This document shows, in pieces, positions 1 to 64,000 of a stretch of 64,000 nt of DNA (positions within the stretch are counted from its first letter, which is position 1; every line of letters begins with the position of its first letter). The position numbers were made by a program, and so were the translations under genes. The notes under the pieces were generated by a model. It was given only the letters and a program-made list of their open reading frames with translations, did no database searches and had not been told where the DNA came from. Source of the DNA: Hydractinia symbiolongicarpus (lineage: Eukaryota > Cnidaria > Hydrozoa > Anthoathecata > Hydractiniidae); the NCBI RefSeq assembly GCF_029227915.1, contig NC_079880.1:12241501-12305500 (forward strand), written 5' to 3'.

Positions 1-274
1 GATCTGTGGTTTAAACAGGTTTTATGGTGAAAATTTTAAAACACGAACACGTTCACATTATGGTTTAACTTTAAAATCTTATTTAAAACATACTTAAAAC
101 ACACTTAAACCACAGTGGGGACCGAGCTTAAAAAGTTTTTTAAAACCCCAAAATCATGAAATGAAAGTCTCTACCTTTAGAGTATATATATAATTCTAAT
201 TAATGCATTTTTGCAAGGCATGGGTGAAATACGGACAGTAAAAAAGTTACAGACTAAACAAGGAATTGTTCTTC

Positions 275-781
275 CCAGATTGTGAAAACAGCCTGTTTAT
301 AAACAGGATGGCCAGATTATGTACGCATGCCCTGATTTTTTGTGGTGTTTTTTATGTCTTGATTAAGTTGTGGTGGTGACCAGATTATGAACGCTAATAT
401 AATGGCTGGCCAGGCAGGATTTGAGTGTCATTTTCTTCAAACTTTTGTGAATAAAACATTGATAAATTATTGTCACAAAATAATGAATTTCTCTGCTAGA
501 TAAAATACCGTTGAAAACTAGGCATACCGAAAAAAGTCTCTTGTCACGGATGATATGGAAGCCTGTAAGCCCTAATTATGTTCGCTCTATAAGTCAGGAA
601 TAACGTACAAATGTCGCACATAAGTCGTCCTGCCCTGATTATGTTCGTTTTATAAGCAAGAAATAATATTTTTAACTGTCGTACATAAGTAAATAAGCCT
701 GCCCCGATTATGAATTTTCTGACCTGTTTATAAACAGGGCAAGCTGCCACACATATTTTGGGCAGTTTTCATAATCCGGGA
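275..781. mobile_element. MITE with imperfect terminal inverted repeats and nested palindromes
   Basis: The left end (CCCAGATTGTGAAAACAGCC) is mirrored at the right end by GGCAGTTTTCATAATCCGGG, giving imperfect terminal inverted repeats of about 20 bp. Immediately inside both ends lies the palindrome CCTGTTTATAAACAGG (near 293 and 720). Between them a GATTATG(N)NCG-like motif recurs at least four times (around 315, 370, 577, 638). No coding capacity is visible. The transposon family is not identifiable from the ends alone, and no clear target-site duplication is seen. Confidence 0.6.
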
Positions 782-943
782 CAGAATCACTTAATAGTAA
801 TATACCAATATAATAGATAGATAGATCAGATATATGTGCATACTTTAGGGAGGGCTAGCCTCACAAATAAATATCAAGGGATCTAGCTATATATATTTCA
901 AGGAGGGGCCATGGTTTAGATAGGGAGGCCTAGAGTATTTAAT

Positions 944-1030
944 GATCATTTTGAGCTAAGCAGACCCAATAACAGGCTTCGTGCTCTGCAATATAACATC
1001 CAACACCCCACACAGTGTGCCATCTGCCCC
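944..1030. repeat. SINE-like dispersed repeat fragment
   Basis: This stretch resembles 19549-19640. Both contain a TTGAGCTA-CGCAGA/AGCAGA start, a TCTG-rich middle, and CCCACACAGTGTRCCAT followed by CCCCCAATT. The other copy continues into a RNA polymerase III B-box-like sequence, so this is probably a truncated copy of the same short element. The rest of 1031-2079 shows only a short pyrimidine-rich patch (about 1500-1550) and no gene I can support. Confidence 0.45.
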
Positions 1031-2079
1031 CAATTCGTATTTAAATTATTCGTATATATTTAAAATGTGTTAGTCACATTTTCTAACATGTTAGAAACAT
1101 TTAAAATTTTTAACATGTTAGCTGTACTAAATAATCCATGACTGTGCCCACAAAAACACAAGTCGAGAGTTGAAATTTTAATCAAATCAAATAACAAGGT
1201 ACTTGTGCATTTGTGACGTCTGTCTAGTTGACCTTTCAACTACCCATCCCATCATTCAGACTTCCTACAAATATATTATAACGAGTGGAAACAAAGATAA
1301 GCCACATTGTTTTGTCCTTAGCAAGAAAGGGAAAGATGAGGAGGTCAGTTTGTTGTTTGTCATCGTCCTGCAACGAATTTTTTCCATAAAATTTCTTACC
1401 GTAAAACAATGTTTACATTTGCAGGTTAAGCCAATATTTTTTAAAGACCTATGCTCCCCTACCACAGACTTCCAAGCCCGGAAAAAGTTTTTACAGCTTT
1501 CTCTCCCCCTACCTCCCCCTCTCCCCCCTCCGCTCCTTTCAACTCCATCCTTTTAGATCGAAAATAGTGGGTTATTGGAAATTAAAAACTTTCTATATCA
1601 ATCAAAGATCTGGGTAGTTGATAGAATATGTAAAGGAAAGGTAAAGTCAACATAGGTCGTCGATTTCATTATGGAGCAATAAATTGTATCACCACAAGAG
1701 TAGCATAAAGCGGCAAAGGAAACAAAGCCTGTGAGTCTGCCAAAGCCTTTTGTTTCTCTCGAGTCACATCTCTTTTAACGACGCAACACGCGTCTTTCTT
1801 TTTCTACATACGATGATGTTCTGGGTGTTAATAGAGCAGGTTGAACGTGATGTCAAAATCCGAAACTTAAGTTAAACTTTCGCAAGATCCGAAATTGAAA
1901 AGTTTTGGCGAGATAAACTTTCGCGATTCGTGATTATGAACTTATTTTTTATGTTCTTATAAAAAAGCTGGCCTATATTTTTTATAATAGAAAAAGCAAG
2001 AAGTGTTTCTAACGATGTAATTTTCTTGTTAATGGTATATGTAAAAACGTCTTTTTACAAACTGGGTTCATCGCCCAAA

Positions 2080-2385
2080 TCACAGATCAAACACATTTCT
2101 AGGATTGTCTTCCTCCGGCTCCCACGCATCGTCGTCATCGTCTTCTTTGCCAGAAACTCGGTTATAAGCATTCCGCTCCTCTTCATCAATTCTGCAAACT
2201 GTGTCCAGATTCAAAGCTAATAAGGTAGGGTCTTGATCGACCAAAGGATCAATATCATAGAAAGGATCTGTCGGTAGTGTACTTAATGCAAGTACAAAAG
2301 CGTCGTATATTCCGGCGGCTTTCCATCCATTAATGATGATATCTTTACCATCGGCTGATGTTATGTAGTTGTGAAAAACAACTAC
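2080..2385 (-). pseudogene. C-terminal fragment of a pogo/Tigger-type (CENP-B-like) transposase
   Basis: On the minus strand a frame stays open from about 2385 to a stop at 2080. It contains a block reading GKDIIINGWKAAGIYDAF followed by an acidic tail (YDIDPLVDQD, then KEDDDDAWEPEEDNPRN). A tryptophan-containing NGWKAAGI block followed by an Asp/Glu-rich tail fits the C-terminus of pogo-type DDE transposases; the family call is from memory of the pattern, not a search. No start methionine and no DDE core lie upstream, so it is a relic. TTTCGCGA-rich sequence lies on both sides (1870-1940 and 2500-2650) and may belong to the same element. Confidence 0.5.
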
Positions 2386-3479
2386 TCAACCAGCATGCAA
2401 AGGCTTCAACGTTGTCTCTTTTTTATATCAGGAGGGCGAGCCAAGTGAGGGACAGTCAAGAAATAACTTTTAAAAGCAGCAATTTTTTTAAAAATTTTAG
2501 TGGATAAACTTTTGCGAATCGACAATTTGAAATTTGTACTGAATTAACTTTCGCGAATGGCTATTTTTGAAAGTTTTGCGAGACAAAGCTTCGCGAAAAA
2601 GGCCAAAAACGCGAAATTTGCGAAAGTTTCTTTCGCGAAAGTGTCTCCGAATAGAGTATTTGATATGTCAGAAAATTAAAATTAATCTTTTTTAACATTT
2701 TTGTAATTCTTACCAATACTAAAGAATCGCATTATTTTTCTAACATTTTTGTTTTTCTGCTTGTTTTAATATAGAAAGTATTTCAATTCGAGTTGCCTTT
2801 TTGTTTAACTTCAAATCAGATATACCGCTTTAGCTGAGTTTTCGCTGCTAAATATTGTTAGATTATAATTGTAGTTAGTCTTTAGTATTTTAACAATTCT
2901 CCTTAGGAAAGAAAATTTGTATAAATTTAATATGGAAAGCTTGTGCCAACCTTGTTCCCAATGCGAAGGAGATTTCAATAAATTCAACAATTTTATTAAC
3001 GCTTTGGACAACTTTTCGATGTTAAACGAACCATTACTTCTGTAAAAGCAAAGGAAGGCGGAGGAGGTGGTTTACATTATTTACGCTAGTCGTACCTCCT
3101 GTGAACAAACATTGTATGTTTTTAAAGTTGTCTCAACTTTTTAACAGAGTTTCAGTCCAGGCTGACTTACCTCTCCGAAAGAAAGCACAACATATTGGAT
3201 GCATATTTTAACATTGACCATCATTGTAATAAAATTTCGACAGATCATCATCGCACACCATACTTTGCTGCAATTGGTCCGCTTGTTTCAGCAATAAATT
3301 ATCATATTAACCAGCTTAACAAATGGGTTTACCTCAATCTGAAAAACTTATAAATGATGCAGTCGGCGAGAGTTTTTATAAAGCATAAGTTTTTATGATA
3401 AAACGTTATGTAGGTGAAAAAGCACGGAAGTCTATTAGAGACAGTTATACTTTATATCTAGTTTCCACTACGACCTTAA

Positions 3480-3630
3480 TACAATTCTACGATCTTAAGA
3501 TGATTCTGTGATCAAGATAATTCTGCGAGATAATTGTTGATCTTAAGATAATATTTTCAACCCTAAGATAATTTTTTGATGTTAAAAAAATTCCACGATC
3601 TTAAGATAATTCTGTGTAATTTTTTGGGGA
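3480..3630. repeat. Short irregular tandem repeat (GATCTTAAGATAATTCTG-like)
   Basis: The motif GATCTTAAGATAATTCTG and shortened versions of it (CCTAAGATAATTTTT, CTTAAGATAATATTT) recur about five times. The spacing is irregular. No gene is visible between 2650 and 4440 apart from this array. Confidence 0.5.
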
Positions 3631-4445
3631 ATTCTACAAACTATGAACCTTGTCTATCAATGTATTTCCTATAGTTAGGATTAGGCTTCATTATAAATCT
3701 TGTTAAGCACGAAGGCAACATTGCCCAAGAAAACATTGGATGCAATTTCTCCATTTGCAATGCCTCATCGTTTGAAAGCTTCACCGATCCATATTGAATA
3801 ACTCATAGAGAGAGCTTTTATTCAAAACTCCAGAATTGTATACTCGACCATTTGATCTAACATCTGCATACAAGCACTGGTTTTCCACGTCGGCGAGTGC
3901 GCATGCCCCGAATTATAATCATTCAATCAGCACAAAATCGGCGTGGTCACATCTTATCCTCTTAAATAATTCAAAAATTAATTATATTTGTTCAGGTGAG
4001 TGATGTCATTCTCGCGCTTAAAACAAAGGATTTGCGATATTGACCACGTGAGTATTTTGCAGAAAAATCGTTCGAGACCCAGCGTAATTTTCCACCTAAT
4101 TATTCAGATTTCCAGGTGGTAAGAAAAATAATGGTTAGTCTCCTGGCTATGTTTTGCCAAGTGTTAGTTTGATGAAATGATTGTTAGTTTGCTCCGACTT
4201 ACGAAACCTGATTTTGCGCCATGTACTTTTTCCTCGGTCTTCTGAGAATCGAACAGGATTTTTTTATAAGGTTCCGCAAAATACCAAAAATATATTTAGC
4301 CTTGCTCCGTGTTGTTGCAACAAATCCAGACTAGCTTCTAAACACATGCTTCTGGAACATTCAGGATCGGAGGCAAGCTTTTGAGGGAGGCGGTGTTACA
4401 GTTGTTAAACTAGGATAGGACTGCAGTACAAGAAACATACAAAAG

Positions 4446-7400
4446 ATGGCGTCTTTAGTAGTTGGTGGTGAAAGGACATCAGGAAATGAAATACGAGAGC
4501 AGAATGGTAATTTGTATTTTTTTAAACTATGAGGACACGCTTTTCACAAAATCTTAAAAAATCAAATAAAAAGGTATAGCTAGCTAGCTAGCTACAATCC
4601 TGGCCAAAATTGGTTGAGAAAATGCCAAACACATGTGGATTTATTATCTTTATTATCATTATTTTTGTTTCTGTCGTCCCATGTGTAGAGATTCTCTGTT
4701 TTGTTGACATAAACTAGCCAGCAAAATTGTGGTATGTGTATACTAAAACAGTGCAGGTTTTCACTTATAGAATAGTAGCTAGTTTCCAGTCCCCCTCTCC
4801 CCCATTTCAATGTTGAAGTCATTGTCACAATTTAAAAATGCAGTTGGCCACTCAACCCACAGCCAGCCATTGGCTTCAACATCGAAATGGGTGGAGAGGG
4901 GGGCTTGCATCTTTGTTTATCTTATAAGCTTATGTTGCATTGGAAATTTTATCAACAATTTTGGCCAGGATTGTAGCTGACTACATGACAGCCAAATAAG
5001 TAGCTAGATGCATATTTTACATGTGGGATGGCTGGCCTTGCAATAAATATGGACCCAATGGATATACCCTGTCTATTATTTCCAGAAGGAGAAAATGCCT
5101 TAGATAGGTATTCCTGGCAGTACGGGATCATTCCCTGATCGGGTGACTGTCCCCCGATCGGGGTAAATCACCCGATCGAGTGAGTGCGCAACCACCCGAT
5201 TGGGGGAGACTTACCTGAATCGGGTGAGTATTTTTCCTGCTTAAAATTGCTTTTTAAAAGAGCAAGCCGCTGGCCAAATGTGCAATATAATTTTTGTTAA
5301 CATTAAGTCATAAGCTTATTTTGCGATGTTTCACCGATTACAAAAAATTTCACTATGCCGTTCCAATGCTATTGATGATTTCTTGAGTTGGATTGACTAC
5401 ACGGTGCATATTTTTAGTCTAGGTTGCACGTGTTGTGTCTCTGAAGCTCATTTTAGTTGTCTTATAGACATGTGCTTGGAATTAGTTAAGTAAAAAGCCA
5501 GTATAGCAAGCTATATAGAGAAAAATGTGCATATTTTTTATCATATCTGACACAAAGTATAGTAGAGAAATATTAATATCTTTAACATAGCTAGTTAGCT
5601 GTCTCTAGAGCTTAAGCTGACTAAGTGCTAGGCAATAACTAAGTCTCTCGGCCAACGGTAAACTGAGGTACGACTTCCTTTGGCCTAATGCTTATTCCAT
5701 GCAGACTTATTAAGGTCCGTGCTCTGTCTTCCCGGCAACTCCCTGTACCAGTTGGGGATAACCGCAAATATATACACGGATATCCAGTGTCAACTGCACA
5801 TGCTCAAGAAACACGGTAGGCGAACGTGGTAGGTGAAAATATGTAAAACACAGAAAAATTAATAAAAAGCACTTGCACTAACCAGATATTAGGGGAAATA
5901 AAGCTTTTTCCAAAACGCTTACTACCAAAGCCTGCATTATGATCATCTTTTTTCCGTAAGAATTAGCCACATTTGTTTAAACACTTCATCCTCAAATTAG
6001 CATTTACAGTGCCGAAGTGTCTTGAGCGTGCTGGGATCGAATACCCGGGTGATATAAAAATGGAGCAATTTAATGGCAGGTAAAATTATTTTTATAATAG
6101 GCACGTTACATTGCATTTACTTAATGGATATTCACTACTTGAACAACTTTTCACTGCACAACAACGTGATTGACTTCGTTTTTCGAGAGCAAGATATTTT
6201 CTTTCAGCCATTTTTCACCACAAAAAATCAACTGTTCTCATAGTTTACCTACCATTGATATTTCAGAGTCAAAACACGGGGTTTGGTGTATTAGCCTATT
6301 CTAGCGATTTATCTCTCCTAATTAGGCTATCAACATGGTTTTTACTGCCATCACTGTTACTTTGCATAGTTGCTTTACTCAGGCTTTTTCAGGAGAGGCG
6401 TGCGATCGCACACGCACACCTTGGCACACGCCTAAATCGTTTTAGGCGTGTGGTGTGATTAATCGCACACCTGAAAAATAAATATTGAGTTTTCAAAATC
6501 AAACCTAAAAATCCATTTTGTGCGATGGTACCCTTGAAGTAATTTTTGCTTCGTGTTAAAAACAAAAGCTTAGCAAGAAACATTGTTTATAAACAATACT
6601 CTGCGCGAGAAAAAATTAAACGCAAAGGCCATTGAATTTTTATTTTTTTTAACAACGAAACTAATTATAGTAATGCGATTTTAATCTCGATATATTTAAA
6701 AATCACAAGCTCTTTTTAAAAACAACAAATCCAATGATCTAAATAAAAAAAATAAGCAAGGAGGTTTAAAAGAGAAGGAGACACATCTGCGCAAAAACAT
6801 CTCTATCGCTGTTTTTAAACTTTTAAAAGTTGATCTAAAAAAACATTTCTATCGCCGTTTTTTGTTTTTAAACTTTTAAAATGCGATCTAAAAAAACATA
6901 TCGCCACTTTTTGTTTTTAAACTTTTAAAATGCGATCTAAAAGAAACATTTCTATCAAAATTAAAGTTTTAATCTTTGTTTAAACATAATAATTTTTATC
7001 ACTTAAAAGCTTTATTTAACCCGCGCAACCAACAATGCCTTCTCGCTAGTTTATTTAGTTTCCACACAAAACTTTTATTTTATAAAACTATCAAACAATG
7101 GCTTTTCGTGTCACATTGATAGAGTTGATAATATTTGCAATTATGCTATTGGGAATAGTTATGTTAACACTATTTAACAATAGTTACGCGCAGTTATAAT
7201 AAGCTATTTTTTCTTTAATAATCTTTTGTTTATTACGCGCAAGTAAATGACTTACAAGACTCACAAAATAATTAATAAGAACAAAAGACAAACAACTACC
7301 GCCTCCAAGAAAAAGGTGTGAAACTTGAGCGTACGCGTACGCTTACATCTGGACTGTACTGTAGATGCATTAAATTGTACTACTTTAATTTTAATTTTAA

Positions 7401-10400
7401 TTTACAAAATTGTATTTTTTCATCAGACCCATATCCAGAATTAAAAAAAGTTAATTTTTATATTTCTGTTTTTTTTTATAGTGATGGCAGCTTCATCCAT
7501 TGCTAACATAGTGAAAAGTTCTTTGGGACCTGTTGGATTAGATAAGATGCTTGTTGATGATATTGGTGTAAGTAGAATTTAAATATTCAATGTAAATTCC
7601 CCTTAATCAAAATGAGTGCCTTAGTGTTTTTAATAGGATTTCTGTTTTAGGATGTTACAATTACAAATGATGGCGCAACTATTTTAAAGCTGTTAGACGT
7701 GGAACATCCAGCTGCAAAGATTCTCTGTGAATTAGCTGATTTACAAGATCAAGAAGTCGGTGATGGGACCACATCTGTGGTACGTTTGTTATATTTCTCA
7801 TTGCTTGGCCTGCAATAGTTGCTTCCAAGGTTGTTTCGCATACAAATTTATTGCTCAATGGCATGCAAACAATATTTTTGTTGTTAATATGATGGTTTTG
7901 TTGATACACCAGTAATGAGAATTAAATTGAAAAGCATATAAAAGCAGTATGTTTCCTACATAACCGACAAGTGTAAAAAACCACTCAGATAAAGCCATCA
8001 TTTTAAATTGGCAAGACAAGTAAAGTATACTAAAATTAAGGATATGGTAGACCCAAGTTAAAAATTTTTGTGTTTTTTTTTTCACGGATGTAACTTCAAT
8101 GCTAATTTTCCAGTAAGTTTTTGAAAAAATATTTTATAAAAGTGTTGTTTTGGTGGGATAAAACAGGGAAAATGTATTTCTTTATAACATTATCTTTGAT
8201 CTTGCCCGAATATGAGTCACGAATTTAATTTTCTTTTAAACACCCACACTTTATTAAAATTAAAGACTTTAAAGTATTAGAAATATAATTTACCATGCAC
8301 CTATAAATTGTTTTGCACTTTTTTTAAATACTGTGAAGTTATACTGTTATAATTTTTCTTTTACCAACTGCTTTTTTAATATTTATTTTTCTATTATCAT
8401 TGTTTTTATTTGTACGTTTAGAAGCCATGTTTCACATTTATCAATACAAATTTTTAACTTACTTTAATTTTATACCGAAAATGTTTCGACTCATTAATTA
8501 ATAACAACGTTAAATTTCCAATGCTACACTAAACAATTTTTTTTGAAACAGTTACACCTCTGGCTACAAATTCGTGTTTTTGTATTTTGAAATTTGAATA
8601 ATTATCGAGTGTGTTTTTTGTTTGAAATTTTTTTTCTCCATTTCTGTTTTTTTTCACAAATTTATTTTCTTATATACTCATACGGAATTTATCAATGTTT
8701 TTAATATATAAAAATGTTTTTAAAAAAGGGACATGTTAAGGAGAATTTTTGAATACACTAAACATGTGTCAAAAGGGTCTACTGTATCCTTAAGGCCTTT
8801 GCAAATTGGCTTGTTACACTATTTATAAATTGTGTTGTCAAGTGTCTAGCAAGGCAAGAATAGATATACACTGTTGTGTTTAAAATACACTTGTGTTACA
8901 TAATGCAGAAAGTTATCATTTTAAATTTAAAATGTTTTGTCCTTTTTCTTCTTAACACAATTAAATAAACATTTTTGATTTAAAAGAAACTACTTTTAAG
9001 GCGAATTTCCACTAAGCGTTCCAGAATGTGCTGAGCGTAGCGGCTATTGTACTTTCAGTCCCAAACCCGCTAAAAGCGGTCCGCTCAGCGCGATTTCAAA
9101 AGTCGACTCTACTTCGACTTTTACGCGCGTTTTCGAAGCGCTATCCAATTAAAATGCTCCAAGGCCACATGATATAAACAACTTCTTGATTTGCAATTCA
9201 AGGTTGTAATTAAAGGAGCAACCCAAGATGAAAGAGTTTAAAGTTTAGTGACATACAAAAATACTTAAAAAAAAGTTGACTGTCTTGAATTCTCCTTTTA
9301 GTTTTCATTCTTGATACAGCCGTCTTATCTAAAACCTTTTTGCATACTTCTTTGTTTTGTTTTGTTTTTGTTTTTCTTCATTGAGAAACAGCAATAGTTT
9401 GAGAAGATTTATTTTCTTAAACAGCAATAATTTGCTACATCGAACGTTCATGTTTACATATTTTTGTTGTTTAAAAGTTTACACGCTCTTTTCGCTGCTT
9501 TTGACAAGTGGAAATAAAAAAATAACATTTGCCTACGCTCCGCGCGTTTTAGACCGCCTAGTGAAAAATCGCCTTAACAGTGTGGAGGTAATTATATATT
9601 ATATAATTATATTCCAGCCTTTTTAAAATTAAATAGACTTTCTATACAAGGCAACTAGACTCTGTTAGTAAACCAAGAAATATTTTTCTACTCAGGTTAT
9701 CATCGCTGCAGAACTGTTAAAAAATGCCAGTAATTTGCTTCGATATAAATTGCATCCTACGAGTATCATATCCGGATATAGATTGGCTTGTAGGTAAGTG
9801 TAAAACATTTAAAACTGTATGACCTTGATGAAAGAGATGAAATTCTGATTAAAAGAACATTGAAGTTTTGTAATATATGTGTTAGCTTAACAGTAGAAAA
9901 AGTATTATTAACATTGCTACCTGTATTAAAGCCCTGTGTAGATAATTTTTGTATTGTAATGAAAAAGTACACGCGAAGTGCCGTATCTGCTTTCAGATTT
10001 GCATGTCAAATTAAAACGTGTTCTTGTGTCACTGCATCATAATCACAAATTCTTTTCCTGAAATTGTTCCTGAATTCCCACTTTAATTTTTAATCATGAT
10101 TTTTCTTTCATGTAAAATAAATACACCATACGTATGTTTCAGGGAGGCGTGTAAATATATACAAGAAAATTTATCCATCAGTACTACAGAGCTTGATCAT
10201 GACATTGTCTTAAATTGTGCAAAAACATCCATGTCATCTAAACTTGTAGGTGTCGATTCTGATTTCTTTGCTAATTTACTTGTAAATGCTTCCATGTCCA
10301 TCAAACGTACTGGAAACAAAGGGGAAACAAAGGTACCCATAAAATCAATCAATATTTTAAAAGCACATGGTGGAAATATGAAGGAGAGTATATCAGTGCA

Positions 10401-13400
10401 GGGATATGCTTTGAATTGCACAGTAGCCTGTGAAGGTAAAGCTCTTTTTTGTGCTAAACTTTAGTTGTTGTACTTGTGATGTTCGATAGCATTTGGTAAA
10501 TCTCATTGTAAATTATGGGTTGATTATGACATGTTTTTCATAAATTTAAATAAGGTTTGCATTTTAAATTGTTAAAATTTCTTAAGGCCTGGTCCTCACT
10601 GTTGCAATATTCTTATAACAATAGTATTTTACTAGTCGATAAGGCCCGTGGAAAAATCCACTTAGGCAGAAGGACAATGGCAAAATAGGTTGTTTTAGAT
10701 TTTTTGCTGACGTCAGCAGTGCAAGTACAAATATTTTTGGCGAATTTTAGTTTATTCGTTGCCTGTACTGTGCAGAGGTTTAAACGCTGACCAAGAAAAT
10801 GTATGTCATGTCTTTTTGATAAGTGGTTCATGAGATATAAGGGTTTTAAAATTTTGCTAACGTCAGAAATGGCCAGTCAAACCCCCCAAAAAATTTTTTT
10901 TTAAATTTGTATACCTGCTGCCTTCATTGTATAGGTCTTGAAACACTGATCAAAAAAATGTATAGGATCGCGTATTTTTGACAAACGGTTGCAGAGATAT
11001 TAGGGTTTGAAGCTTTTCTGGTGACGTCATCAACCCGTCCATTCCAAAACAGATTCGGGGACCCAGGTTTGGGAAACGTACCAAAATTGGTCCCAGGTGG
11101 TCCTTAGTTACCTACGCAGGAGATGACGTCAGTTATTTCCACCCGTTTCCAAGTTATTTAGCCTTAAATTTAAGTGCAATGCAATGGCTTCACTAATCTT
11201 AATATACTTTCCTTTGACGTCAATATTGCTCTAACGTCAAAGTTTGCTAATTTACAGAACAAATTTATAGGCGATGTTTTATAGACTTTATCAAAGAAAT
11301 TTTATCCACTTTGCAAAAGTGACAGACAGACAGAACTGGCGTATTATTATATAGATTTGTCTGATTGATTAAAAGCACTGCTAACAATTTAAATTTCATT
11401 TAAAACTGATCAAATTCTTTATATATATTATTTTTGCTGTTTATTTATAAATGTTGAGTCGCTCTTGTATTCAACACATCTAATACAACCTTACTAATTC
11501 ACATCAGCACTCCGCAGTTGCTGAAAACTCATAACTCGTAACTAACTAACCAAATGGTCAATTGCAATGTCACAAATTTAAACTTCATACCTAAACTCTC
11601 TAAGTACTTAGAAGTCATCGGCCAAAATTGGTATTTGTTTTCGACAAAATTTGGCACAGTTAACAATAAAATTATGCTGAACATAATAGTGACATCATAA
11701 TTTTAATTTTTGTCACCTAAATATCATTTTAGGCCAAAATTGGTCCAAAAATTAAAATTACTTTATTTTCGGCAAAAATTGCCAAAGTTAACAAAAAAAG
11801 TATGCTGAACATGGTAGTGACATCAAAATGTTAACTTTCAACCATGAATGATTGGCTGTATTTTTTCTTTTTTCTATTTCCTTTTTCGGACAATTAAGAT
11901 CGTATATTATTTTTCTTTATTTTGCTTTTTCTCGAGGAATTTTCTATCAATATTATTGCCTATCCGAATAGCAAAAGATGTCGTGTCTAACTTCGTAACA
12001 GAAATCACAATTTCATAGACAGCTTTTTATAAACTTTGTTGACGAGCTAGTTTACGTATATTATACGTCTTGTTTTCTTTAGGTATGCCAAAGAAAATAC
12101 AAAACGCCAAAATTGCGTTTCTAGATTTTAGTTTACAAAAAGCTAAAATGCATCTAGGAGTACAGGTTTTAATAGAGGACCCTGAAAAGCTGGATGCAGT
12201 TCGACAAAGGTAAACATTTTTAGATTGTATTTATAATATTGTAATACATGCTGGAATTACAACAGAAGAGAGAGAGAGATAAAAATATTCAAGATATGAA
12301 TATCTGAGAGGTAAAAAATGCACAACAATGCATTTATAATTTAAAAAAGAAGAGATTGTTTCAAACAAATTGTGTTGTTTTTTTGGAGAGGGTAAGCAAA
12401 TTTTAATTATTATTTTCTTTCAGAGAAATGGATATAACGAAAGAACGCATTGAAAAAATACTTAGTAGTGGAGCCAATGTAATGTTGCTTTCTGGTGGAA
12501 TAGATGATCTTTGTATGAAATATTTCGTTGAGGCTGGTGCTATGGCTGTCCGACGAGTTAAGAAAATTGATCTTAAACGAATTGCACGAGCTACTGGTGG
12601 TAAGTTTGTCCACATCTGCTGGCAGTGTCATTTACTACGTGCTATTGATAATAGTGAAATTGGGTTGTGTTTTGTGAATGTGCTCTAAAGGAAAAATCTG
12701 AAAGGGTGTAAATCAAAGGACCCATTATATATTTTGTTATCTTCCAGTTGCTAAAGATTTATTGTAGCTTTTTGTCATCAAGATTCTCACTTTCGTCTTC
12801 AGTTTCAGAGAAACCAGTTTAGCTATATAAAATGATTTTTGATCTAAAAATTTGCATGTCATTTCGCAAATATTGCAAATTTAATTATACTTTCCAAAAT
12901 TGGTCTGTTCGAAAAAAGGTCAATTGGCAAAAATAAATATTTGGGAAATTACTACAAATTAATTATTCGCTAAGCTTAATCACACATTGACAAATTATTC
13001 GCAAAAACTTTTAAAAGCGTTGTCTTTGTTTTCGTTTTTTCTCATTGTGTTCTTCTTGGTTTTTTTTTAACATTTCGCAAATTTTGTTGCAGCTCATTGG
13101 CTTTTCTACTAATTGCTTTATTTTCCTGGCCTTTGCTTTGGATGAAGATCCGTGGCGATGTCTATATTCAGTTTTTTCCTAAGAAAAGTAACCATGATAC
13201 TCCCCCCCCCACCTTTGAGGCTGACAGTACAGTTCTTTAACCATCTTGTTGTAGAGTCAAAAAATGGTGCATTTGCAAAAAAAAAAGAAAAACTATAAAA
13301 ACTATATATATATATATATCTAAAAAATCGACTGACTCGTGAAAATGAATCTGAGCAAATGCATTTTTGTGACCCCACGAAAATAAGTGTTGCGATTGCA

Positions 13401-14983
13401 ATTTTAAACTTAGGTAGCCACGATACAAAATAACAATATGTTTATTTAGGTACTGTTTGTTTGTCACTTGCAAATCTGGAAGGTGAAGAAAGCTTTGATG
13501 CATCATTACTTGGCTATGCAGATGAAGTAGCCCAAGAGCGTATTTGCGATGACGAGTTGATTCTAATTAGAAAGTATGTCTTTTCTTCTTATGACGTGGA
13601 TTTCCATTCGATACATCGCTCTGTGTCAAAGCACAGAGATTACCTTTTAAGCCCAGGCTTGCAGGATAAAGTGACTTCATATAGTTATGCTTATATATTT
13701 AACCGAAGTGGTTCTTACTTTTTACCTGCAAATTCCCTTGGGCTAACATCTACAGTGGACTTCTCCAATTAGAAATGCCCTCAATCTCAAACACACTTTT
13801 GTCTCATTTTGTAATGGTAAGACCTACTTTGAATAAATACTTTGTCCCTTGCAAGTTTGTAATAAGTCGGGTGCATTTGTTCAAATAGATTTGACTGTGT
13901 ATGCAACCTTTTGAATTTCAACTTCTAGTCCAAAAGTGAAACCAGCTGCTTCAATCATTTTACGCGGTGCAAACGATTTCATGGTGGATGAGATGGATCG
14001 ATCAATTCACGATGCTCTGTGTGTTATAAAACGCGTGTTGGAATCGAAATCAGTTGTTCCAGGTGGTGGGTGTGTAGAAGCTGCTCTTTCTATCTATCTT
14101 GAAAATTTTGCTACTTCGCTGGTAAGTTAATCCGTCAATCTAAATGAAACTTATCTTTTTTGGTCTTCAATTATAATCTGCCAAGTTGTATCAATCTGAA
14201 AAAATAAAAATAAAAATAATAAGTAGGCAAATTTACATAAAACTTAACCTCTATAAAAGGGCTTGCTGTGCCTCCCCAGAGCTCCTTCATTCTCAGTTTT
14301 GAAACTTCTTAAAACTAAACATTCAGTCAAATAATGGAGAAATATATGTAGAACAAACCTTTTACATTTTGAAATATTTCTGAAAGTTACGTTTTTTAAA
14401 AAAATCTGTTAGTGACGAGTGATAAGCGCATGTACTATGCAAAGGTTAATATCTGACCACCAAATAATTTTAAAACTCCTCTTTTAGGCTTCACGTGAAC
14501 AATTAGCTATTGCTGAATTCGCAAACTCTCTGTTAGTCATCCCAAGGACGTTGACGGTAAATGCTGCAAAGGATTCAGCTGACCTGGTTGCTAAGTTACG
14601 CGCCTACCACAATGCCTCACAGACGCAGGAAAACAAGGCTGATTTGAAATGGTATGTGTATGAACGAACAAAAAAGAATAATCTTGACGAAATAAATCTC
14701 TTTGGATTAAGGCATCTTATGTGCAACCTAAACTACCAAGAATACTAATTTCATTTTTTCGGTGTTTTTTCTTAGGATTGGTTTAGATCTAATCAATGGC
14801 ACCATTCGTGACAACAAAAAAGCTGGTGTCTTAGAACCAGCCATGAGTAAAATCAAATGTTTGAAATTCGCAACTGAAGCAGCCATTACTATATTACGTA
14901 TTGACGACATGGTCAAAATTGAGCCGGACAAAAAAGATGATGCTAATTCGTATCAGAATGCTCGTGCTTCAGGACGATTGTAG
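4446..14983 (+). CDS. TCP1: T-complex protein 1 subunit alpha (CCT1), complete, 11 exons
   Basis: Encodes the alpha subunit of the cytosolic group II chaperonin TRiC/CCT, which folds actin, tubulin and other proteins using ATP. Exons by splice-site reading: 4446-4506, 7482-7567, 7651-7779, 9696-9793, 10143-10435, 12083-12209, 12424-12599, 13450-13573, 13929-14121, 14488-14651, 14776-14983. All introns are GT-AG, phases agree at each junction, and the total is 1659 nt (552 aa), the usual CCT1 length. Exon 1 starts [13 protein letters not shown] and ends in REQN, which joins [17 protein letters not shown] in exon 2, as in other CCT1 proteins. Nucleotide-binding motifs are [12 protein letters not shown] (about residues 33-44), NDGATIL (55-61) and GDGTTSV (86-92, with the catalytic Asp87). 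[32 protein letters not shown] and [16 protein letters not shown] are further CCT1-specific blocks. Introns 1, 3 and 5 carry transposable elements. Identification is very secure; the 5' and 3' UTR ends are not determined. Confidence 0.97.
4595..4973. mobile_element. Tc1/mariner-like MITE, copy 1 (with nested insertion)
   Basis: The terminal inverted repeat begins CAATCCTGGCCAAAATTG, and the right end is its complement. Both ends are flanked by TA (4593-4594 and 4974-4975), the Tc1/mariner target duplication. A second copy at 38349-38594 is 246 bp; this one is 379 bp because of a 130-bp insertion at 4786-4915. It lies in TCP1 intron 1. Confidence 0.8.
4786..4915. mobile_element. 130-bp foldback element nested in the mariner-like MITE
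   Basis: Aligned with the copy at 38349, this block is exactly the extra sequence, and TTT borders both sides (4783-4785 and 4916-4918), consistent with a 3-bp target duplication. Its ends are inverted repeats: CCCCCTCTCCCCCATTTC with ATGTTGAAG on the left, CTTCAACAT with GAAATGGGTGGAGAGGGGGG on the right. The middle is about 60 bp and non-coding. Confidence 0.75.
5134..5228. repeat. Array of five CCCGATCGGG-type palindromes
   Basis: Five versions of (CA)CCCGATCGGGTGA occur in both orientations within 95 bp: 5134, 5151, 5169, 5192 and 5216. The array is much more GC-rich than the surrounding intron of TCP1. Its function is unknown. Confidence 0.65.
6385..6478. mobile_element. 94-bp foldback, probable small MITE
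   Basis: TTTTTCAGG (6385-6393) is matched by CCTGAAAAA (6470-6478). Within it, GCGATCGCAC and AATCGCACAC face each other, and CACACGCCTAAA faces TTTAGGCGTGTGG, so most of the unit can pair with itself. It lies in TCP1 intron 1. Confidence 0.55.
6775..6965. repeat. Minisatellite, unit about 60 bp, family shared with 20405-20795
   Basis: About three units of AAAAACATTTCTATCGCCG, a T-rich stretch, then TAAACTTTTAAAATGCGATCT are repeated in tandem. The same unit forms a longer array inside the TIR-bounded element at 20112-20838, so the two arrays are related. It lies in TCP1 intron 1. Confidence 0.7.
9000..9573. mobile_element. 574-bp MITE flanked by TTAA
   Basis: The left end GGCGAATTTCCACTAAGCG is mirrored by CGCCTAGTGAAAAATCGCC at the right end. 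TTAA lies directly outside both ends (8996-8999 and 9574-9577), the target duplication used by piggyBac and Kolobok-type transposons. There is no transposase inside. It lies in TCP1 intron 3. Confidence 0.72.
10621..11356. repeat. Dispersed repeat, copy 1, with internally duplicated unit
   Basis: The sequence from TACTAGTCGATAAGGCC to about GTATTATTATATAGAT shares long similar blocks with 35551-36215: CCACTTAGGCAGAA, AAATAGGTTGTTTTAGAT, GACCCAGGTTT and TGGTCC(C/T)AGGTGGTCC. Within each copy a unit of about 100 bp occurs twice, recognisable by CTGA(C/T)CAAGAAAATGTAT, then GAGATATTAGGGTTT and a TGACGTCA-like motif. No coding sequence is visible. It lies in TCP1 intron 5. The class is not identified. 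Confidence 0.65.
13637..13751 (+). ncRNA. Possible H/ACA-type snoRNA (3' half) in TCP1 intron 8
   Basis: A box-H-like AGATTA (13637-13642) precedes a stem in which AGCCCAGG (13650-13657) pairs with CCTTGGGCT (13736-13744, one bulge). After an internal loop (CTT against AAATTC), GCAGG (13661) pairs with CCTGC (13725-13729), and the stem continues through TAAA/TTTA. The stem is followed one base later by ACA (13746-13748) plus three bases, as in H/ACA RNAs. A pseudouridylation-pocket-like loop is therefore present. The 5' hairpin is weak: only CTGTG/CACAG (13621-13636) is clear. Vertebrate TCP1 introns host H/ACA snoRNAs (SNORA20, SNORA29), which makes the location suggestive. Confidence 0.42.
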
Positions 14984-17900
14984 ACACAGAAGATGGTCTA
15001 ATAGAAGATGTTTAGTGACACGCGACTTCCTTTCCTCAGATGCAGCTGTAATAAGTACTCTTTAAAATGTTGTACCGAATCTGTCGTTCTCATAAAAGAT
15101 GTTCGTACATAAAAAAAATTTGTTGTTGTAATCAAAAAAAAATTATCAAGGAAGAATTATTTCCAGTGACAAAACTTTTCTCTATTAAAAAATGCGAAAA
15201 ATTAAAACTCTTAGGCTGTTCCTTTGTTCAACGTTGATATTCCGTGTTTTGCAATAGGGCTGATACCTAGACGTCGTCCCCAGGCTCCTCAATCTCTTAA
15301 ACCGTAGCCATGGAGTGGTCTTTAATTTGCCCTTATTAAGCAAAACTCCCAAGTAACGATGTTGTCAGTCAACCGCTTAGATTTGTAGCAACATGACATT
15401 GTTTTTTTCTTTAATTACCACAACCAAAAAAGAATTCATAACCAAAAATTCCATTTTAACGATTGCTTGGATGAACACGTGCTTTATCAAAATGTTTTGA
15501 CTCGGTTAGTTTACGTCTATAATGCATAAAAACAATAAACCGCAAAAAACAGTTACATAAATGACTTGATAATAAAAGAAAATACCTTAAAAAAAGAAAT
15601 GAAGAGGCCTTGATTGAATAAGGACCGACACTAGCCAGTTCCTCTGCGTATTGTCACGTAATGTCAATTCTTTTTCGTACGTACGTGGTGAGAAATCGTA
15701 CACGCCTCCGATTTTTAACATATCGAGACAGGAATTTGCCAAATCAATTATGTCTTTATTTTTCAATTTTCTGTTTTTTGATTTGAACAAAGTTTCACAC
15801 AGTAAACAGTTTAAACAGTTTTCAGTTCTTATACATTCTAAAAGGAGCACCCTTGTGACAACCAAATTTAATAGTGTGCTTTTTTGCTATTGTCTCTACT
15901 ATGCTCTACTACCAAAAAAGCCTTTAGTCAATTTCTATTGCATATGTGCAGAGCTGGAGACGAAGTTGATTATTGGCAGAAGGAAATGATGGAATTCTTA
16001 TGTCTCCTTCTACAAAAAAATAATGGATAGTCAGTAAACACTAGAGTATGGAGAGACGAAATACACAATATTGACAAGTAAAAAGGTGTAAATGCGCAAA
16101 TCGTGACCGTGTTCACGCTTTTAGTAAGGGGCATTTGTTTTTTATTTACAAGAATTTGAGCAATGACTTAAAACGACCATAATGGTGTTCTCCCAGCTTG
16201 CTCTCTTGCGGTACAAAAAGAAGGCCGGAAGTGACGATTCTGTTTTGATCTTTACTATGTCGGCTGGCTTTATTTGTCATTTACCTGAGTGCTATGGAGG
16301 AACGAGTGGATTCTTGATAAAAGAGTGTCCACACTGCCTGTTGAGCCAACATGACCTGCGTGAAGTTAATTTGTATATAGCTAGTAAGTTTATTTATGAA
16401 TAGACGACAAAAATGTATATGTTCTGTATAGCTACATTGATAAAGCTGGCTAGCTTGCTGAATTTTTAGTCTATTACAAGCAGATCAGCACAAAGGCATT
16501 AAGATTAAGCAATGTTGCTGACAACATCCTGATAAGTATGGATATGGGATATGGACAGAAGACAGCTAAAAAAAAAAAACAGCAGAGGACAACACACAAA
16601 GGACAAACTTCTAACTACTAGCTAGACTGTTCATTTACATTATTTTTATTTCTCTATTGTTCTAAGCACAGGAAAATACACATGTATAGCTATATATCTT
16701 TTTTTAAATTAACATTAGAATGATTTAAATTTTTGACTTAGCTAGCTAGCTATATATATGTCTGATTTTTTAGATATATACCAATAGAAAATCTAAAACA
16801 TCAATGAAAGTAAACCTTGTAACTGATTGCACATGTTCACATGATTATCAACATGAAGAATGTTTTTATCTACAACATTTTTATTGTTTGGCATATTTCA
16901 CTGCAGATATTAGGCCACCATCAAAACTATGTTCGGTTTGTGTCATTTCTAATTATAAAAGTGACTCGGTCGGTCGGATAAAAATTTTTCCCGAAAAATT
17001 ACAAAAATACTATATTTCACAGCCATATTTTGTTATTTATTTTCAATGTACGCCAGCGGGTTTTTTAGCCTCTGTTTCAAGTCTCATTTTTGTCAATCAA
17101 CGTCGTTCCCATGGTTTTAGTTTATATTCCGGTATAAATGCGAAGCAGAAAAATGTAGCACTGAGTACCGCAGCACAGTCCCTTATCGAAATAACATTCG
17201 GACGTAACAACGGTAATTTGGAGGACCGCTGAAAAGGTAAAAGGTAAATTTTGTTGCGTGTTGAAGATTTTTCGTGGATTGTTTGGTTTATTTTTTACAA
17301 ATTTACTGACTTCCTGACTCGGCTTTCGTCTTTAAAGTGAGTTGGTCTGGTGACGCTAACCAATTATATTTTTGAGGGTGGCCTTATCATGGCAATAGCA
17401 TGGCTAAAACATGGTGCATAGTATAGTCACTGCTATTAATGTCCAAATTGAAACAAGTTTGTTGCAAAGATTTATAAACCTTTTTAAATGTTTAAATTTT
17501 CTGCAGTAAGCCTTTCTGGATTTAACAAATGTGTTGCATGCAGTAAAATGCGGAAGCTAGCTGTAGAAAGGTCTTTTTCAGCCCATTTCTTTCTACAGAA
17601 ACATTTTGAGGCTTTAAACTATCATTGAGTGTAGATGGATAAGTTCTGATTAACATATATTTATATAAAGTGGTAATAATACCTTTGTGCAAAGAAATAG
17701 ACTGAAAAGGACCTTACTTCACCTAGCGCCTGCATCTTTTTGCTTTTGTATTTGATCATGGCATGTGATAAATGTGATTCAGAGTAAAAAACATCCATAC
17801 ATATAACAAGTGTTATAACAAGTTACCAACGCTTTTGAGGTTTAATAATAGGTCAACAGAAAGTTTTAATGAATTCATTTAATATTTGTTATAATACTAA

Positions 17901-18171
17901 ATGTGCCAACTTAATATATATTATATATATACTACTGTTGGGAATGTACACCAGTTTAAATTTTTGTATGTTTAGGTTAATATTGTATGTTAATTTTCTA
18001 TAAGCTTAAATAGATGGCATCACACTGTTCTAAAAGTATGCACTATTTATAGTGTTTCATTCAAGTGTATCCACTATTGATTATGTTGTGTGTAAAAATA
18101 TTTTATGTTTAATATACAGAACAAGGAGAGATATTTAAAAGTAACTTGCTGTTTGTTGCTGGCTAGCAAAC
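14984..18171. other. Intergenic region between TCP1 and P4HA
   Basis: The first part should contain the TCP1 3' UTR. The remainder is AT-rich, with TAGCTAGC-like and ATATAT runs. Frames up to 142 codons exist (for example 16804-17229, +), but none has a recognisable motif. The last 100 bp before the P4HA start may contain a splice acceptor (ATATACAG at about 18112-18119), so a 5' UTR exon could lie upstream. Confidence 0.5.
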
Positions 18172-21100
18172 ATGAGTTTACTTGTGGTACTCTTTGCTGT
18201 AATAACATGTATCCATGCCGAGTTTTTTACGTCTATGGCAAACATGGAGCATCTGGTGCTGACAGAAAAATATATGCTTTCCAGCTTGAAAAACTATGTG
18301 GATTCAGAGGAGGAAAGATTGGCTTCTTTAAAGAAATTTATGTTGCGTGTTGATGAATCTTTAAGATATGTCAATGAAACAGATATTGGAAAGTATCTTG
18401 GAAATCCTGTTAACTCTTATCTTCTGCTGAAAAGATTTAATGTTGACTGGAGAAACTTAGAAAATCTGTTAACCCTCGATCATGCTGAAGGTAAGATTTT
18501 TACTGTATTTTACAATTTAAAAATTCATATACTATTACATATATATTAACTGTTTTTTTAGATGTCTAACTCAGCTCTACATGTAATTATTTTTTATTTT
18601 TCTGTTAAATGCCAGTGATGCTGTATATAATGCCAAATATGTTAAAAAATTTTATATATAATTTATATATATTAGTTGACTGCAAAAACAGGACATAACA
18701 TTGACACTATATATAAACAAAGGAAATTGCATGTAATGTGTAAAAAAACATTGTGTAAAACTGTGAATAATAAACTTTTATAATAGCCACCAGAAAACAT
18801 TATGTCTATTGATAAAGGATTAATTATTCATAAAATAATACAGGCTGATTATTATTTATTTATATATGGTTATTCATCACAGTCTTTTATTATCTGCTTT
18901 CTTCCTGCATATTATATATTTATTTGCTTTCCTTTAGTAATTTGAAGTCTGGATAAACATTTTTCATGCAGAATAAATAAAAAATAAAAAAAATAATAAG
19001 AGTAATATATACACTTTTTCATTTTTAATTGTTTTTTATCATTGGGACAAATTTAGTACTTGGAAAGCTTAAGTCCCCTAAACATTTCTTGAAAAGTCAC
19101 ACAAATTTCAGCCTCTTAAAAAACTGTTTTTTTTCTTCATATCTTGAAGTTATCATTCTATTTTTTGCATTCAAATTGTTTTGTCTAGTTTCAAGATACA
19201 TATAGAAATTAAGTAACTTTACCTTTGTTTTGTTTAATAACAACATTTGTATTTGTTAGCTAATGTTTTTGCAGATTACTTTGTATCACAATGTTTCAGA
19301 AATACATAATGTTCAAGCAACTTAAATATAAGCTGAACATAATAAATCGTTTTTTAAATTTCTGCATAAAATTATTTTTCCACTTAAAAGTGGAAAAATA
19401 ATTTTATGCAGAAATTTAAAAAACATGAATTATGTGAAATGAAACATTATATAAAGCAAGAGTTTTATTTCATTAAGATTATAATATTCTATTTTTGAGC
19501 ATTGTTTTTAAATTGCGATTTTTTCAGCAATAGTGAATGAAAATTTATTCATTTGAGCTACGCAGATCCAATTAGGGTCTGGGTCTACCAGACAACTTCC
19601 TGCAACATTCAACAGCCCACACAGTGTACCATGTCCCCAATTTCCTTCACATTGTTTGGGTTAACCTGGAGCTATGGTAACATTCACTCGCCTAAATTAA
19701 ATCATTTCCAAGGGAATCGAACCCTTGTCTTTTGTACAAAGAATAATAAGTATAATAAGAATAATAAGTATAATATAAAAGAGCTTTAATTTTTTTTCAA
19801 TGATAAACAAATTGCAGCATGACTTTGCTAAAATTAAATATAAATATATTCTAGTAGCAAGGACCATCTGATAAAAAAGTCACTTTAAGTGCTGCCAGCA
19901 GGTTTTATTTTGCAGAATTTTGAGAATGTTGATGAACTTAGTTTAAATTGTTTTTTCTTTCTGTATGCACATACCTAGACGTAGGGGAAATAACTATTTC
20001 TTCTGTAGGGCTGGCAACTAAATCACAGGAAGTTCATATGAGATACTGTTTATGTGTTTGTCACATTCTACACTATTGATTGTTTCTTTTATCTTCCTAT
20101 CTGTTGTTCTACAGTACTGTGAAAAGGTTTGTTAACATCGTGGTTCATGTTTATTTCATGTTACGCACGAACCATGATAGGCCACGGTGCGTATTTTTTT
20201 AACAATCGTGGACCTCACTATCATGTTTCGTGGACTACACAAACAAAAATTAAACATTACACTGTGGCGTCAACGATAGATAGCTTCTATTGTAAAACAA
20301 CAAAGACCGTATTAGTTTATCAATTAAATCAAAAACCAACGGCAAAAAAATAAGTTAACACTTGTTTTAATTTGTTGTAATAAAGCTAGCTATATAATAG
20401 ATTTTAATCGTTCGTGAATCAAAATGCAATCTAAAAAAACATTTCTATCGTCGCTTTTCATTTACATACTTTTAAAATGCAATCTAAAAAAACATTTCTA
20501 TTGTCGCTTTTCATTTAGAAACTTTTAAAGTGCGATTTAAAAAAAAACATTTCTATCGCTGATTTTTGTTTATAAACTTTTAAAATGCGATTTAAAAAAA
20601 AAACATTTCTATCACTGCTTTTCGTTTTTAAACTTTTAAAATGCAATCTAAAAAAAAATTTCTATTGACACTTTTTGTTTAAACTTTTAAAATGCGATTT
20701 TAAAATGCGATCTAAAAAACATTTCTATCGACGCTTTTCGTTTATAAACTTTTAAAATGCGACCCCAAAAACATTTCTATCGCGATTTGTGTGCACCACG
20801 CTCGTTACACGATGTTAGCAAACCTTTTCACAGTACTGTAGTTTCCTTTCATCCCAGTTAAAGACTTTTACTCCAGCTGTTGTTCGCAATTTCATTTTTC
20901 TTCAAATCTGTTTGTCACTGTGCACATATGTTCTGGAACTCCCTGCTTAAATTTCCTTTTTTTGCCTCTACATCACAATCTTTACACAGGATACCATAAA
21001 CCACATTGCTTTTTTCTTCCATCTAATTTTTATTTTTGGGTTTAGACAATGCTTCATAGTGATCTTTGTGTTGCTTTTATTCAACGAAGGATCTCGCTGG

Positions 21101-24100
21101 CACCTGGTACAAAAAGTAGAAATGGTGATGCAATGAATTTTTTTGTTGTCTCAGTTGGATCTCTTGAAATGACCCTTTACTTAACTATATATCATGTTTA
21201 AGAAATGATAAACCTTTAATAATAATACAAATACTTAACAGACAAACCTGGACAATATATTCAATAGACATTGTTTATTTCTAAATAAACATAAAGTTAT
21301 AGAGATAATTTTGGAATAGAAATCCCCATAAAAAATTCCCCATTAAAAAAATTGTTTTTTTTTACCCATCAAACCATTTTTCCTCCTAATATCCTCAAGC
21401 AAAGATTTTATTTTATTCTTCACCAACCTTAAACACATGATGGTGGTTTAGTTGTTTACAAGCTTGCTGTTTTAATAGATAAATTATATAAAAAACAAAT
21501 TTAATTTCAATTTGCTGTTGGATAAAGTAACAAACATATTTTAATGGACTTGCATAAAAGTTAAAATGAAACTACTTTAACCAAAGGTAAATAATGTTTA
21601 CCGAATAAATCATTATCTTGTTGGTTATTGGTAAAAATGTCACAAATGTTATCATGCTGTTATTTTTTACGAATAAGAATAGACCAAGCGGGTCTTGAGA
21701 TTAGCCAAAATAAGTCAACATAATAATTATCGTATATATCATATATTTATCAACAGTACACAAACATTTACCTATTCGAAATTACGAAAAAAAAAGAAAT
21801 CATTTGTCATAGCTTAAAGCTTCAACTTAATCATTGCATACACTTGTTATTCACTTGTGAGTGAATCCTTTTTGTTGGCATTATAAATTCGAGATTGGAT
21901 GAGATGATCTGAGGTCTCTAATGCACATTTTTAGGACTAGTATGCAACACATATAAATGACTTTCTGACCCTATACTTTACCGTATTTACTATATGGCGG
22001 GCCATTGCAGATAGTTGAAGTGTCAATCCATAAAGTCTTGAGCTGCCTTTACATAGTAAACAATCTGTTATTATTTTCAGTTTTATTTATATATACCACT
22101 GATTTATTGCTAAAGTTTTATACAACGTCTCATTATGGTTGCTTATTGAAAGGGGTACAAGACTGAAAATAGTGCATTAACAGTATTTCCTTTGTTAGAA
22201 TAACTACGAATATAAACAGGTGTTCAAAAATACAATAGTAGTAACTAATAACTATTAACAAAAACATTACTGACGTTAAAAAAATCACTAGTAGTCTGCT
22301 TTAAACCCTGTCATTCATCATGAATTATTTTATCTTAGATTTTACCGCAGCTTATGATGAGATGCGACCATACTTTCCATCTGATGAAGATTATGAAGGA
22401 GCCATGACAGCTTTGTTTCGATTACAAGACACCTATAACCTGCCTTCTCAAAAACTTGCGAAAGGTATAAAAATTAAAATTTGAAGCCAAATTAATTAGC
22501 ACCCCTAGGGTTTAATTACAGGTGTGTATTAGTTAGAAAATTTCAGTAAAGCCTTGTATGTAGACAATTGCTTATTTAATATTTGAGCTACTAGACCATA
22601 TGCTTATATTTAAGGAGGCTCCTATTTGAACAATGAATACATAATGTTCTAACACCAGCAAAACCGTGTTAGCAATAATTTATTTGAAAATTGTAGAAAT
22701 TGTGTTATATAAAAATTAACTATTGAAAAGAGTGTGATTATGATTATAACACAGGATTATTTGTGGTAAACTACCTAAAGTCTGATAAATATTGTGAAAT
22801 ATCATTTGTCAGAACAAATTTAATATCCCTATTCTGTATACTATAGGTATTATTCCTGGTGTTGTACAGTCGTCACCGCAAACACTTGATCCAAATGAAA
22901 TATTTGAGCTTGGTCGACATGCATATAACTTAAATGACTGGACACACTCACGTGATTGGATGAGAACTGCGTTGGCAGAAATAAGAGGTGACTCGTCAGT
23001 GTCTGCTGATCAAACAGCCACAGTTCTTGATTATTTAGCTTATTCCGAATTTAAGGTTGGTTTTAATGATGCTTTGTATTGATCAAACAAATGGTCAGTG
23101 TGCTGCAATTATGAACAACGCTGAACATTATTGTATTGGCACTTGAATAACTACAATTTTCTTCACAATAGGTCGAAACATAATAATATGCTAAATTTTT
23201 GGAAATTGTGTAAATATTAAAATTTTGGAAAAATTATTTAGTTTTAACTTATCGTTTTGTTTTGTTTTGTTTTTTTGCTTCTCTAGTCGGGAAACGTAAA
23301 AGAAGCCTTCCAGTTAACTCAAGAACTTGCAAAGCTTAGTAAGTGTTTATTCTTAGTAGCACAAAACTTTTAAAATTAACAAAAACATATAAAGTACTGT
23401 AAATGATGCAGTTTTCCCCAATACTGATTGTTTTTTCTTTTAAGCCCCTGGAGAGAAACGGATATTTAATAACCTTGAATACTATCGCCAGGAGCTACGT
23501 AAATCACAGTCAACAGGTAAGCGAGGCGACCTTGGTTTACTTGATGATACAGACTTTTATAAAAAAAACAAGCATGCTCAAGCCTACACTGAGAGTGAAG
23601 CGTCGAGAAAGAAAACTAATTTGCAAGATTATGAAAAGTTGTGCAGAGGTGAAGTGAGACAACAGGTGAGTTGGTGCAAAAACTACCGTAATCTGCCGCA
23701 AATACTTGATTAAGCCCCCAGAAAATATACTGTAAATACTTCATAAACTACCGCAAATACTTGATTAACCCTAAAAAACTACTGTAAATACTTTATGCTG
23801 CCCCAAAAAACTACTAGAAATACTTGATTAAGCCCCAAAAAACTACTGGAAATACTTGATTAAACCCCAAAAAACTACTGGAAATACTTGATTAAACCCA
23901 AAGAAACTACTGGATATACTTGATTAAGCCCCAAGGGACTTGTCAAAACTGCCTGCTTATTAAAAGGGAGGACAACTTCTAAGAATAACACTTAAACATA
24001 TTTTAATGAACAAGTTGTAATAATGCATTTGAATCATTTAATATATATAAAGGAAATAAAATTGAGAACAAAATTATCTAAGCAGTGATAAATTGCTGAG

Positions 24101-27100
24101 ATGAGATTGTTGTAAAAGGTTGTTAGTCAATAAGTAGGGAAGTTGCGGAGATAAAAATTATATTAATGGAATTTGGTTTTTTCCAAAACCAATTTTTTCA
24201 CCTAACTCAGGTAAATCTTTATGGGGATTTATTCAAACATTATCATCTTTTTAGTGTAGGGGCTTATTGAATGAAAGGAGGTTAAATCGAGTATGGTAGC
24301 TAATTAGTTGATTGTCCTTCTCTTTACTATTATATTCATGCGTCAATTCTGTAACTTTTGTCAAAAAGGATGTATGTGCAGAGCTTCAGCGGTACATGAT
24401 TGCCACAAAGAATATAATTAACACAACCATTATTATTTATTTAACTAGCAGTTTTGCCTTCAGGTTTTTCAAGCTATCTATTACAGTGCCAGTTTTAATA
24501 GTATTTATTACAAAGGGAAAAAAACAACTAAACTTTGATAAAGTTTAATATTTTTGTCCGGTCCGTATGTAAATCATACTGCACAATTTTAGCATGACTG
24601 GCTAAAAAAATTCTTTAGATTTCGAGTTCTGTAAACATTTACAATATTTTTTTTTACATAAGTAGAAAAACATAACATTTTATGTAAAAACATGTAGTTT
24701 CAATTTAATTGCTTAGAACATATTCATGATAAATAAATATCCTGGAAATATTTACTTATTTCTTTGTTTTTTTACCTTTAGAGCAAACGAGAACAGAGAA
24801 AGATGAAATGCTGGTACAAAACGAACAATCCATTATTGAAGTACAAACCTCAAAAAGTTGAACGTGTCTGGTTTACTCCAGAAATTTTTTTGTTTCATGA
24901 CATTCTGACCGAGAGAGAAATGGAACTCATCAAACAAAACGCTTATCCAAAGGTATATATACATTACAGAATTTTATTCTTTACAGGATTTTTCAGTAAA
25001 GTGTTAGTGTGTGTAGTAAGATTTACATGTCAAAATTTAGGTGTGCTTTTTAGCTGTGTTGTGCATGTGTAAACTTCTCAAAGGTTAACTGTTCTATCCA
25101 TAGCACAGCTAAATGGCTAAGATTTTTTTAATTACTTGACAGTGTCATTACTAGAAAATCTGATCTTCTATGCGTTGTCGTAATGTTTTACCATTGACTT
25201 CCTAAACAGTACCAATATAGTAGCAAGATGGCGGCTAGTAAGGTCGTGTTCTACGCTTTACATTCTCCCTTGTTGTTATTTTGTTGCAGAAATGAACTGT
25301 TAGATGCGAAGAAAGGAATGAATTATAGAAGATTTGCTATAGAGAAAGGGATTAAATATATTGCATCAAATTATTCGTGGTTTGTTAGCATTTTTAGTGG
25401 TTAACAGCACTTTTTTCGTTGAATCCAAACTAATGTGTTTACTTTATCCGAAACTCGTATTTCAAACGCCGAAGATGTTTTGTAATATCTCAGGTTATTA
25501 TAATTTTAAAAAAAGAAGAAGGTGTTGCGGTTTATCTAAATAAAAACATAAACTATGTTACGCGAATGGATTTGAAGATTTAGAAGTGTTGTTATAAAAA
25601 TTGTTGTTAAAAACTCGCATAACGTTTACACAACAACATAATATAGGCTTCAGAACAGCACACAATACTTGCCGAGAATATGAAACAAGTTATTAGAGAA
25701 ATCATTATCGATTTCTTGTGCGGCGTCTAAGATTTATACTCATAGGAGATATAAAATGAATTGTGATTTGAAAAAGTAAATTGGATCCTTGTACTGTCTT
25801 TATCTTTATATTATTTAATGAGAAGTTACTAGATTCTCAATTTGGACACAAAGCTAAACTTTTTAATACATCTTGCAACAACACAGCTTGTTGATGAAAT
25901 TGAAGAAAAGGTAGTTGGAGCGCGGTTTTATGTCAAGATTTTTGTCAAGATATACAATCAGTCATAATGTTATTTTGAAAAACCTTTTATCATACGGTGT
26001 TGGTAATGTGGAATTTGGATGGTTTACACATTTTAACCGATCACAAGCTGTTGAAGTTGGTATCGAACATCAACAACCTTTAATGTTGTTAGGAGAGTTC
26101 CGCGAAGGTCGATACTCGGTTCTTTTTAATATTTGCAATGTTGCAATGAATACACTTTCTTTATACTATTTTTAAACTAGGGTACAAAAACATGCAATGC
26201 AAAACACAGAATACATTGCAGTAATATTTCACGGTCATTTTTTACGTGTTTTATGTAATAAATTATTTTGCAAGGAAGAACTACAATGTTGGTCAAAAAT
26301 ATTTAGACGAAGGCAGTCTTTTCCTTATTTTTTAAATATGGGCAAAAGTTTCAAACACTCAATACTCTGTAGCTGGCGCGCTGCAAAGTCGCTATAATTC
26401 TCGTCGATACCCACGAAGGCCCCGAAATTTGTGAAAAATTGCCATGCTGAAGTTAGCAGCTATTAACGCATTTTAGGAGTTTGGACCAAATAGCTTATTA
26501 TCTTAATGCGGTGCGGGGAAGACCAATTAATCAGGAAAGCTTCCCAGTTAGACATAAGTCCACACTTGTAAATACACGTTCAAGTTAACAAATTCTATAT
26601 TATTTATTTCCAGCTTAGTCGAGCCACTATACAAGACCCTGTTACTGGTAAACTTCGCTATGCTGATTATAGAGTCAGTAAGAGTGCATGGTTGTCGCCT
26701 TACGATTATGGATTTGTTAGAAAAATGGCGAGACGTTCAGAAGCTATCACTGGACTTGACATGCGTTCTGCTGGTGGGTTTTTTATTCGTTGTGGAAAAA
26801 AGTTCAATCATTAATGTGGATTTTGCACATTTTTTACTGTAATAAAAACCAGCGTATAAAACATGCTATCTAAAATTTACCACAAATTTTAAGATTTAAA
26901 GTTTTTTTCTTCTAAACTATATACCTACGATCAATTTAACGCTATGGTATTCTTGCAATTAAAAGAATTACTTCTGTTTACCAGCTGTGCGTTATGTCTC
27001 GGTCATTCAACTCACTGTTTTTCATGGTCTCAACAATTCAAGTTGGGAACAAATCTGCGAATTTGAAACTCGTCTCATGATTTTCACCTTGAATTTATTG

Positions 27101-28996
27101 CACCATTTCTGTTATGTTTACTGCAATATTTTTATTCTTTAGAACAATTACAAATAGCTAACTATGGTATTGGTGGACATTACGAGCCTCATTTTGATCA
27201 TGCACGCGAAGACGAGGACAAGTTTACTGATCTGGGTTTAGGCAATCGAATTGCAACAATGTTGTTTTATGTATGTGATACTCAATTTTTTGTTTTTTGT
27301 TTTGTGGTCAACTTTTGACCTGAGATATTAGATATTAATTTTTTTTTTGTTCTTTTGATTTCAAGTTAGAAGTAAATGGTATTCTGAAACTTTCCAGCCT
27401 TATGTGTAACGTTGAACATCCAATATCTTCCGTAGCACTGTTCTTGTAAAAAACGAGAGACCTTTTCATTAATTGAATCAAATTCTGTATATCTTCTTAG
27501 ATTTCTGATGTTGAAGCTGGTGGTGCAACAGTGTTTACTGTTGGCAAAACTGCAGTCTTTCCAAAGAAGGTTAATTTTTTAATTTTTTTCTTTTTGATTG
27601 CCTTATGTTATGCATTCGACATACAGCCGAAATTATCACACATTTAATTTGCGCTCTGTTTCGCCTCTTTTTTTTCACAGTTTTCAAGCTCTGTCTTGTT
27701 ATAGTTATCTATTAAATTGCACCTATTTCAAAAATATTTAGCCAAACAAGAAATCATTCCACTTCCCTTATGGCTCATATGTAGCAACATTCAACTATTC
27801 CTATATATGCACTATAAATGTCGATATATGTGATATAACCACCATATATATGATGTGTAGCTTATCTTATACATGATCAATGATTTATCTGATCATATAT
27901 ATTAATAACTGATCATATATATGATATACGTATATATATATGAAGTGGTGGACCTCATTTCTTTTACTTGCGTCTTTCCGGTCTACAGTTTTTACATCGT
28001 GGAATACGACAATGGGATATGTGTTTGCTTCTGCGTACACTTCTTTTTTGCTTTTTATTTATATTTTTAAAATTAAATTGGATCTTTATCACGTTTACAA
28101 ATCTATTTTATATTATATACAAATCTCAAATATATGTATTTTGAGGTTTTTAGTTACCTATGAGGAACCAGGAAGTGCTATCGTTTTATGGCTAGTTCTC
28201 AAATTACCCTGCTGTACTACTTGTTTTCATTTCGATTTCTTGCATGATATTTTTTATGAGTTTTTTGTTGTAGGGTACAGCTGTGTTTTGGTACAACTTA
28301 AAACGAAACGGTATCGGTAATCCACTCACTCGTCATGCTGCTTGTCCGGTTCTGGTTGGTCAAAAATGGGGTGAGTTGTCTTTTTTAAAACCATCAAGAA
28401 ATTGTCTCGCAGTGTTTGTAAAGTCACGCATGCTTTTTCTTTTATCATGTACTCTCATGAGAGTACACAGTAAAAATTAAACAAACGATAACCAAGAAAT
28501 GCTTAACAAATCAGAAAGTGTTTAAATGTTAACCAGGTTGATATGCGACCTTATTTGGAACCTTTCATTTAGTTTAGGCTAATTCGGTTCATTTCTCTTA
28601 TTTTTTTCGAAAAAAAATTAAAGTTTGAATATTCACACATATGTTTGTCTGTTTGTCTGCCTTTGTCTGTCTACCTTTGCTGTCTGCCTTGTCTGTCTAT
28701 CTGCAAATGTCGGTCTGTCTATCTGCATATATCTGTCCGATATGTCGGTCTGTCTATCTGTATGTCTGTCTATCTGCATATGTTGGCCTGCTTGTCTGTC
28801 TCTTTTTCTGCATATGTTGGCCTGTCTATCTGCATATGTCAGTCTGTCTATCTTCATATGTCGGCCTGTTTTTCTTTCTGTTTTACCTGTACATGTTAGT
28901 AAAATTGTGTTTGTTTTTCTTTCAGTTTCAAACTGGTGGATACATGAAGTAGGACAGGAATTTCGGCGAAAATGTGCACTAAATAAAAATTTGTAA
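18172..28996 (+). CDS. P4HA: Prolyl 4-hydroxylase subunit alpha (collagen-type), complete, 11 exons
   Basis: Catalytic subunit of collagen prolyl 4-hydroxylase; it hydroxylates X-Pro-Gly prolines in the ER using Fe(II), 2-oxoglutarate, O2 and ascorbate, paired with protein disulfide isomerase. Exons: 18172-18490, 22339-22464, 22847-23055, 23287-23338, 23445-23665, 24782-24952, 26614-26773, 27143-27270, 27501-27569, 28274-28370, 28926-28996; total 1623 nt, 540 aa, with all junctions GT-AG and in phase. Residues 1-16 are a signal peptide. An N-terminal P4Ha_N domain and a TPR-like peptide-binding region follow, then YEKLCRGE and the dioxygenase domain. Iron ligands are visible as H436 and D438 (EPHFD) and H506 (TRHAACP); the 2-oxoglutarate lysine is K516 (VGQKW). 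SRATIQDPVTGKL and VSKSAWL are family signatures. All catalytic residues are intact. No KDEL-type tail is present, as expected because the partner PDI supplies it. Confidence 0.96.
19349..19424. repeat. Perfect 37-bp inverted repeat (2-nt loop)
   Basis: Bases 19349-19385 are the exact reverse complement of 19388-19424, with only AA between. Arm landmarks are TTTCTGCATAAAATTA and TAATTTTATGCAGAAA, with CCACTT/AAGTGG at the tip. It lies in P4HA intron 1, and no other copy is seen in the window. It could be a young foldback element, a hairpin RNA precursor, or an assembly fold artefact. Confidence 0.9.
19549..19740 (-). repeat. SINE-like dispersed repeat with pol III B-box-like motif
   Basis: The minus strand reads AAGGGTTCGATTCCCTTGG (about 19707-19727), which contains a B-box-like GGTTCGATTCC as in tRNA-derived SINEs. 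The other end (19549-19640) matches 944-1030. A short (AATAAGTAT)-like tail at 19741-19775 follows. No convincing A box was found, so the tRNA origin is tentative. Confidence 0.5.
20112..20838. mobile_element. TIR element carrying an internal minisatellite
   Basis: The left end CAGTACTGTGAAAAGGTTTG is mirrored by CAAACCTTTTCACAGTACTG at the right end, and similarity continues through TTAACATCGTG/CACGATGTTAG, about 30 bp in all. TA flanks both ends (20110-20111, 20839-20840), as for Tc1/mariner-type insertions. From about 20405 to 20795 the interior is a tandem array of roughly six units (AACATTTCTATCG, T-rich spacer, AAACTTTTAAAATGCGATCT), the same unit as at 6775-6965. There is no transposase. 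It lies in P4HA intron 1. The stretch 20840-22338 shows nothing further. Confidence 0.8.
23675..23945. repeat. Tandem repeat, unit about 31 bp, P4HA intron 5
   Basis: About eight units of AAACTACTGGAAATACTTGAT followed by TAAGCCCCAA run head to tail. They begin ten bases after the exon 5 donor. Units diverge gradually towards the 5' side. Confidence 0.8.
25250..26180 (+). pseudogene. Dead non-LTR retrotransposon (LINE) fragments in P4HA intron 6
   Basis: Broken plus-strand frames carry endonuclease-like pieces: LSETRISNAEDV, ISGYYNF, EGVAVYLNKNINYVTRMDL (about 25450-25580) and ILIGDI (about 25740). Reverse-transcriptase-like pieces follow: TISHNVILKNLLSYGVGNVE (about 25945-26010), GWFTHF-NRSQAVEVG, and after a frame break VPRRSILGSF (about 26097-26130), equivalent to the GVPQGSILGP block. 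Stops and frameshifts interrupt every part. The pattern resembles CR1/L2/jockey-like LINEs. A short frame at 26197-26394 after it is unexplained. Confidence 0.6.
28650..28870. repeat. Minisatellite of CTGTCTATCTGCATATGTCGG units
   Basis: Units of about 20 bp combine TGTCTGTCTATC with TGCATATGTCGG. About ten imperfect copies are present, ending about 55 bp before the acceptor of the last P4HA exon. All three plus-strand frames are nearly open because of the repeat, so the ORFs there are not genes. Confidence 0.85.
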
Positions 28997-31733
28997 CAGT
29001 CGTAAATCCTGGGTTACATATTGCAAAGATTAAGGAGAAAATCATATGCGGTAGAGGAAGGGAGACGTTCGTGTCACAATTTCAGACATCATTCGTGACG
29101 GGTAAATGTCGATTTTTTTGTTAAGATGAATGGGTAAAGGCTTCTCTGGCTTGAGTTTCTGCGTTATTTTTTTTTTAAAAAATCAATATATATAGTTTAT
29201 TTTATTTAATATTATTTTTATGTTGCATATAGTTTTATAAAGTTAATTTTATATAATTTAGATTAGAATTTTCTATTTTCTTTAAAATATTTTTAGCATA
29301 AACTTCTGTTTAATAAGTTGACATTCGATGGTTTTTATGAACGAGTAAGTGAGCTTTGCCAGGTGCTAAACTAAATGGTAAAAACAGCGAGTGAAATGTA
29401 CTGCTTTACAAAAACCTCGTCAGCAAACTGGCGTGAAATACGCTGAGGGACAGATACTAATATAAAAAAGCGGTTATAGCCGACACTGACGGAAAAGAGA
29501 AATCGGTTTGTTTTGCGTCAATATTAGCAATCGATTTTATGGGTTTATATGGCAACAAGTTTAATCTGGAGTCCGATTTTTGTACCGTTTCGGGAAGTCT
29601 GGGAACGTGCTTCAATGAAATTTTATCTCCCCATATCCTTCTGTACAATTTCCTGTTTTGGCACGCTATTTTTCAGCTACAGACAGAGAAAGTCATTCTC
29701 GCCCTCCATCTTTGCTATTGTTAGATTTCACCCTTCTCTAAACAGCCTTATTTATATCTACCTTATTAATATACATTTCGTTGATTTTTTTTTCATTTTT
29801 ATATATAAAATATAGATTTATTTTTCTAATATATACGATTCAGTGTGAAATATATATAATCTCGAATGAACTTTTTTTGTTTTGACTCAGCTAAATTATC
29901 TAGTAAAAGGTGTGAGTGCATCTGGTGAAATAAAGCTATTTCTACTAAATTTACAAATAAAGTTGGCACTAACAAGTTGTCCTGCTGGCTGTGGTAGAGT
30001 GATTAATTCATGACCTTTCTTTTCTCTAAAAAAAATCAAACGTCAAAGAAGTTTGCTCCTTCGTCAACGTGACCACGTTATAAGATATTGGAGCTGTAGT
30101 AAAAGACAAACTATCTAAGGATTGATTTAATTCTGTTTATTGGTTATATTAGTTGCTTTAAGCGTGTTTGCAAAGTTCGATAAACTCGAAACTTTCTGTT
30201 CTCGTGTAAATGAGTAACGTTTTTCAAATTTGTGGTTTTGTTTGTTTGTTTTTTACCCTTTTTTAACAAAGTTGCTTTTATGCTAGAAAATACAGTAATT
30301 TGAGCTTTACAATTCCTGCATGCCATGTCACATAAAAGGATATTGTCCAATTCAGACGTCCTTCGTCTGTATTGGACAATATCCTTAACAGCATTTTCGA
30401 CAGGTTCTATGATTCTGCAAGATAGTGATTTCATTTCATTTAATTGGAGCGTTACTTCAGTTCGTTTTTTTCTATGGACACCTTCATCAATCTACATTAA
30501 TGTTTTCAAACGAGAAATGTTAAAATCCATAAGATATCTATGTTATAATACCCACTGTCTGTCTGTGAACCAGTTCACAAACCCCCGGTTTTGTAATAGA
30601 AAACGTCATTATAATAACAACTATAATTATAGCAATTAAAGAACTAAAAACAGATGGTTGTTAGTACTGCTCATCATATATAAAGGCGATTGTCACCTAT
30701 GTAGCTGTAATACACAGAATCCTACTCCGCCGTATACACAGAATGCCGTTGCAGTTGAAGAACCTGTTAAGCGAAGAAAAAACAAATTTCCATAGTATAG
30801 GCAATAAAGCTCAGCACGAACGAAATATCGCCGTAGAGGAATGTATCAATTGGAACGATGCGCAAATTTAAAATAGACAGTTAACGCACCCCGAGAAAGA
30901 AGGCACGGAACTTCTTATGAAATATCATTCGTTTAGCCGATAGAGAAGAAACCAGTCGGCATTTCGTAAAAGAGTATTTGTCTGATAACATATAGCATCT
31001 CACTCCGTGGATGAAAAGCAAGTTAAAATGACAAGGTCGAAAGCATCAGCAAAGCATTCGAGATTTCTAAAAGAAATATGTATGCCAATAAAAAATATTT
31101 TAATGCCCATGAGTTTAAAAATTCGGCATTTCTTACTCAAGAATAAGGGAGATATTCTTGAAGTATACGAAGCCATTGCCATTAGTTCATAATTTAGGTC
31201 TATATTTGGGTGCATATATGATTGCATCACATCGGTCATTCTCATTGTTAATGGGTAATAAACATCGAAAAATTACATTCTTTGATGTCAAATTTTTGTT
31301 CAGATATTCTGTAGTGCGAGGGGTAACCTCGTCCCTAGGGCATTTTGTATCTTTTCTGAACACCAGCACGGTGATACGAACATATCTCGCCCTTCCAATA
31401 TAAAAAAGAGACAACATGCGCTGGGAACGAGGTTGCGCGAGGGGCTCTCATTTCGAGATATATATAAAAAAACCTGGTGTAATCAAGAAATGTAATCGCA
31501 CTTCACATTGCACTTCCACATTTTTCAAGATACTCAGTTGTTTTTGAAAGTTACTAGTATTCTTGACCAACTTGGCGTAAGGATTAATTACTTTAGCAAC
31601 AAGAAAATTTGCACATGCGCGTGAGTTTAATTATTACCTTTCCCATCAAGCTAAGAAGCGAAAGTAGGAAGCAGTGAGGCAGTAAGATAGCTTGAACAAA
31701 CTTGCCTTTGAACTTCACTTTACAAGATTTAAA
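28997..31733. other. Intergenic region after P4HA
   Basis: AATAAA signals occur at about 29930 and 29955 and could serve P4HA. A near-perfect hairpin with 23-bp arms lies at 30336-30386 (AAGGATATTGTCCAATTCAG, one mismatch, loop TCCTT). A TATATATAAAAAA stretch near 31457 could be a TATA box for the following ORF. Short frames here show no recognised motif. Confidence 0.4.
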
Positions 31734-32072
31734 ATGGGAAACAAAGAATCTCAAACAGAATCTTACAACATCGCCAAGACTGGTGATTATGTTGCCATTG
31801 AGGATTTTCTTGAAGGAAACTACAAGAAATGGATTGCAAACAACGGCTATGTGAATCCAAACTTGTCTACTGAAGTCATTGAAGCTTTTTCACATTTCAC
31901 CTACCATAACAGTAATGGCGAACTTCTGATTTGCGATATACAGGGTGTTGAGAAAGCAGGATACTACCATCTAACTGATCCAGCCATTCATTCATCATCT
32001 GGGCCTGGGTATTACGGTTCCACCGATTTGGCAGACAGCTGGAGAGGATATTGGAATAATAAAAAACGATAA
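31734..32072 (+). CDS. Alpha-kinase domain protein, C-lobe only (112 aa)
   Basis: Resembles the second half of alpha-type (MHCK/eEF2K/TRPM7-like) protein kinases, which phosphorylate Ser/Thr. Visible in order: VAIEDFLEGNYKKWIANNGY (20-39), AFSHFTYHNSNGELLICDIQ (51-70) with the Asp expected at the active site, then LTDPAIHS (80-87) with a probable zinc-binding His, and YGSTDL (94-99). The ATP-binding N-lobe and the usual C-terminal His-x-Cys-x3-Cys zinc cluster are absent; the protein ends in KKR. The chosen ATG gives MGNKES, which fits an N-myristoylation signal (Gly2, Ser6). The frame is open about 40 nt further upstream without ATG, and upstream exons cannot be excluded. It may be a truncated duplicate or a specialised minimal protein. 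Domain identity is fairly sure; completeness is not. Confidence 0.65.
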   Translation: MGNKESQTESYNIAKTGDYVAIEDFLEGNYKKWIANNGYVNPNLSTEVIEAFSHFTYHNSNGELLICDIQGVEKAGYYHLTDPAIHSSSGPGYYGSTDLADSWRGYWNNKKR

Positions 32073-32751
32073 AAAGAATGACATTCGTCAGTTTAAACCG
32101 CCTTGCCTGGACATTACACGCTTAAACTTTATGTCGTCTATACAAGCAAATTTCTTATTTTTATTATTATTGGTATAATGACATGCTACGATCGTTTTTC
32201 AAGTTAAGAAACCTTGGGGAAGGGGTGCAAAGGTTTCATTACAGTAATAGTAGATCTGGCTTTAAGGTGGTAGTCAAATTATTCTGAGATTTTTGTGAAC
32301 AAACTATATGACCAACAAGAAAACTTGATCGCCCCAAATAAGTTTTAAACTGAAAATTTTAGATATTTTTTTGCTGACATAAGCAACTCTGGTATGACGT
32401 CATCATTTTTCTACAAACACATCTTAGGTTTTATGCACATTCACTATTTTTTTTTATTTCACACTTTTTCGTAGTATATATATAATCTCCATAAATGCAC
32501 TTTTGTATTCCCAGTTACTGTTTTCATTATGAACAAAAAGTGTGGCGGTTACTCCCAGCATGATCATGTTGCCAGTAGAGGCCTAACCTTATCCAATCCC
32601 TCTGAGTTAAGCCTACTTCAATGAAGGCGGTGTATCTACAGAATATACGCCCTTCCAGCCAAAGCATTTAAAAAAAGTCACGACGCTGTAAAATTAAAGA
32701 AGTCGAGAAAATATATCGCGGTAAGTTTTGAGATTCAAACCAGCTGTTGAA

Positions 32752-32826
32752 GAATGTTGGGTTTAAACTCCAGCTGGGGACCTTTAAATCTTTAATCTAA
32801 CGCTCTCCCAACTGAACTATCTCGGC
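32752..32826 (-). pseudogene. Degenerate tRNA-Phe-like sequence
   Basis: The minus strand reads GCCGAGATAGTTCAGTTGGG then AGAGCG, matching the acceptor and D arm of tRNA-Phe. An anticodon arm TTAGA-TTAAAGA-TTTAA follows (anticodon AAA) and AGGTC. The T arm (CCCAG CTGGAGT TTAAA) has lost its TTCGA core and the 3' acceptor strand does not pair. It is probably a tRNA pseudogene or tRNA-derived repeat. Confidence 0.5.
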
Positions 32827-32908
32827 CTCAATCAACCTTACCATATATTCAAAACTCTGCATGTTCTGATTGCCACTTGAGTCAGTCGGAAACAATGTGG
32901 CAAGATTC

Positions 32909-32989
32909 GCTGCGAGTAGGGTTCGAACCTACGCGGAAATATCCCATTTGATTTTAAGTCTAACGCTTTAACTACTCAGCCATCGCAGA
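32909..32989 (-). tRNA. tRNA-Leu (anticodon TAA)
   Basis: The minus strand folds as a type II tRNA: acceptor TCTGCGA/TCGCAGC (6 of 7 pairs; position 1:72 mismatched), D arm GCTGAGTAGTTAAAGC, anticodon arm TTAGA-CTTAAAA-TCAAA (one A-A mismatch), a long variable arm with GGGATATTTCC, and an intact T arm GTAGG-TTCGAAC-CCTAC. The anticodon is TAA. The two mismatches mean it could be a recent pseudogene. It lies 80 bp from a degenerate tRNA-Phe on the same strand. Confidence 0.6.
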
Positions 32990-34194
32990 TAAAGTTCCAA
33001 GATAAGAAAAAAATTTAATCAGCTCACCCTGTAACTTCTAAAGTATACCGTTTTTTTGGGTTAAAATGTTTAGAACCGAATAGGGTTAAATATTGTACTT
33101 GTAGCAGCAATGACATTTGACATAAAGAATATTTGGCGGTTTTAACGAAATTTTTTATGCGCCAGTTATACAGCCTCAAAAATCAATTTATTTTCTCTCC
33201 AAATTTGAAGAAATATGATGGGTAGGATAATTAGATTTGTAGGAAAAATTTGTGCTATTTATCGAGAGTACTCTTGAGTGAAATCCAGAAAGAACACATT
33301 TCTTGGTCCTTTTTTATATTGCCCTTATCCTACCACGCATGCTCACCATGTGCACTCCTTCACAGGGCCGAAAAGAGATAGTAAACACTGTATAAACCGC
33401 GACTTTTCTGTTTTAAAAGGTTTTATGCATTTTGGAAAGAAAGTTCGTGTACTGGTGTTGTTTACATCTCTACATTTTGTTGTAGCTAACCATGACTCAT
33501 TATAATAACTTTAGTTTTTTCTAGGAAAAGAACATAAGAAATTATTTTTAATCTTTACAGAGATAGTTTGAGTCAAACACACAACATTTCAAAAGTTCCA
33601 TGGTGACAATAAATAAATAACTGAAAAACTCAAATATAAAATCGGTATGCGAATCTCTAATTACTTTTACATAAGTTCAGGGGGTCAGGCTTTTAATCTT
33701 ATAACGTTAGAATGAAGACACGTGGTTGATGCATAGTCTGTCTACAATAAAGATATAAATATCCATTTACAGCAGCGTAGCATGCAATATGAATAAATAA
33801 TAATTTTATGCGTAATAAGAATACACAACTTTTATTACAATGCAACCCCCGGACTAACCTTTATGTATTCTTGGAAACCTTAATTTTGAATTGTCCTGTA
33901 ACCGGGGGTCCAGTTAAACAGTTTGGTAAGAAATGATTTGATTTAATTTGATTATTAGTCACTTTTCATACATTCATTATTCGATTTAACGCATTTCTCC
34001 CTATACTTATTATATATTAATCATATCTGGGATTATTTAAATTAAAAAAGAAATACCCCTTGTCAACCACCCCCCCTTCTCTATTTCATTTGCTCATTCA
34101 GTATTACTCGTGTAATGGTGTCTTATTAACAAAAGGTTAGCAGCAACGTTTACAACTATGGAGGAACATAAAATATATGTTCAAAACAACTTAA

Positions 34195-34911
34195 CCCTAT
34201 TCGGTCCGGGGGGGGGGGCGGATTTCGCCCCCCCCCCTGACGGTTTTTTTAATAACTCCTCCTGATTGCTTTGTTATATGGCTATGATACTTACTGAGTT
34301 TCAACATTTATCTATTAGACACCTGCATGCTAATTTTTTAGGTCCCATACCTTTCAGAGGCTTTGATATTGGCCATTACTCGAAACTACCCCTAAAAATC
34401 TCTATGAAGTCCTTATAATAGGGAAAATATAACAACTCCTGTTAGGATTATCCTTAGAACTTGAAACTTGCAACACAACTTTGTTTCATCAAGAAGAATT
34501 ATTGTGAATAATTTGAACACGTGACTAATCCGATTTCCCGATTTTTTCGGATTTCACCCGAAAATCGGAAAAAAACGGATTTTCGGACAATTTTTGGCAA
34601 TTTTTTATCCGATCCATGTAAAAACCGGAAGATATGTTAAATAACTTTTACTTAGCTTTCAGAAACTTCAAACAGAATGTAAAAATTCGCTCTAGAACAA
34701 AAGTAATTATATTTTAAGCAGATAGTGGCATTTTTAACAATTTTCAAGCTTCTGATGACGTCACAGAAATGTGCTGACGCAAGCGAAAGTTTAATGGCGC
34801 CATTTTGTTCCTTTTATGACGTACTATAAGTGTGCCAAGTTTGATTCAATTTGAACAATCCTATGAAAAGTTATATCATAGTATGTTCGAAAAACCCCGG
34901 ACCGAATAGGG
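34195..34911. mobile_element. 717-bp piggyBac-type MITE with TTAA duplications
   Basis: CCCTATTCGGTCCGGGG at the left end is mirrored by CCCCGGACCGAATAGGG at the right end, and TTAA flanks both (34191-34194, 34912-34915). A G-run/C-run hairpin lies just inside the left end. There is no coding sequence. A truncated copy is at 50016-50530, a split relic lies around 35440-36500, and an isolated end (ACCGAATAGGGTTAA) is near 33076. This copy stops about 60 bp before the first recognisable HEPN exon. Confidence 0.85.
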
Positions 34912-34974
34912 TTAAAGTTGTGGAATATTTTAAAGGTATTTGGGACAAAGTATGTTTTTGATTTATTTTATCAG

Positions 34975-37900
34975 GATTTCCCAAGGGATGGTACACAATG
35001 CTATCAAGCAATTAAAGGCAGTTTGAATCAAATCAAGAAACGTGTGAATCGTCAAGCAGTTTCGGTCCTTGGTAAAAAAAATGAGGAAGTGGATATGGAA
35101 AACATAGATTTGTCATTAGCTATCACCATTTTCATAACTATACATAAAAATCATAAACACGTCAAGCCATTGAAAAACATAAAAGAATTAAGAGACTATC
35201 TCGCCCATGATTTAAAAGAAGAACCCGAAAATAACAAATGAAATCTTTGAAAAAAAGTTTTCACAACTAAAGGAGGATTTAAAAGAACTTGGTGCAAGCG
35301 CAGAAATAATCGATGGAGAAAAAAATAAAGTATTCGGAAAGGAAGAAATTAAAGAGCTGAGTGATGAAATAGACAAAATACAAGAAAAATTAAAGAGCAT
35401 TAAAATAGGTGAGACTAACTTTTTTATGACGTTTAACTTAACACCCTATTTGTCAAAAACCTGGCAGCTAAATTTTTTTAAGTGCCATACCTCAAAGAGT
35501 TTTAGATATAGGTATTACTCAAAATTTCTATAAAATCCTTATAATTAATAAAATACTAGTCGATAGGGCCTGTGGAGTAATCCACTTAGGCAGAACGACA
35601 ATGGAAAAATAGGTTGTTTTAGATTATTTGCTGATGTCAGCAGTGCAAATACACAAAAAATAAATAGAGAAACTTGTTTTCATGTTTCCTCCATTGTGTA
35701 GAGCTTACACTGCTGATCAAGAAAATGTATATAATCGTGAGCGATTAATGAAATGTAAGGGTTTAAAAATTTTCCTGACGTCGGCAATGGCCCATCAAAA
35801 CCCAAAGAAATTTTTTAGGAATTTGAATACATGTTGCCTTCATCGCATAGATCTTGAAACGCTGATCAAGAAAATGTATAGGATCGTGTATATTTGATAA
35901 ATGGTTGCAGAGATATTAGGGTTTAAAGGTTTTTTCATGACATCATCAACCCGTCCATTCCGAAACGGATTCGGGGACCCAGGTTTCGGAAAATTACCCA
36001 AATTGGTCCTAGGTGGTCCCTAGTTACCCACGCGGTGAAAAATCATTGACGTCACCACCTCGTTCCAAGTTATTTGGCCTCAAAGTTTTAAGTACACTGT
36101 AATGGCCTTATTAATTTGATATAGGATATTGACGGTAAAGTAGTGTTATTGACGTTGCGCCGTAACGTCAGAAAATTTAACATATTAGACTATAATATTA
36201 TAAATCATTTTATTATATTATATTATAAATCATTATAAAAAGTTTTGACACGTAGCAGTCCTATTCCTTTTGGATTATGTGGTAAATTTTCGCAATTTCG
36301 AACAGGAGATATGTTAGATAGCCTCTATTTGGCTATCAGAAACTTCAAACAGAATGTAAAAAATCATTATAGGTAAGGTAAAATAATTGAAAGCAGAAGG
36401 TATTATGGACAAATTTTAAGCTTTTGATGATGTCAAAGAGAAAGTGCTGACATAAGGAAAGAATTTATTGCCACCATTTTGTGTTTTTTGTTCCTTTACT
36501 ACAACTGTACTCATTTTGTTTTTTTAAAGATTCATGTTCTAAGTCGCGCAATAGACCTATTTCCACATCCATTTTCGTTCCGCGGAATATACATACAAAA
36601 TTACCAAACAACATGAAAACGAGATTAGTTATAAGCAAATTTTTAGTTTTCAGCTAAGTAGTGCAGATATGGTTTGTTTACCTGTAATATTTGCAAAATT
36701 ATTTGTCGTACAGATTGTTATTAACATTTGGTGATAATATGGGATAATAGTATGTATCTGCCAAACATTGGGTCGCTCTAATATTCTTGGTGTTAATTGA
36801 GCTAGATATTAGCTAGCTTTGAATAAGATGATATGAGTTAATGGCTGGATGGCTCATTTGTTTTAAACAAACGTAAATTTCAAACTGTTTATTAAAATCA
36901 ATGATTTTGCTGGTATATACAAATCCTTTGTCTCCAGTTATTGAGTGACCTTTTTTCAAACAATATCTGTAAAAAAAACATTAATTAGGCTTACTCACAG
37001 TGCTTTTAAATTAATAGTTGATCTTATGAGTTCCTTACCCTGTTTTTTTTTCAAGTAAGGGTAGTTTTGAAAGTATATAAAACTCACATTTTACACGTTT
37101 GTGTTTTCATAATTAGGTGCTAATTTGACTTAGTGGGGCAAGTTGGGCGTTAAACTTTCCATGAAATTTTTTTGCTTATTTTTGTCATATATCAGCCTCC
37201 ATCGTAGATTGTATTTGTTAAAAAAAATTAAAATTCCAAAATATAAGGTTGACAAAAAAGAAGAAAAAAAGTTAATAAATAAACAAAAGGAATATAAATA
37301 CAATTCGAACATTCTGCAAGATTAATTTTCAAGATGGAGATTTATGATAAGCTATATGCACTATCAATTCATATTACTTACAAATTGTAATTATTAAGGT
37401 TAACCATCACAATGCTTAATACAAATATACGATTATTGACAGTCGGTAAGAGAGACAGAGTTGTGACATAGGGAGCGTGACAGTGACAAAATCACAACAG
37501 ACAATAGTTTGAAAATATTAATTTTAAATATCATTGTACGTAACGAATGCTGAAAATGCTTTGTTGATTGATCATGCGGCTAATCTCTAGCTACAATCCT
37601 TTACAAGGCTTTAAATGGGATTATTAGAAGTGTAATGTCCAGTCTATCACTTTCCGGTTTGTATTTGTGAATGATACCCAGCATGATAATTTTATTTCTT
37701 TGAACTGATCAGAGTAATATGAAGTGCCACTAAGCGTTAGTAAACCGTACATTAGATTTTAGTTCTAAATTTACTAGAATTTAAAATCTACAATATTTTT
37801 TGTCACACCACTACCAATACCCTCTTTATAACTGTGTTAACTACGATTTTGTAAAACTGCCAGTTAAAAGCTGTAAAAGTCAACATTTTGTTGATAAATT

Positions 37901-40900
37901 CTTCAAAATTGCATGTAAACAACCAGTATCCTGAAATTTGCTCATAACTAATTTCGTTCTCATGTTATTCTGAATTTTCGCATGTATATTTTGTCGAACC
38001 AAATAGATATGGAAAAAGGCCTATTCATAAAACATAGAGTTTTTGAAAAGCTACTACTACGAAAAGCTACTACTATCCAATAAAAATAAAGTACATTACA
38101 ATAATATCACTTCTAATTACATATTACCATATTTGTTACGCAGGCACACTATTGTAAAATAAAGTTAATTGGATAATGTTTTGCCAAGCCAGCGGATTTT
38201 TTAATAAGCCATAACTTATCAGTAAAACTGAATAGCTTTGTTCATAATGCATTGGCTTCTCTAGTTAACTATCTAACTACATATACATTGACGTTCCTTT
38301 TAATAATACTGCAACAACAAAATACTTCGATTCGTTGGTACAAACCTACAATCCTGGCCAAAATTGGTTGAGAAAAGGCCCAACACATGTGGATTTATTA
38401 TCTTTATTATCATTATTTTTGTTTCTGTGGTTCCATGTGTAGAGATTCTCTGTTTTGTTGACATAAACTAGCCAGCAAAATTGTGGTATGTGTATACTAA
38501 AACAGTGCAGGTTTTCACTTATAGAATAGTAGCTAGTTTATCTTATAAGCTTATGTTGCATTGGAAATTTTATCAACAATTTTGACCAGGATTGTAGATA
38601 GAGCCAACCGAAAATATTTTTCACAAAAAAGCTTTTGAATACTTTGCGATGATACATTTAGAAATAATAAAAAAACTGTAGATCGACGGTTTTTACAATA
38701 CGTCTACGTTAAACAAACCAAACTTTAATTTCCATTTTTTTTAATCCATCAATTTTTCGTAAATATTCTTTTATTTTTCTATATGGTGAAATTATTTTAT
38801 GCCCTCCTTTTTTTGTTATTACTGAGAAATGAAAGAAAAGACCTTTTTACTGAGTTTCTTACTATTTTTAAATAAACCTAGATTAATCTAGGTAGAAGCA
38901 GCCCAACTAGCTTGGTTGTAAAACTGCAAGCACTTTTATTAAGTGAATCCACCCCCTATAGTTAAAATAACTCTTCAAGTGCTACAATTGAATATTTTTT
39001 CAATTCTTTTTGTATATGCATCATTAATGAAATTTCCTTACAAACGTTTACGGTCAAAAACCTTCGCCGAAACTACCTATGATACCCTGATTTTCCCATA
39101 CTGCATTATGAATTCATAAATTTAAAGAAGATAGCGCTATCAGTAAAAAGGTTTATTGCCGAAAATAAAAATTAGCACACTAGACAAAATCGCAGTGATC
39201 AAAATTTTATTTAAGTAATACCATTCAAGAGTGTCAGCTGTTTGTTTGTTTAACAGAACATGTATATAAAGATGTTAACTCAGGTTTTTTGGTAATTTTG
39301 ATTCTATTATTTTTCATTCGTAAACCTTGGTTAATAAAGCCTTTGATACTAAAATTAATCACAAAAATTTAAAATCAGGCACGAAAGGGGTAAACGCAAA
39401 TGCAAATAAAACAACTAAAACTTTCGTCTTTCAATCTATGTGCCATTTTTGTGTATTTATCTTAATTTACCTTTAAAGCAGGGGTTCAAATGACAATTAA
39501 TTTGGAAGAAGTTTCAGTACCAAATTTAGGCCACGTACTTTTAATCCTTATTTTAATCCTTATGATGTCCTGTACATACCTGTCAACATCAAATTCGTAC
39601 GGGAAGTAAGCTTTTTGAAAAAAATGGCTTTGCGACATATAGTGTCAATTTTGTATTTTCTTGCGACATCTTGTGTTGCGACATATAGTGGCGTTATTTG
39701 CGACATATAGTGGCGTTTGCGACATATAGTGTCACGACATCAGCAACTTTGTTTTAACAAAAACATTAAAATGAAAATTGTGCCGAAAAATGGTAGTTAC
39801 ATAAAAAGGTTAATTTTTAAACACCAAATTTTGATTTAAAACGCAAACTATTAAAACTGTTGCATTTTCGTTTTAGCGCAATGAAGACGAGAAAAGTTTA
39901 TAAGTAGGACCAAACCTAGGGTTTTTTTAGCCTAAAATGGGCTAGAAAAAAGCACTCTACATTTCTCGTTGCTGTATTTTTTAAACTGGGGTCAGGATAT
40001 CTCATCCTTTTATAAATTTCATGGAAATAAAAAAAGTAAAGAGATGCAGAAAATCTTTGTATTCCTATACAGTTTTTTTTGTTATTAAGGAGATCAACAA
40101 GTTAAAGAAATGTCTTCGAAAATTTCAAAGCTCTCTGATCAAAATAAAACGCTTGCTAAAGAGTTTATAAAGTACATTAAGAGAGGAGAAAATGCAAACA
40201 TAAAAGAAATGGGCGCAGTAACAATAATTAAGAAAGATGAATTTCTTATATGGCCAAGATGTACTGATATCGAGGACGACAAAACATCAAGTCCAATTCA
40301 ACTTACAAAAATATACATAGGGTATCAAAATAGCGTAGGTTGGGTTGCTGTTAAAAAATGTCCCAAGGATAATAAAGCCATCAAGGTAATGAAGAAGTTC
40401 TGTTGGCCTTTTACATTTCCAAACGTTTTGTATATTACAAAGATTTTTACTGAAGAAAACAAAAGCTCCTGCTATTTGGTGACAGAACTTTGTGACAAAA
40501 CGCTGAAAGATTACATAAAATCAGGAATTGAGGAAATGGAAAAAGTGGAAATGGCGATTACCTTGTTAAGAGCAATGGAATATCTTCATACTAAAGAAAT
40601 TGTGCACAGAGACATCAAGCCCTCAAATATCCTTTTCACAAATGGCGTCCTAAAGGTTGCAGACTTTGGAATTAGCCGTCAAATAAATCCTGATGCAACA
40701 TACAGAACGACTAATGCAGGGACATTAGATTATCAAGCACCTGATCTTATCGGCGAACAAGGCAATGTTCTTGTTAAATTTAAACATGATGTGTACAGCG
40801 TTTTGGTTATCATGTTTTATATATTTACTGATGGAGAACATCCATTTCACTTTGATGTTGACCGAAGTTTGAAGAACATAGAAAGAAAGAAAAGGATCAC

Positions 40901-41869
40901 AGACTTAGATTTTCGCTACGAAAAGCCTATAAATAAGAAAATAGAAAACCAATTAAAGCAGTTCTTGTTACGCCATGTTGCATCACTTGTGAAGAATGGC
41001 GAAGCCGTGACATTGAAGGAAATAATCTCATTTTTTCAAGAACATACCAAAGCAAATCCTTATTGCACCACTTTAATGAAGGAATCTACATCAGCAGTTT
41101 CATATAAGCGCTACGCTATATTACTATACTTCACTACTGAAACTGAGCAAAAGAAACATTTTCTAGAAACTGAAAAGAATGTTAAAGAAAGAAAGTTCGA
41201 TGAAGCTACTTTAAATGTAGTATTTAGGGAATCTGTGGCAGAAGGAGCATTATCCTCCCCAGTCGCCGATGTAACGCTCATGCGTAATGCTCTTGAAAGA
41301 TGCGGATTTGACGCGTCACGGACGAAAGATGACGCCTCTGTAAACGATTTAAAGGCCATGATAGAGGACATCGCAGCAGGAAATCAAAATCAAACAATAT
41401 GTATCTTTCTTCACATTTCAGGTCATGGGTTTCATTGTGAAGAAAACGATGATACTTTTATAATATTCAAAGAGTCAGAATTTTTGCAGTCAATCAAATT
41501 ATTCGCATGATCATTACTACAATTGGAGATAATAACCAGATTATTTTCACAATAGATGCATGCAGGAAAATATCTTCCATCGACCGACAAGAATTGGACA
41601 AAATCAACTTACCTCCCAATGTATGCATTTTATACAGCTGTGAAAAGGGTAAAGATACTGCAGATGCTGGTATGTCAGCTAGCATTAAAAGTAAATTGTG
41701 TGATGGTGCGAATACAGTTCCAGCAATTTTCTCGAAGGCAATTTCAGAAAACATCACGCGCGGATTGAGCGTAGATCGTTTGTTTGAAAGAGTGGAATCT
41801 GTTATGAGAAATGAAGGTTCTTGCACCGTAGCACCTGAAAAGCAAGGCAATATCGATTTTGTGTTTTAA
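34975..41869 (+). CDS. HEPN-like / Ser-Thr kinase / caspase-like fusion protein (5' incomplete, two frame breaks)
   Basis: Two exons are supported: 34975-35408 and 40091-41869, joined by a GT-AG intron whose phase fits (AAAATAG^GTGAG ... TTATTAAG^GAG). Exon 1 has a HEPN-like helical block ending RDYLAH, an R-x4-H motif as in RNase-type HEPN domains, then a coiled coil. Exon 2 encodes from SSKISKLSD a kinase with VAVK lysine (40353-40355), HRDIKPSN and DFG intact, most like IRE1-type kinases in my reading. A caspase-like (clan CD) domain follows: YAILLYF strand, ERCGFDAS, HISGHG with the catalytic His, and, in the next frame, TIDACRK with the catalytic Cys (41561-41563) and FSKAISENITRGLSV. 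The frame breaks once near 35230 (one extra base in an A run) and once near 41481-41485 (one base short in a T run). No start codon was found; at least one 5' exon is missing. Either break could be an assembly error or mean a pseudogene. Domain calls for kinase and caspase fold are strong, HEPN moderate. Confidence 0.75.
35440..36500. mobile_element. Relic of the TTAA MITE, split by another repeat
   Basis: 35440-35550 resembles the part of the 34195 MITE around 34315-34425 (CCATACCT, GATATTGGCCATTACTC-like, AATCTCTATGAA-like). 36270-36500 resembles its later part (TATCAGAAACTTCAAACAGA, GAAAGTGCTGACATAAG-like, CACCATTTTGT). Between them sits the repeat at 35551-36215. It lies in the large intron of the kinase/caspase-like gene. 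The terminal repeats are lost. Confidence 0.6.
35551..36215. repeat. Dispersed repeat, copy 2 (family of 10621-11356)
   Basis: It begins TACTAGTCGATAGGGCC and follows the 10621 copy through CCACTTAGGCAGAA, GTTGTTTTAGAT, the duplicated CTGATCAAGAAAATGTAT unit, GGGGACCCAGGTTTCGG and CCTAGGTGGTCCC. The 3' end is less clear. It interrupts the MITE relic listed separately. Confidence 0.65.
38349..38594. mobile_element. Tc1/mariner-like MITE, copy 2 (uninterrupted)
   Basis: This 246-bp copy of the element at 4595-4973 has ends CAATCCTGGCCAAAATTG and AATTTTGACCAGGATTG, flanked by TA. It lacks the 130-bp foldback found in copy 1. The sequence is otherwise nearly identical, so both insertions are recent. 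It lies in the large intron of the kinase/caspase-like gene; the remaining intron (36500-38340 and 38600-39620) shows no recognisable feature. Confidence 0.85.
39630..39740. repeat. Tandem GCGACATATAGTG motif
   Basis: TTGCGACATATAGTGTC or TTGCGACATATAGTGGCG occurs four times, with one shortened GCGACATCTTGTG, in about 110 bp of intron. It could be the repeated end of a DNA transposon. Confidence 0.65.
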
Positions 41870-44600
41870 ACAGTAAGACGTCCACTTTTGTTGCAAGAAA
41901 GGGTAAACAGAAAATATGTTGTTTTTAAATAATTTGTTTTTTGTGTTTTGTCTTATTGCAAGAGAGTTCGTTAGAAGTACGTAATTAATATTTGGAAAGA
42001 ATTTTAAGAGAGACTTCGTTAGTTTGGTTTATGAACAACTGATGCCAATGTAATTAATTTTCGTGTAGAATTTAAAATGTTTTTGTTTGATTTTTTAAAT
42101 GTTGCCTTGTGAAAGGGTTATGATTTTTTGAAAGTATTTTAATTAGATTTAGGTTTATAACGATTGATTATGATTTGTGTTTGTGAAAATGATTCAAAAA
42201 GAAAGAACACGTTCATTTTATTTTTTCTATTATAACAGAAAAGATTGACGAGTTTTTAACGTCATTTAATAAGAATTAAATTTATTAATTAATTTCTTTC
42301 TGAAAGGGGATTTCTTATATTTCTTTTTTTTCCCCACTATTGCAGGAAAGGGCGATGCATTTTCTTTAAGTACGGTAATTATATTTAGTTTTATAACTTT
42401 TCCCCATTATTACAGGAAAGAACGATGCATTTTTTTTAACACGGTAATTAGAATTAGATTTATACCACGGCTTGCAATGTAATTAATTTTTGTGAAGAAT
42501 TTAGAAAAATTTAATAATTTGTTTTTTCTACTTTTTTACATCATTGGCAACTAATATTAAATCACCAGGATATATTTTTTCAATAAAGAATTATTTTGAT
42601 AAGTTTTCTTGAATATCCTGGCAACATCTAAACCTTGAGGATAGAACTGTGTTTTCAATATGACTTTGCAGTTGTTTTTTTTTCCAAAATCGACCTTAAT
42701 TTCGTACGTTGTTAGAATTTTCTTTACCTTAATTATAAGCAAGGTCAAACAATAGCTACTTTGTGTTTTCGATTGATTTCACGTCATATTTCTTATAGAA
42801 TGTGTTGCGGAGCGGGTAACAGGCTCGTTTTGGTGCGCAAGCGAAAAATTTTAGATATACCTTTCGGTTGAATTGTATAAAAAACAAGAAGACATGTGTC
42901 TTTAACATCTGTGCTGCGAGAGAAATCATATCGTCATACGTACGCAGACCGTTTTACATTAAGGATGCACATGAACGTACGTAAATGGATCAAATCAGTC
43001 TTCTTGGCTAAGCCAAAAGTAAATTTTGAAAATGACGGCTGGCTATAAGAAGTATGAAGAAACGCGGCCATACTCGCCTCCCCCCCCCCAAACTGTCTTG
43101 TTAGGTGTTTCCATTAGGACGGATCCTGAACCGCCACCAGTACACGTTTTTTTATAAGAAACCAGTCCATAAGAAACCTTTAGTCAAAATTTTAAGAAAC
43201 TTGAGCAGGCTGAAAACATCTCCAACATTAAGAAACTTATACATATATAGAAAAAGAAAACATATATAGAAAAAGAAATGAAAACAGAGTAAAAAGTGTT
43301 TTTTATAAGGTGGATGCTTAAACATGCATCTATTTATAACAAACTAATATAATGTCAGAAATAAAAAACGAATAAAATGATACTGTGCAAACATAGCATA
43401 TGTCGTTTACTAATCATAGTCGAAACCATTGTAAATAAAAGATTATTTAAAGAAACCTTTCAGAACTTTTCAGGCTTAAATAAAGAAAATTAAGAAACAT
43501 TCCAGGCTCAAGTTATCGGAATTTTAAGAAACTCCAGGTTCAACCAAATGCTTACGCTTCTTATAATAAAGACGTGTAGGAAAAAAGAAGAAGCTCTAGA
43601 AACGAGGTTGGAAATGCAGCAAGAAGTATTATTTTAATCATCATGAAAAAATGACTTTCGAATATCACAACACACTCTAGCCTACTTATAACTATGCACT
43701 TCGTCTTTGTCGTTCAACTTTGATAAAAAAGAGAAGACTGTGGACTATAACATTGTTAACATCTAAGTCGTTATTGCGCATGGTTAGCTACTATTTTTAG
43801 ATAATCTAAAAACCATTTTAAAAAAATCGATGAAAGATGTGAAGCGCGTCTGGTCTACTGGTAGGCTAAAAACAAATACACTTTTCCATAGCGCCCCTGC
43901 TACCCTATCTTTGTGAACAGCAGAAAGGGACCGCGAACATCATGCAATTGATATTTTTTTCGCTCAAAAGGGATACTGCGCTATTGGATATATCAACAGA
44001 CACCAAGACAAGTCACAAGACTCAGTAAAACTAACTTCAGGGGTTAAACCACAGGTAACTGTGCGGTCTGGCTTTGAATGACCAGTGGAACGCCTTATAA
44101 GAACTGCAAACAGTGTCACACATTCAGGCGAAGCGATTTAACTGTAGCTGAAAAAAAAAACACAGTTTACAACACGTTGCTACCCCGTCATAACAGAAAC
44201 AGTTGGCGAACATTTTTTGGAGAATGTTTGCGGTGAAAGTTCAAATATGAATTTTACTTCAGGCTGAGAGCTTAGTTAAAGTAAGCAATGTCACCCATCC
44301 ATATAGATGCAACGCAACGTCAGTTAAACAGAAACAGCCCATAGTTAACACTGGACTGAGCTTAGTACGGGTAAACCATGTGCACATGCATTTATGTATT
44401 AATGTGTCCTGTGTACAACCTGTTGTTAAACCTGTCATACTTTTTTACCGAATATCTTATGGTGACTGATTGTGAGTAACACCAAGATGAGTACAGATAA
44501 ACAAGCTCACATATACATGCGATGCTCAAAAATGCTTGCTGCAGATGCTTAAGTGGTAATTTCGCAACAGTTAAAAGCAAATAGCAACACAAAACACGTA
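41870..44600. other. Intergenic region after the kinase/caspase-like gene
   Basis: A degenerate tandem duplication lies at 42326-42470: CCCCA(C/T)TATT(G/A)CAGGAAAG, then CGATGCATTTT and ACGGTAATTA, with a unit of about 75 bp and weaker relatives back to 41880. A motif TTTTAAGAAACT recurs between 43140 and 43540. An AATAAA at about 42581 could end the upstream transcript. No further genes are supported. Confidence 0.4.
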
Positions 44601-44629
44601 AACAATAAAAATATTTTATTCTTTACGAA

Positions 44630-44660
44630 CTTTTCGTTACGTAGTAACATCTTCAGATGG
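44630..44660 (-). ncRNA. Hammerhead-ribozyme-like motif
   Basis: The minus strand reads CTGAAGA (44656-44650), then T, stem II GTTAC-TAC-GTAAC, then GAAA (44635-44632), followed by AGTTCGTAAA. CUGANGA and GAAA are the two conserved core boxes of hammerhead ribozymes. Penelope-like elements are known to carry minimal hammerheads with very short stem III in their terminal repeats, which fits the Penelope debris nearby. Stem I and stem III pairing are not clear, so activity is uncertain. Confidence 0.4.
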
Positions 44661-46069
44661 ATAGATACAAAAAATAAAGTTATCCACTTTATAGACATCA
44701 TTAAAATACCGACAGGTCTATTATTGTTTTTAGTTATTTTATCTCTTCAGGTAAAGTTTTATTGTCGCATGTGTAATAATACGGATATAAAGTGTATAAT
44801 CTTAGCACAATTAAGCTGGTTAGCTTCTATGTTTTAAAAGTCTAGTACCTGTTTCGAAAAAAATGTTAGTCTTTTATTGTAGTATCTAGCTAGTTTAGTG
44901 TAAAGTGTAAATAACCTGTATAAATATTGATAATAAATAAATTAAACAAAGCCTTGTGAGAGCGTCACTGGACTTGTGATGTGTGTGTATACCTAAAGGC
45001 ATGTATGGTATGTTGTACGTGCTTTAAGTTGGAACCCGTGAGAAAACTATATAAACTATACCCGTTTGGCATGTCGGTTACCATAGCTACCACACAAACT
45101 CGATATATAAAGTCATCTGAATTGTCATAAAAACAAAATCTTTCTTTTTAATTTACTTTTATCTTGTGGAACGTTTATTATTGTTCTGCAACCCCCTTAG
45201 AAATTATAGCAATACCTTCAGTAGCGTTATCCCACAGTCCTATACCCACAGGATTTGTTGAACATATTTACCTTCTTTGTGACCTTTCGCAGATCCTTGC
45301 AGTTTACAGTTAATGAGGGACATAAACTGTCTGTTTTCTTTTCTTTTGTTTAACACGAAGGAACATATAAAAGAACATCCAGACATCAACCAAAATAGAA
45401 AATATGTAGCGCTTTGTTAAAGATTCTTTTATTAATAACCGTATTTTTTGTCTGTCCGCAAGTAACGGACACACAACGCAGCAAACGCAATATATTTTTA
45501 TCCCTTCAAGTAAAGGTGATGACAGCGTGTTGCAAATGGCGAATGAAACGTACACAGCTACTCCTTATTTATACTTGTCGTTTTTATGTTCTTGCGCCGG
45601 GAGAAGTCGTGCTACAAAAACATCAAATGCGATATATGAAGGATGCGCAAACCCGTTAATTTATCAACAGGTTACGGAATAGGGTCCTTATTAGTAGTAC
45701 CGGTTTTTTGTCTGTATCTGCGCTACCACAGTAACCTCAGTATCGTTGCGCAATGTTTCAATTGCGCTACGGACTAAGGAAATGCAAAAAAGAAATGAGA
45801 GGCACGTTTTCGCGTGGATTTATCCATTAATTATACACAATTCTATGTTATAATACTAAACTTTCCGTAGCTGCAAGTATTAAATCATAGATTATCGTAG
45901 ACATTCATGGGCTTCCGACTAGTCATTGTAATAATATCTTATTTTGTCAGTTTTAAGGCTGCAACAGGTCATGCATGAAACCTTCCAATTAGAAATGACA
46001 AATAAAAAATATGTTAATAATGGTGAGTGTATGATAATAAAGGAAAAAAAGAACAACAACTTTTTTAGG

Positions 46070-46571
46070 TGAAATATATTTACGACGTTTCGGCCGTACG
46101 ACGGCCATTCTCAAGTCCGTAGGGACAACGTTATGCATTATCAGAAAATAAACACAGGGGTATTGATGCAATGTTTCTATTAAGTATAGGTTTGTCCCTA
46201 CGGATTAATAAGCCCTCTTTGAGTTCTAGATCGAAATTAGTATATGCGGTGGAGAGTGTACTAAAGTTGTCAAAACTCCGTACGTTATTGCAGTAGATAA
46301 CGTGTTTTAGCACAGCACTAGGATTTTGAGTTTTGACGGCTTTTCCAGTCAGAGAGGAAACAGCCATATGTCCGCAAACTCTAACTTTCAAATGTCGTAC
46401 GGTTTTGCCGTAATAGATGGCGTTGCAGCCATCGCACTTAAATCCATAAACGACATTTGAACGCATGGTTTTTGATGGGCGGTCCTTAAATCTGAAAAAG
46501 TCACCAATTCTGCAGCTAGATTTAAAAATAACCCTCAGCCTACAACGAGGAAAGCTTTTGTCAAAGGTGTT
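46070..46571 (-). pseudogene. Penelope-like retroelement, 3' part with GIY-YIG endonuclease
   Basis: The minus strand gives, from about 46571, VNTFDKSFPRCRLRVIFKSS then RIGDFF, and an open frame (46466-46131) with VVYGFKCDGCNAIYYGKT, HLKVRV and EGLLIRRDKPILNRN, the arrangement of the GIY-YIG endonuclease at the C-terminus of Penelope-like elements. After the stop the 3' tail (46130-46070) reads GAATGGCCGTCGTACGGCCG then AAACGTCG, a stem II plus GAAAC reminiscent of the hammerhead in these elements, but the first core box (CUGANGA) is altered. The reverse transcriptase is cut off at the ISL2EU boundary. Confidence 0.75.
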
Positions 46572-46874
46572 GACTAAACGAGATCGTATTTTAAGAGATA
46601 ATTTACGTTATGGAGATAATAGCCCGGTCCCATAAAGCGGCTAGTTTGCAACGCATTCTGGTCATTGTAGTAAAAGAAGTTTCGTCTGGCGAGATGCACA
46701 ACGTAAACAAAACACTGTGCGTATTTAACTATGGAGAGAATGATATTTGCGAACAAGGTCGATCTTTTCACCGTAATTAAACAATGTTAGGGATATATCT
46801 CCACAGCTTTACACTATAGCGTTGGTCGCAAAAGCCAGTTTTGTTATAGAAAGGAGGAAATCATTTAGTTAGTT

Positions 46875-48280
46875 ATGGAAAACGACGAAGATATTCCAAT
46901 TTTTTTAAATGATTCAAACATGGAAATTGATCCTAGCTTCTCTCAAAGCTCGAGCACGGGACCAAGACATGTTCTTCGAGAAACAACAAACGAGGAGCTG
47001 GATGTAGATCAGGAATCTTCTTTACTCGAAAATGTAAAAAATTGGTCAAAAGATTTGACAAATTTACCAGCCATCTCTCAAGCACACCTTTATAAATATC
47101 TTGTTGATGGAACAATATCTGTTGATAATCGAGCAAGGGGTGCAACAAAACATAAAGTTCTTGGCTACCAACTATTCAAGGAAAACTATGTTAAAAAAGT
47201 TTTTGTTAAAGATAACGTTGTGGGTGAACGTAACATGTTTTTTATGAAATGTTGTGTAGCTGCTTCTATGAAACGAAACGTTATACTGTTTATGCACATT
47301 GAAGCCAAGTTACTGGAGAAATTTTTTATGCAAAATGTACATGCAAAGCGGGAGCAGGAGGGTGTTGCAAACATGTAGCTGCAGCTTTGTATCAATTAAT
47401 TGACTATAAAGAATTAGCAGTGAAAAGTGTACCTTCTGATAAGACTTGCACTGATATTTTACAGCAATGGCATGGACCTGGTGAGAAAGCTAATGATGAA
47501 GAAATACTGTTTTTAAATTTAATTTTCGAGAAAGCTGATGCTGAAAAAGACAAAAAATGTTCGAGAAAGGGACCTGTTGTTTCTGGGAAGCGCAAGTTTT
47601 GTGCTACACCTCTATTCGCACACGAAACTAATACCGAAAAAATGAGAAAACTTAGCAAGGACTTACATGATCTTGGACAAGCCTTACAATTATCAGTGAC
47701 TCTTGAAGGGAACGATTTCAAACCTTTTGAATTTTTTAAGACATCAGTAACTGAAGTAAATAAGCCGGCAGTTAGTGTCGCTAATAACATTGAGGAGAAA
47801 GAATGTATAAATAAATTTTTTTAGAAAATGGATGATTTTGTGAATACTAGTGTTTTATCTGATGCACAGGAAGTTTTTATTGATATGCATTTAAACATTT
47901 CTACAATGGAATTACGTTCGATTGAAATGGATACCATTACCCAGTGCAGATGGCATCATTTCTGAACATAAAGGCATGGAAGTAAGATGTCCGTATTCCA
48001 AACGTTTATTTACCATCGAAGAATGTTGCACCGAAAAAAGTTTTTTATGCATATGGTAAATGGTAAACCAGAACTTAAACTGAAGCATCAATATTTTTAC
48101 TAATCTCAAGGCGTTATGGGTATTTGTGACCTCTCTGAGCTTGATTTTATCGTTTACACAGAAAAAAGTTTATTTGTGCAAACTATTCAGCTCGACCGGA
48201 AATTATGGGAAGAGAAAGTGTTACCTAATTTGACAGCATTCTATTTTGATTTTCTGGCTTCTAAGATTTTTTCTGAGTAA
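46875..48280 (+). pseudogene. SWIM zinc finger plus YqaJ nuclease protein of ISL2EU (broken)
   Basis: It starts with an acidic N-terminus (MENDEDIPIFLNDSNMEIDP). A first frame runs to 47378, then the reading shifts. The second frame carries a SWIM finger CTCKAGAGGCCKH (about 47328-47368) and continues to 47824. A third segment has SPDGIISEHKG-like pieces, EVRCPYSKRLFTIEECC, then LKHQYFY, LDFIVYTEKSLFVQTIQLDR and LPNLTAFYF (about 47930-48280), matching the YqaJ exonuclease pattern (Glu-x-Lys-Cys-Pro-like core). YqaJ is a lambda-exonuclease-type fold. At least two frame breaks make it non-functional. Confidence 0.65.
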
Positions 48281-48374
48281 AGACATCTAATATATTGTGT
48301 TACATATATATATATCATATACAACTAAATATTATGTAGAACTAAATTTTATATCATGTAAAATCACAGATGTT

Positions 48375-49934
48375 TTAGTCTTCTGAGCGTTCTGTTATTA
48401 GTGGTTGCACCCATATCTTGTTTAATTCTGGGGCCATCGACAATTGAAAAATTGATTGAAGTATTCGATAGTTTTTTATTCGTTCAATCGCCCGTTCTAC
48501 ATGAATTCTTACCGAAGCTATTCGTCTGGTTTCTAGCTCTTCAGTCAAAGACAAATGTGATTTTCCATTCATAAATGGTGGTATGTTGAGTGATACATTT
48601 TCTGGGAGGTCATCATTAATATTGAAACATAGGTCTGCCATTAGGAATCACCTGGTTCTAGTAGTTTTAAAATCCCACAATGTTGTGTTATTTTTCGATC
48701 ACTTGATCTTCCAGCGTATAAGTCTGAGACAAATGTAATTTGTCCACTAGGTGCTATCCCAGCTAATCCTTTAGCGGTGTTTTGATGCTTGTAATTTGAA
48801 AACGTGGCAGACTGGCTTCGATAAGATGTTGGCATCTCAGTAAATATTTCTGTACAGTCAACATCGTGTTGTAGGATACAAGTCCTTGAAACTTTTTGGC
48901 ATAGTGTATATTATGGTTTGTTTAGAGGCCCATATTGGCAGAGCTCTTAATTTTGTATGCAAAAAGTCAATCCATGTTATAAGAATACGACTAGCATCAC
49001 TTGTTGACATATTGAATCGCGCTCCTAAGTCTTCTACAGGAAAAGCACACCGCAAGCGTATTAAAATCATAAAAAACTCTTCCTTGGTTGTTAGTGTTCT
49101 CGAACGTCCTTTTTTGATTTGATTTGAATCCTTTTTATTCATAATAGTGCTAGAACCCCAATAATTCAGAGAGCTAGCAGCAGGTTGTAAGTATTCAACA
49201 ACGACATAAAATAGGTCATATGATTCAAATCCTGTGTAAAATTTAAAATGTGCTTTATTGTGCTTAAAACGATCTAATGTAAACTTGGTCTTATTCAAAG
49301 TGTCTGATAATTCATTTATTTGATTTTGTAGTTCTTTTTTTTTTTCGAACTTATTGACTCCAAATGTGACACCTTGCTTTTAAGCTCCTGTATCTCTTGC
49401 ATTAATAGTTCTTCATTAGTAAGCTCTGGCACTTTTTCATTTCCTTGTGGCTCAGGTAGGTTTCTTTTAATACCAAGACTGTTTTTAGAATCCTAGGTTT
49501 ATATACTTTTGGTTTTACAATCTTTGGAACAACTGTTAGGATGTTATTCATGTAAGTCTTTTCCCACAATCAAAGTGTTCAGAACATACTCTGTGTCCAT
49601 TAGTTGCTACAAAATTAAAGACTAATCTTGCCTAGCCATATATTTCGTAACTCAGGATTTTTTGGAAATACATAAAACGACAAGTATTTGTTTTTCTTTG
49701 AGTTGTTGTTGTTGCACAATGGGACACAACAAGTGAAGCCACCAACAGGACTCCCTAACCCTGGATTTTTCTCGTTTCTCGGTATGTTTATCGGACTTCT
49801 TAAGGCAAAATCAATATCAATATCTTCCGAAGGTCCAGATGTATTAGAATGTTGTATAAACTTTTGAGAAAAACTGTTTTCAGGTTGATTAAGAATAGCA
49901 AAATCATTGTTTTCTGTTTTTATGCCTAGCCATG
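48375..49934 (-). pseudogene. THAP-domain / DDE (DDE_Tnp_4) transposase of ISL2EU (broken)
   Basis: On the minus strand, in order: a THAP zinc finger ([41 protein letters not shown]; about 49770-49560), a coiled-coil-like stretch (NEELLMQEIQELKSKVSHLE), an HTH/transposase start (KTKFTLDRF, LTTKEEFFMILIRLRCAFPV, FNMSTSDASRILITWIDFLH; 49298-48858), KGLAGIAPSGQITFVSDLYA (48770-48715, with the second catalytic Asp expected in VSDLY), and RIASVRIHVERAIERIKNYR (about 48530-48470) near the C-terminus. Several frame changes separate the parts, so it is inactive. Confidence 0.75.
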
Positions 49935-50015
49935 TTTATTTTGTTTTGTTCTACCATAATGCATTGCGACTTCGCCTGTTTATGGGAACAGGTTATTTAC
50001 CTTAATTTACTTTAA

Positions 50016-50530
50016 CCTTTCGGTCCGGGGGAGGGGGCGTATTCCGCCCCCCCTCCCTGACGGTTTTTTTTAATAACTCCTTATTGCTATGTTATATGGC
50101 TATGAAACTGACTGAGTTTCAATATTTATCTATTAGACACCTACATGCCTAATTTCTAGGTTCCATGCTTTTCAGAGGCTTTGATATTGGCCATTACTCG
50201 AAACTACCCCTAAAAATCTCTATGAAATCCTTACTATGGGAAAAATTTAATAACTCCTGTTAGGATTATCCTTAGAACTTAAAACTTGCAATACAACTTT
50301 GCTTTATGAAGAAGAATCATTTTGCATAATTTGAACACGTGATTAATCCGATTTCACGATTTTGTCAGGTTTTACCCAAAAATCGTAAGAAACCGGATTT
50401 TCGGACAATTTTTGGCAATTTTTTGGGCGATCCACCTAAAAACCGGAAAATATGTTAAATAAATTTTATTTAGCTCTCAGAAACTTCCAACAGAATGCAA
50501 AAATTCCCTCTGGAACAAAAGTTATTAACT
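50016..50530. mobile_element. Truncated copy of the TTAA MITE
   Basis: After TTAA (50012-50015) it begins CCTTTCGGTCCGGGG and follows the 34195 element through the G-run/C-run hairpin, CCTGACGGTTTTTTT, ATTGGCCATTACTCGAAACT, and CTCTGGAACAAAAGT. It stops near 50530, about 200 bp short of the right terminal repeat. Confidence 0.8.
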
Positions 50531-50544
50531 TGTCCTCATATATA

Positions 50545-50675
50545 TAAGTGTCCTCATATAAAGTTTCAACACAAGTATCGATGGTTCCATGTAAATGAAT
50601 GTTAGTGAAAAGCGAATCCACGTCTAACCTAGCCATATAAAGTTTAGAACCCTGGTTTCTGATTTCATTAGCAAG
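50545..50675 (-). pseudogene. Penelope-like reverse transcriptase fragment
   Basis: The minus strand reads LANEIRNQGSKLYMARLDVD then SLFTNIHLHGTIDTCVETLY, corresponding to the LDVDSLFTNIPL block around the first catalytic Asp of Penelope-like reverse transcriptases. It is in the same orientation as the GIY-YIG fragment at 46070-46571; the two may be parts of one element split by ISL2EU and the MITE, with a deletion, or two copies. Confidence 0.65.
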
Positions 50676-51157
50676 TTAGCAAAAAGTTTTGAATAGCGAA
50701 AATTTTAAATTCCACCATATTTGCTTTTTGCCTTATCACGCTGAGTATGCTAAAAATCGCGTTAGTAGTGTTGTTGTAATGTTGTTTCCTGCAAAGATAC
50801 TTGGCAAAAAGGTAGTGGAAACGACAAGGGGGAATACACGTGGTTCATATTCAGCCAATTACAGCAATAAGTTATCTTGACCAACTTAATCGCTCATCAT
50901 TACAGCAAGAAATACTATAATGTATTACATTCATAAAGATTATGACTTTTCATTATGTGTGTAGCAACGTTTTCTGAAGACTAAAAAATATTACCAAATT
51001 TATAGGACAGTCAAACGTTGTTACATGATTCAATATGTCTATGTAACTTACAATCCTTTGTTTCTATAATCTGATTTGCATTGAAAAATCTCATCAATAA
51101 CGATTCAGCCAATGATTTGCTTCATGTTAAATTGACTATATTATTTTGATACTATTT

Positions 51158-54146
51158 CTACCGGCAACCACATTCGTCTGCTATCATATTGGAGTAAATT
51201 ATTATTTTAAAATTATGAAACAATACTTTCAAAGGTGACATTTTGGTTGGGACACAACATGGTGAAGGTATTTGATCATAAGCGATAGCTACGTTGTCAT
51301 AATCGGCATGATTTGAGTTATAACGAGGACATTTTCCCCTGCAGATGCTAAAGTTGTAGCCTGTTGGTGCTATTATCCACTCATTCCACTCAAGATCCTC
51401 CTGAAAGCTGACATGAAATTTTTTCAACCTGCATAGTTTACGAGCATTTCTTTTATTGGCGAGACTTGTAGACCTTTTTGGCGTCTTTTTATCTTTTCCA
51501 AATTCACCATGTGGCAACATTTCATTTGCATTGATTTGATTACCAGAGTCACTGTAGAGGAATAAAGTTAAAAGTGGTAGATGTTCGTCCAAACCATTCA
51601 GATTGATACCACAGTCACTCAAGGTTTTCTTTTTCCCTTTTAGCGTTTTACACTCAATTAATAGACCGTCATTTTCAGACGGATCTTGTTGCCATGCTAA
51701 GGCGGAGATTGTTGTATCAACTTCATGCCACTTGGAGTGCGTTGTATAGATGCTTAAGCTGCCTATCAATTTAGGACAAGCTCCTCTCTGTATTTGCGAT
51801 ACCAATAATTTAAACCTGTCATTGGTTGTTTTCGCCTCTTCAGAATTTACAAAAACTCTAAGAGCGGATTTGATTATTCTTTTATTTTCGACAGATTCCA
51901 TTATTTTAAAAGAAATAACACCTTCTGGATCACTATAGGTTGGTCGTCCTAAATATAAAATAAAATTTAGATATATTAAACAAAGTTGAAATATATCATA
52001 ATGCTGATGCTATGGATGTTTTATTTTGCATAAAATGTCTCCAGCTTCACCAAACTGTTCCAAGTTGAATGATAAGGAACAAGGCCACAAAGAGGAATGA
52101 AAGGCAACAGCTTTTTTAATTAACTGGAGTTATGTTGTGATTGTATTGATGTTGTATAAAGGAAAACTTACTTATTAACTGGGAAAAATCTCTTTTCAAC
52201 GGAAGAATTACTTGTCTTTAAATTATATTAGCGTGAGTTGTTGCTATTATTGCCGACTTGTTATTGTGATACAAATTTACCCGTTATTCTTTAAAAACCA
52301 AACTTTTTTTCTGTTATCATGTTGTGAGGGCGACTGAAAACTTTAAAAAATATTTTTACCAACCCTCTTTTTTCTTTTTATTTATTTTTTATGTTAAAAT
52401 ATCAAGTATTTTCTTGTTTTTGTTTTATAACAATATTTTTTTTGATTTTCGTCGTCGCTATCCAGGCTAAAGTGCTGGCACCGGGTATTTTTCAGTTTTT
52501 TGATATGCCAATGAGAATGGCCTTGATTCTTTTCTCAACGAATCGTAACACAGGTTGTTTAACTGATCCTCATGAAACGCTCACAAGTATTCTACAAAAT
52601 GCAGGCAGTCATGATTGACTTTACTATTGCTGCTCGATAGCAAAGTCAAAATGTTATCTATGTACATATATATTATGAAAACGTGTGAAGTGGAGGAAAA
52701 CATGACACTATTTGCCCAAATATCAGATAAAGCAACAAGCCCTAAGAAGAAGGTTGCATCAACTTTCATACAACGCAGCCTGGGTACCAGTGAAGACTTG
52801 CAGGCAAAGATTTTAGCGTTACCGTTCAAGGTTTCATTAAAGTGCTGAATTGGTTTGCCATTTGTTTTCTAAGGAATGGTAAGTTTGATACACAGCTTCA
52901 AAGAAAGTGTGAATAATATTATTAAAATAATATCATTATTTATGCAACTATTAGAGGAAGCATTGACTAAAATACTTGGCGGAAAATGGATGAATCACTC
53001 CTAGATATTGGTACACAACTTTTTCTATGACCAACTGCAGTCGTTTGTGTGTGATCAGAGATAACCAGGCTTAGAAAAGGACAACGGAACAGAAATGACT
53101 AGCTTATCGTAGTAAAAGAAACAAAAATTGATAAACGAATGTCAAGCGAAAAGAACATTATCTATGAGATCAATTTCAAACATAATATGATTTAAAAATT
53201 CCACAACTACACACATAGCGTGTTAAAATGAAAAATTGCCAGTAACATGCAATCGTGCAGGGACAAGTGAAAACTGCATCAATATACAAACAGCTGTGTA
53301 GTTACTTAAACTGTATTTTTGTTGTTTTAACGCTGATTAAAGAATAAAAGATCTAATTGCAATTTAAACATATTCTCACGTAATATTTTGGCGATTAATC
53401 ACCTCATGTTAACAGGCTACTTTAATCTGTCTCTCTGTTTGCCTCTCTGCCTGTCTGTAACAGGCAAAGTATATGTGTTCATTTTCTTTTGAATTTGAAA
53501 AAAAAATGAATGTCAACAGCTTAATTTAAAATAATGAAGACATTACAATGCACTTATAACTTAAGTCCAATTAAATTTGGAAACAGTATGGTGATGTTGG
53601 TAACTTTTGCGATGTCTGTAAATAGGAAATTGGGTCAATTCCCCAAGCCTGTCATCCAAGTGGGTCATCCTACCCGTTTCGGGGAGGACGGGTTGATGAC
53701 AGCATTTCTAAAATTTTAAACAGATACTTATGTTATTCTCTGCTTTGCGCTTTCGAACAATCACCACGATTAACAAAAAAAGGGAGACATCAAATTGTGC
53801 TGGCTAAATTAGCACTCTTACAGCGCTTTGCAGTATGACTGGAAAGAAAACACATAACAACAGAATGCCACTTACTCGTAAAAGGAATAGGAAGAAGAGC
53901 TGTGATTTCATTTGCTCCATTCAGCTCGTAATTTGGATCTTGATAGATCCCTTTCAAGTACACACTTAACGAGGTAACCCGTTCTTGAGTTTTATCACGC
54001 TGAGTAATGGCTGGGGTGTATAATTCATTATGGCCAACATACTGCTGCTGAGTGTCTGGAAAGGATGCGATCGTTTTGTTAATAATAATACACATAAATG
54101 CAAGTAGTGAGCTGGTAATAAACAAAAAGGCCATTTCGGATATCAC
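51158..54146 (-). CDS. TGF-beta superfamily ligand (activin/GDF8-like mature end), two exons
   Basis: Secreted dimeric growth factor precursor, 353 aa. Exon 1 is 54146-53876, exon 2 51948-51158; the 1927-bp intron is GT-AG and phase 1. Residues 1-27 are hydrophobic and act as a signal peptide. The prodomain contains KLIGSLSIYTT, KWHEVDTTISALAWQQDPSE and GLLIECKTLKG, like the latency-associated region of TGF-beta ligands. RNAR (257-260) is a minimal furin site. The mature domain (about 93 aa) has FHVSFQEDLEWNEWIIAPTG, CRGKC, SPCCVPTKMSPLKVLF and ECGCR: seven cysteines (263, 293, 297, 321, 322, 350, 352) of the cystine knot. CCVPTKMSP is closest to GDF8/activin-type ligands, but the extra N-terminal cysteine pair of that group is missing and only 23 residues separate CRGKC from CC, shorter than usual. 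Subfamily is therefore open. Confidence 0.9.
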
Positions 54147-57100
54147 AGGAATTCCTCTTTAGCTTTATTGTCTAAAAAGAAGTTACACAAATTGTAAAAA
54201 CAAGTTTTCTCTTTATATAACTTTCATATAAGGCAGACATCGTCATTTGTCCAAGACAGAATCTTAAAAAAGTACACATTTAATTTATAAGAACGGAATC
54301 AATACTGAAAGTGCAAAAAAATACGGACATAAGTACGTATTCTATTGCACTTCTTCTAATTCTTTTAATAGCTTATAAGAAATAATATATATAAATAGTA
54401 CTAAATAATTAGGTAAGTTTTGCCACCTGTCGAATCTGTTCTCAAACAATTTTAAATGGATACATAAAATATATCATGTATTAAAAAGGAACTGTATGAA
54501 ATGGTAGAATTATTTTGATTCGCTGGGTCAGTTTATCGTTTTTGTCGGAAAATTGACCCCAAAATAAATCAAAATACTTCCGAAACAAACATAAATATTC
54601 ACGTTTTTAGTAATTTCTCATGCGGCAGCGGAGAAATTCCTGATGCAGACTGGTGAGTTCTATAATGCGATGGTTTACATTCCACATCGATAATTTATTC
54701 GCCATAGTATATGTACAATTTGCCATAAAAATGTCGGGTTTGGTATGAAAACATTAAAAAAAAGTATTCCTGTTTTAGCTTGCGGACACTTTTGCAAAAT
54801 GTATTGTATTTTATACCAAATACAGGAATAAAATTAATAATAAAAGTAAATATGAACAAACAAGTTATAAAGAGCGTTATGAAACAACATTTGGAATGCT
54901 TGCATGTCTAAAAACGCCAATAATTGAATTTATAACTGAAATTATCTGAAAGAAATATTTAGTTAGTGGTCCGAATTTGCAAATCTCAATTCGCTTTTAA
55001 ACAATCGAACTAACTTCCAGTGGACAAATATAAAAAATGTGGCACCTGCTTTTGCATCACGCATGATGACAACATTTATGTTCCAGTAAAAGTATTGTCT
55101 CACGACTATAATATGCAAGAAAAATTATCTTGGTACCTGGAATAAGCGTCTTTCAAGTTTTAAAAAAAGAAGTACTGTTTTATGAGCAGGTCACATAATA
55201 CTTTACTATAGTTTAGCTAGTTTGCTACTTTCTGAAAACTTAGATAGTTCATTGTAATGTTTCACATCAAATTTATGAAAAAAGTTTTTATTTTTGTGGC
55301 GTTTTGAACCATGAAATAAAACAAAGAATTAATGAAAAGGATATATGTGCAGACAGCTTCAGATATCATAAGAGCTTGCCTTTGGGATTCTGACATTCTC
55401 TTAGGTAAAACAGCAGAACCATTAAGCGATGTTTTGGAGAGTTACTTTCTGCAAGAACTAATGTTTGAGATACTTTTAAATTTTCACGAGAACTAATTTT
55501 TTGCGAAGATAAAAAGTTCTACTCTTGTTTAACAAACTTCTTTTTTCTGAATACAAGTATAAATATAAGTACTGAAAGGAAAGGCACAGAAAAATTTATC
55601 AGCATGCAATGTTTTTGTCACGTGAACAAAAAATTGTCTATTCTGTTCTGAGCAAAGTAGGAACGAGTTTAACTTGTTCTTTGCGTTGTGTGCGAAAAAC
55701 ACAAGTAGAGAATTGTTTAGCCAATTAGGTTGTTTCATTTTGTGAGGATTGCGAAAAGTGTGTTTACTTTCTGTATAAAATTGAGCAATATTATGAAATG
55801 GATACAAGTAGAATTTTTTTTGTTCTATTCCTGTCCATTTTATACCATTAAAAAATTGTCTTAAAGTGGAAATTAGATGTTAAGGTGCCCAGTAAAGTGA
55901 CCTATAAAATCTTGTTTTTATGTTGGTTTGGTAAATTTGAGTTAAAAAATATTTTTAGTTTCGGAGTTTGTGAATTTGGTAGTTTTCGAGGACACTGATA
56001 AACGATTTTTGATAGTATATCAACTTTGACAAAGATACATGTACCAAAAACATTATGAGCAATTTTCATGATTGAAATTGTCAGATATATGTGTCATGCT
56101 TGATTGGTCAGGGTTCACACTTTTTTTTTTAAAAAACAAAATTTGAGAAGATTTGAGGACTTATTTGAGGAGATTTTTGTCACTTTTGAGAAGCTTTTGT
56201 TAACAAAATTAAGGAGATTTGAGACGAAAAACTTGCACTTGTAAAAATGAAGGAATACACAGACTCTGTATTTTCTTACAAAAGATAAGTGTTTGCAGGC
56301 GACAACAACTACAAGCTGTGGTGATTTAAAATAAACAATATAAAAAACTAACGTATATAAAAAGTAACCATATGTCAAAATTTTTTCAGATTTGGGAAGA
56401 AAACCTTTATTTTTAAAAAAATCTGTACATTTCAGGAGAGTTTAGGATAACTTTTGAAATCAGCGTCTTTTCAAGTTCTAAGTGGGTGGGTTTTACACGC
56501 CTCTACATGAATACGGTTGAGGTATTACTGAATTCATAGATTTCTCAGACACGCTAAGATCCCTTTTTTTTCTTTTTCTTGAATAAATTCAGTAATTTAA
56601 GTAAATATGTAATAAATTTTTGAAAAAGGGTCCCCATAAATATTTTTGTAAGATTTGTTTTTATGCATCTGATTTTAAAGAAATTAAATATGTTGCTATT
56701 GCATTTTACAAAGGCATAAAGTCTCTAATTCTATCTAAATTTGCAAATGTTAAAAAAGGTTGAGCCGGCTAATAGCTAGCTAAATGCAGCTAAAATACCA
56801 AGCTAAAATACATAAAGATAGCTGTTATCAGCACGTTTGAAGAAGGTTTTTCATTAACTTCCGTGCTAAGCATATTAACAATCTTGTTTTAGCTAGCTTA
56901 GCTAGAGCTACAAACACAGGTCTGTTCTTTTATTATATTAGCAGTCTAATTTTCTTTTTCAAACTTCAACACAGCACCAAAACCGAGTCAGTTATATTTT
57001 AATAAATCTAACAAAGTAACACCAAAACGTATTTCATAAATTTTGCTAGCTTTGGTTTACAAAACTGATTGATTACGACTTCGTTTATTATTAATCTAAA

Positions 57101-58844
57101 AAAGGGCTGACTAAAGAAAAAAATCATCATAAATATGCGGAAATGTGAAAGCCAATTATGTTTCAAAATCCGGCCAATGATACCAGGGTATTTTTGACGT
57201 CATCTATCGTATCAAAAAGGTAAAAAACCATGGGGACGAGGGTGCATTCCACCTTGCCTGGATCTCGGTAAAAACAACTGAGATTTCAGCAAAGCGGGCT
57301 TGGTTGTTTCTTATATGCATACATCTATCTTTTATAAAGTTTTTAGAAAATGGCGAGATTTCGCCTAAGTGAGGCAGGTCGGTCATTTTTTAGCACAAGG
57401 TATGAGCAATTTTGTACTAAAACTCAGATACCGATATGGTAATATAACATTGCAAACAATTTTGAATGGCAACAATAAAAAAGCCCCTGTTTGAAAACAA
57501 TACAACAATAGTATTTAAAAAACAAACAGCTCGTAAAATACTCACATTACCTTTGTTGCTTCATGTTGGAGTACGCATGAAGATAAGCTGAAAAGAGAAT
57601 CTTTAAACACTGATTAAGAAGCGAGTATCATGAGAAAAGTTGATGTTTGTGAAGTGTTTACGACGTTGTTCACTAACAATAATCGCTAACACCATTACAA
57701 AAAATATAAAACCTGTTAAGAAAGCATCGATAAAACAATGGTGTACACTTATGAATTATTAATGATTCTTGAGATCAGTGGCCATTTAAACAGGAAAGAC
57801 AAACTTTGTGCATAATTGGCCACAAAGTGATCAAACAATCGAATTTTAGTCTCACTTGCTTTTAAAGTCCATCTACAGATTACAGCTGCGTATTTTTAAG
57901 CGTAAAACAAGGGTGAATGCAGTTCACAACGTATTACAAACCGTTTCGTTGTTCTTTAGTTAAATTAAATTCTTCTGTGTTTTGATTTCAAAAAAATACT
58001 AAGACCTATAGAAAAACATTTATGCTTAACAATCAGTGTGATTTGGATTATATGCAATTGCAGACGTTGTTATTGTTATATATTTCTGAATTTCCTTAAA
58101 ATACTCATGCTCTCAACTCCTATCCCATATTACCTGTCTTACTGTAAGTTTTGTACTCTACAACAAACAGAGAGTTTGTTAATGCTTTTAGATATGCAAT
58201 ATTATTAGTGTTTATTAAGTTTGCGACAAGAAAATTTTTTGTGGGATTAACAATAATGCTATACATTTGTAAAAAACTGTAAATATTCCATTCAAAATTT
58301 TACACAAAGAAATAATTATATATTTTTTTCATAGCCGGCGTACTAACTTCGGTAGTTAAGTAATTAACTACTTTCCGTTAATTCTCAACTACAGCATTGT
58401 AAGGGGAAAATGATGTATTTTGTTTGGAGCTGTGAATTGCATTTGATCGCCTTTGTGAGCACACTTCTGCCAAATGTGTAGCATATGTTTTGCTGATTAG
58501 CATAGTCGATAGTATTCTTTAATGCATGTAATTTGTTTTGCTGGAGACTCACAATGCTTAGCAAACCACTAGTACAATCGTGTTCAGCAAATGAGTATTA
58601 CGCCTTTTGGCTAGGTTAAAACATATCTCACATTCTTAGTTAAAGTTAATTATGTTTACAATATATGCTTGTTCATTGGTGTGTGAGTGTCACGCATTGA
58701 ACAGACAGGTTGTGTTGCTCTAAGATCATAGTTGCACAGATGCAACTGCTCACATTGAGCAGAGCTAAAAGCAACTTTTAGCATAAATAGACGAGCATTA
58801 TTCTCTTTATTCAGAGCTTTTGGATTGCATGCTCTGAAAACACA
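54147..58844. other. Intergenic region upstream of the TGF-beta-like gene
   Basis: AT-rich and without convincing genes. A small inverted repeat (TTATTTTGATTCGCTGGGTCA against TGACCCCAAAATAAATCAAA) lies at about 54509-54575. Around 57190-57390 the sequence (CATGGGGACGAGGGTGCA, CTGAGATTTCAGCAAAG) looks like a dispersed repeat whose GGGAACGAGG-type core also appears near 31428. Promoters for the two divergent secreted-protein genes must lie here or in unseen UTR exons. Confidence 0.35.
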
Positions 58845-61800
58845 ATGAAACACTTAAATATTTTAGGGCAATTCATTCTTATATTTTTATCTATTTCTTT
58901 GGAACATCTGAACTTAAGCAGAGGAGAAGAAACTGAAGACAGTAAAGTGGATAAGCCTCACAATAACAAAAGATTGAATGAAGAACCAATCAGTAAGAGT
59001 TTCTCTTTTTTGTTGATACAACCGTCTCAGGGGCGGATCTAGGATTTTTTTTGACTGGTGTAAAAAAGCCTAGAAGAGGCTTCTCCGCCAGGGCGGTAAT
59101 TTTACAACTGGGTGTTTGGGGCAGCGCTCTGGAAGCCAACGCCCTTTAACGCCCTTAAACGGCTAAAATAGCTTAAAATCATCTCTCAGACTCATCTTTG
59201 CTAAGTAGGTGTAGGTGGTTTTTTCAGTTTTTTAGCTGAGGAAGATTATATTTTGGAATGTTTTTTGTACAAGTTGAGTAATTTAAATGTTTTTTTTAAA
59301 AATTTTGGTGTCATGCCTTATTATTTTTAGGGAATCTATGTACGGGGACATTTAAACAACAGATAATAATATACAAGATTTATTCCTTTTTCTATCAAGA
59401 CTGTTACACTTTTAGTCGTCGTTTTAAAAGTCTTTTTGGATATTTTATTGCCAGCATATCGATTACGTCATCTTAATTTATTTCCATCTTGTTGTGGATA
59501 TTTAGCAACACCAAGTCATCAAATCGATCCTGAACAAAAGTTTCAAAATTATAATTAAATGCACTTAATGTGGTGTTTCACAATTAAAACAGATAACTCA
59601 ATAAATTAAGATACACGACAAGATTAAAAATGTCACATTCTCCTTAATACACAATGCTATATTGTAGAAACATACCTGGGTCATTGAGCTTCTTAAATAT
59701 GTCTTTGCTCGTCGTAGCATTGATATAGATCTCTCACAAGAACTTGTCGTTACTGGCACTACGGCAAGAATATGTAAACTCTTAAAGATATTTGGGTACA
59801 ACATAAAAATATGTGCAGCTAATGCATTATTAATTATTTCTAAGAAATAAAGCTGAATGTTTACTTGCAATGTATAGAACTTTTTCTTTTAAAAATACAA
59901 GTAATAAATTACTTCTTACTCTTAAACCTTTGCCATTTAAAGTCATTGTTGCTGACGTTTTGTCTTTTTTCATGGTGGTAGGAGGTATATACAAAGTGAT
60001 TTGGCTCAAATAACCCAAATGGCGTTTTTCTGACCTCACCCATTCTTGACTACATAATGGTTATTTATTCGCTCGTATATTCCGTACTTGTTCTTGGGGT
60101 AATCAACCCATTATCAAAACTTTCATGGATGTCATCTATATCATGAGGGTATACAGTTTTAATGTTTTTCCCAATAATTATTGCAAGACCAAGCATATTC
60201 ATTAAAGAGCAGAATCTTGTATTTTTACGATTATAAATCGCTTCCTTGATGACACATGACTTCCTATCTAAGTTTTTATTTCCTGCAAATTCATCAGCGA
60301 CATCATAGGGAAATACTGATGCAAAAAGTCCTCTTTTATTCCGAGAAAAGATCTCCATAATCTTTTTGTCAACATTATGTAAAGCAAAGGCTCTCATTTC
60401 CAACAATTAATATTAAAACAGAATTGTATAAACAATTGCCATTTCCAGTAGATCTAAATAAAAATGTTTTTTCTATTATTTATAGACGATAGTTAGCTAC
60501 AAAGTTTTCTGCAAAAACAAAATGTTAAAATGAAAAAAACAAAAAACAAATAAACTATGTATAATAACAAGTCTAAGATATTGATTAGACGCAATTATCA
60601 AAGATAAAAGATAAAAGTTCAAATATAAACAAAACACACTGTTTAAAAAAATCTGCGGAAAATTTTACTTGCTGGTATTAGAACTTATCATGTGAGTAGC
60701 TAGGTAGCTAGTTACAATTTCTGTATTTAAAATTTATTTTAAAAAATAAACAAGCAAACAAATAAAATTTCATACCTTAAACAACTACAAATAAACTCTG
60801 TTGGAAATTTTGCTAGGGAGCATTCAGTAGTGTGTGTGAGATTCAGTCCAACTTTTTCTTCCCAACTCTTGCATCCAAATATGATACTTCTCCAACACAT
60901 GTCGAAATATGGTGCTTTACTTTACATCTCGCTCCAAATCTTTAAAGACATAAATCAAGTACAAAAACACTGACCTGTTTCACAGCGGTCGTAAATGAGA
61001 AAGCTTGCAGATCACTCACCTGAATATATGTCCTGGATCGTCGTGCCGTATAATTTTCATTTTACACCAGTTGGCTACACCAGAGAAATACACCAGGATA
61101 TTTTTTGCCCAGAAAAATGCGCAGCTTACACCAGTTGAACTGGTGTAAATACTGATGCCGGTACCGATTGAGATATCAAAAATTTCGCAGGATGAAACAG
61201 CCGCATTCGGCTAAATTGACACAAAAACAGGACCACGAAATCCAAAACGGCGGAGGGCGGGACCCCGAATATCTGTTTTTTACGCGGCGGACGCTGGCAG
61301 CCGTTATTCTAGTTCAGTTTAATAATGGGCGTAAAAATCAGAGACCAAAAGGCTCACAGAGATACACCTTATATTTTTGAGCAGAATTTTTGCTGGTGTA
61401 TTTACACCAGCACACCATAGCTAAATCCGCCCCTGCGTCTATCAAATAATGCAAGACCGTGCGATTCATGATATTTCATGGGTATTATTTAGTGGACAAA
61501 ATTTTACGCTTATTGAACTTGTGAAATTTTATTAGTTGGTAGCTGTAGTACCCGTCAGAGAATCAATTATAAACTGTGAAATAATTGACCATTGAAATAT
61601 TAAAACAATTCTCGATCTAAGCTTAAAATTTCGTAAAAATAAAAAAAATCTTAATAATTTATTTGAGAATACGTAACTGCAGCTAGATCTGATCTGCATT
61701 TCATTAACTAATAGCTATTTTCAACCGGTTAATACGGTAAATGCGTAGCGCTGATTGGATAAAAAGCCTTAACAACAGGCCTTATACAGCACGGTGTAAC

Positions 61801-64000
61801 TTTTAACCTCTTAGAAACCATAATGGTAGCTATAAATGTAAACAAATAACATTGCCAAAGAATCGTGAAAACATAGCTACACACAAGTCTTGAAATTTTA
61901 CTTTAATAACTATATTTTTACAAAACAGATTTTTTTAAAGCTACAAAAAACAACAACATGTCCGATGGTGCACACATAAATAACTGCGTTTTTAATATAA
62001 ACATTCATCAGCACATTGAGCAACAAGCAAAAAGACGTCGAATTTGTGTGATAGACTCTTCTTCTGACGAAGAATAAACTTTTGGTTCAAAAAACGTTTA
62101 AAAAAGTTCTATATATAGTTATTCGAATGTTTTGTTTTTTCTTTGTACATGCATTTGAAAAATTAAAACAATGAAATTCTAATCGAACGTTTTGTTTTTT
62201 TAACAAAATCTGGTTTTTACAACCTTGTCACAAGTAAATCTTTAGAAAATAATCCTGGTTTCTATAAACATTTGGAAAGCATCAGTTAATAAATACAATA
62301 TAAAACTTTTTTGTCTATTTTTTCCGAGAAATATTACCCTCGGTCAGCGTATCGGCCTCGCAAGCTCGGTCTATACTTTTGACGTCGGGTAATATTTCTC
62401 GGTATACATAGACATAAGAGTTTATATTGTATTAAGATAACAATTCTTTCAAAACTTTAGCAACAATTTTACTTATTTAATGGGAAGCTTTTTACGACAG
62501 CATCGAAAATACGTTATACATATCAGACAGTTAGTCAGTCACACTGTTAGACTTTCCCTATGGATTTTCCTAACTGCGAAAGTAAATTTGTTCTAACGAC
62601 CACGAAACTAAATAGCACCACTTAGACCTCTCCTTTTGTACTTATGTGGCATGTTAATGACCATCCTTGGCAGGGAAAAGCCCTGGAGATATGTTTGGAC
62701 GTCACTGAAACTGCTTGGCGAAAACAATACCAAAAGAAGACATCTGATAGGCCAGTCATCAGATGTCTTCTGGATGGTTAAAAATACCTGTTGTCTGTCT
62801 GTTTTTTTAAAAATCTTTAATGATAAAAAAGCAAACAAAAAATGGTATTATTTAACCAAACCAGCGACAATCTTTAGTGTTCATAACATTGATGTTATTA
62901 AGCTTTGTAGGTATGTTGAAATGATAAGGTTGATGTTTTGCCTGGCAACATGGGTATGCATGCACCTCTGTAGCCAATCAACAACAATTACATGATAGAG
63001 AGTGTTATGCTTGTCTGTTTAGAGCAACGCTTGGTCTATTGGAAAACCATTACCTTCTCCAAATGGAAACTCTTTCCCACACGAGAATTGGGTGTCAGTT
63101 TTAAATTTTGGCTAGCTATGTAGCCAGTGATTAGTTTAGTTACAAAAAAATGGAGTTGGCTAGTGATTTAGGAGCTATTTTGTCAAATTAAGCATTACGA
63201 AATTAAATTCTGACAGACTTCGTTTTGTTTAGCTTTGTTAAATTTTAAACAAGCAGTTAACAAGATGACACAATACTTTAAAACAACGTTTTATCACGTG
63301 ATAATAATAATATAACCCTCAGAAAGTGAAGTTACATTTGATATGAATCCAGGAACTCAATAAAAATAAACGCTCAAAAATAGCAACCTGGAATTTTACG
63401 TAGCTTAATTCGTCACAAAATGAATTGAAAAACAACTCAACAACAAAATCCAAATATATAAAAAATATGATTTAAAATGTTGCAGAATAATGTAAACAAA
63501 CCACAACTGTTCCTAACGAAACAGCCAAATATATTTGTGACGAGGTTCCGGCCGTACGATGGTAATATAAGAAAAACAATGAAACAGTAACTTTGACAGA
63601 CAGCGTACCCCAGCAAAACTTGTGTGAATAGTAAAATCGCTACCGACAGGGTAAAATAGCGGCGAAATTTCAACCCCGGACGCGGAGAAGCGAGGAATCC
63701 ATAAACCAGTTTTGCAAACCGTGGTTTATCCTGATTTGTTTCGACATCAGGCGTAAAATTCAGAAAAAACGGGTTACACTTCAACTTTTAAACCGAATTT
63801 TTGCTTGCGTATTTACACCAGTACATCATAGCTATATTCGCCTACGTGTATGTTATTTATAGTTCATTACATATCTATTTTTGTAGGAAATGTAGTGGAA
63901 AACATCGCAGAATGTGAAAAACTAGCAACAGCTGAACAATCTACAAAGTGTCGCGAACAAGGTGATAAAAGAGATAAAGACAACCGGCTAAAAAAAATCG
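58845..64000 (+). CDS. Secreted protein of unknown function, first two exons (3' incomplete)
   Basis: Exon 1 (58845-58992) starts MKHLNILGQFILIFLSISLE, a clear signal peptide, followed by a charged stretch (RGEETEDSKVDKPHNNKRLN). Exon 2 begins at 63887 after TTTTTGTAG and stays open to the window end; the phase (1) matches, giving NVVENIAECEKLATAEQSTK then CREQGDKRDKDN. Two cysteines 13 residues apart in a very hydrophilic, lysine-rich sequence are visible; I recognise no family. The 4.9-kb intron is filled with a hAT-like element, a foldback and a Penelope tail. A TTAAGCAG-like region upstream contains no obvious TATA box. It could be a secreted peptide precursor or an extracellular cysteine-containing protein. 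Confidence 0.6.
59598..59870 (-). pseudogene. hAT transposase C-terminal dimerisation domain fragment
   Basis: The minus strand contains YPNIFKSLHILAVVPVTTSS followed by CERSISMLRRAKTYLRSSMT, the signature of the hAT dimerisation region (zinc finger MYM-type 1 / THAP12-like branch). The catalytic core is not found in frame upstream. Confidence 0.75.
60065..60406 (-). pseudogene. Open frame of unknown function inside the hAT-like element
   Basis: A 113-codon frame beginning MLEMRAFALHNVDKKIMEIF and ending with STEYTSE. It has no recognised motif; a neighbouring frame (60039-59830) starts RSEKRHLGYLSQITLYIPP. Position and strand suggest remnants of the same transposon's protein. Confidence 0.3.
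61958..62077 (+). CDS. 39-aa ORF ending in a SUMO-interacting-motif-like tail
   Basis: The frame MSDGAHINNCVFNINIHQHI is followed by EQQAKRRRICVIDSSSDEE and TAA. KRRR is a possible nuclear localisation signal. ICVID plus SSSDEE has the form of a phospho-regulated SUMO-interacting motif (hydrophobic core next to serines and acids). Upstream, GATTGGATAAAAAG (about 61753) resembles an inverted CCAAT box beside a TATA-like sequence. It lies in the intron of the secreted-protein gene. It could be a real microprotein, the last exon of a longer protein, or the tail of a transposon-encoded protein. Expression is unknown. Confidence 0.4.
   Translation: MSDGAHINNCVFNINIHQHIEQQAKRRRICVIDSSSDEE
62292..62434. 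repeat. Foldback of about 143 bp with long arms
   Basis: The left arm (AATACAATATAAA, TTTTTTGTCTAT, CCGAGAAATATTACCC) pairs with the right arm (GGGTAATATTTCTCGG, ATAGACATAAGAG, TTTATATTGTATT) over nearly 48 bp with small mismatches. The 47-bp tip is GC-rich (CTCGGTCAGCG, GCAAGCTCGG). It may be a small MITE or a hairpin-forming transcript. A second, shorter hairpin is at 62735-62771 (AGAAGACATCTGAT arms). Confidence 0.7.
63535..63835. repeat. Penelope tail fragment followed by a hAT-like right end
   Basis: TGACGAGGTTCCGGCCGTACGATGG (63538-63562) resembles the Penelope tail at 46081 (ACGACGTTTCGGCCGTACGACGG). About 220 bp later, GAATTTTTGCTTGCGTATTT and ACACCAGTACATCATAGCTA match the right end of the element at 59028-61435 (GAATTTTTGCTGGTGTATTT). 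Both lie just before the second exon of the secreted-protein gene. Confidence 0.5.

Follow-up and report, generated by a model that had tools for sequence, protein, structure and literature searches.

The locus studied here raises the question of whether one gene of Hydractinia symbiolongicarpus joins a HEPN-like domain, a protein kinase and a caspase-type protease in a single protein, and whether that gene serves as an immune or stress effector. An initial annotation of the window, that is, of the whole 64,000-nucleotide stretch of DNA that was analysed, had proposed both. Our analysis leads to a different reading, to which we give a probability of roughly 0.75: the gene in the window is a degenerate member (pseudogene) of a small HEPN–kinase–paracaspase family of Hydractinia, and its paralogue P0002 is a kinase–paracaspase and the putative effector.

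Layout of the window gene and its frame

Inspection of the sequence and its open reading frames (ORFs) showed HEPN, kinase and protease modules in that order on the + strand. The features are as follows.

34158..34190, + strand: probable start of the HEPN exon, 11 codons including the ATG, separated from the remainder by an insertion
34191..34915, strand not assigned: TTAA-flanked MITE-like element of 725 bp in the first coding exon, with perfect inverted ends
34912..35238, + strand: DZIP3-type HEPN, first frame, closed by a stop codon (ORF, homology to the paralogue, hhalign)
35191..35208, + strand: R-x4-H motif RDYLAH, with a polar residue after R (sequence; motif definition in PMC3710099)
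35216..35241, + strand: frame break where the first HEPN frame passes into the second (ORFs overlapping in two frames)
35216..35408, + strand: last HEPN helix and charged linker, second frame, up to the donor site (ORF)
35409..40089, + strand: phase-1 intron of 4681 bp (GT..AG, phases match)
40090..41510, + strand: kinase and first protease half in one open frame (ORF; Pfam Pkinase and Peptidase_C14)
40344..40670, + strand: kinase motifs VAVK (40344), HRDIKPSN (40605) and DFG (40662) (sequence)
40650..41690, + strand: putative gene-conversion tract common with the paralogue (97.5% nucleotide identity, dS 0.058)
41418..41429, + strand: catalytic His motif SGHG (sequence)
41453..41510, + strand: frame break inside the protease, between its His and Cys halves (overlapping ORFs; paralogue open there)
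41453..41869, + strand: second protease half up to the stop codon, including DACR (41555-41566) (ORF; 110 of 130 residues as in P0002)

Joining the GT donor (35409) to the AG acceptor, whose last base is 40089, keeps one phase (phase 1), and the second exon begins at 40090, not at 40091 as had been proposed. The HEPN exon does not start at 34975, where it was first placed. Its frame extends back to the element and, across it, to the ATG at 34158: when the element is removed, this ATG runs in frame into the HEPN ORF, and the HEPN ORF of the paralogue likewise opens with M-[DE]-E. The inverted repeats at the ends of the element are perfect over 21 nt including TTAA, and the ORF list has none of at least 90 aa that lies wholly within it. 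Locus L015 contains a relative of the element, 92% identical over 689 bases and with a further piece of 40 bases; incomplete copies occur elsewhere. A bacterial promoter/terminator scan over 34000-34300 gave nothing useful.

Both frame breaks of the window copy are single-base changes, one in the HEPN part and one between SGHG and DACR, so that these two motifs sit in different frames. The overlap of the HEPN frames (35216-35241) contains no GT able to start an intron. Because of the insertion and the frame breaks, no one frame is open throughout, and the assembled unit cannot encode a three-part protein. Thus the single transcript unit proposed earlier holds in its module order and splice phase, but its frame is broken by the element and at two further places. 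With its coding sequence disrupted in this way the window gene looks like a pseudogene, and it is therefore not itself an effector. Production of a truncated kinase, P0001 (466 aa, beginning MSSKISKL), from the window copy is conceivable.

Identity of the three modules

The R-x4-H motif reported for the HEPN part is present (RDYLAH), and the residue after R is polar, as in R-x4-6-H active sites. Pfam gave no HEPN match for the unjoined first HEPN frame. PF18738 ranked first for the read-through sequence P0121 (16.7 bits, E 0.0063) and for the HEPN part of the paralogue (13.7 bits, E 0.055), both under the cut-off of 27, and in a longer composite HEPN ranked only fifth (E 0.021). None of 9 reversed or shuffled controls matched PF18738, but three matched other families at E 0.0036-0.032. 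Since controls reach such E-values by chance, we used profile-profile comparison. Against a Hydractinia HEPN_DZIP3 profile made from 8 of 108 Hydractinia matches, hhalign gave 95.6%, E 1.1e-8 and a score of 55.1, in an alignment that spans 106 columns and pairs the motif residues R, D and H; 100 column shuffles reached at most 20.06, and the reversed profile 9.1. The putative DZIP3-type HEPN call is thus upheld by profile-profile comparison, not by the Pfam cut-off. The window HEPN lacks the GW loop segment found in the 8 aligned Hydractinia members. A search of PDB sequences with the HEPN profile gave nothing meaningful, and among 3497 database candidates for the HEPN part not one reached E <= 1. 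The DZIP3/hRUL138-type row of the table in PMC3710099 contains fusions to TPR, Zn-ribbon, RING, ankyrin, CARD, NACHT, DEATH and LRR; a kinase or protease fusion, as in the Hydractinia gene, is absent from that row.

The kinase, described earlier with intact VAVK, HRD and DFG motifs, was confirmed. The frame 40089-41507 matches Pfam Pkinase at 3.7e-35 and keeps the Lys, HRD and DFG. The glycine-rich loop is unrecognisable, the sequence reading SSPIQLTKIYIG where other kinases show LGxGxxG (alignment A6). The kinase had also been called IRE1-like. The nearest named proteins outside Hydractinia do carry the name IRE1, but among PDB sequences the best match of P0002 is RPS6KA5, with IRE1 chains about twentieth, and the Pfam matches of the kinase–protease frame and of P0002 include no KEN RNase domain; C14 comes after the kinase. 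Because the kinase lacks both the glycine loop and a KEN domain, the label appears weakly supported. The likeness to IRE1 and RNase L lies in a kinase and a HEPN-superfamily domain within one gene, KEN being counted among HEPN domains in PMC3710099. The difference is that the Hydractinia HEPN is N-terminal and DZIP3-type, and that a protease takes the C-terminal place instead of KEN.

Both protease motifs named by the initial annotation, SGHG at 41418 and DACR at 41555, are present on the + strand. Peptidase_C14 was matched at 2.9e-07 in the window copy, in the first half only (frame 40089-41507), and at 1.7e-12 in P0002; the frame 41453-41866, which holds DACR, had no Pfam match alone. The protease therefore belongs to C14 by its profile and its His/Cys dyad, the two residues lying in separate frames in the window. 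The QACxG-type site of caspases (C14A) is not found, the motif reading DACRK, whereas QAC occurs in all 8 caspase-type Hydractinia loci with a readable Cys motif (12 scanned). The acidic S1 residues are of the paracaspase type (C14B): both DxC and an alpha-1 Asp have aligned counterparts in L030, the MALT1-type frame of Hydractinia, in a check that covered the alpha-1 Asp and the Asp two before the Cys, the third MALT1 residue being a Glu on L5. PMC4357240 treats both the dimerisation of MALT1 and the part that these Asp residues play in the choice of P1. Since the protease has DxC and the alpha-1 Asp and not QACxG, we predict from these two aligned residues a P1 specificity for Arg or Lys. 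In its S1 residues it should probably read paracaspase-like rather than caspase-like, as it was first called.

In a tree of 10 rows with Hydractinia-internal references only, the protease grouped tentatively with the MALT1-type frame, whose branch length was 3.11, and the split from six caspases was 96/99. The protease profile found no caspase among PDB sequences. The likeness to MALT1-type paracaspases consists of GHG, DxC and the alpha-1 Asp, and the upstream domains of the Hydractinia protein might drive dimerisation. In contrast, P0002 has no Pfam DEATH or Ig domain and is fused to a kinase instead, and its type of protease is 18.3% identical to L030 over 202 residues.

The paralogue and the probable ancestral order

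The paralogue lies on the same 33.86-Mb contig, 162 kb off and on the opposite strand. Its database name, 'calcium-dependent protein kinase 3-like', is silent on the protease. It has an intact kinase–protease frame of 659 aa with the same layout and intron phase as the window copy, and P0002 is 79% identical to the latter over residues 81-532 and 85% over residues 530-659. Its HEPN ORF (L009, 1394 to 939, - strand) has 152 residues and is open through the whole domain; 51 of 100 residues of the first window HEPN frame and 14 of 21 at the HEPN end are identical to it. That is, the two copies share chromosome and module order, but in the paralogue the HEPN lies upstream in another frame and has lost both R and H of the motif, reading ANYVTN at that site.

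These data bear on whether the HEPN exon and the kinase–protease exon are different genes that merely stand side by side. The linker after the HEPN is poorly conserved between the copies, as this would predict. However, order, strand and phase-1 boundary are equal in both copies despite introns of 4.7 and about 23 kb, the latter at the same position and used in annotated P0002, where the sequence that immediately follows the HEPN ORF is joined to the kinase exon. We regard separate genes as highly improbable, and the three-part order looks like a real ancestral layout common to the two paralogues. The literature searched gave no description of a HEPN–kinase–paracaspase order, and the initial annotation did not recognise its three-part order as that of a described family.

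Two-cistron messages are rare in animals. The paralogue might nevertheless form one, with a separate HEPN protein acting together with the kinase–paracaspase, which would be compatible with a pseudogene in the window: its HEPN ORF has no internal stop and ends 14 nt ahead of the annotated ATG (921) on the same stretch. The window copy has no such arrangement and the R-x4-H of the paralogue is lost, and we give this possibility very little weight.

The tract of about 1 kb listed above contrasts with its flanks, where dS between the copies is 1.19 (5') and 0.32 (3'). This indicates that recent gene conversion between the copies apparently kept the kinase C-lobe and the protease alike. The dN/dS between the copies was about 0.36 in the HEPN (121 codons), 0.27 in the kinase N-lobe (169 codons) and 0.51 at the 3' end (58 codons), values that are consistent with long use.

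These dN/dS values, together with the open paralogue HEPN and the single-base nature of the breaks, could suggest that the three-part protein is still made and acts as one effector, the element being missing in other alleles. Rare errors of assembly, or differences limited to one haplotype, could account for the frame breaks in the window. Against this stand the 725-bp insertion and the loss of R and H in the paralogue. Moreover, the two loci together show three distinct frame breaks, in an assembly that goes back to HiFi reads at 66x (PMC10411563). Programmed frameshifting was set aside because the HEPN–kinase breaks of the two copies differ in place and are opposite in direction. Continued production of the three-part protein is in our view quite improbable, and a pseudogene in the window remains the preferred reading.

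A genome search with P0002 found no intact three-part frame among the 67 of 170 candidates scored, so that the number of copies is a minimum. More diverged copies of the HEPN subtype may also exist in the genome. When the protease part of P0002 served as query, 1752 candidates yielded only P0002 and P0001, under length limits that leave out proteins below about 362 aa such as P0004; this divergent relative (about 37%) is also a kinase–protease fusion. For both the solo protease L011 and the decayed copy L012, the 30 kb of upstream sequence contained neither a HEPN nor a kinase match at E <= 0.01. The published count of Hydractinia caspases is nine (two with CARD, two with DED, five without a long prodomain), and a kinase-fused caspase is not described within that count in PMC7617490.

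Possible function of the family

In our reading the ancestral gene encoded a DZIP3-type HEPN, then a protein kinase, then a paracaspase-like cysteine protease, and the intact protein would most likely serve inside the cell as an effector of stress or immune responses. Its kinase part may act as sensor and dimerisation switch, a role once shared by the HEPN part; once dimerised, the C-terminal protease would cut targets after Arg or Lys, by analogy with MALT1 activation. In the HEPN part we see a probable front end for RNA binding or RNA cutting that later became dispensable, because both copies lost the in-frame link to the kinase.

Kinase and paracaspase modules usually meet via adaptor proteins. 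Here they are united in one chain, with a HEPN in front by ancestry, and P0002, whose database name hides the protease, is a ready subject for asking whether a kinase directly gates a paracaspase. We also consider, as a tentative and rather unlikely extension, that a hydrozoan single-chain effector of HEPN RNase, kinase and paracaspase still exists in intact form in certain Hydractinia individuals or in related species, and that conversion between the inverted copies maintains its catalytic half. If true, such an effector would couple RNA cleavage with phosphorylation and proteolysis and need no separate adaptors.

Layout and lesions of the window gene

The initial annotation described one transcript unit fusing a HEPN-like domain, an IRE1-like kinase and a caspase-like protease. 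The three modules do lie in this order on one strand, as follows (window positions).

34158 on, + strand: probable start of the HEPN exon, 11 codons of which the first is an ATG
34191-34915: 725-bp element whose inverted ends, TTAA included, match perfectly over 21 nt
34912-35238, + strand: HEPN frame ending in a stop
up to the GT donor at 35409, + strand: HEPN continuation in another frame
between the GT donor at 35409 and the exon start at 40090, + strand: intron of 4681 bp
from 40090, + strand: kinase and protease exon, with the final stop at 41867-41869
between 41453 and 41510, + strand: second frame break, inside the kinase and protease exon

Both flanks of the element are in frame with each other when TTAA is counted once. 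In the protease, the His motif and the Cys motif sit in different frames. Because of the insertion and the frame breaks, no open frame joins HEPN, kinase and protease. That is, the order of the single unit stands, but the insertion, the HEPN stop and the break in the protease deprive it of a joined frame. We consider, with a probability of about three in four, that the window gene is a pseudogene of a HEPN–kinase–paracaspase family.

The window spans C6:12241501-12305500. The assembly containing it (480,894,487 bases, 76 contigs) is very probably HSymV2.1 or a close version, which we assume to derive from HSymV2.0; the latter was built with 66x PacBio HiFi reads, according to the available text of PMC10411563.

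Another locus, L015, carries a related copy of the element, with 689 bases at 92% and a further 40-base piece that corresponds to the far end. Partial copies occur in other loci and within the window (50019-50527 and 36307-36482). For an ORF at 48861-49379 that encodes a transposase HTH domain we claim no relation to the element. Within the intron, several near-tandem copies of TTGCGACATATAGTG were seen by eye at 39629-39735. Some 2 kb before the broken gene, in the same orientation, is an exon for an alpha-kinase domain (31686-32072, + strand; Pfam 7.9e-28).

The paralogue and its divergence from the window gene

As a protein database query, the kinase-protease frame returned P0001, the window's own ORF, and P0002, a 659-aa protein of Hydractinia symbiolongicarpus whose database name, 'calcium-dependent protein kinase 3-like', omits both its paracaspase-like protease domain and the HEPN ORF directly upstream. 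P0002 is encoded on the - strand at C6:12117717-12119630, apart from its residues 1-25, which map to a small exon at C6:12142846-12142920. An open HEPN frame (M-D-E-E...) lies upstream of this small exon. It has 152 residues and shares 48% identity with the window HEPN across 156 aligned positions, with A and N at the sites of the R and H of R-x4-H. Its stop lies 14 nt ahead of the annotated P0002 ATG, in a different frame. The window copy and the paralogue share the phase 1 boundary with the kinase exon; they are in opposite orientation, with 162 kb between the kinase exons.

A genome search in which 67 of 170 candidates were scored gave at least two further protease loci. L011 (C6:19740 kb; positions 1774-1055 of the locus, - strand) is a protease-only frame with SSHG and DACR, and L012 (C6:23996 kb) is a decayed copy with kinase tail and protease; neither has a HEPN or kinase match within 30 kb upstream. 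P0004, a divergent relative of about 37% identity, combines the kinase C-lobe with the protease in a single frame.

Between window gene and paralogue, the stretch 40650-41690 was 97.5% identical (26 differences in 1041; dS 0.058). Identity was 67.3% over the 5' flank 40160-40649 (dS 1.19 over 40140-40649) and 83.2% over the 3' flank 41691-41869 (dS 0.32 over 41691-41866). Such a twenty-fold fall of dS in one stretch is unexpected from protein selection, and we therefore infer probable gene conversion between the two genes over 40650-41690. In HEPN, 65 of 121 residues were identical (dN 0.35, dS 0.96, dN/dS 0.36); dN/dS was 0.27 in the kinase N-lobe, 0.30 in the tract 40650-41690 and 0.51 at the 3' end (58 codons). 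These ratios, imprecise where dS is near 1, suggest that the modules were constrained during a large part of the period after duplication.

Assignment of the three modules

Pfam alone gave weak results for HEPN. The unjoined first HEPN frame had no HEPN match; HEPN_DZIP3 came fifth (E 0.021) for a composite with the start of the kinase exon, first (E 0.0063, below cut-off) for P0121, the read-through of the window frames, and first (E 0.055, below cut-off) for the paralogue. Among nine controls, each reversed or shuffled, three matched other families at E 0.0036-0.032 and none matched HEPN_DZIP3. The genome has 108 HEPN_DZIP3 matches at E <= 0.001 (124 candidates scored), which is many for a hydrozoan; the HEPN domains of window and paralogue are both absent from this set. 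We compared a profile of eight of these 108 with a two-row alignment of the window and paralogue domains. The probability was 95.6% (score 55.1, 106 columns) and the motif R, D and H were aligned; the highest score among 100 column shuffles of the two-row alignment was 20.06, and its reversal scored 9.13. A polar residue follows R in the motif, matching the description in the available text of PMC3710099. On the profile match, we take the domain as a divergent DZIP3-type HEPN.

The protease of P0002 matched Peptidase_C14 at 1.7e-12, and a sequence search of the PDB with a profile of this family's proteases gave no caspase match. Of 12 scanned loci (L022-L033), eight gave caspase-type frames whose Cys motif could be read, and it was QAC in each, whereas the proteases of this family have DAC, GHG (SHG in L011) and Asp at the alpha-1 position. 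One locus, L030, encodes a 735-aa frame with GHG and DCC, which we presume to be MALT1-type with Ig-like parts; like the family, it has GHG and Asp two before Cys. A 10-row tree split the three family proteases and L030 from six caspases (96/99), but this grouping is only suggestive because the L030 branch is 3.11 long. The P1 Arg pocket of MALT1 contains Asp365 and Asp462, as stated in the available part of PMC4357240. The annotated SGHG and DACR are present and the Peptidase_C14 assignment holds, but in its DAC and alpha-1 Asp the protease resembles MALT1-type proteases rather than caspases.

VAVK, HRD and DFG are all present in the window kinase, as annotated; it has APD where APE is expected, and no glycine-rich loop is recognisable. 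P0002 had 2492 matches to PDB sequences at E <= 0.01, the best 60 of which are all kinases. Outside Hydractinia, sea-cucumber kinases called IRE1 are the closest named proteins, but RPS6KA5 stands first among the PDB matches listed, with IRE1 and PKR lower, and Pfam found no KEN domain in the kinase-protease frame or P0002, so that IRE1-like is a weak label. Two Holothuria proteins named IRE1/IRE2 (P0003 and P0014) have a sub-threshold death effector domain match after the kinase (E 6.9e-05 and 0.0012).

Genomic setting and possible function

The initial annotation knew of no described family with this domain order. Titles and abstract openings of the open-licence papers searched for such combinations gave no description of a HEPN–kinase–caspase-like order, nor did the available texts of PMC3710099, PMC8195603, PMC8260672 and PMC7617490; the last lists nine Hydractinia caspases, none kinase-fused in the part available.

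A HEPN_DZIP3 piece (3.2e-23; L042, 504-4055, - strand; one internal stop reported) with LRR pieces downstream lies 16 kb from the paralogue 3' end. DZIP3-type HEPN is the commonest NACHT-joined domain in several of 15 cnidarians surveyed, according to the available text of PMC8260672. This neighbourhood and these fusions fit an immune setting but do not show it. A TGF-beta family ligand with propeptide is at 51161-52009 (- strand).

We speculate that the intact kinase-paracaspase may act inside the cell as an effector of stress or immune responses. Its protease would be switched on by dimerisation via its upstream domains and would cut after Arg or Lys. The HEPN part may once have been a front end facing RNA, and both copies would have lost this coupling later. 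We hold these functional steps tentatively, at odds well below even.
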